From a virus: a stretch of 30,135 nt of DNA. Below are positions 1 through 30,135 of the stretch, piece after piece. A model generated the notes under the pieces. It did not search any database and was not told where the DNA came from. It saw only the letters and a program-made list of their open reading frames with translations. Position 1 is the stretch's first letter; every line of letters begins with the position of its first letter. The stretch is taken from positions 1-30,135 of the IMG/VR virus record IMGVR_UViG_3300007540_000061; one strand, 5' to 3'. The position numbers and the translations under genes are program-made.

Positions 1-32
1 CCAATCTTTCATTTTGCTTTCCATGTTTGTGT

Positions 33-174
33 AAAAACCCCTAGCCCGCAGTTGTACCCCCAAACCCCCACCCTAAAGGGTGGGGGGGTTTTTGGGGTAC
101 ACGTTTCTGCGGTTTTTTGCCCCTCGTACCCCAAAAACCCTTTTACTACCCTAGGGGTTTTTGGGGTAACACGT
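33..174. repeat. Two large inverted repeats with a shared G4-T5-G4 unit; candidate origin
   Basis: The first inverted repeat pairs 53-60 with 94-101 (TGTACCCC/GGGGTACA) and, inside it, 65-73 with 78-86 (CCCCCACCC/GGGTGGGGG) around a TAAA loop. The second pairs 127-140 with 155-168 (TACCCCAAAAACCC with its complement), a perfect 14-bp stem. The right arms are direct repeats of each other: GGGGTTTTTGGGGTA followed by CACGT or ACACGT, at 85-104 and 154-174. A third, inverted 12-base copy, AAAAACCCCTAG, lies at 33-44 and matches 151-162. The G runs at 78-97 also fit a G-quadruplex pattern. Neither stem is followed by a U run on the minus strand, so these are not classic terminators for the primase-helicase gene that ends at 184. 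Repeats next to a RepA-like helicase gene suggest a replication origin, but this is inference. Confidence 0.55.
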
Positions 175-183
175 GAAAGTTGT

Positions 184-2169
184 TTAAGCATTGCGTGAAG
201 CAACCATTGCGGATGCCCAAACTTTATCAATTATGACATAGCCGTCATGTTTCTTTTCGATCATATTTGCTAAAAGCAACGCCCCAATAAGTTTGTTGTC
301 ATAGCTCGGATTGAGCATATTTTGCACTGTCCGGTCAGCCATGCCATCGCTTTCAAGTTTGCGAGCTAATGCCGCACGGGTCAGATATGGCTGGCCGTCA
401 ATATCCTCTGCGCCGGATGTCCACCACGCATTCTCAAACATCTTTTGATGTTTGACGATTGGACTGTCTTTCTTTGCTTTGACAGGCTCGTGTCCGGCCA
501 CCAGCACCGCACTGGTCACTTGGTCGCCGTCCTCATCCATCCAGCCCTTAATAGGCACCGACTGCAACTCAGCAAATACCGGCTTGGCTTCCTCTGCATC
601 CTTCGATTTACGCTGTACGATCTCAATCGTATCGCCGGGGACCACGCTGATCTCAATATCCAACGCCCCGCGCCATGCGCTACTGCCCCGCGCACGGTGC
701 TGTGCCTCGTTTGACACGCCGGTATGATGCACCAATATCACGCTGCAACCGAACTCATGTATCAGCGCCCCGCAAGCATCCAGCATTGATTTGGCATCCT
801 GTGCGCTATTTTCGTCGCCATCCAAAAACCTGTGCAGCGTGTCAACCACGATAATCTCTGGCACACTGGGCAGCGACCGAATGGCATCCACTGTTTTCTG
901 GTAGCCCTGCGGGGTGTTTAGATCAAGACCGTGCCGTGAAAGCCACATATCCAGCCCGCTGACGGCCTTGTGCTGCTTCCATGCGGCTACCCTACCCCGA
1001 AGGCCGTGATGGCCCTCACCGGCCAGATATACAACCGTACCGTGGCGAACCTTATTTCCGAACCATTGAGATATAACGCCCTTGCTGGCAACCGATAGAA
1101 CCATATCCAGCACCATAAAGGTTTTACCGCCGCCAGATGGTCCGTGAACCATTATTAATGCTTGACTTTGCAGCCATCTTTTGATTTGCCAGCGGATCGG
1201 GTCTGGCTGTTCCGAAAAGCTATCGGCCGGGACAAGCCAATCGTCTGCGGGCGGAAAGAGCAACCCGGCCAGATCACCGCCCGATTGATGATAATCGTTT
1301 GCATCGCCCTCAATCGGCGGCATTACAATCCGACCGCCGTGTTTGGCGCTGGCCTCGTCAGCCTTATTACGGCCAACGCCGGATGCGTCATTATCTGCCA
1401 CTATTACAATTTCCTGCGTCTGGCCGTGTGCATCGCGCAACTGGCCGACTATTTCCGGCAGGTTATTCGCGCTGTAGGCAATAACGCAAGGCCGACCGGA
1501 TATTTCATGGATAGTCGCGGCAGTAGCGTAGCCCTCGGCTACAAATATCGGCCCCGGCGTTACCTCGCCCAACGTCCATGAGCATGATTTTGTTGTGCCG
1601 CCGGGATGGTAGCGCTTTTCATCTTCTGAAATATATTGTAACGAAGCGAGATCGCCGTCTGCGGCGTACAACGGCACAATTAACCGACCGTCGCCGGTCA
1701 ATCGTGCGCCGTGGGGATTGATGCCCTTGCGCTTTAGATACGGATGATCCGGGCTTGCGGCGATTGCATCCCGCCAAATTGTCTCGACAGTGCTGGCTGC
1801 AACTTCCGCCTTGCGCTGCCGTGCCAGATCGCGTTCGGCTTTGGCTTCCGACTGCCGCCGTAGAGTTGCCATATTTTCAGCGGGTGACAAATCGCGGCCT
1901 ATTTCGGCCTTAAATACGGCGTCAATCTGATCGCGCCAGCACCCAAAACGCCCAGCCACCGGCTCATCTGGAAACGCAATATACCAGCCTGAATCGTCGC
2001 GTTTGCGGCCTTTGGTGCTAAAGCGGTGAAGCTGGCCGTCTATCTTGATATCACGCGGCGGCTCAATCCCTGCGGATCGCATGGCGTCAGCTAATTGCAA
2101 CTCAGGTGGATCGACCTGTTTGTTAGACGGGACAAACGGCCCGCCGAATATGTCTTTTATGTCAGCCAT
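184..2169 (-). CDS. Toprim primase / RepA-like helicase fusion
   Basis: A 661-residue replication protein that probably primes and unwinds phage DNA. The N-terminal ~200 residues resemble the domain that precedes Toprim in phage and plasmid primases; I see no zinc-binding cysteines there. A Toprim domain follows, with the acidic motif VAEGYATA near residue 210 and VADND near 257. The C-terminal half is a RecA-fold ATPase of the AAA_25/RepA type: Walker A GPSGGGKT at 343-350, Walker B EIIVVDTLHRF near 438-448, and an HHTG sensor motif at 481-484 followed by RGSSAWRGALD. It is the last gene of the leftward early operon and its start overlaps the stop of the DUF6378-like gene by 8 bases. There is no DNA polymerase gene in the window, so host polymerase recruitment is likely. 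The family call is secure; exact primase activity is inferred. Confidence 0.9.
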   Translation of the reverse strand: MADIKDIFGGPFVPSNKQVDPPELQLADAMRSAGIEPPRDIKIDGQLHRFSTKGRKRDDSGWYIAFPDEPVAGRFGCWRDQIDAVFKAEIGRDLSPAENMATLRRQSEAKAERDLARQRKAEVAASTVETIWRDAIAASPDHPYLKRKGINPHGARLTGDGRLIVPLYAADGDLASLQYISEDEKRYHPGGTTKSCSWTLGEVTPGPIFVAEGYATAATIHEISGRPCVIAYSANNLPEIVGQLRDAHGQTQEIVIVADNDASGVGRNKADEASAKHGGRIVMPPIEGDANDYHQSGGDLAGLLFPPADDWLVPADSFSEQPDPIRWQIKRWLQSQALIMVHGPSGGGKTFMVLDMVLSVASKGVISQWFGNKVRHGTVVYLAGEGHHGLRGRVAAWKQHKAVSGLDMWLSRHGLDLNTPQGYQKTVDAIRSLPSVPEIIVVDTLHRFLDGDENSAQDAKSMLDACGALIHEFGCSVILVHHTGVSNEAQHRARGSSAWRGALDIEISVVPGDTIEIVQRKSKDAEEAKPVFAELQSVPIKGWMDEDGDQVTSAVLVAGHEPVKAKKDSPIVKHQKMFENAWWTSGAEDIDGQPYLTRAALARKLESDGMADRTVQNMLNPSYDNKLIGALLLANMIEKKHDGYVIIDKVWASAMVASRNA

Positions 2170-2431
2170 TTGCTCGTTCCAATATATTTCTCACCAACCT
2201 AGCGTAGCCCTCAATATCAAGCCAGTGGTCAATATTGTCGGGGTCGCCGGAAACAATCCGCGCCATTTTTGACGCCATCATGTCAAGGCTTTCGCGCTGG
2301 GCATATGACAAACTGCCGGTATCACAAACATCTCTCAGCGCCATTTTTATAAGCTGCGAAATTTTGGCAACGTCGCGGTAATCACCATATTGTTGCTCGC
2401 GCTGGTCGAGGGTTTCCATTACATCGCCCAT
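2162..2431 (-). CDS. DUF6378-like phage protein
   Basis: An 89-residue protein of unknown function. It has the pattern I associate with the DUF6378 phage family: an EQQYGDY segment near the N-terminus, a helix with ISQLIKMALRD, then QRESLDMMASKMARIVSGDP and DHWLDIEGYARL. Longer starts are possible (the open frame reaches 2464), but the ATG at 2431 has GGAGG seven bases upstream and overlaps the previous gene only slightly, so I chose it. The family often sits among phage nucleotide or replication genes. Here it lies between a conserved phage protein and the primase-helicase, with overlaps on both sides, which indicates translational coupling. Assignment to the family is from memory of its pattern; function is unknown. 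Confidence 0.75.
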   Translation of the reverse strand: MGDVMETLDQREQQYGDYRDVAKISQLIKMALRDVCDTGSLSYAQRESLDMMASKMARIVSGDPDNIDHWLDIEGYARLVRNILERANG

Positions 2432-2907
2432 GCGGGTGCCTCCGTGTAGGCATATTTTGCCCAAGGTTGGGATAGCTTATCTTGCTGATAGTAGCTGCGA
2501 TATGCAGCGACGCTATCGCTGCATTTGTAATCATCGGGCATACACTGCGGCACATCGGTCAACGCCTCGTTGGGCGATATGGCGCTCGGCGCAAAAGCCA
2601 GCGGTGCAAGCAAACGCTGGGTTTTATGCGTTTTGTTGTAACGCCGAGTGTATTCCGCACAAAGCGCAGTCAGGTGCAAGTGCGTCCAATGATAATTTGC
2701 AACGCATTCCCGAACCCACACGGCACTTGGATGATTTTTATGCGTGGTTTTATATAAACCAGCCTCATCTGCGTATTCGTCGCCATCTAGCAAACGATGC
2801 GCGGTGCTAAGCAGCTGCGCTGTTTCAAGAATCATTTTGACAACGTGCTTGTCGCACTGCGCCTGTGCGGATTTAACAGGGCACTCGTCTAAATAAAATA
2901 TATTCAT
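2419..2907 (-). CDS. Conserved phage protein with N-terminal CDKHVVKM motif
   Basis: A 162-residue soluble protein. It starts MNIFYLDECPVKSAQAQCDK and continues HVVKMILETAQLLSTAHR, a very characteristic opening shared by proteins from many tailed phages, including cyanophages. The middle has KTTHKNHPSAVWVRE, and the end has a YRSYYQQDKL segment followed by aromatic residues. Conserved Cys, His and Lys residues in the first 25 positions could form an active site, and some relatives are loosely annotated as pyrimidine-dimer glycosylase-like; I cannot confirm that. The ATG overlaps the stop of the Cro-like gene (ATGA), so the two are coupled. Function unknown; the gene is certain. Confidence 0.8.
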   Translation of the reverse strand: MNIFYLDECPVKSAQAQCDKHVVKMILETAQLLSTAHRLLDGDEYADEAGLYKTTHKNHPSAVWVRECVANYHWTHLHLTALCAEYTRRYNKTHKTQRLLAPLAFAPSAISPNEALTDVPQCMPDDYKCSDSVAAYRSYYQQDKLSQPWAKYAYTEAPAWAM

Positions 2908-3065
2908 GATGCCTTCAACTTCCCATCGCTCAAGCGCTCAATCTGAAACTGCCGCAGTTTAGGCGGATGGTCGCCCCATCGATAGGTGCCGTGCAGCCCA
3001 ATGCCAAGCGCCTCGGCCATTTTCTTGCGGTCGCCAAAATAGGCAATAGCTTCGTCCGTTGTCAT
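2904..3065 (-). CDS. Cro-like helix-turn-helix repressor (53 aa)
   Basis: A short gene read directly from the minus strand. It begins MTTDEAIAYFGDRKKMAEAL and continues GIGLHGTYRWGD, HPPKLRQFQIERLSDGKLKAS. This is the layout of P22/lambda-type Cro proteins: an N-terminal strand or helix, a helix-turn-helix at about residues 13-31 (KKMAEALGI as first helix, GLHGTYRWG as recognition helix), then PP.LRQFQIE and a C-terminal L.DG.L.A. A clear AGGAG lies eight bases before the ATG. Its stop overlaps the start of the next gene (ATGA). It is the first gene of the leftward early operon and lies beside a divergent operator region, where it probably represses its own promoter and perhaps the rightward one. 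No CI-type partner is visible in the window. The identification rests on motif recognition only. Confidence 0.85.
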   Translation of the reverse strand: MTTDEAIAYFGDRKKMAEALGIGLHGTYRWGDHPPKLRQFQIERLSDGKLKAS

Positions 3066-3078
3066 TTTTTTTGCTCCT

Positions 3079-3131
3079 GTGTGAAATTAACTGTTTACAC
3101 CATAATACAATCTGTGTTTATATGTAAATAC
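3079..3131. promoter_or_regulatory. Divergent early promoters with putative Cro operators
   Basis: The region between the Cro-like gene and the rightward operon is AT-rich and symmetric. Two imperfect palindromes can be seen: 3079-3100 (arms GTGTnAA and TTnACAC) and 3114-3131 (GTGTTTATATGTAAATAC, seven of nine pairs matching). They share half-sites of the form TGTTTAYA or its complement. A rightward sigma70-like promoter fits TTTACA at 3094-3099, 17 bases, TTTATA at 3117-3122. A leftward one fits TTTACA (3128-3123) with TATTAT (3107-3102), although the 15-base spacer is short. The palindromes overlap these elements, as operators should. The assignment to the Cro-like protein is inferred from position. 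Confidence 0.55.
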
Positions 3132-3137
3132 AAAATC

Positions 3138-3158
3138 GCAACCGGATAACCCAACCGC
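3138..3158 (+). promoter_or_regulatory. 5' leader element, copy 1
   Basis: The 21 bases GCAACCGGATAA-CCC-AACCGC recur at 8072-8092 with two changes. Both copies lie downstream of a putative -10 element and upstream of the ribosome binding site of the first gene of a rightward transcript. This suggests a shared untranslated element, for example for an RNA- or DNA-binding regulator, or a common ancestral promoter cassette. Confidence 0.45.
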
Positions 3159-3179
3159 GATTAAGTAGGAGAAAAAGAC

Positions 3180-3482
3180 ATGAACGACCTTGATGCAATG
3201 TACGACGACCAAGCGATTGTGGAAGCCGCCCTTGCAATCGCCCGCACGGTTCGCGACGAAGTACCGGCAGGACGCTGGACTCGATCCGCAGTGCTTCCCG
3301 GCGTTGGCGCTACCATCGGCGCGATGGCAAGCCGGATTAACCATACCGCAGCGGCGGCAGAACTTAAATCATTTGGCGATTACGTTGTTGAGACTTTCGA
3401 CAACGACGATCTGGACGGATTGATTGAGGATTATTTGGTTTGCGCCCAAACGCTGGTCGAAGACGACCGTTATTATAATTAA
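3180..3482 (+). CDS. Acidic hypothetical protein, first rightward early gene
   Basis: A 100-residue acidic protein that I do not recognise. It starts with MNDLDAMYDDQAIVEAALAI, has a central Gly/Ala-rich helix (GVGATIGAMASRI) and ends with acidic segments (DNDDLDGLIEDYL, EDDRYY). No membrane segment, signal peptide or helix-turn-helix is visible. A good ribosome binding site (TAGGAG) precedes the ATG. It is the first gene after the divergent operator, opposite the Cro-like gene, and is followed after 18 bases by the Sak4-like ATPase gene. An acidic small protein at this place could be an early regulator, an inhibitor of a host protein or a DNA mimic, but nothing in the sequence decides between these. 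Confidence 0.75.
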   Translation: MNDLDAMYDDQAIVEAALAIARTVRDEVPAGRWTRSAVLPGVGATIGAMASRINHTAAAAELKSFGDYVVETFDNDDLDGLIEDYLVCAQTLVEDDRYYN

Positions 3483-3500
3483 ACCGTCAGGAGATAAAAA

Positions 3501-4172
3501 ATGGCTATCAATCTACAAAACACCAACACCGTATCGGCCAGCAGCATTAAGCTGCTGGTCTACGGCCAAGCGGGCGCAGGTAAAACCTCGCTTATCCCGA
3601 CCATGCCGAAGCCGGTGATATTGTCGGCGGAAGGCGGGCTGCTTTCTATCGCCGGGTCAGACATCCCGTTTATTGCAGTCAACAGCATGGACGAGCTGCG
3701 CGAGGCATATACATGGCTGGCTGGTTCCGACGAGGCCAGAGCATACGACAGCGTGGCGCTGGATAGTATTAGCGAGATTGCTGAAGTTTGCCTCGGTAAT
3801 GAAAAGGCCAAAGCGAAAGACCCGCGTCAGGCATATGGCGAAATGCAAACGACTATGGCGGAGGCTATCCGGTCATTCCGCGATTTGCCAAAGCACGTTC
3901 TGATGACGGCCAAGCTGGAAAAGTCACAGGATGAAATGGGCAGGATGCTTTACAGCCCATCGATGCCGGGTAACAAGACCGGCCAATCGCTGCCGTATTT
4001 CTTTGATCTGATGCTCGCCCTGCGGGTTGAAAAGGATGCCGAAGGCGTATCGCAGCGCGGCCTGATGTGTGACAGCGACGGGTTATGGCAAGCCAAAGAC
4101 CGCAGCGGCAAGCTGGATCAGTGGGAAAGCGCAGACCTTGGCGCGATCATTTCCAAACTTGGAGCAAAATAA
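3501..4172 (+). CDS. Sak4-like RecA-fold ATPase (AAA_24)
   Basis: A 223-residue ATP-binding protein. Walker A is GQAGAGKTS at residues 22-30; Walker B is the hydrophobic-Asp run YDSVALDSISE near residue 95; MTAKLEKSQDEMGR and GNKTGQSLPYFFD follow, as in the phage AAA_24 family. Phage members of this family (Sak4) act with a single-strand binding protein to anneal or pair DNA during phage recombination. The following DUF669 gene fits the SSB-like partner. A strong ribosome binding site (CAGGAGATA) precedes the ATG, and its TAA overlaps the next ATG (TAATG). The ATPase fold is sure; the recombinase role is inferred from neighbours. Confidence 0.85.
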   Translation: MAINLQNTNTVSASSIKLLVYGQAGAGKTSLIPTMPKPVILSAEGGLLSIAGSDIPFIAVNSMDELREAYTWLAGSDEARAYDSVALDSISEIAEVCLGNEKAKAKDPRQAYGEMQTTMAEAIRSFRDLPKHVLMTAKLEKSQDEMGRMLYSPSMPGNKTGQSLPYFFDLMLALRVEKDAEGVSQRGLMCDSDGLWQAKDRSGKLDQWESADLGAIISKLGAK

Positions 4173-4555
4173 TGGACCTTGGAAATCTTAGCCAGAACTG
4201 GCTTGACGCAAAGCAAGCCGAAAAGGTCGCAACCGAACGTCGGCGCGAACTAGAAGACAAATTACTTTCGTTAATCGGCGTTGCCGAAAATATGGAGGGT
4301 ACTGAAAATTTTGAAACGGACGGAGGATATAAAATCAAAATCACTGGACGCATGAGCCGTAAAGTCAACGGCGAACGCATTCAAGAAATTGCAGCGGAAG
4401 AAGGGCTAACAGATCATTTGCAGAGCCTGTTCCGTTGGAAGCCGGAGGTCAATATGTCAGCGTGGAAAAGCGCAGACAAAGCGATCACCGGGCCGCTACT
4501 TGACGGCATTACCACCCAGCCCGGACGGGCTTCAATCACCATTACAAAGGGATAA
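4172..4555 (+). CDS. Conserved phage protein of recombination cassette
   Basis: A 127-residue protein, starting at the ATG that overlaps the TAA of the ATPase gene. An upstream in-frame start at 4085 is less likely because it would overlap the ATPase by 88 bases. The N-terminus is a charged helix (KQAEKVATERRRELEDKLL), then a two-stranded part (GGYKIKITGRMSRKVN) and WKPEVNMSAWKSAD. Proteins of this shape commonly sit between the Sak4-like ATPase and the DUF669 gene in phages, so it is probably part of the same recombination machinery. I do not know its activity. Confidence 0.75.
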   Translation: MDLGNLSQNWLDAKQAEKVATERRRELEDKLLSLIGVAENMEGTENFETDGGYKIKITGRMSRKVNGERIQEIAAEEGLTDHLQSLFRWKPEVNMSAWKSADKAITGPLLDGITTQPGRASITITKG

Positions 4556-4559
4556 TCTA

Positions 4560-5036
4560 ATGGCTTTTCTTAACCAAACTTTTGACATTGCCGAAATGCC
4601 GGTTACGGAACAACGCAGTTTCGACCCGGTTCCAGCCGGATGGTACACCGCAGCGATTGCGGGGGCCGAACTAAAAACCACTAAGGCCGGAACAGGTAAC
4701 TACATCGCGGTGCGGTTTGACATCACCGGCCCGGAGCATCAGGGGCGTGTGGTGTTTACAAACCTAAACACCCGCAACCCAAACCCGAAAGCGGAGGAAA
4801 TCGGTCGGGCGCAGCTTGGTGACATCATGCGGGCAACTGGCATTGCAAAGTTGGAAGATACGGACCAGCTACTCGGCGGCAATTTGTCAATCAAGGTCAC
4901 GGTCAAAAACGACCCGACCTATGGTCCGGGCAACGAAGTCAAGGGCTTTAAGGCCGTTGACGGTTCCACACCGCCAATAGCCGCCGCACCCGCTGCGGCT
5001 GCACCATCCGCCGCCCCGCCTTGGGCAGCTAAATAG
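4560..5036 (+). CDS. DUF669 family, SSB-like protein
   Basis: A 158-residue protein of the DUF669 family: an N-terminal FDIAEMPVTEQRSFDPVPAG, the strand YTAAIAGAELKTTKAGTGNY, then IAVRFDITGPEHQGRVVFTN and a helix with IGRAQLGDIMRATG. The last 25 residues are a flexible Ala/Pro tail ending in PPWAAK, similar to the intrinsically disordered tails of single-strand binding proteins. The family is usually found beside phage recombinases, as here. The ATG at 4560 was chosen over the upstream start at 4500 because it is spaced just after the stop of the preceding gene and matches the family N-terminus. The role as a single-strand DNA-binding partner is inferred. Confidence 0.82.
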   Translation: MAFLNQTFDIAEMPVTEQRSFDPVPAGWYTAAIAGAELKTTKAGTGNYIAVRFDITGPEHQGRVVFTNLNTRNPNPKAEEIGRAQLGDIMRATGIAKLEDTDQLLGGNLSIKVTVKNDPTYGPGNEVKGFKAVDGSTPPIAAAPAAAAPSAAPPWAAK

Positions 5037-5043
5037 CAAGGAA

Positions 5044-5074
5044 GGCCGGGGGCTAATAACCCTCGGCCACTTTT
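5044..5074 (+). terminator. Intercistronic hairpin, possibly leaky terminator
   Basis: GGCCG(G)GGG pairs with CCC(T)CGGCC around the loop CTAATAA, and is followed by ACTTTTAC. It lies between the DUF669 gene and the nuclease gene, only nine bases from the ATG at 5077, and the U run is short. It probably attenuates transcription or shapes translation of the nuclease gene, whose ribosome binding site is weak. Confidence 0.5.
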
Positions 5075-5076
5075 AC

Positions 5077-6120
5077 ATGACAGCAATACCCCCACCCATT
5101 CACAGCATTGCCAATCTGATTGACGAACACCACGCCAGCCAGCCGGACGAACCGCGTCTGCACTTGGGCGGCTCTATGCTGGGCCATCCGTGCGACCGCT
5201 GGCTCTGGTTGTCGTTTCGCTGGGCAGTACGTGAAAAGTTTCCCGGTCGTATTCGCCGCTTGTTTCGGCGTGGTAACAATGAGGAGGACATTATCACGGA
5301 CGATCTCAAAGCCATCGGCATTGACATCAACAGCACAGGCGATCAGCAGCGTTTTATTAAATTCGGATCGCACGTTGGCGGATCGGTTGACGGCATCATT
5401 GAGTCCGGCGTTCCCGGTGCCGAGAAAACCCGCCATATTGCGGAGTACAAAACCCACGCCAAAAAGTCTTTTGAAGATTTGGAAAAGAAGGGTGTGCAAG
5501 TATCCAAGCCAATGCACTGGGCGCAGATGCAGGTCTATATGCTTGGCACCAAGATCGAACGTGCGCTGTACGTTGCCATCTGCAAGGACGACGACCGGCT
5601 TTACACCGAACGCGTAAAATATGATGCAGAAGCCGCCAAGAACCTACTAGATCGCGGACGGCGCATCGCCACGACCGAACGCATCCCTGCACCGATATCA
5701 ACAGACGCAAGCTGGTATCAGTGCAAATTCTGTCCGGCGCATAGCTTCTGCCATAAAAAGCAACTAACCCAGCACGTTAATTGCCGGACATGCGCTCACG
5801 CCACACCGGAGGATGATGGCACATGGTCGTGCGCTAGATGGGAAAGCAAAAACATTCCCGGCGATTTCCAGAAAACCGGCTGCGATAGCCATGTTCTGCA
5901 CCCTGATTTGGTGCCGTGGCCTGTAAAAAACAGCAACACGCCACACGAAGCCGTGTATGAGATTAACGGCAAGGACATCCGCAACGGTGAAGGTGACGCT
6001 TACGTTTACAGCAGCAAGGAATTGATCGCTGGTGGCGAAGCTTGCGCGAACGAATTAGTCGGGCAAGCGCGGGCGATGTTTCCGGGGTCCAGAATTGTAG
6101 ACGACGAGGTGCCTTTCTGA
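5077..6120 (+). CDS. Cas4/RecB-like PD-(D/E)XK nuclease with Cys clusters
   Basis: A 347-residue nuclease. The active site is visible as E70 (NNEEDI), D105 in GGSVDGI, and E123/K125 in AEYKTH, followed by a QMQ-type motif around 150. One Cys near the N-terminus (C39) and three after the core (C216, C219, C225 in CKFCPAHSFC) match the 4Fe-4S arrangement of Cas4 and AddB. A further Cys set (C236, C239, C252, C269) forms a probable second metal site, then about 75 residues finish the protein. Phage relatives are 5'-3' exonucleases or helicase-nuclease components that make single strands for the annealing protein. The next gene, an SF2 helicase, overlaps its stop (TGATG context), so the two proteins likely work together. 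Cluster type is inferred from spacing. Confidence 0.85.
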   Translation: MTAIPPPIHSIANLIDEHHASQPDEPRLHLGGSMLGHPCDRWLWLSFRWAVREKFPGRIRRLFRRGNNEEDIITDDLKAIGIDINSTGDQQRFIKFGSHVGGSVDGIIESGVPGAEKTRHIAEYKTHAKKSFEDLEKKGVQVSKPMHWAQMQVYMLGTKIERALYVAICKDDDRLYTERVKYDAEAAKNLLDRGRRIATTERIPAPISTDASWYQCKFCPAHSFCHKKQLTQHVNCRTCAHATPEDDGTWSCARWESKNIPGDFQKTGCDSHVLHPDLVPWPVKNSNTPHEAVYEINGKDIRNGEGDAYVYSSKELIAGGEACANELVGQARAMFPGSRIVDDEVPF

Positions 6121-7706
6121 TGCTCCGTGATTACCAGCGCCGCACCATTGATCAGCTTTACAAGTGGTTCGCGGATGGTCGTAAAGGCCATCCGTGCATT
6201 GAACTTCCGACCGGATCAGGCAAAAGCCATATCGTTGCTGCGCTCTGCAAAGAGGCAATCCAGACATGGCCGGAAACCCGCATATTGATGCTGACGCACG
6301 TTAAAGAACTGATCGAACAAAACGCTGAAAAGATGCGCGATCATTGGCCAAACGCACCGCTAGGCATTTATTCGGCGGGTATGCGACGGCGGGATATTGG
6401 CGAACCGATTACGTTTGCCGGTATTCAGTCCGTGCGGAATAAAGCTGACCAGATCGGTCACGTTGATCTAGTGCTGATTGATGAATGTCATCTGGTCAGC
6501 CACAAACAGGAGGGCGGCTACCGCAAGCTAATTGACGACCTGACACTAATCAACCCGGCGCTGCGGGTGATTGGCCTCACGGCCACCCCGTACAGGCTGG
6601 GCCACGGCTATATCACCGACGAGCCAGCGTTGTTTTCGGATATCATTGCACCTGTCAGTATCGAAGAATTGATATTTAAGAAACACCTCGCACCACTGCG
6701 ATCAAAGTTGACGGCGCACAAGTTGTCGGTTGACGGCGTCCACAAGCGCGGCGGCGAATACATCGAAAGCGAACTGCAAGCCGCCGTGGATACAGACGAT
6801 CACAATGCGGCAACGGTGGATGAAGTTATTAGCTTGGCCGGTGATCGCAAATCATGGCTGTTCTTTTGTGCCGGTGTAAAACACGCATATAACGTGGCGG
6901 ATATTTTGAATGCTCGCGGCATTGTCGCCGCAACGATTACAGGCGAAACGCCAAAAGCAGAACGTGAGCGGATCATTGCCGGTTTTAAGTCTGGCGATAT
7001 TCAGGCGCTTACAAACGCAAACGTCCTGACGACTGGGTTCGATCATCCTGACCTCGACCTGATTGCTATGCTCCGGCCAACGCTATCCACCGGCTTGTAT
7101 GTGCAGATGGCTGGGCGCGGAATGCGCCCTAAGAGTCACACCGACCATTGCCTTGTGTTGGATTTTGCCGGGGTCGTGCAGACGCACGGCCCTATCACAG
7201 CGGTCAATCCTAAAAAGCCTTCAGGCAAAGGTGAGGGTGAAGCGCCGGTCAAAGCGTGTGAGAATTGTTTTGAGTTAAACCACATATCTGCCAAAGAATG
7301 CGTTGCTTGCGGCGAACTATTCCCAGCGCCGAAACCAAACAAGCAAAAATTGCACGACGACGACATCATGGGTCTGGACACGACCGAAATGAGCGTGACC
7401 GAATGGCAATGGCGTCGGCATATAAGCCGCGCCAGTGGCAAGGAAATGCTGATGGTGACGTATTATGGCGCACTGTCGGACAAGCCGGTCAATGAGTACC
7501 TGACGGTGATGCACGACGGGTATGCCGGACAGAAGGCGCGGGTGTCGTTGGTCAAGATTGCCAGTAACGCGGGAGTCCACGGCGTAACGCTTGATAACCA
7601 GTTGGACGATGTAGCATTTGATCTGAACAAAGCGACGCCACCTGCATCAATTAAATTTAGGCAGGATGGCAAATTTTATCGCGTAACGGATAGGAGGTGG
7701 GGATGA
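6120..7706 (+). CDS. SF2 DEAD/DEAH-type helicase with zinc ribbon
   Basis: A 528-residue superfamily 2 helicase. A Q-motif-like LRDYQ starts the protein, Walker A is LPTGSGKS at 29-36, motif II is DECH at 121-124, motif III is GLTATPYR and motif VI is QMAGRGMRP. After the second RecA domain there is a CENC...CVAC zinc ribbon and a C-terminal domain of about 150 residues. The ATG at 6120 overlaps the stop of the nuclease gene; the longer open frame from 6042 lies inside that gene and is unlikely. Such phage helicases act in branch migration, origin opening or recombination with a nuclease partner. It ends overlapping the VRR-NUC gene. Confidence 0.88.
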   Translation: MLRDYQRRTIDQLYKWFADGRKGHPCIELPTGSGKSHIVAALCKEAIQTWPETRILMLTHVKELIEQNAEKMRDHWPNAPLGIYSAGMRRRDIGEPITFAGIQSVRNKADQIGHVDLVLIDECHLVSHKQEGGYRKLIDDLTLINPALRVIGLTATPYRLGHGYITDEPALFSDIIAPVSIEELIFKKHLAPLRSKLTAHKLSVDGVHKRGGEYIESELQAAVDTDDHNAATVDEVISLAGDRKSWLFFCAGVKHAYNVADILNARGIVAATITGETPKAERERIIAGFKSGDIQALTNANVLTTGFDHPDLDLIAMLRPTLSTGLYVQMAGRGMRPKSHTDHCLVLDFAGVVQTHGPITAVNPKKPSGKGEGEAPVKACENCFELNHISAKECVACGELFPAPKPNKQKLHDDDIMGLDTTEMSVTEWQWRRHISRASGKEMLMVTYYGALSDKPVNEYLTVMHDGYAGQKARVSLVKIASNAGVHGVTLDNQLDDVAFDLNKATPPASIKFRQDGKFYRVTDRRWG

Positions 7707-8041
7707 AAACCGAACACGAAGAACAGCGCGAGTTTGTGCGGTGGGTTCGTCAGACATATCCCGGCGTTCGCATATTTGCCATCCCCAACGGCGGGCAACG
7801 AAGCCGCACCACAGGTGCGAAGCTCAAAGCGGAAGGCGTCAGCGCCGGAGTGCCTGATCTTTATATCCCCGCATGGCGATGCTGGGTTGAGATGAAACGG
7901 GAGAAGGGTGGCAAACTTTCGCCGGTTCAGAAGGATTGGATCGCGTATCTTGAAAGCATCGGTGACACGGTGATCGTCGGGCATGGCTGCGATGACGCGA
8001 AAAATAAAATCAGAAACATGAAGAAAAGCACTTGCACTTAG
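7703..8041 (+). CDS. VRR-NUC nuclease
   Basis: A 112-residue stand-alone VRR-NUC domain, a PD-(D/E)XK endonuclease fold known from phage proteins and FAN1. Visible motifs: an early Glu in HEEQREFVRW, IPNGGQR, then GVSAGVPDLYI with the metal-binding Asp, WVEMKRE with the Glu and Lys, and KLSPVQKDWI. TAGGAGG stands five bases before the ATG at 7703, which overlaps the helicase stop; a GTG two codons earlier is inside the ribosome binding site. It probably cuts branched or flapped DNA made by the preceding helicase and nuclease. Its last codon lies inside the next promoter. Confidence 0.88.
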   Translation: MKTEHEEQREFVRWVRQTYPGVRIFAIPNGGQRSRTTGAKLKAEGVSAGVPDLYIPAWRCWVEMKREKGGKLSPVQKDWIAYLESIGDTVIVGHGCDDAKNKIRNMKKSTCT

Positions 8042-8062
8042 GTGCAACAAGGCCCATATTAT
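8032..8062 (+). promoter_or_regulatory. Second rightward promoter with inverted repeat at -35
   Basis: TTGCAC at 8032-8037 and TATTAT at 8057-8062 make a sigma70-like pair, although the spacing of 19 is long. TTGCAC is the left arm of a perfect inverted repeat, TTGCAC-TTAG-GTGCAA (8032-8047), a possible operator. The VRR-NUC stop codon lies in its loop. The small-gene cluster follows. Confidence 0.4.
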
Positions 8063-8071
8063 AGGGACAGG

Positions 8072-8092
8072 GCAACCGGATAAGCCGACCGC
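8072..8092 (+). promoter_or_regulatory. 5' leader element, copy 2
   Basis: GCAACCGGATAA-GCC-GACCGC matches 19 of 21 bases of 3138-3158. It starts ten bases after the putative -10 and ends 22 bases before the ATG at 8115. Confidence 0.45.
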
Positions 8093-8114
8093 CCCACAAA
8101 CAAGGAGACTTACA

Positions 8115-8366
8115 ATGACCCGCCAAATCCCCGTGCATCTCGCAGTCGATTTTGCCGAAGCCTACGCGACAGTCCTAGACATCTCGCGCGGCACCCGCAT
8201 TTCTTCCCTGCGCTCGCATGTTGGCGAGATCGAAAAGTATGCAGCACTTGCAGAGCGCATCGGAGTAGATATGTTTTCCAAGCCGTTCCTCAAGGCGGCG
8301 CGCGAGACGGCAATCAATTCAGACGCCAGCCGACGCGCCGCGTATCGTAAACTTTTTAGCGCCTAA
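8115..8366 (+). CDS. Small hypothetical protein (83 aa)
   Basis: A mostly helical, basic protein that I do not recognise. It begins MTRQIPVHLAVDFAEAYATV and has KYAALAERIGVDMFSKPFL and a basic C-terminus (SRRAAYRKLFSA). AAGGAG lies eight bases before the ATG. It is the first gene of the second rightward transcript and is followed by a stable hairpin, so it may be expressed more strongly than the genes behind it. No domain or membrane segment is visible. Confidence 0.7.
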   Translation: MTRQIPVHLAVDFAEAYATVLDISRGTRISSLRSHVGEIEKYAALAERIGVDMFSKPFLKAARETAINSDASRRAAYRKLFSA

Positions 8367-8378
8367 TCGTAACCAACC

Positions 8379-8398
8379 GCCGGGGCTTCGGCCCCGGC
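8379..8398 (+). terminator. UUCG-capped intercistronic hairpin
   Basis: GCCGGGGC-TTCG-GCCCCGGC is a perfect 8-bp stem with the very stable UUCG loop. No U run follows, so it is more likely an RNA-stabilising or attenuating hairpin than a full terminator. Confidence 0.55.
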
Positions 8399-8419
8399 AC
8401 CTAACCACGGAGATACCCC

Positions 8420-8512
8420 ATGCTTAAACAGACCCTCTACTTCACCGCCGTCGCCGCCTGCTGGATCGGCATATTTGGAACAGCCCTCATGGCGCTGGTG
8501 GCGTTCGTATGA
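8420..8512 (+). CDS. Single-pass membrane peptide (30 aa)
   Basis: A 30-residue peptide: MLKQTLYFTAVAACWIGIFG then TALMALVAFV. After a short positive N-terminus it is hydrophobic throughout, so it is a single transmembrane helix. A moderate ribosome binding site (CGGAGA) precedes the ATG. Its TGA overlaps the ATG of the next gene. Small early phage membrane peptides may act on the host envelope or in exclusion, but no specific function can be read here. Confidence 0.5.
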   Translation: MLKQTLYFTAVAACWIGIFGTALMALVAFV

Positions 8513-8673
8513 TGTACGAATTGAACCAGCGCGTAATTGCTGTCATTAACGGCAGCGAAAAAATTGCCCGTGTTGTTGGTCGCACATTTGAGGACGAGCC
8601 GCGCTACGACGTGCGGCTTAATGACGGCAGCGTTGTGGCAAATATTAAGACAATTAAGGAGTTAGAAACATGA
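8509..8673 (+). CDS. Small hypothetical protein (54 aa)
   Basis: A 54-residue protein starting MMYELNQRVIAVINGSEKIA and rich in beta-strand-forming residues, with RYDVRLNDGSVVANIKTI near the end, which looks like a small SH3-like barrel. It overlaps the membrane-peptide gene upstream and the next gene downstream by four bases each (ATGA), which supports that it is translated. Function unknown. Confidence 0.6.
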   Translation: MMYELNQRVIAVINGSEKIARVVGRTFEDEPRYDVRLNDGSVVANIKTIKELET

Positions 8674-8861
8674 ACGCCGGAGATATTGTATATAGCGACA
8701 ACGGGCGGCACTGGCGGCTTGTGCAGGACATGGGTGCGGGCTTTTGGATGGCCCACGCCATGACGGACGAAGCTACCCACATTCGCGGCATAAGCCCGCC
8801 GCTACACATCATCAGCGAGAAGCATGTGACGCTATCTTCCTCCTTGCATGAGAAAGAATGA
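8670..8861 (+). CDS. Small hypothetical protein (63 aa)
   Basis: A 63-residue soluble protein with a beta-rich N-terminal half: MNAGDIVYSDNGRHWRLVQD, MGAGFWMAHAM, then HIRGISPPLHIISEKHVTL. The strand pattern (short strands, GD near the start) resembles that of the preceding gene, so both may be small barrel proteins. A clear AAGGAG precedes the ATG. Start and stop overlap both neighbours (ATGA). Function unknown. Confidence 0.65.
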   Translation: MNAGDIVYSDNGRHWRLVQDMGAGFWMAHAMTDEATHIRGISPPLHIISEKHVTLSSSLHEKE

Positions 8862-9241
8862 TGGGCAAAACTTTCATGTGCCAGCACTGCAAGAAGCCTA
8901 TGACAAGAACGCCGAAGCTGATTGCGGTGGGCAATGCGTTCCACCCGGAGTGCTTTAACGAGTTGTATGAGTTGCAGCGCGAGAAGGATCGTAAGCGCGA
9001 AACGAAGCTGCTTGATAAGGCGGGGCGCGATCAATATTGGGTGCGCTTTGAGGCGAAGCTGAGTTTCAGGGAAGCTGAGGCAAAACGTAAGGAAGATGAA
9101 GCCGAACGTGCGGCGAAGGCACTTGCCCGGCCACGCAAAACAGTTGAAGATGTGTGGGCAGAGAAATTGGCGGGCAGGCGGTTTGAAGACGCCGTTCATG
9201 TGCCGCAGGAAAGGTTACTTGTTAGTGGTCCATGCTTTTAA
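8858..9241 (+). CDS. Cys-rich, coiled-coil hypothetical protein (127 aa)
   Basis: The first 35 residues form a probable zinc site: CQHC near residue 8-11 and HPEC near 29-32, a C2HC pattern. A long charged helix follows (residues 40-95, with many Glu, Arg and Lys), then RKTVEDVWAEKLAGRRFEDA. Two adjacent ATGs are possible; the first overlaps the stop of the gene before. The gene looks like a small nucleic-acid or protein-binding factor. I do not recognise the family. Confidence 0.65.
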   Translation: MMGKTFMCQHCKKPMTRTPKLIAVGNAFHPECFNELYELQREKDRKRETKLLDKAGRDQYWVRFEAKLSFREAEAKRKEDEAERAAKALARPRKTVEDVWAEKLAGRRFEDAVHVPQERLLVSGPCF

Positions 9242-9404
9242 CGCCGCAAGACGTTTTGTCCGGTTCTACGCAGAATACATTGAATGTGATTTCTGCGGAG
9301 AGCCGACACGCGGTCGCGTATACGATCAAACGCAGGAGGTTATTTGCGGTGCTTGCGGGAAGATATTGCTTATTGTAGATTCAAAACCAGTTTACGAGGT
9401 TTAA
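9225..9404 (+). CDS. Zinc-ribbon protein, probable GTG start
   Basis: A protein of about 59 residues with two CXXC pairs (ECDFCGE and ICGACGK), a typical zinc ribbon. The frame is open from 9096, but that part overlaps the preceding gene. AGGAAAGG at 9207-9214 supports a GTG start at 9225 (TTG at 9219 is an alternative). It is the last gene of the rightward operon and ends 24 bases before the terminator. Such small ribbons bind nucleic acid or RNA polymerase in other phages; that role is only a possibility here. Confidence 0.55.
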   Translation: MVHAFNAARRFVRFYAEYIECDFCGEPTRGRVYDQTQEVICGACGKILLIVDSKPVYEV

Positions 9405-9428
9405 GTTCTTTTGGTTTTTCCCTGAACT

Positions 9429-9455
9429 AACCCGCCTGTTGGCGGGTTCTTTTTT
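9429..9455 (+). terminator. Rho-independent terminator of rightward operon
   Basis: AACCCGCC-TGTT-GGCGGGTT is a perfect 8-bp stem, followed by CTTTTTT on the plus strand. It ends the rightward genes just where the leftward late region ends. Confidence 0.88.
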
Positions 9456-9513
9456 ACACGCTAATCATATCCGGGTTGAACGTGTGCCGAGCAACTTCCC
9501 CGTACTCCCTGTG
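9454..9513 (-). pseudogene. Diverged 3' end of a second metallophosphoesterase gene
   Basis: Read in the right frame, this stretch encodes HREYGEVARHTFNPDMISV and a stop. The metallophosphoesterase at 9753-10973 ends HKEYGEVARHTFNPDMLSA. Sixteen of 19 residues agree and there are no gaps. Most base changes are at third codon positions, so the fragment diverged while still coding and is not a recent copy. Upstream the match stops at the GCACAGGG junction. The first 57 bases are now read in another frame by the small gene at 9461-9652. Confidence 0.85.
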
Positions 9514-9652
9514 CCATCAGGCGACCCGTTGCGTGGCAGGCTAAACGATATGCCGCGTCACGCCCTTCAGGGTAGCGGCTGTATGCCGTGCCAAGAAACC
9601 AATACGAGTGTCCGGCCATTGCCTTGAGGCGGTGAAAGTTCTCTGCGTCCAT
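9461..9652 (-). CDS. Small moron-like gene with a scrambled C-terminus
   Basis: A 63-residue reading frame. Residues 1-50 look like a genuine soluble protein (HSYWFLGTAYSRYPEGRDAA, then a helix with ACHATGRLMAQGV). The last 13 residues are read out of frame through the metallophosphoesterase remnant (9454-9513), so the native C-terminus has been lost or replaced. A strong AAGGAGG at 9664-9670 lies 11 bases before the ATG, so the gene is probably translated. It has its own promoter-like sequence and lies after the last gene of the late operon. I do not recognise the family. Confidence 0.6.
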   Translation of the reverse strand: MDAENFHRLKAMAGHSYWFLGTAYSRYPEGRDAAYRLACHATGRLMAQGVRGSCSAHVQPGYD

Positions 9653-9701
9653 TGTTTGGGTGGCCTCCTTGTCCTTTATACGCTTTTCCGTTTATATGTG
9701 T

Positions 9702-9730
9702 TTTATGCGGGTATTCGTATAATTGCCCAA
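9702..9730 (-). promoter_or_regulatory. Possible promoter of the moron-like gene
   Basis: On the minus strand TTGGGC (9730-9725) is followed after 17 bases by CATAAA (9707-9702). The surrounding DNA is AT-rich, and other -10-like sequences (TATAAA at 9696-9691) are present, so the exact elements are uncertain. Confidence 0.3.
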
Positions 9731-9754
9731 CAAATTAAAATTTGCTTGGCAATT
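9721..9754. repeat. Palindrome at the end of the metallophosphoesterase gene
   Basis: AATTGCC (9721-9727) pairs with GGCAATT (9748-9754), and CAAATT (9731-9736) pairs with AATTTG (9739-9744) around AA. It overlaps the stop codon of the metallophosphoesterase. No U run follows on the minus strand, so it may be an operator, a site of insertion or a weak 3' end structure rather than a terminator. Confidence 0.6.
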
Positions 9755-10973
9755 ACGCTGACAGCATATCGGGGTTGAAAGTATGTCGTGCCACTTCGCC
9801 ATATTCCTTGTGCAAGACTATAGCTTTCATATCACGCTTGGAGCGATACCCTTTTTCTGAGTGCCACGCATCCTTTGCAGCTAGCACGCGGAAGCTCTCG
9901 CACTTTACTCCGGGGAACTCTTGCGTCGCGTCGTGATGGACGTGGCCGGTCCACCAGAACCGATGTTCTGTCTCGCCCCAATCGGTAGCCCGGTCGTGCG
10001 CCATAAGTAACGGCAGGTCTTTCATCTTCACGGTGTCGCCGTGGTGAATGCCAATCAGGCACTTGCCGAAGCGGTAATAGTGGAACTTCGCGGGGGATGT
10101 GTCGATGGTGACGCGCGGCTCACCTTCGTAAACATTCTCCAGCGCCTCCATCAAAAATATGCTGGATGACGGATCGTGGTTTCCGCGCTCGACAATGACG
10201 TGCACTGCTTTGTGACGAACAAGTGCAGCCTTGATGAGATAGCGGGTAGACCGGACGGCTGCGCGCACCATCTTGGGATAACGACCATCTGCGTCGAGCG
10301 TGTTTCTGCTGGCCGGTGTCTCTGGCACGAAGCTGTCGTAGTGGAGCAGGTCACCCATCAGTGTGATAAGCGCCTGCTTGCACGGCGGGGCCGCCTTGAC
10401 CAAATGGTCGAACGCGCCGACCAAAAGCTGCTCTGCTATCTCTAGGTCGTAATCATCACCAGTTTCTTCACGCCACGATAGCATACCGAAGTGGTGGTCC
10501 GATACGTTGTAGCACGCCAGCAGATTGTCGGCTGTACTTGTTGGGCCAACAAGAGCCTTTGCTTTGGGTATTGCATCGACCATACCCTGCACGGCCTCTC
10601 GCAGCATCTGCTCCTGCCGTTCCTGCTCGATGGTGGTTTTAACCCACTCGCCCTTAATGCTGCCGTCTGCTGCGTAGTAGGTGGATCGGCCCTTTACCCT
10701 ATAGCCGTCGGGTGCTGTCCCCTCAAAATCTGCGCGCCCCTCTGGCCCGGACCACAACGACCAGTCGGCTTCTCTGTACACCTGCGCGGCTACGCTGTAC
10801 CAGCTACCAGAAGCACCCGACGTTTTACCGAACTCCGCTCCTGCGGCTGCGACAGCCCCCTGCGCGCCATTAGATGCTGAAACGCCGCGAGGCGGGTGCC
10901 CCAAGCGAAGTTTTTCTTCGACCAGCTCGATGCGCCTCTTGGCGTCTTCTTTAGATAGCGGTGGTGCTGGCAA
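9753..10973 (-). CDS. Calcineurin-like metallophosphoesterase with N-terminal helical domain
   Basis: A 406-residue enzyme. The metal-binding motifs are in order: D159xH161 (SDHH), GD at 207-208, GNHD at 264-267, HHGD at 310-313 and GHVHHD at 343-348. The first ~150 residues precede the catalytic domain; residues 7-60 (SKEDAKRRIELVEEKL, then a Gly/Ala-rich helix) look like a helix-turn-helix, as in other phage proteins of this architecture. It has no in-frame ATG before residue 123; the TTG at 10973 is the best start and lies 23 bases inside the lysozyme gene, so it is probably translationally coupled. Substrate unknown: phosphodiesters of nucleic acids or nucleotides. It is the last canonical gene of the late operon. 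Confidence 0.85.
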   Translation of the reverse strand: MPAPPLSKEDAKRRIELVEEKLRLGHPPRGVSASNGAQGAVAAAGAEFGKTSGASGSWYSVAAQVYREADWSLWSGPEGRADFEGTAPDGYRVKGRSTYYAADGSIKGEWVKTTIEQERQEQMLREAVQGMVDAIPKAKALVGPTSTADNLLACYNVSDHHFGMLSWREETGDDYDLEIAEQLLVGAFDHLVKAAPPCKQALITLMGDLLHYDSFVPETPASRNTLDADGRYPKMVRAAVRSTRYLIKAALVRHKAVHVIVERGNHDPSSSIFLMEALENVYEGEPRVTIDTSPAKFHYYRFGKCLIGIHHGDTVKMKDLPLLMAHDRATDWGETEHRFWWTGHVHHDATQEFPGVKCESFRVLAAKDAWHSEKGYRSKRDMKAIVLHKEYGEVARHTFNPDMLSA

Positions 10974-11406
10974 TGTTTTCTAGCCTCTGTGCGTGTCGCT
11001 CTGTGCGCTGCGGCGTCTGCCGATAAAGTTTGCTATCACGCAGCTCCGCAGCTGCCTCTCTCCATCGGCGCAGTTCGATCGCTGCGTGATGTTTGAGGAA
11101 CTTTGAATAGCGCGGCATCCCTAGTTGAAACGCCAGCGAGATGATTGTGATCTGTGCGTCTTCGGGCATGTCGTCGAGATCGGGATGCAGCCAGCGTGCA
11201 TCGTTAATCGCGACCTGCACATCCTGCTCGAACAGTTCTGCGACACGCTCCTCGCTGACAGGTGCGCCGACCGGCCAGCCGTATTCCGCGTCATCCTTAA
11301 GAATAAGATGGCCAATGCCGGTTGAGGGTAGGCCGAGGTGGTCTAAGTACACTTCGTATTTCACGCCCTCGTCCTGCTCTAACAGTTCGCGCAGACGCTG
11401 CATCAT
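10951..11406 (-). CDS. T4-type lysozyme (GH24 endolysin)
   Basis: A 151-residue endolysin that cuts peptidoglycan between MurNAc and GlcNAc. The GH24 catalytic pattern is visible: DEG with E13, D22 in YLDHLG, Ser28/Thr29 at the T26 position of T4 lysozyme, then GIGHL. A second conserved part is ITIISLAFQLG, and the C-terminus is basic. There is no signal peptide or N-terminal anchor, so it needs a holin, which the neighbouring genes can supply. Two ATG codons start the frame, overlapping the stop of the basic protein gene. Confidence 0.9.
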   Translation of the reverse strand: MMQRLRELLEQDEGVKYEVYLDHLGLPSTGIGHLILKDDAEYGWPVGAPVSEERVAELFEQDVQVAINDARWLHPDLDDMPEDAQITIISLAFQLGMPRYSKFLKHHAAIELRRWREAAAELRDSKLYRQTPQRTERHAQRLENIASTTAI

Positions 11407-11546
11407 TTGCCCTGCCCCCGATACCGCTTGAACGAGCGCCGCTTGTGCTTGTTCTTCGGCTTGCTGCGAGACGCCGTGCCAATGCTGGTGCGCTTCTTGA
11501 CCCTGACCTCAGAGTAAGCGCTGAGTCCGATTGCGTTGCGAGACAT
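11403..11546 (-). CDS. Small basic protein (47 aa) in lysis cassette
   Basis: A 47-residue protein with very high Lys and Arg content: MSRNAIGLSAYSEVRVKKRT, SIGTASRSKPKNKHKRRSFK, RYRGQGK. Proteins with the RTSIG...PKNK.KRR...YRGQG pattern are found in many podoviruses, often close to the lysis or structural genes. It begins one base after the holin-like gene stops and its stop overlaps the lysozyme start. It could bind nucleic acid or act as a virion or ribosome-associated protein; the function is not known to me. Confidence 0.75.
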   Translation of the reverse strand: MSRNAIGLSAYSEVRVKKRTSIGTASRSKPKNKHKRRSFKRYRGQGK

Positions 11547-11547
11547 C

Positions 11548-11943
11548 TTACTTTTTCACCGCCTTGACGACGCCAGCAACAAGTGCGGGCGCAGTGTTCT
11601 TCAGAGCGCTAATGCCCCACACGCCGCCGACCATTGCGCCGAACATTTGAATGTACCATTCTGGCATGGCGGACAGAGCGACGTTGAAGTACTGCTCGAC
11701 GCCAACTGGATCAACAAGCGCCCAGAAGAAAGGAGCGGAGAACATTGCAAACGAGATGCGGCGCAGCCACTTGTCCTTGTCGGTCAGGTTGGCCATTTCC
11801 CAGTCGTGATTGTTTGACTGCTTGTCGCGCAGCAGTCGAGCGCGGTTCTCCTTGTCCGCTTTCTTAATCTCCTGCTCTCCAGCAACGTAGTCCTTGACGC
11901 CGTTTACGATGGGCCCAAGCAGCGTTCCAATGATGCCAATCAT
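11548..11943 (-). CDS. 3-TM holin-like membrane protein
   Basis: A 131-residue membrane protein. The N-terminus (MIGIIGTLLGPIVNGVKDYV) is amphipathic or membrane-embedded, then comes a charged stretch (residues 20-58), and two clear hydrophobic helices (ISFAMFSAPFFWALVDPVG and WYIQMFGAMVGGVWGISALK). The charged loop, DKWLRRISFAMF and the FGAMVGG..GI pattern resemble the 3TM_holin family, first known from gene transfer agents of alphaproteobacteria. It lies two genes before the lysozyme. It probably lets the lysozyme out of the cytoplasm. Confidence 0.75.
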   Translation of the reverse strand: MIGIIGTLLGPIVNGVKDYVAGEQEIKKADKENRARLLRDKQSNNHDWEMANLTDKDKWLRRISFAMFSAPFFWALVDPVGVEQYFNVALSAMPEWYIQMFGAMVGGVWGISALKNTAPALVAGVVKAVKK

Positions 11944-12212
11944 TTGCCTGCCTCCAGCAATTTAACCCGAACCTGTAGGTCGTGGATGATGTCAAGCATC
12001 TGTTCGCGGAGTTCCTGCCGCGCAATCGCGTTGTTGGGCGAAGGCACGATCTGCCCTTCCGGCGTCACTAGCTGCATCATGCGACTTTCGGTTTTATACA
12101 TCCGATTTTCGAGGTCATTCAGGTGCATAATTAGATAGCCGACCGCCGCGAACAGAACTGGAGCAAGCGCGGTGAGAACAGACTGGATAGTGACGTTCAC
12201 CGCCCCGTCCAC
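11940..12212 (-). CDS. Membrane-anchored coiled-coil protein, i-spanin candidate
   Basis: A 90-residue protein with one N-terminal membrane helix (about residues 8-29, VLTALAPVLFAAVGYLIM) followed by a helix-forming, periplasmic-type coil (DLENRMYKTESRMMQLV; ARQELREQMLDIIHDLQVRV). This is the layout of an inner-membrane spanin, and the position in the lysis cassette agrees. An o-spanin with a lipobox is not clearly visible. The ATG at 12212 overlaps the upstream gene by 16 bases; a GTG at 12200 is an alternative. Its stop overlaps the next start. Confidence 0.6.
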   Translation of the reverse strand: MDGAVNVTIQSVLTALAPVLFAAVGYLIMHLNDLENRMYKTESRMMQLVTPEGQIVPSPNNAIARQELREQMLDIIHDLQVRVKLLEAGK

Positions 12213-12358
12213 CGCTTAACCGTGTCGGTCTCCCAGATACGCAGCGCCAGCCACACGATCGACAGCAGCGCCGCGACATCAGGCAGGATAGCGAGCCACG
12301 ATCCCAGCCCGCCTGCAACCGCCGCAACGTCGATCCCGCTTTTCATTTCGTTGGTCAT
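12197..12358 (-). CDS. Small holin-like membrane protein (53 aa)
   Basis: A 53-residue protein: MTNEMKSGIDVAAVAGGLGS, WLAILPDVAALLSIVWLALR, IWETDTVKRWTGR. It has one or two closely spaced membrane segments and a charged C-terminus ending ETDTVKRW, as in small holins of podoviruses. The frame is open upstream to 12412, but the ATG at 12358 overlaps the stop of the preceding gene and fits the family N-terminus. It could be the holin, with the 131-residue protein as the second holin or antiholin. Confidence 0.65.
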   Translation of the reverse strand: MTNEMKSGIDVAAVAGGLGSWLAILPDVAALLSIVWLALRIWETDTVKRWTGR

Positions 12359-12627
12359 CACGCTGCTCCGTCTCGCTTGATTTTCCCGACCATGCTGGGC
12401 GAGGTACACCATTGTCCGCCCCGATTAAAAAACACCGTCCATGTGTCGCGCCCCAGATAGAAGCGCATACTTACGCCGCCGCTGGTTTCGCCCCGCCACG
12501 CCAATTCCTCACCCGCATTTCGGGAGACCTCATCAGCCGCTGCCGTGTCTGGCACGCACACGATCTGCTGCTGTGCAGCGAGCGGCGTTGCGAACAGGCA
12601 CGCGGCTATGACGAGGGCGGCGCGCAC
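12358..12627 (-). CDS. Exported small two-Cys protein
   Basis: An 89-residue protein with a Sec signal peptide: MRAALVIAACLFATPLAA with likely cleavage after AxA at about residue 18. The mature part has exactly two Cys (near residues 24 and 75) that could form a disulfide, and the pattern RFYLGRDTWTVFFNRGGQWC. Proteins with this size and pattern occur in alphaproteobacteria and their phages, often near lysis genes. The start is a GTG one base after the upstream stop. An early IAAC could imitate a lipobox, but it is too near the N-terminus. It may act in the periplasm during lysis or exclusion; function unknown. Confidence 0.65.
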   Translation of the reverse strand: MRAALVIAACLFATPLAAQQQIVCVPDTAAADEVSRNAGEELAWRGETSGGVSMRFYLGRDTWTVFFNRGGQWCTSPSMVGKIKRDGAA

Positions 12628-12628
12628 T

Positions 12629-13168
12629 CTACGTCACCTTGTATGGTGTGATGGTTAATTTCCAATTAGCGGGCGTAATTCCGTATATAACCCGCGTGGT
12701 CTTGTTGGGGATGCCATATGTCGCATTGGTTGTGATGAGTGACAAGTTCGTGGCGTCCTTTACGACCGCCCCGTGACCGCTATAAGAGCCTTCGCCCGGA
12801 CCTACGACATTCAACTCCACTATGTCCCCAATCGAATAGCCGTGCTCGGCAGTCTTGCACTCAAACTGCTGAGAAAGAAATGACGGAACTGCGCCTAGCC
12901 CATGCGCGGTTGTCGTAGTGGTGTTGATTGTAAATGGGTCTTGCACAAGAGGCGTCCCCGCCGTAACCAACCCAGCGGGCGCAGCCCACGCATTGTCGCC
13001 GCGCAAGAAGGTGGTCGCGCTTGGCGAACCGGTCGCGCTGAGTTGCGCGACGCCCACCGCATCGTCCGCGATCTTCGAGGTTGTCACCGCATCGTCTGCG
13101 ATGCTGGCAGTTACAATTTCGTCGGTAGCAATGGTGCGGACGCCGCTGGTTACTTTCGTGAGTGCCAT
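12629..13168 (-). CDS. Short fibre-like structural protein
   Basis: A 179-residue protein. The N-terminus (VTSGVRTIATDEIVTASIAD, then DDAVTTSKIADDAVGVAQL) has the repeated, trimer-forming DDAVTTSKI motif common in phage tail fibres, followed by a TFLRGDNAWAAPAG segment that is also typical of fibres. The rest is beta-rich. A GGAG precedes the ATG. It lies directly downstream of the large fibre gene and may be an accessory fibre or cap protein. Confidence 0.65.
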   Translation of the reverse strand: MALTKVTSGVRTIATDEIVTASIADDAVTTSKIADDAVGVAQLSATGSPSATTFLRGDNAWAAPAGLVTAGTPLVQDPFTINTTTTTAHGLGAVPSFLSQQFECKTAEHGYSIGDIVELNVVGPGEGSYSGHGAVVKDATNLSLITTNATYGIPNKTTRVIYGITPANWKLTITPYKVT

Positions 13169-13177
13169 CGGAATCTC

Positions 13178-13402
13178 CTACGCGTTTGCTGAAATTGCAT
13201 TATGAAACGGTGTCAGGTCTTCGTCCGTCCAAAAATCCCAACCGACCACAATTTTGAGGTGCTCGACGTTTCGCTCCACGACTGTTGGATCATCTGAATA
13301 TGCATCGGGATTCGCGGCGACTCTCTCAAGAAGCGTGACGCTATCCATTGCGGACCTATAATGCTGTGCGATTTGCTCTGGGGTTTCTACTTCACGATCC
13401 AT
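13178..13402 (-). CDS. Small protein downstream of fibre gene (74 aa)
   Basis: A 74-residue acidic helical protein: ETPEQIAQHYRSAMDSVTLL near the N-terminus, ERNVEHLKIVVGWDFWTDED in the second half. Its start overlaps the end of the fibre gene by 11 bases. Small genes of this type next to fibre genes sometimes encode fibre assembly chaperones; here that is only suggested by position. Confidence 0.65.
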   Translation of the reverse strand: MDREVETPEQIAQHYRSAMDSVTLLERVAANPDAYSDDPTVVERNVEHLKIVVGWDFWTDEDLTPFHNAISANA

Positions 13403-16400
13403 TGATCTGCTCCTTCAGGGCTGCGACCTCGGCTGACAAGTCCTGAATGGCCTTGACGAGTACCGGGATTAATTTGCCGGGTGCGGCTTCAAGCCGGTCC
13501 AGATTTTCTTTTAGTACGATATCGAGATAGTCTTCCGCACCCGCTGCGATCTGCGCCTCGTCAAGTTCTTGCGCGATGAAACCGGCTTCTTGCTGACCGA
13601 CTTTGGCACCGTCACGCGTATTCCATGTGAATTTTACGGGGTTTAGACTGTTGACGAAATCAAGGCCAAGCTCCAGCGGAACGATGTCTTTCTTATCGCG
13701 GCGATCTGACAGGGCGGTGATGGACGTTTGTTGGCAGCGCAGCGTGGCTATCGAGGCATTACCAAGCGTGATCTCATTCGATACTGTGGCACTAGAGCCT
13801 TCAGCATCAAAACCAAGAAACGTATTGTTGGTTCCAGAGGTTGTGGTATTACCTGCGTCAGTTCCGACGGCTGTGTTGGTATTCCCAGTTACTCTGACTA
13901 AAGCTCCGTGACCTACAGCTACACAATTCGTTGCCGCAGTACCTCCGATATACATTGCGTTATTACCAATCGCAACATTCTCAGAGCCAGTAGTGACGTT
14001 GTACAGGGACTGATTTCCTAGTGCAATGTTGTGACTGCCGGTCGTCACGGCCTTACAGGCATCGTAGCCTAGTGCTACGTTCTGACCGCCGCTAGAAACG
14101 CTGTTTAGTGAATTAAGTCCTATCCCAATATTATAGCTACCAGACATATTGAGAGCGCCTTCTAGTGCGTCTACGCCAACAGCAACATTATGAGTACCCG
14201 TCGCGATCTTTGCACCACTGACGGCACCCAAAATAGTATTTGAGTGTCCTGTCGTTAAGCCTCCTGCTGATAAGTTCCCTAAAGTTGTATTCTTATAACC
14301 AGTAGTAATTATGTCCCCTGCCTGATAGCCCAAGGCAGTGTTGTTGTACCCTGTTGTAGTGTCATTGAGTGCCTCACCGCCTATCGCAGTATTTCCCGTC
14401 CCCGTGGCAACTTCTAATGCATAAGACCCGACCGCTGTAGTAGTGCTAGGGCCGTTTCTAGCGGCCCTGTAGCCGATATAGGCAGAAGTGCTGCCGGTAG
14501 CACTGTCACCAGCTTCGTAGCCGATAAAGACCGATCCTTGTCCGGAGGCATTCTTACCGGCTTCCCGGCCAACGGCTGTGTTGTTTTCTCCTCCCGTGAC
14601 TGCGTTCAGAGCCATATAGCCGATTGCAACATGGCCAAACCCAGTTGTTGCTCCTCCAAGAGCCTGATAACCAACGGCTGTGCTATAGCCATAACTTGTG
14701 GTCATGCTGTCCATTGCCTGATAACCAACGGCTACATTAAATTCGGCTGTTGTTGCGGCATTTAGTGCGTTATATCCCAAGGCGGTGTTCTTGTTTGCGC
14801 TGCCATCATCATTAGCCAAGGCACCCGTACCAAGACCAACGGTTGCACCGCTTGAATTAGTCAAGGCATCGGACAGACCATCAATGTCTGATGCGCCACC
14901 ACCAGCAGCAGCTTGGAATGTAGGCGCAGAACCAGCACCATTTGAGGTTAATACCTGCCCACTTGTGCCAACAGCGGTAGCGCCGATTGCGCCTGTACCA
15001 TTACCGTAGAGGATACCATTGGCGGCAAACGTCCCGGCACCCGTACCGCCCTGTGCCACGCTGAGATCAGTCGTGAGTCCGGTAAGAGATGTGATATCCG
15101 AGTTAGCACCTGATGACGCTGCACTGAGTGCTGTTCTGGCTGCGCTAGCCGATGTTGCGCCTGTGCCACCACTAGCGATAGCCAGAGTTCCTGTTGTGTC
15201 AGTCGCAAGATCAATAGCGTTTCGGGTTATTGTTTGACCGCTTATGGTCAGATAGTCTAACGACCCGGCAAGTGTTACATCTGTTGAGTTGTCCGTACCA
15301 GCTACATCAACATTCAATGCCGTCCTCGCTGCGCTGGCAGTCGAAGCACCAGTACCACCATCTGCAATAGCTAGATCAGTCGTAAGTGTAAGCGAGCCTG
15401 CCGCAATCGCCCCTGCATCAGATACCGTAACCGTACTGTTCTGTAGCAGCTTTCCGGTCGTAGCATCAAAACGGGCAATGGCATTGTCGGTAGCAGAGGC
15501 TGGGCCAGTAACGTCGCCCGACCCCGTACCGTCTGCGCCTTGCGGGATGCTGAAATCAAACGTCGCGGCGCTGGAAGAGCCAACGTTTGTCACCGTTGCC
15601 GACGATCCCGCCGCACCTGTGGTCACCGTGCCAACGGCTATCGTTGCTGCGGAGCCTGCCGGTCCTGTTGCGCCTGTTGCGCCAGCAGGGATGCCGAAAT
15701 CAAACGTAGCGGCGCTTGACGATCCGCTATTTGTAACGGTAGGGGACGCACCCGCAGCAAGTCCCGTTGCTGTACCAGCGGCTATCGTTGCGGCTGTTCC
15801 GGCAGCACCTGTCGCACCTGTTGCCCCGGCAGGTATACCAAAGTTAAATGTAGCTGCCGAGCTTGAGCCGCTATTTGTAACGGTAGGCGAAGCACCTGCC
15901 GCAAGGCCTGTGGCCGTACCCGCAGCTATAGTAGCAGCAGCGCCTGTTGCGCCCGTTGATCCCGTTGCTCCCGTGTCTCCTTTGGGAATTGTAAAATCAA
16001 ACGTTGCAGCACTTGACGAACCACTGTTGGTAACTGACGCACTAGTTCCTGCGTTTCCGGTAGTGGTAGTTCCCACTGTAATAGTGGCGGCAGTGCCTGT
16101 TGCTCCGGTTGCGCCCGTGTCGCCACGCGGAATAATGAAGTCGAGCGTGGGGCCGGTCGCCGTCACCGACGCACTCGACCCAGCGGCACCCGTCGTCACC
16201 GTGCCGATCACCGGATCAACACCCGTCGGCGTAAGCGACATGTGCATGACCTCAATGTTGCCAGTGCCAGAAGGCGGGGCAGTTGAGAACGTCAGAGTGG
16301 TGCCGGAGACCGCGTAGGTGTCCTTCTGCTGATAGACACCGGAAATATAGACTGAGGTGTTATTTTCGGTTGATGGAGCAGAGGACAGCGTAAATGCGGT

Positions 16401-17057
16401 CTGCGAACCTGTGCCATTAAACAGATCGACGGATTGAGTTCCAGCGTAGGCTGACGCCGTCGCAGCCGAAGCCGCCGCAGACGTGGCGCTGTTTGCCGAA
16501 GCCGTGGCACTGCTGGCCGCAGCAGCAGCCGCAGCAGCAGCGCCGCTAATTGCGGATGTGGTTGGGCCGATTTCAAAAGCCGTCGCGCCCGCATTAAACG
16601 CTAAAACCGTACTGCCGGTAATATCAACCGGCAACGTCGGATCAAAGCTGCCGGTGTAGCCGTCAGGGAGCTGCGCCGTGCGATCCAGCGCGCGCTGCTG
16701 CTCTTGGTCAACAGCCGTAAGCCGGTCAAGCGCTTCTTCATGGCTTTCCGCTGGAAACGGATCATTCTCAACGTAATCGGTTTCCTGCGTCTGCGTGGTT
16801 GTCCGGTTGATAACCCATTTAACTGTGTTGGCCGGGGCAACTGCCGCAGTTACTGTGCCGGTTGCACCGTTGCCACCGGAAACCGTGAAGTCAGAACCGT
16901 TTGATTTAACTGTTTCAGCGCCGGTTGCAATGACAACTTCAACAACCTGAATCTCGGCGCTGGTTCCGGTTCCGAAGAACACATAATTGACCGCAAATTC
17001 AGTCGTGCTGCCGTTTCCAGTGTAGGAAACCGTATTTGTGGTACTAGAAATCGTCAT
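13392..17057 (-). CDS. T7-type tail fibre with collagen-like, YadA-head-like and S74 domains
   Basis: A 1221-residue fibre. Residues 1-150 match the T7 gp17 N-terminal domain that attaches to the tail (SYTGNGSTTEFAVNYVFFG; WVINRTTTQTQ; ESHEEALDRL). Then an Ala-rich linker (about 165-200), collagen-like GATGATG tracts mixed with 48-51-residue beta repeats (about 310-510), GGTGA.SA.AARTAL repeats (about 560-720) and YadA-head-like NTALGYNAL / VAVGYQAM repeats (about 750-1095). From residue 1116, SDRRDKKDIV opens an S74 intramolecular chaperone, which folds the trimer and cuts itself off. The whole should be a long receptor-binding rod. Its start overlaps the gene upstream (ATGA). Confidence 0.9.
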   Translation of the reverse strand: MTISSTTNTVSYTGNGSTTEFAVNYVFFGTGTSAEIQVVEVVIATGAETVKSNGSDFTVSGGNGATGTVTAAVAPANTVKWVINRTTTQTQETDYVENDPFPAESHEEALDRLTAVDQEQQRALDRTAQLPDGYTGSFDPTLPVDITGSTVLAFNAGATAFEIGPTTSAISGAAAAAAAAASSATASANSATSAAASAATASAYAGTQSVDLFNGTGSQTAFTLSSAPSTENNTSVYISGVYQQKDTYAVSGTTLTFSTAPPSGTGNIEVMHMSLTPTGVDPVIGTVTTGAAGSSASVTATGPTLDFIIPRGDTGATGATGTAATITVGTTTTGNAGTSASVTNSGSSSAATFDFTIPKGDTGATGSTGATGAAATIAAGTATGLAAGASPTVTNSGSSSAATFNFGIPAGATGATGAAGTAATIAAGTATGLAAGASPTVTNSGSSSAATFDFGIPAGATGATGPAGSAATIAVGTVTTGAAGSSATVTNVGSSSAATFDFSIPQGADGTGSGDVTGPASATDNAIARFDATTGKLLQNSTVTVSDAGAIAAGSLTLTTDLAIADGGTGASTASAARTALNVDVAGTDNSTDVTLAGSLDYLTISGQTITRNAIDLATDTTGTLAIASGGTGATSASAARTALSAASSGANSDITSLTGLTTDLSVAQGGTGAGTFAANGILYGNGTGAIGATAVGTSGQVLTSNGAGSAPTFQAAAGGGASDIDGLSDALTNSSGATVGLGTGALANDDGSANKNTALGYNALNAATTAEFNVAVGYQAMDSMTTSYGYSTAVGYQALGGATTGFGHVAIGYMALNAVTGGENNTAVGREAGKNASGQGSVFIGYEAGDSATGSTSAYIGYRAARNGPSTTTAVGSYALEVATGTGNTAIGGEALNDTTTGYNNTALGYQAGDIITTGYKNTTLGNLSAGGLTTGHSNTILGAVSGAKIATGTHNVAVGVDALEGALNMSGSYNIGIGLNSLNSVSSGGQNVALGYDACKAVTTGSHNIALGNQSLYNVTTGSENVAIGNNAMYIGGTAATNCVAVGHGALVRVTGNTNTAVGTDAGNTTTSGTNNTFLGFDAEGSSATVSNEITLGNASIATLRCQQTSITALSDRRDKKDIVPLELGLDFVNSLNPVKFTWNTRDGAKVGQQEAGFIAQELDEAQIAAGAEDYLDIVLKENLDRLEAAPGKLIPVLVKAIQDLSAEVAALKEQINGS
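13720..14800 (-). repeat. YadA-head-like repeats in fibre gene
   Basis: More than 15 copies of a loose motif N.A(V/L)G..A(L/M) spaced about 20-27 residues, typical of left-handed beta-roll heads of trimeric adhesins. Copies differ in sequence, so they are old. Confidence 0.7.
15540..16110 (-). repeat. Collagen-like and 144-bp beta repeats in fibre gene
   Basis: Four copies of a 48-51-residue unit (core GLAAGASPTVTNSGSSSAAT then F.F.IP.G), each joined by a GATGATG collagen-like linker. Two central copies are nearly identical, so this block could change length by recombination. Confidence 0.75.
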
Positions 17058-19393
17058 TGTGCGGGTCCTTCGTTTACTGGATCAGTATAGCCTGTATATG
17101 ACCTGATGGCTTTATAATATTGACGCAATTCTTCTTGAATTTCCGGCTCTGCCTCAGAAAGGGCCGCAAGCCTACCCATATGTGCTGCCACGTCCTTGGA
17201 TATTTCAGTAGCCGGTGTTGCCAGCCATTTGATAAAGCCGGGGTTTGTCATAAGTTTGGCTGCGCTCACCGGGGCAAGAACGCTTCCGGCGACAAGTGCA
17301 ACAGCCACACCGGATTCACCAGCTATTACTCGCTCCCCTGCTTCCGCTAAAGACCCCCAGAAAATTATCTGGTCAAAAGCGCCAGCAGTGTTGGAAAAGT
17401 TTGTGTAGCGTTTTACTTCTTTAAGAGCACCAACGACATCAACAAGATTCATCAAATCTTGAGAAACCTCGGCAAACTGAGTGCCGCCGAAAAGCGCCTC
17501 CATTCCCTCGGGGCCATTTTTCTTAATTTGCGATAGGTTTTTCATAAACGTTGCAACACTAAACTCCGCGACATCGCCAACCTGCGCCGAGGCATTTTCA
17601 CGACCAAGGTTATAAAGGGCGGACCCAGCAACATCCCCCCACTCTTCTGGAGTAAAGTTATCCCGAAGACGCTGGAGTGCCTTAATGCCCTCTTTGCCGG
17701 TGCCTTTTGCGGAAGTCATAATGTATTCATAAGCCTGATTGTCGGCATCATACTTTCTGATTTTGTCAAAAGTTTTCTGCGCTGTATCCGCAAAAATAGC
17801 TCGTTCAGTGTCGATGGCTTTTAATTTGCCACCAAGATCAGGCCGAACAGAATTTGCAGCTACGGATAGGTCGTCGGTTATCGCGTCATAGATTTTGCGA
17901 ACCGCAGAATCATAGTCACCTTCCGTTCCAGACTTCACTGCCCCCTTCTTGATTTCTCTAAGTCTAGACCTGATGTCCCTTAATTGCTTAAACGTAAGCT
18001 CCCCGCTTTCAGCCATTATGGCGTATCGAGAGTATTTGTTCACGAGTTCAAACATTGCACCCTTTGGGGCTACGTCAGCGGTTAGCTCCACAAAGTCTGC
18101 TATGAACGGCTCAAGAACAGAGTTCAGTGCAGTCATTTGCTCAACCGGAGCGTCTGCACCAATTTCATCAAAGACTTCAGTATATTTTTTATGAAACCCT
18201 TCTTTAGCGCGCTTTTCAGCGGCTTCAACAGATGCTTTCAGCGCCGCACCGGCTTCATTAGGTGTTCGCACTTGCCCCATTTTGGATGCAATACCACGCA
18301 AGGCGTCATCCAACTGAACAACAACTTTCTCAGCCTGTTTTTGCATGATGGGCGCTGCGGCCATCCTTTGCTCAAGTCCAGCGCCCGCTCGTCCAAGCAT
18401 ACCTTTACGACCAATTGCAGCGCCGACCGGCTCAATCCCAAGAGATTCAAACTTTGCAATCAAATCAGAAGCCGCGTTACGGACTGTGGGCGAAACTCCC
18501 GTCAAAACACGCTTGCCGCCCTCGGCCAACATGCGCCCACCTTTTTCGCCGCCAACAGTTAAGGCAGCACGGACCCCGCTTTCCGCAAATTCGCCAGAAA
18601 TAGTTTTTGGCGCTCTTACGCGGCCGCCAAAAATGCCTGTGGATGTATCAAATGCCCTAGCACCAAACTCAGTGCCAGCAACCAGTCCGGCATAAGTCCC
18701 CGGTCCCGGACCAGCCAATATAGTCCCGCCAAGACCACCCAGCGTTCCGCCAATTACTTCGAAGCCTGTTTTTGCATACCCAGCCACGTCGCCTAGATCA
18801 AGGCCGGGAGCGTTATACAGAGTGAATTTTTTGGTGTCTGGGTCAAAAAACAGGAAATTGTCTTCACCATACGGAACTGTTCCGGGGTAATAGTTGTTTA
18901 ATGTAGCCAGCTTTTCGTCCGTGGTTTCTAGCTCTTCAACCATAGCTCTAACCAAACCCGGCGCGCCGCTTTCGCTGTCGATGTTTTCCCGTTCCCAAGA
19001 TTTGTCCCTCTGAGCCTTTTGGGCGGCGTATGCTGGCGTGCTTTCGTGTTGGGAAATGATTTGATTAAGCTCTTCTTGAGTCACATCCGCTGGAAGACGG
19101 AACCTTTGCCCTTCATATTCAAATATCTTCACTTGCGGCACTGCGGCTGGTGCAACAGGCGTTGGTTCTACAGGCGCTGGCTCTACAGAAGCGGGTTCTG
19201 TTGGCGCAGGTTCCGCAGGTGCCTGTTCAACAGGAACTTCGGCAGGCACTTCAGCAGAAGCCATTTGAACCGGCTCTACCTCTTCGGTTGGCAATGCCTG
19301 CTCTTGCTGCGGGATTAACGCAGAAAGCGCACCAGCAACCTGATCCATATCAATTTGACCATTAAGAAGGTCTAATGTTTGAGGCTCTGCCAT
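17054..19393 (-). CDS. Large internal virion protein with Pro/Glu/Ala-rich segment
   Basis: A 779-residue protein in the position of a T7 gp16-type ejection protein, although no lytic transglycosylase motif is visible. Residues 40-87 form a Pro/Ala/Glu/Val repeat tract (EPAPTEPASVEPAPVEP). Residues 88-120 contain FEYEGQRFRLPADVTQEELN, a small domain common in phage ejection proteins. A Gly-rich hydrophobic stretch (207-245) and another near residue 710 could insert into membranes; the rest is helical. It probably leaves the capsid to help DNA cross the envelope. Size and position support this; it is not a clear homology. Confidence 0.65.
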   Translation of the reverse strand: MAEPQTLDLLNGQIDMDQVAGALSALIPQQEQALPTEEVEPVQMASAEVPAEVPVEQAPAEPAPTEPASVEPAPVEPTPVAPAAVPQVKIFEYEGQRFRLPADVTQEELNQIISQHESTPAYAAQKAQRDKSWERENIDSESGAPGLVRAMVEELETTDEKLATLNNYYPGTVPYGEDNFLFFDPDTKKFTLYNAPGLDLGDVAGYAKTGFEVIGGTLGGLGGTILAGPGPGTYAGLVAGTEFGARAFDTSTGIFGGRVRAPKTISGEFAESGVRAALTVGGEKGGRMLAEGGKRVLTGVSPTVRNAASDLIAKFESLGIEPVGAAIGRKGMLGRAGAGLEQRMAAAPIMQKQAEKVVVQLDDALRGIASKMGQVRTPNEAGAALKASVEAAEKRAKEGFHKKYTEVFDEIGADAPVEQMTALNSVLEPFIADFVELTADVAPKGAMFELVNKYSRYAIMAESGELTFKQLRDIRSRLREIKKGAVKSGTEGDYDSAVRKIYDAITDDLSVAANSVRPDLGGKLKAIDTERAIFADTAQKTFDKIRKYDADNQAYEYIMTSAKGTGKEGIKALQRLRDNFTPEEWGDVAGSALYNLGRENASAQVGDVAEFSVATFMKNLSQIKKNGPEGMEALFGGTQFAEVSQDLMNLVDVVGALKEVKRYTNFSNTAGAFDQIIFWGSLAEAGERVIAGESGVAVALVAGSVLAPVSAAKLMTNPGFIKWLATPATEISKDVAAHMGRLAALSEAEPEIQEELRQYYKAIRSYTGYTDPVNEGPAQ

Positions 19394-19394
19394 C

Positions 19395-21041
19395 TTATCT
19401 TTTCACCACTACTTGTCCGCTGGCATCTCGTTCTACAACTATGACGCTGGGCTCAACTGGCGCAGCGGCTGGTGCAGCGGCTGGTTCGCCGGGAGCGTCA
19501 GCAGCAGGGGCGGCGGCGGCCGCGCCGCCGGGAAGAACTCTCGGAGTGGCTTTTACACCTTCAAAAAAGACCTGATATGTTTGTCCTCGCATACCAATTT
19601 CGCTTGGTTTGTATCCAGTTTCCGCCAAAAGGTCATCTATGATGCCCTTTGTTAGATCAAGGCCAACTTCCTTGAACCCCTGAGCCGCTGCGAACGCTTC
19701 TTCAACTAGGCTGTCCGCAACTGCTTCGCCTTCGGCCAGAGAGCTTATATATGACCTAAATCTAGCTGACGCAGAAAGCGTTGTGCCAGCTAACTTAATG
19801 TCAGAGTCTCGCACAACTGCGCCATCATCGATCAGCTTAAGATAAAAATTCAGAACACCAAGCCCGGCTGCTTTGTTTCCAGCTTTCCACATATCATATT
19901 GTGATTGCACATCGGCCATGTTTTTGTACATACCCCAAACAGGAGAAAGCCATTTTTCAGCCTCTTTGTTAGCGCCTTGAACTGAAAGTTTCCCGTTAGG
20001 AAGTCGGTCTTTGTTGTAGTCAACCACCGGAACCTCAAATTTAATATTTGGATCACCAGCCAGCCCAATTCTCTGAGGAAGAGGCATCCTGCTAAGTTCT
20101 TCGTCGCTAATGCCAAGATCGGCTGCGTTACGCGTAATTTTTTCGCCCAGCGTCGCATCAGGAGCAAGGTCTGCCCCCACGACAAAGTTCACGGCCTTGC
20201 CCTGATCAACTTGAAGGCCGCTTGCAATAAGACGGTTTACCGTGTCCTCACGCCCAGCCATTTCAACGCGAGCTTTGTTTTCAGCCTGTGCAAAATTAGC
20301 TATCTGTCTGTTGAATTGATCTCTTTTTGACGGGTCGAGATATTTTCCAAGGACCGGGTTGTCTAAAAGCAAGGCGCGCGCGTCTTGCCATGCACCGCGA
20401 TTAAGCAATCCAACGACGCCCTGCTCCATAACTGCGGAGCGTCCGGCGTCACGAAGGCTGCGTTCCGATGCGGTGTCCAGCGCTTCGGCATATTTATTGA
20501 CAATAGCGTCAACCTGATCGAACGAACTACGCAAGGCCTTAGGGTCGCTGGCAACCATTGCGGCAATAGGCGCGATTTCGTTTTGGGCTTTCCCAGTTAT
20601 AAATTTGCGCTGCTCAGTGTTTTGATACTTGATCATCTGATTAGCGTATTGACCAGCGCGGCTTCTTAAACTTGCTTCAAGCTGCGCTTTTGCGTTTGCG
20701 CTCCCGCTAAAATTATTAACGGTCTCCATAATTCGCTGTTCGACTCCAGCGTTAAAATTGCCAATCGTGTTCTGTGCAGGATCAAGAATGTTCCCCGCCT
20801 CAAGCGCAGCGTTGTAGTCTGTCAGGGTAGCTTGCTCGAACTGGTCGTTCGCTACCGCAGAGCTAATAATATCCTCACGGTTCTGAATGCGCGTTGCAGC
20901 CGCATCAAGCGCGGAGGCGACCTGCGTCATGCCCTCGCCTATGCCACTAAGCGGGCTGGTTGCCAGAGACAACGGAACGCCCTGCATCCCGGTGCTGCCG
21001 GGAACAGATGCTTTGCTTGTGTATTTCGGAACCATTGCCAT
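19395..21041 (-). CDS. Internal virion protein (T7 gp15-position)
   Basis: A 548-residue, mainly helical protein with no membrane segment. The open frame continues to a TTG at 21071, but the ATG at 21041 has AAGGA ahead of it and avoids overlap with the preceding gene, so I chose it. The N-terminus (MAMVPKYTSKASVPGSTGMQ) is followed by long Ala/Gln-rich helices, and the C-terminus is an Ala/Pro-rich tail (about residues 510-548). The position between the small and the large internal proteins matches T7 gp15. Confidence 0.65.
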   Translation of the reverse strand: MAMVPKYTSKASVPGSTGMQGVPLSLATSPLSGIGEGMTQVASALDAAATRIQNREDIISSAVANDQFEQATLTDYNAALEAGNILDPAQNTIGNFNAGVEQRIMETVNNFSGSANAKAQLEASLRSRAGQYANQMIKYQNTEQRKFITGKAQNEIAPIAAMVASDPKALRSSFDQVDAIVNKYAEALDTASERSLRDAGRSAVMEQGVVGLLNRGAWQDARALLLDNPVLGKYLDPSKRDQFNRQIANFAQAENKARVEMAGREDTVNRLIASGLQVDQGKAVNFVVGADLAPDATLGEKITRNAADLGISDEELSRMPLPQRIGLAGDPNIKFEVPVVDYNKDRLPNGKLSVQGANKEAEKWLSPVWGMYKNMADVQSQYDMWKAGNKAAGLGVLNFYLKLIDDGAVVRDSDIKLAGTTLSASARFRSYISSLAEGEAVADSLVEEAFAAAQGFKEVGLDLTKGIIDDLLAETGYKPSEIGMRGQTYQVFFEGVKATPRVLPGGAAAAAPAADAPGEPAAAPAAAPVEPSVIVVERDASGQVVVKR

Positions 21042-21051
21042 TTTATTGTCC

Positions 21052-21525
21052 TTATTTAATCTTACCGGCAAGCTGCGCCGTAGACGATGCGCCCGTCAGA
21101 AGTGATTTAACCGCCTCGCCTCTGGCCTTTTGCTTCGCCACTGCGCCTTCAAAACCTGCTAACTGCGCGCGTTGCTGCCCTGCTCGAAAGCCCATCTCGC
21201 CACCGTATCGGATTGCAAGGTTTTCAAGCTCGGCCTCCTCCGCGCTCATGTCTACAACGTCGCCCATGTCCAGCAATTCACCGCCTGTGGAGGCCATAGA
21301 GGCCCGCTGACTGCCCGCGAACAACCTTGCCTGACGTTCCTGCGCCCTAGCGTCGAACTCGGCCTTCTGACGCGCTGCAATGGCCTCGTTCTCAGCAATC
21401 TGCGCGTTGTAATTAGCAAGATTCTGAGCCGACTTGCCCTGCTGAATTGCGCCAAGCGTACTAACCGCCGTGCCAGCACCTGCCGCAACGGTTGAAATTA
21501 TCGCTAATTCTGCCCCAGTACACAT
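21052..21525 (-). CDS. Small internal virion protein (T7 gp14-like)
   Basis: A 157-residue protein. A hydrophobic N-terminal helix (about residues 5-27, LAIISTVAAGAGTAVSTLGA) precedes a long coiled-coil region (NYNAQIAENEAIAARQKAEF) with QRASMASTGGELLD, the motif of T7 gp14-like internal proteins. Such proteins insert in the outer membrane during DNA entry. It starts after the tail tubular B gene, as expected. Confidence 0.8.
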   Translation of the reverse strand: MCTGAELAIISTVAAGAGTAVSTLGAIQQGKSAQNLANYNAQIAENEAIAARQKAEFDARAQERQARLFAGSQRASMASTGGELLDMGDVVDMSAEEAELENLAIRYGGEMGFRAGQQRAQLAGFEGAVAKQKARGEAVKSLLTGASSTAQLAGKIK

Positions 21526-21526
21526 A

Positions 21527-23602
21527 TCAAACCTTCGTCGTATTAAGCTCTGGCATAATCGCCAGAATAGTAAAAGGAAGCGGCTGGTCCTGCACTAAAA
21601 AAATATAACCGTCCTTATCCCAGTTACGCGGGAACTCAACTTCTTTGTCGCCCGTAAACAATCCCGGTGCTTCATCCATGTCGTCTGCGCTGGACCGGAA
21701 AGGGATAATATCCAAACGATCTGCGCTTGGGCCGTGCTTTAATCCAAGCGTATCAAAAAGCCGGTATGTAACCCGGGCAATGCGCTTTTTCTTACCCTGC
21801 GCCGTTCCGTCTCTTGCCCCAGCTTCAATCCGCATAGTTTGCAGCGTAGATGTATAAGGCAATCCAACATGGACAACTTCATAAGAGCCGTTCAGCGTTA
21901 TTGACCCGCTGGACACTGTGCGGTCTGGGTGGGCAGCGCCATTTGCCAACACTGAAACAGTTTGGCCTTCAAGATGATCCAAACCAAACACCGCCGAAAC
22001 CGCGCCGCCGGTATAAGTAAGCATGGAGTCGAGATATGTGGCGTCTGTCGTGTTCACTGTAACTTCAGGCATACCCGGCGTTAGAAATTCAATGTACCGA
22101 ACTGATTGGCCGTTGATTGTGCGTTGGATCACCGCCCACAAATCATCTTGGCTTCCGGTCGTGTTTGGGATGACCGCAACGCTTTCAACTTTAGCGTCTG
22201 CTCCACCTATAATGTGACGATGCCAACCCACGACGTCCTGCGCCCGCTCATAGGTCATGCCGACAAGAACGCCGTCTCTCCGAACCAGCCAGACAATGCT
22301 GTCTGGTTCTTGCTGATACGCCATATCAACAATGCCGCCTTCCGTGATGTGTTCCGAAAGAATGGCGAGGTCTGGCGCGGTGTATGCGTCACTTTCAAAC
22401 TGATAAACGTATTCACGAACCTTACGGTTAGCACGTTGCAGAAACAGAACGGAGTTGCCGACTTGCGGTGGCGTTACTGCGGCGCTGCCAAACGTAGTTT
22501 GACGAACAACGCGGGTATTTGTTGGTGATAGCGGGCTGTTTTGGTCGCCTTGCGAAACAATGAACTCGCCGCCAGCAGTGCCTACGGACAACACCTTACC
22601 GGCCCTCATCCAGCGGATTGTATTCACTTGGTCTGTCGCAATGGTGTAGACAAACCCGCTATCGTCCAAAACGTTCCCATCATTATCTGTGGGAGCGTGG
22701 TTGTAATAATCAGCAGATACAGAAAAGAACATAGATTGCGGTCGGCTCGTTGTCGCCGCCCAAACTAAGCGCTGCTCAAAAAACGTAACGACAGATGGAT
22801 AGCCAGTTGTTTCAGAAAACGAGCCTAATCGCCACCCGGTTACGGCAGTAATTTCGGATGCGTCTGGACCTACAAAATCAGCCGTGACGCTCGTTGTAGA
22901 CGCCCGCGCCGTGATCTCTAAATAGGTCCAGTTATTTGCTGCGTCCTCAAACCTAATCAGACGCCCGATGTCAGTTGCAAGAAAACCCGCCCCGTCATTG
23001 ATTCCAGTGACCGCTGAAGCGGTTACTGTTACTCCGGTGCCTGAGGTAGCCGAAAGGCCCAACGTCGTCTCTGTGGCGTTCACAGGCTCATATGGACCAT
23101 CTAAAAACTGGATGATATCTAAACTCCAGTTTGTGTCACCCAACCGGGACAATGTTCGCGGCTCGTGATTCTGGTGCGCTATGTAGAGAACGTCAGCAGA
23201 CTGCGTGATTACCAACTCAAACAGCTCTGCCTCAAGGTAGGGCGTTGCTATTTCGTATACTGCGCCAACATTAAATTCTGCCGCAAACACCTCATCAAAC
23301 GGCCCAGACTGAATCTGACCATAGTTTTTGTAGAACCGAACGTACTGATCGCCAAATTCAATAACGTAAGCCTGAGTGGCGCTAAACTCGAACGGAAGAA
23401 TGCGAGTCTTTTTGCTGCTATCTTTCACTTCGGCGGAAAAATAGAAACCGCCCCGGCGAGATGCTGGACCGTGCTTCTGCACAATCATATTCTCAAGCGT
23501 TTGACAGCCGTTGGGATATTTCTGAAGGTCAACGCGGCCTTCAAGGCGCGGCGAAAGTTCGCCAGCCGTGAAATTAGTGAATATTGGCGCTGAACGCGGC
23601 AT
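21527..23602 (-). CDS. Tail tubular protein B-like (nozzle)
   Basis: A 691-residue protein. It opens MPRSAPIFTNFTAGELSPRL and has NGCQTLENMIVQKHGPASRR, hallmarks of T7 gp12-type nozzle proteins of podoviruses, with a repeated beta-propeller-like central part (YVIEFGDQYVRFYKNYGQI). It forms the lower part of the tail tube. The ATG follows the TAA of the tail tubular A gene directly. Confidence 0.88.
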   Translation of the reverse strand: MPRSAPIFTNFTAGELSPRLEGRVDLQKYPNGCQTLENMIVQKHGPASRRGGFYFSAEVKDSSKKTRILPFEFSATQAYVIEFGDQYVRFYKNYGQIQSGPFDEVFAAEFNVGAVYEIATPYLEAELFELVITQSADVLYIAHQNHEPRTLSRLGDTNWSLDIIQFLDGPYEPVNATETTLGLSATSGTGVTVTASAVTGINDGAGFLATDIGRLIRFEDAANNWTYLEITARASTTSVTADFVGPDASEITAVTGWRLGSFSETTGYPSVVTFFEQRLVWAATTSRPQSMFFSVSADYYNHAPTDNDGNVLDDSGFVYTIATDQVNTIRWMRAGKVLSVGTAGGEFIVSQGDQNSPLSPTNTRVVRQTTFGSAAVTPPQVGNSVLFLQRANRKVREYVYQFESDAYTAPDLAILSEHITEGGIVDMAYQQEPDSIVWLVRRDGVLVGMTYERAQDVVGWHRHIIGGADAKVESVAVIPNTTGSQDDLWAVIQRTINGQSVRYIEFLTPGMPEVTVNTTDATYLDSMLTYTGGAVSAVFGLDHLEGQTVSVLANGAAHPDRTVSSGSITLNGSYEVVHVGLPYTSTLQTMRIEAGARDGTAQGKKKRIARVTYRLFDTLGLKHGPSADRLDIIPFRSSADDMDEAPGLFTGDKEVEFPRNWDKDGYIFLVQDQPLPFTILAIMPELNTTKV

Positions 23603-24205
23603 TTAATATGTGCCGTTTACGCTTACGGTTTGCCCGCCAGCGTAATTAAGACGACTGTCCAACCAAGTGTCAGCAATAATTTCTCTGTATCCGCTTTCCT
23701 GTGCGTCCATTGACCGAGCATCAGAAAGTTTTTGCCGGTAGATTTCCATCATGTTTGTGTAAAGCGTATTGCTTTCTGCCAACGTAACAGCCAACTCAGC
23801 AGCAATTCGAGCAGACAAAGCCTCAACAAACATAGAATCAAAGAGGTTAACATCTTCAACGCGGGCCAGATACAAAATTTTGGCAGTGCCCTCGTTGGTC
23901 AGCAGTTTTCCGCCCTCAATCTGGTAAAACATATCCATACTTTCCATCTGCAACACCCGAAGGCAGTCAGACGGAAGATTGTACTGGTAAGCAAATTCAA
24001 AAGCTGGAGCTGTACTATTCTGTGCCAATTCGACGCGGTTGACAGCGAAGTTCCAAACATGGTCGCGGATGCAAGCATCTCGAACTTGCTCATAAACAAG
24101 ATTAGCGGCACGCGCCGCTTCACTGTCTTCAGTCAATGTTAGAATGGCGTTCGCACCAATCCTGACCAAGGCATTGTTTACAATCTGAACAACAGAAGTC
24201 GCCAT
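23603..24205 (-). CDS. Tail tubular protein A-like (adaptor)
   Basis: A 200-residue protein of the T7 gp11 adaptor type: a helical N-terminus (VQIVNNALVRIGANAILTLT), EDSEAARAANLVYEQVRDAC, HVWNFAVNRVELA, then YQYNLPSDCLRVLQME, the typical central motif. It links the portal to the nozzle. It lies between a strong hairpin and the nozzle gene. Confidence 0.88.
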   Translation of the reverse strand: MATSVVQIVNNALVRIGANAILTLTEDSEAARAANLVYEQVRDACIRDHVWNFAVNRVELAQNSTAPAFEFAYQYNLPSDCLRVLQMESMDMFYQIEGGKLLTNEGTAKILYLARVEDVNLFDSMFVEALSARIAAELAVTLAESNTLYTNMMEIYRQKLSDARSMDAQESGYREIIADTWLDSRLNYAGGQTVSVNGTY

Positions 24206-24226
24206 GCTGTCACCTTAGTAAAGTAT

Positions 24227-24246
24227 GGGGAGGCCGAAGCCTCCCC
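24227..24246 (-). terminator. Strong hairpin after decoration gene
   Basis: On the minus strand, GGGGAGGC-TTCG-GCCTCCCC is a perfect 8-bp stem with a UUCG loop, followed by ATACTTTAC. The U run is poor, so termination is likely partial. It sits where T7 has its terminator, after the capsid genes. Confidence 0.65.
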
Positions 24247-24253
24247 AGCCTTA

Positions 24254-24673
24254 TTACGTTGCGGAGAAGTACATATCCACAACAAGATTGCCTGAAGCTG
24301 GCAGGTTTGCAGCCGAAATCGTGATGAAGATTTCTTCGCTTGCAGTCAACGTAGCAGTTCCAGCGTTTACACCGAAGATTGCCGGAGCATTGGTAGCGGT
24401 CTGAACGGCGGCTGCTTTGTATTTAGCAACTGCGCCAGATACGCCAATGGCAATCTGCGATGAACCCAACGACGTGTCGGTGTTGACGACGCCGTACAGG
24501 AACGACTCACCTTCGGTTCCCTTCGCAATAACGATGGTGTCCGAGGTTGTCTGACTAGCAAGCGTGATAGTGGCCCGCTTTACGCGGACGTTACCATCGA
24601 CAACTCCACCAGACGGAAGGCTAACCGGAACTGCGGCGAGTCCGGCCATTTCTGCGCTATAAAGTACAGTCAT
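24254..24673 (-). CDS. Head decoration-like protein
   Basis: A 139-residue beta-rich protein rich in Ala, Thr and Ser, with no helical motifs, following the capsid gene directly. Its start MTVLYSAEMAGLAAVPVSLP and segments such as DTIVIAKGTEGESFLYGVVN suit a small beta-sandwich decoration or cement protein. Identification is by position and size; I see no diagnostic motif. Confidence 0.6.
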   Translation of the reverse strand: MTVLYSAEMAGLAAVPVSLPSGGVVDGNVRVKRATITLASQTTSDTIVIAKGTEGESFLYGVVNTDTSLGSSQIAIGVSGAVAKYKAAAVQTATNAPAIFGVNAGTATLTASEEIFITISAANLPASGNLVVDMYFSAT

Positions 24674-24687
24674 TTTCTATGCCCTCC

Positions 24688-25563
24688 TTATTCGGCGCAA
24701 AGGATTTCAAGAACACGGGCTTCTTCCATGCGAGTGCCGCCGATGCTCATTGAGCAAAAGACCTGCGTTGCATAGTTTTTGTCCGCACGTTCCGAAATCT
24801 TCGTTGTCATGTCAGCACCGACGCCAAGAAGCAAACCTTCATTCTGGAATGCAAAACAGCGGCGATCACTAGAACCATCAACAGGAACCAGCTTGGTGCC
24901 GTCGATACGCTTACCGTTCACGGATACAAATTCGAATCCCAGAAACGAATCGATCTCACCGCGAGCAAGTGCCTTGACAGTATTGAAATCTGAACTTTTG
25001 ATTTCAGTCGTGTTCAAGAGATCGCTGATCTGCTCAGACGTACAAACAATGACGCGACCATTTTCAGGAACATCGTCACCGTCCATCGTCTCTTTTGCCG
25101 ACAGCAGCTTGGCAAGCGTAAGTCCGGTAGCACCAGCAGCAATAGCCGTCTGACCTGCAACGGAAGTTCCGCCAGAAACGCCGGTAAAGGCATTCCCAAG
25201 GGCCGCATCAATCAGAACTTCGTCCATCGCACGACCCATGCTCATGGCCGCTGCGCGGGCATAATCAGAAGTCGGGTCAATGAGCATACGCACTTTATCC
25301 TCATTGTCGATAAGGTCAGCCCAATCAAAATCTTCAAGGCTAACGCGACGACGTGCGTGAGGGGTATCAACTCTGGGGGTATCACTGTGGCGGCTCGTCC
25401 GACGCTGTGCGGACGTGGCACCAATCTGCTCGAAAAAGGCATTTTTGCCGGTAACGGCTTCTTCGCGAACAAAACCACGCAACTTAGACCCGTCCTGCTG
25501 GACAAGGTGCTGGACGTTGGCGCTGTACTGTTCGACGAAGGCCGTTGTCACTTGAATAGACAT
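24688..25563 (-). CDS. Major capsid protein
   Basis: A 291-residue HK97-fold capsid protein of the phage capsid family found in alphaproteobacterial podoviruses: MSIQVTTAFVEQYSANVQHL, RRTSRHSDTPRVDTPHARRR, LEDFDWADLIDNEDKVRMLI, then ARAAAMSMGRAMDEVLIDAA, a typical spine helix. A ribosome binding site AGGAG is 7 bases before the ATG. It has its own terminator/promoter unit upstream and is probably the most abundant late product. Confidence 0.88.
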   Translation of the reverse strand: MSIQVTTAFVEQYSANVQHLVQQDGSKLRGFVREEAVTGKNAFFEQIGATSAQRRTSRHSDTPRVDTPHARRRVSLEDFDWADLIDNEDKVRMLIDPTSDYARAAAMSMGRAMDEVLIDAALGNAFTGVSGGTSVAGQTAIAAGATGLTLAKLLSAKETMDGDDVPENGRVIVCTSEQISDLLNTTEIKSSDFNTVKALARGEIDSFLGFEFVSVNGKRIDGTKLVPVDGSSDRRCFAFQNEGLLLGVGADMTTKISERADKNYATQVFCSMSIGGTRMEEARVLEILCAE

Positions 25564-25683
25564 ACGGATCTCTCCTAAAGGGTTAAAACAGTAGTTTAAG
25601 GGTTATCGTCTGGGACGGCCCAAGCTGCCTTCGTGCTTGTGCGGGTTCCGCAAGGAATTGTCCACCTATAGAAAGGCAACTTG

Positions 25684-25711
25684 ATTGTATCTTATTTTTG
25701 TGAATGTGCAA
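25684..25711 (-). promoter_or_regulatory. Promoter of the capsid unit
   Basis: On the minus strand TTGCAC (25711-25706) is followed after 16 bases by TACAAT (25689-25684). It starts just downstream of a strong terminator and opens a leader of about 115 bases before the capsid gene, in which TGCGG-AAC-CCGCA can form a small hairpin. No other gene is visible in 25564-25747. Confidence 0.5.
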
Positions 25712-25716
25712 ATAGC

Positions 25717-25745
25717 AAAAAAAACCCCGCGTTACACGGGGTTTT
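25717..25745 (-). terminator. Rho-independent terminator before capsid unit
   Basis: AAAACCCCG (25721-25729) pairs with CGGGGTTTT (25737-25745). On the minus strand eight Us follow the stem (complement of 25717-25724). On the plus strand the stem is followed by CTTT, so some activity in that direction is possible too. Confidence 0.88.
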
Positions 25746-25747
25746 CT

Positions 25748-25894
25748 TTAGTCTTTCTTAGGCGGACGCCCTAGCCTTGGCTTGTCAGTTTTAGTTACCC
25801 AATCATAATATATCTGAGCAGCCTTCACTGTCACATCAGGGCTTCCGGTCTGAGCAAGTTTCAGACATTCTAGCTTAATGACATATTGGTCCAT
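25748..25894 (-). CDS. Small basic-tailed protein (48 aa)
   Basis: A short gene read directly: MDQYVIKLECLKLAQTGSPD, VTVKAAQIYYDWVTKTDKPR, LGRPPKKD. It begins just after the scaffold gene, and its stop lies three bases before the terminator hairpin. The N-terminal 30 residues look helical, and the C-terminus has a GRPPKK AT-hook-like tail, so it might touch DNA. Similar short proteins are common in phage head operons. Confidence 0.65.
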   Translation of the reverse strand: MDQYVIKLECLKLAQTGSPDVTVKAAQIYYDWVTKTDKPRLGRPPKKD

Positions 25895-25896
25895 AA

Positions 25897-26736
25897 TTAA
25901 TCAGTATACGCTTGATTGAACAGTGCCTGAACTTTCTTAACCATAGAATTATGTTCCGGGTGCCGCTTATCTGTATAGGCCGGGTGAGACATAATTGTCG
26001 CCGCTTCAGCCCTAGCTTCCTCTGGCGTCAACGCCATCTGCGTTCCGCCGGACGGTCCAGCCAAATCCTTGTCGGCCATTGTCGTCTTGGCAATATTAGC
26101 AAACGCCCGAAGAACATCAGGATCATTGCCCATGCCACTGGCTTCCATTTTCGCTGCCAGTTCGTCGCCGCCGTATTCAGCAAATGCTTTGCGGGCAAAC
26201 TCCAAGTTTTGATCGTAAGCACGACCCCACTCCTGACGCAAAGAAGTTTCGCCCTGTTGCATAGATTGGTCAATGATACCTTTATAGGCTTCATGTTGAT
26301 TGCCCATGTTGCCAGCTTGCCATGCTACAAGACTTTTGACCTGCTCGGCGTTAAGGCCCAGCCTGTGCGCTTCCTGCTTAAACGACGAAAGCGTTTCATC
26401 GTTAAACTGACCAGCAATTTCTTCTGGCAAATCTTCCGGCAGTTCAATTTCGTATTTTTCAGGGCTTTCAGGGCGACCAAGGAACTCGTAGACGTCATCC
26501 CAATCGCTATCCGTAACTGGCTTTGCAATCTTATCTCGCCCAAGGTGAGATTGCAGATTGACGTAGGATGCCGCTAGGCTATCCACATCTTTGAATTTCG
26601 AGAAACTTGGATTGTCCCGAAGGTCTTCTGACAACGACGAACGCCAATTATCGTCGCTGGTCTCTGTAGTCTGTGTCGGCTCACTAACTGCTTCTGCATT
26701 ATCTGCCGTTTCGGCAGGTGCGATATCGTCAGGCAT
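25897..26736 (-). CDS. Scaffold-like head assembly protein
   Basis: A 279-residue acidic, helical protein directly upstream of the capsid, the usual place of the scaffold. It opens with an acidic tract (about residues 1-35), then has DNPSFSKFKDVDSLAASYVN and LPEDLPEEIAGQFNDETLSS, with GLNAEQVKSLVAWQ, motifs of T7-like scaffolds, and ends with a basic helical tail (KKVQALFNQAYTD) that could bind the capsid. The ATG at 26736 has AGGAG upstream and is preferred over the TTG at 26745. Confidence 0.82.
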   Translation of the reverse strand: MPDDIAPAETADNAEAVSEPTQTTETSDDNWRSSLSEDLRDNPSFSKFKDVDSLAASYVNLQSHLGRDKIAKPVTDSDWDDVYEFLGRPESPEKYEIELPEDLPEEIAGQFNDETLSSFKQEAHRLGLNAEQVKSLVAWQAGNMGNQHEAYKGIIDQSMQQGETSLRQEWGRAYDQNLEFARKAFAEYGGDELAAKMEASGMGNDPDVLRAFANIAKTTMADKDLAGPSGGTQMALTPEEARAEAATIMSHPAYTDKRHPEHNSMVKKVQALFNQAYTD

Positions 26737-26971
26737 TAGCCCCAATCTCCTGTGAAAGTTCTAAGAAACGTTCCGGGGTTTCATCAAGCGCCGTGAGAAT
26801 CATTAACGCAACATTCCTCATGCCTTCGTTAAAGGCAGCATTTTCCAGCGCTTCGCCCGGAACAAACGAAGGCCGCAGAACACCACACTCACGACAAATA
26901 TGGGAAAGAACTCGCTTGCCTTCTTCTGATCCGAAGACAAATCGAAAGTCGTCTTTGCTAACCTTGGACAA
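26729..26971 (-). CDS. Bbp19-like small structural protein, TTG start
   Basis: An 80-residue protein with the pattern of the Bbp19 family of podoviruses: DFRFVFGSEEGKRVLSHICR, ECGVLRPSFVPGEALENAAF, EGMRNVALMIL. There is no ATG near the start; a TTG at 26971 with GGAGG about 13 bases upstream is the best candidate. It overlaps the connector gene by 14 bases and the scaffold gene by 8 bases. Confidence 0.72.
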   Translation of the reverse strand: MSKVSKDDFRFVFGSEEGKRVLSHICRECGVLRPSFVPGEALENAAFNEGMRNVALMILTALDETPERFLELSQEIGANA

Positions 26972-28598
26972 GGTTTAACCCAGCCTCCCCTGCTGTTTTT
27001 GCCACATTCGCGCCCTTTTGCATCATTTCCATAACTTGAGCGCCCTGCATCATTTGCTGTTGCGCTGCTTGGGCTTCCTGCTGCGCTTGGATTTCTGCCA
27101 TCAATTCATCGTTAGATTTTAGCAAAATTGGCGGAACGCCGTTGAGTTCCGCAATGTGGCGAACAGTATCCGCGCCTTTGATAATCTGGGCAGCTTGGGG
27201 GTCGATACCAGCAATCGGCCCGACAAACTCAAGCGTCCGCATAATCCCCTGCGTCTCAGTCTGGCGCTGCGCTCTAGCAAGAGGCGATACATATTCAATC
27301 TTTAGTTCTTGCTCTGCAATAGATTCAGGTGGCTCCGGTAGGCGACCAGCGCGAACCAAAACGCCGTAAATGCGCTCTATCATAGGCCCAAGGAACTCTG
27401 ACTGAAGGCGTCCTAGAGTTGGCCCTAGCAACCGCAACGTGCGTTCTGTGCGCTCAACGACTTCCGTTGCGGTCATACGGGGTGCGCCTTGGAACTGCAA
27501 CTGGTCAAGAAAGAACGTCGTGCGGATGCGTTCACGCAGATCGTTCATCATTTCGTAACTAAGGCCAATGTTGCCACCAGTAAGCAAAGGCTCGATCCGC
27601 GCACCAGAGGATGCACGATAATAATTCAATCCGCCCGGAATAGTGCGAACCGGACCCAATACACCGTCATCCGGCACCAGCAGCGGCGGGTCCACAACTT
27701 TCTGCGCCGCTTTGATAGTGGTCTTCATAATTTCCTGAAGCATCTTGATGTCAGGCAACGCTGTCATGGCAGGCGACCGGCCAAACACTTCACCAACAGT
27801 CTTTGACCAACGGCTGACCATAAAAGGCATTTCATCAAAACCGCCTTCAGCCAAAACGTGCTTTTCTTTCTCATCGATGTAGACCGACGCGACCGGCAGC
27901 ATGGTTGCTGCCTTTTTGCCCTTATCAATATCGTCACGCGGGTAAACGCAATGCAACAACTCTACTTCTTTATCGAACTCTTGATTCTCATACATTTTTT
28001 GAATGCGCGGAGACAGAGACTTTTCTCCCCACTTCTGCACGATCTGGCGGACGGTCATCTTGAAACTGCGAAAAACCGTATCAATGATGCCGTCAGCGTT
28101 CTCAGCAATGAAGATTTCATCAATATGAATGGCTCGGAAACTGATCCCCTCACGGGCTGATGGCTCGCCAATAAACATGCACGCCGTGCCGATAGAGCAG
28201 AGCGACAGATAGTATTCGTGAATGTGAGACGGAAAAGCTACGGCTGGCGCAGAAAGTTCTGAAAGAATTACATTTGTGGTTTCTTCAAGCCACTGCTTTG
28301 CTTCAGCGTTATCTGAAAAATCATCATTGTCTTTGATGCGAAGGCTAAACCAGTTGGACGCCGGGTTGGTCAGCATTCCATGCAAACCGGCAGCAAGCAT
28401 TTCGTTGGCGTGTATGGCTGTGCTGTCGTAGACAAGCGTGGTTCGCTTGTCGCCTTTGGAACGTTTCAGATTAAAATCAGAATCGTTAGGCAGAACAAAA
28501 TTTGTCAAATCCTGCCAATGTGATTCCCACGTACCGCGTTGTGCTTTTAGCTTACCTTTGCGTTTAACAAGGTGGATGACTTGTTCTTGGCTAATCAT
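26958..28598 (-). CDS. Head-to-tail connector (portal) protein
   Basis: A 546-residue portal of the T7 gp8 type (head-to-tail connecting family). Visible are the N-terminal SHWQDLTNFVLPNDSDFN, the DSTAIHANEMLAAGLHGMLT region with NPASNWFSLR, and GAPRMTATEVVERTERTLRL in the second half. The last 45 residues are Gln/Ala/Met-rich coil. It forms the dodecameric ring through which DNA enters and leaves. Neighbours on both sides support the assignment. Confidence 0.9.
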   Translation of the reverse strand: MISQEQVIHLVKRKGKLKAQRGTWESHWQDLTNFVLPNDSDFNLKRSKGDKRTTLVYDSTAIHANEMLAAGLHGMLTNPASNWFSLRIKDNDDFSDNAEAKQWLEETTNVILSELSAPAVAFPSHIHEYYLSLCSIGTACMFIGEPSAREGISFRAIHIDEIFIAENADGIIDTVFRSFKMTVRQIVQKWGEKSLSPRIQKMYENQEFDKEVELLHCVYPRDDIDKGKKAATMLPVASVYIDEKEKHVLAEGGFDEMPFMVSRWSKTVGEVFGRSPAMTALPDIKMLQEIMKTTIKAAQKVVDPPLLVPDDGVLGPVRTIPGGLNYYRASSGARIEPLLTGGNIGLSYEMMNDLRERIRTTFFLDQLQFQGAPRMTATEVVERTERTLRLLGPTLGRLQSEFLGPMIERIYGVLVRAGRLPEPPESIAEQELKIEYVSPLARAQRQTETQGIMRTLEFVGPIAGIDPQAAQIIKGADTVRHIAELNGVPPILLKSNDELMAEIQAQQEAQAAQQQMMQGAQVMEMMQKGANVAKTAGEAGLNLVQG

Positions 28599-28607
28599 GC
28601 CGACCCC

Positions 28608-29183
28608 TTAAACGGTTGGAAGTGCAATAGCTTGAAAATTAAAATCTTCGACCGTTACAGCGGCGGTTGATGTTTCATTGGCAACATGAATTTCAATGTA
28701 ATCGTTTACACTCATCAGTGCGCTACCCTGCACCACAACCGCGCCTAGTTCCCCAGATGCGGTAATTTTGCGGCTTACAAGGCTGGCGTCCACCAATGAA
28801 CCGGACGATGCGCTGTCGTCGTAATGCCAACCCTTGAGCGACAAAACCTCATTGTTAGACGCCGTTGACAACGAGATGGACGCGCTGAACAACACAATCC
28901 TATTCGGCGCACCAATGTAACGCAAACGCCCGGTGTTAGTGCTGTTATTGTCAAACAACAACTCATTGCCCGAAAGCGCCGTGGTCCCAGAAATCTTGTA
29001 GTAAGTGCCAGCGACAGCAATGGTTGTGGCCGTTGCGTTGCCTTGCATTGAGCATTCACCGAAGCCGGGACGCAACGAAACAATCAAATCCCGCATATCG
29101 TTTGCGGTGATTTCGTTTGCCGCTTGCCCGTCTTGAAACAGAGATGAAAGCAGCGTTGCCGTTGTGCGAACGGTGTCAACCAT
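28608..29183 (-). CDS. Beta-rich structural protein with DGQAANEIT N-terminal motif
   Basis: A 191-residue protein. The N-terminus (SSLFQDGQAANEITANDMRD) resembles the short attachment segment F.DGQ...I...D.RD of small phage fibres and decoration proteins, and the remaining 140 residues are beta-strands of a jelly-roll kind. It could be a head fibre or a receptor-binding spike. The TAATG overlap with the preceding gene indicates coupling. Confidence 0.65.
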   Translation of the reverse strand: MVDTVRTTATLLSSLFQDGQAANEITANDMRDLIVSLRPGFGECSMQGNATATTIAVAGTYYKISGTTALSGNELLFDNNSTNTGRLRYIGAPNRIVLFSASISLSTASNNEVLSLKGWHYDDSASSGSLVDASLVSRKITASGELGAVVVQGSALMSVNDYIEIHVANETSTAAVTVEDFNFQAIALPTV

Positions 29184-29392
29184 TATTCACCAAGCAGCGT
29201 TTTTTTGCCGCCTGTTTCCGTGTCACCTTCGTTTACACCAGTTAAAATGGTCGATGCACGTCCCTGTGCGCCAGCAGCGCGACGACGCGCCATCTGTTCA
29301 GCGGCACGGACTTCATCGGCTGATTTATCAGGCGGTGGAGGCGGAGGCGGTGGCGGGGCCGGAGCCTTTGGCGCAGAAAAGATACCACCCAT
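29183..29392 (-). CDS. Polyproline small phage protein (69 aa)
   Basis: A 69-residue protein with a Gly-Gly N-terminus, a run of nine or more prolines (residues 12-21), and an Arg-rich helix (AEQMARRRAAGAQGRASTIL). Similar MGG...PPPPP proteins sit in many podovirus and siphovirus head operons. Role unknown. A promoter-like sequence lies just upstream. Confidence 0.75.
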   Translation of the reverse strand: MGGIFSAPKAPAPPPPPPPPPDKSADEVRAAEQMARRRAAGAQGRASTILTGVNEGDTETGGKKTLLGE

Positions 29393-29428
29393 AGCTAAAG
29401 CCTTTCAAAATTAGATTTATTCAATTCA

Positions 29429-29458
29429 TTTATATCACAGATGTCGGTTTTTTGTAAA
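29429..29458 (-). promoter_or_regulatory. Late promoter candidate
   Basis: On the minus strand TTTACA (29458-29453) and TATAAA (29434-29429) are 18 bases apart. They overlap the end of the GNAT gene and lie before the polyproline protein gene. Only the sequence match supports it. Confidence 0.4.
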
Positions 29459-29888
29459 TGGTGTATTTTTCGGTGTATCCGAGCCGCTCGTATAACTGCC
29501 CAGTCCTGTCTGGCGTGATGCCCGCCGACACGCCTAGCAGAGGCTCTCGAACGCCCTGCGCCTCGCACCAAGCGGTGTATTCCTTGACCAGCCGCGCGCC
29601 TATCGTGCCGCCCCGGTGTTCAGGAACCACATAGATCGCAAGGTCGCCGCTGGTCAGCTCATTGCCGAAGAAATGCGGCGCAACATAGCCGCAGCAAAAT
29701 CCAATGATGTCGCCATCGCGTTCAACGACCAGCGCAAGCCATGAATCAGAGTTGCCCAGCATCGTCTCGCCAAGCTGCCACAACTTCTGAGGATCAAAGT
29801 CCAGATTCGCATATCTGCTTTCCTTGTGCATCTCCGCGCCTAATACGATTAGGACGGGAATGTCCTGCGCGGTCATGGGTCGGATCAT
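29430..29888 (-). CDS. GNAT family N-acetyltransferase
   Basis: A 152-residue acetyltransferase. Acetyl-CoA motif A is visible at residues 83-101 (LAIYVVPEHRGGTIGARLV), with RGGTIGA as the pyrophosphate loop. The C-terminal LYERLGYTEKYTIYKK is the usual GNAT motif B. It could acetylate a host or virion protein or a small molecule. Its ATG overlaps the stop of a 30-residue gene. GNAT genes sit near the terminase and portal in several alphaproteobacterial phages. Confidence 0.88.
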   Translation of the reverse strand: MIRPMTAQDIPVLIVLGAEMHKESRYANLDFDPQKLWQLGETMLGNSDSWLALVVERDGDIIGFCCGYVAPHFFGNELTSGDLAIYVVPEHRGGTIGARLVKEYTAWCEAQGVREPLLGVSAGITPDRTGQLYERLGYTEKYTIYKKPTSVI

Positions 29889-29977
29889 TTATTGCCTTTA
29901 GACTTCTTCTTGCCACCTTTGGACGTGCCCATCTTGCGGTAGCCTTCGGTCAGCAGGGTTTTGATGCTGTCGCTCAT
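29885..29977 (-). CDS. Very small basic protein (30 aa)
   Basis: A 30-residue peptide: MSDSIKTLLTEGYRKMGTSK, GGKKKSKGNK. The C-terminal half is nearly all Lys, Gly and Ser. A stop-start overlap with GNAT and a start four bases after the partial CDS stop support translation. Function unknown. Confidence 0.55.
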   Translation of the reverse strand: MSDSIKTLLTEGYRKMGTSKGGKKKSKGNK

Positions 29978-29981
29978 GGCT

Positions 29982-30135
29982 TTAATTCCTCGCCCTTATG
30001 GCTTTGTCAGATTCCATATCCATGATCTGATGCATGGCTTTCGACCGCGCATTCAGTTCTTCGCCGCTATTGTATACCGGCCATTGATTTGAATCTATTT
30101 CAGATTTCCAGCGATTGTATGCCTCGCCCTCAGTC
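29982..30135 (-). CDS. Partial CDS at right edge (C-terminal 50 residues)
   Basis: Open frame from the window edge to a TAA at 29982-29984. The visible end has EAYNRWKSEIDSNQWPVYNS and HQIMDMESDKAIRAR. The composition looks like a real gene, perhaps in the terminase region, but I cannot name it. The start is outside the window. Confidence 0.6.
   Translation of the reverse strand, partial: TEGEAYNRWKSEIDSNQWPVYNSGEELNARSKAMHQIMDMESDKAIRARN

Follow-up and report, generated by a model that had tools for sequence, protein, structure and literature searches.

A probable scar of recombination between two related phages at the 3' end of a metallophosphoesterase gene

How does a phage gene come to possess its own 3' end twice? 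The window analysed here, the whole 30,135-nucleotide stretch of IMG/VR virus record IMGVR_UViG_3300007540_000061, carries a metallophosphoesterase (MPE) gene with its last 19 codons in place at 9753-9813; a second version of them lies detached from the gene at 9454-9513, and a small gene separates the two (Table 1). The original prediction, made from the sequence alone, read this as a moron-like cassette of about 300 bp, acquired by recombination at a gene end and supplying a new end to its target much as integrating elements do, with the broken copy as the old allele. The historical part of that reading proved largely right, and the interpretation as a whole is partly supported. Our analysis indicates that the locus is very probably the scar of a recombination between two related phages, with a homeologous join on the left, a microhomology join on the right and a tract from an unsampled relative between them.

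Table 1 Features of the duplicated gene end and of the candidate recombination genes in the window
Feature	Position	Strand	Remarks
Sak4-like single-strand annealing protein (phrog_124)	3501..4172	+	candidate recombinase; E 6e-55
SSB-like protein (DUF669, phrog_6015)	4557..5036	+	probable Sak4 partner
Cas4-domain exonuclease (phrog_1990)	5077..6120	+	E 2.5e-100
Terminator hairpin	9429..9448	+	T run on + strand; meeting point of two convergent transcription units
Old MPE 3' end of the recipient (remnant)	9454..9513	-	last 19 codons + stop; identical to L002/L013
Present 63-aa ORF	9461..9652	-	DUF1937 fragment + 13 residues out of frame from old MPE tail
5' fragment of a DUF1937 (PF09152) gene	9503..9652	-	50 codons; residues 16-50 match family; remainder of domain missing
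Right-hand junction GCACAGGGAGT	9504..9514	-	A-Q-G-V in the DUF1937 frame; also fits recipient MPE DNA
Ribosome binding site of small gene	9664..9670	-	AAGGAGG
Hairpin directly 3' of donor MPE stop	9718..9756	-	within incoming tract; -16.1 kcal/mol, z -5.9
Donor allele of MPE 3' end	9753..9873	-	88/116 vs L002, 89/91 just upstream; maximum-likelihood breakpoint
MPE gene	9753..10973	-	406 aa, phrog_704 'DNA repair exonuclease'; intact, 3' end foreign

Translation of the minus strand confirmed that the repeat is real. It yields HKEYGEVARHTFNPDMLSA and a stop at 9753-9813, and HREYGEVARHTFNPDMISV and a stop at 9454-9513; 16 of the 19 residues are identical and ten codons differ in DNA only, encoding the same residue, both as predicted. 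An automatic repeat finder run on the window did not detect the pair because the copies are too diverged to leave an exact seed. The present allele, the incoming one, ends in VLHKEYGEVARHTFNPDMLSA.

An MPE protein search of the viral contigs in IMG/VR retrieved 22 contigs, among which the empty site was found. In IMGVR 3300044674_001925 (L002, L026) and 3300044676_000766 (L013), the last codons of an intact MPE equal the remnant base for base and are followed by the same terminator as in the window. A third contig (L021/L027) shows the same arrangement as L002, its MPE ending in the close variant HREHGEVARHTFNPDMLSV. Relatives with an intact enzyme and an HREYGEVARH-type end directly before the terminator, which the original prediction had anticipated, thus exist in L002 and L013. 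A chance alignment of the two ends is excluded, because the intact genes of L002/L026 and L013 end in remnant-identical DNA. From the junction onward, the window matches L002/L013 over 96 bp without a mismatch, through the terminator, with three differences in the next ~150 bp. Since relatives carry exactly the DNA of the remnant at the end of an intact MPE before the same terminator, the remnant is the original MPE end of the recipient, that is, the old allele that it had been taken for. The perfect match to L002 over 96 bp further argues that the event was recent relative to the divergence of these phages.

The small protein found no match in Pfam or PHROGs, nothing over noise among annotated phages and no relative among genome contigs; among viral contigs only its MPE-derived end matched, and the 63-aa form is unique. 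Its identity was first seen from the gene directly after the MPE in L033 (IMGVR 3300050821_004201), which starts MSYWYLGSPYSKYPAGVAAAFKAVCIEAGRLIRVGVPVYSPI and belongs to DUF1937 (PF09152, E 3.7e-21). The fragment in the window is 51% identical to this gene product over 35 residues. With a profile built from 51 phage DUF1937 proteins it scored 44.5 bits (E 2e-11), compared with 14.9 bits for the best of 20,000 shuffles; the DUF1937 model of Pfam itself leaves the 37-aa piece unreported.

Only profile positions 2-37 are matched, so that about two thirds of the complete domain (~113 residues) is missing. The match stops at a conserved Gly-Val, after which the family goes on [P]-V-x-[SC]-P-I-x-H-x-H(-P) (P often), and the bases right after Gly-Val in the window are recipient MPE DNA: DUF1937 homology ends exactly where the old MPE starts. 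No piece of the remainder of the gene was found anywhere in the window. Because the match stops at old MPE DNA and no other DUF1937 piece is present, the 63-aa ORF is a piece of a DUF1937 gene to which 13 nonsense residues have been added at the end. The strong ribosome binding site and the run out of frame into the remnant are as predicted. The ORF resembles the family (for example structure 1t1j) in that its residues 16-50 match the N-terminal part, but differs from functional members in the loss of most of the domain, and we infer that the truncated gene is non-functional.

Either the fragment or the MPE tail might nevertheless have been kept for a function; a small regulatory protein is one example, a conserved landing sequence next to the terminator another. 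The frame is open up to the joint, the ribosome binding site is intact and, in a second phage (L028/L030), an otherwise deleted MPE likewise retains its tail at the same terminator. However, after an event as recent as the 96-bp match implies, open frames need no selection, and a protein unique in form and lacking two thirds of its domain makes retention for function improbable.

Elsewhere, DUF1937 is a full gene of ~110-130 aa behind an MPE. The MPE of L062 and L063 (sample 3300028925) is 59-65% identical to that of the window and is followed by DUF1937, whose match starts 33 bp after the MPE match ends, and then by a lysozyme-like gene; in L057 and L076 the two genes lie within ~300-500 bp of each other. 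Of 44 upstream neighbours of phage DUF1937 genes, a set that includes two annotated phages (PQ867843, MG592626) added by choice and both showing the MPE-DUF1937 order, 17 (~40%) have the phosphoesterase motif series; 13 match phrog_284. MPE followed by DUF1937 is therefore, in these gene neighbourhoods, a recurrent phage gene order, and because it recurs in relatives, a donor with the same order is to be expected. The two genes may form a functional pair; within the literature library searched, no paper on DUF1937 was found.

Across L033, L062, L063, L057, L076, L038, L042 and other DUF1937 loci, the gene often found upstream is an MPE, drawn from several phosphoesterase subfamilies. Nucleoside 2-deoxyribosyltransferase-like genes, with weak Pfam support, lie right behind MPE (or MPE-DUF1937) in L033 (6382-6963) and L036 (7998-8426), and the one in L033 adjoins a MazG-like gene, which makes a small nucleotide-metabolism neighbourhood.

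The left boundary of the foreign DNA lies inside the MPE. Identity to the L002 gene changes in blocks, from 246/251 at nt 600-850 to 91/118 at nt 868-985, 89/91 at nt 990-1080 and 88/116 at nt 1100-1215, and the last block is about equally distant from L002, L003, L004, L005 and L027 (81 to 91 of 116). The current tail of the gene is thus foreign, ~24% diverged over the last ~120 nt. The maximum-likelihood breakpoint is gene nt 1101 (window 9873), with a plausible range of about 9855-9890 (gene nt ~1085-1120). Because the breakpoint falls here, the tract would extend beyond the duplicated part to ~360 bp, more than the 300 bp between the repeats. Recombination with an incoming 3' end therefore stands from the original prediction, whereas the ~300-bp module does not, the tract including ~120 nt of MPE rather than 60. 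The donor tail allele, the DUF1937 fragment and the right junction are absent from every other IMG/VR contig.

A second diverged patch (window 9986-10106, nt ~868-988; 91/118 against L002) lies between near-identical blocks and is a further exchange tract, which shows that the MPE recombined more than once. Given this patch, the scar could have formed in two steps instead of one. The palindrome predicted between the copies is present as a strong, AT-rich hairpin (9718-9756, z -5.9) without a T run; in the donor it may have served, between MPE and DUF1937, to terminate transcription or as a processing site.

These boundaries also bear on the cassette reading, in which a self-contained small gene with its own promoter landed beside the MPE and, in the manner of an integrating element, gave the target its end back. 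In its favour, two gene ends flank a small ORF with a strong ribosome binding site, and an empty site exists. The ORF, however, is the truncated form of a gene that is complete, at ~110-130 aa, behind an MPE in other phages; the promoter-like sequence of the original prediction has no sigma-70-type match in 9200-10000; and the foreign tract starts ~120 nt inside the MPE, not at the repeat. On these grounds we rejected an autonomous gene. A site-specific integrating element was likewise rejected: the 360-bp tract has no integrase and no site-specific junction repeats, and its repeats are two alleles that have diverged, with the left breakpoint outside the repeat. Instead of target restoration, ordinary homologous exchange accounts for one side, while on the other two unrelated genes were joined illegitimately, each at an internal position, and we consider the cassette very unlikely.

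At the right-hand joint, the L002 gene reads ...GTGCTGCACAGGGAGTACGGGG... and the window ...CTGATGGCACAGGGAGTACGGGG..., with identity to the recipient from GCACAGGG onward; the recipient bases at the joint are GCACAGGGAGTACGG. Read in the DUF1937 frame, the first codons past the joint still give Gly-Val in the register of the family. Because a random recipient position would encode Gly-Val/Ile with p ~0.006, a join at microhomology is favoured, probably of about 5-15 bp (at least GGAGT, perhaps up to 15 bp). This length we infer, as the donor sequence is absent from the collection.

Two co-occurring phage strains could have been fused during assembly or library preparation, and a recombinant known from a single metagenomic contig, with a right junction absent from the rest of IMG/VR, would fit such a chimera. 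Yet the L002-like genome continues on either side of the tract, so that false joins at both ends would have to be assumed. At the right joint, where otherwise unrelated genes meet, the shared sequence is probably no more than ~15 bp, below usual assembly k-mers, and there is no N run. A chimera is therefore most unlikely. A tandem duplication of the MPE 3' end in situ, with later divergence of both copies, would explain their direct orientation but can be dismissed almost entirely: it is the remnant that matches relatives exactly, whereas the in-frame copy deviates; part of a different gene lies in the spacer; mostly synonymous changes would not build up in a dead copy; and L002/L013 refute it, unless they arose by deletion themselves.

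Recombination between two related phages, the reading that we favour, would have run as follows. The recipient would have been L002-like, with a lysozyme gene, an MPE ending in HREYGEVARHTFNPDMISV and the terminator; the donor, not yet sampled, would have carried an MPE with a 24%-diverged 3' end and then a DUF1937 gene. Homeologous exchange inside the MPE, within gene nt ~1085-1120, would have joined the donor strand on the left. On the right, the join would have formed inside DUF1937 at a short sequence (around GCACAGGGAGT) also present in the recipient MPE about 20 codons before its stop. The outcome would be a complete MPE with the donor end, a DUF1937 gene cut to its first ~50 codons and the last 19 MPE codons of the recipient left dead.

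Megablast of the whole window against known phages returned a single 86-bp helicase match. A helicase gene and a gene for a VRR-NUC protein (7697-8041) follow a single-strand annealing set at 3501-6120, in the order Sak4, phrog_2480, DUF669/SSB and Cas4-like exonuclease. For phage Red, efficient recombination of 22%-diverged DNA has been described, its joints falling in short blocks of identity; RecET joins repeats of 5-13 bp (PMC2327257). Mosaics of E. coli temperate phages are mainly homology-driven, via Rad52-like recombinases (PMC3945230), and Sak4, acting together with its SSB, anneals single strands and supports a low level of recombination (PMC5928155). The annealing was presumably done by the phage's own Sak4, SSB and exonuclease.

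Two known processes resemble this event. Homology-facilitated illegitimate recombination is known in S. pneumoniae, A. baylyi and P. stutzeri, and in E. coli (PMC3240628); there, as here, one end is joined by homology and the other non-homologously, and foreign DNA is added beside the homology. In the window, one junction lies in a homologous gene (the left breakpoint in the MPE) and the other (9504-9514) is non-homologous, its donor side deduced from the DUF1937 family; the recipient allele was found (L002, L013), with no donor match among IMG/VR contigs. However, that process is described for transformation or conjugation into chromosomes, whereas this exchange would have taken place between phage genomes, with a related phage as donor and both flanks L002-like. 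In relaxed, homeologous recombination by phage annealases such as Red beta, RecT and Erf (PMC2327257, PMC3945230), patches of ~20-25% divergence are likewise exchanged inside a gene with joints in short identical blocks, and the window phage has its own Sak4, SSB and exonuclease. It differs in that one joint here lies between unrelated genes, one of them truncated, and the part assigned to Sak4 is deduced. We conclude that this is a known kind of event, ordinary phage recombination, unusually well resolved.

The same gene end has left another trace. A remnant-type tail in phages that lack any MPE but carry the small gene would have spoken against the original prediction. Such a tail does occur without the MPE, but also without the small gene, in L028 (2335-2427) and L030 (1419-1511), where the last 32 codons of an otherwise deleted MPE lie between the lysozyme gene and the same terminator; it is best read as a second, independent deletion relic. 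Together with the scar in the window, this tail hints at two products of a favoured exchange point, from two cases only. That the MPE 3' end by the terminator is a preferred Sak4-type exchange point, behind which modules (terminator, DUF1937, others) are swapped repeatedly, is a tentative idea that we hold to be rather unlikely.

Phage mosaicism is usually visible only as swapped modules, and the origin of the joints is debated. Here the recipient allele, the foreign allele and the joint can be followed base by base, with one joint homologous and the other illegitimate and gene-destroying. A small orphan ORF, of a sort common among the 'hypothetical proteins' of phages, finds its explanation as a truncated gene, and the locus points to a pair of phage genes, metallophosphoesterase and DUF1937, that recurs but has been little studied.
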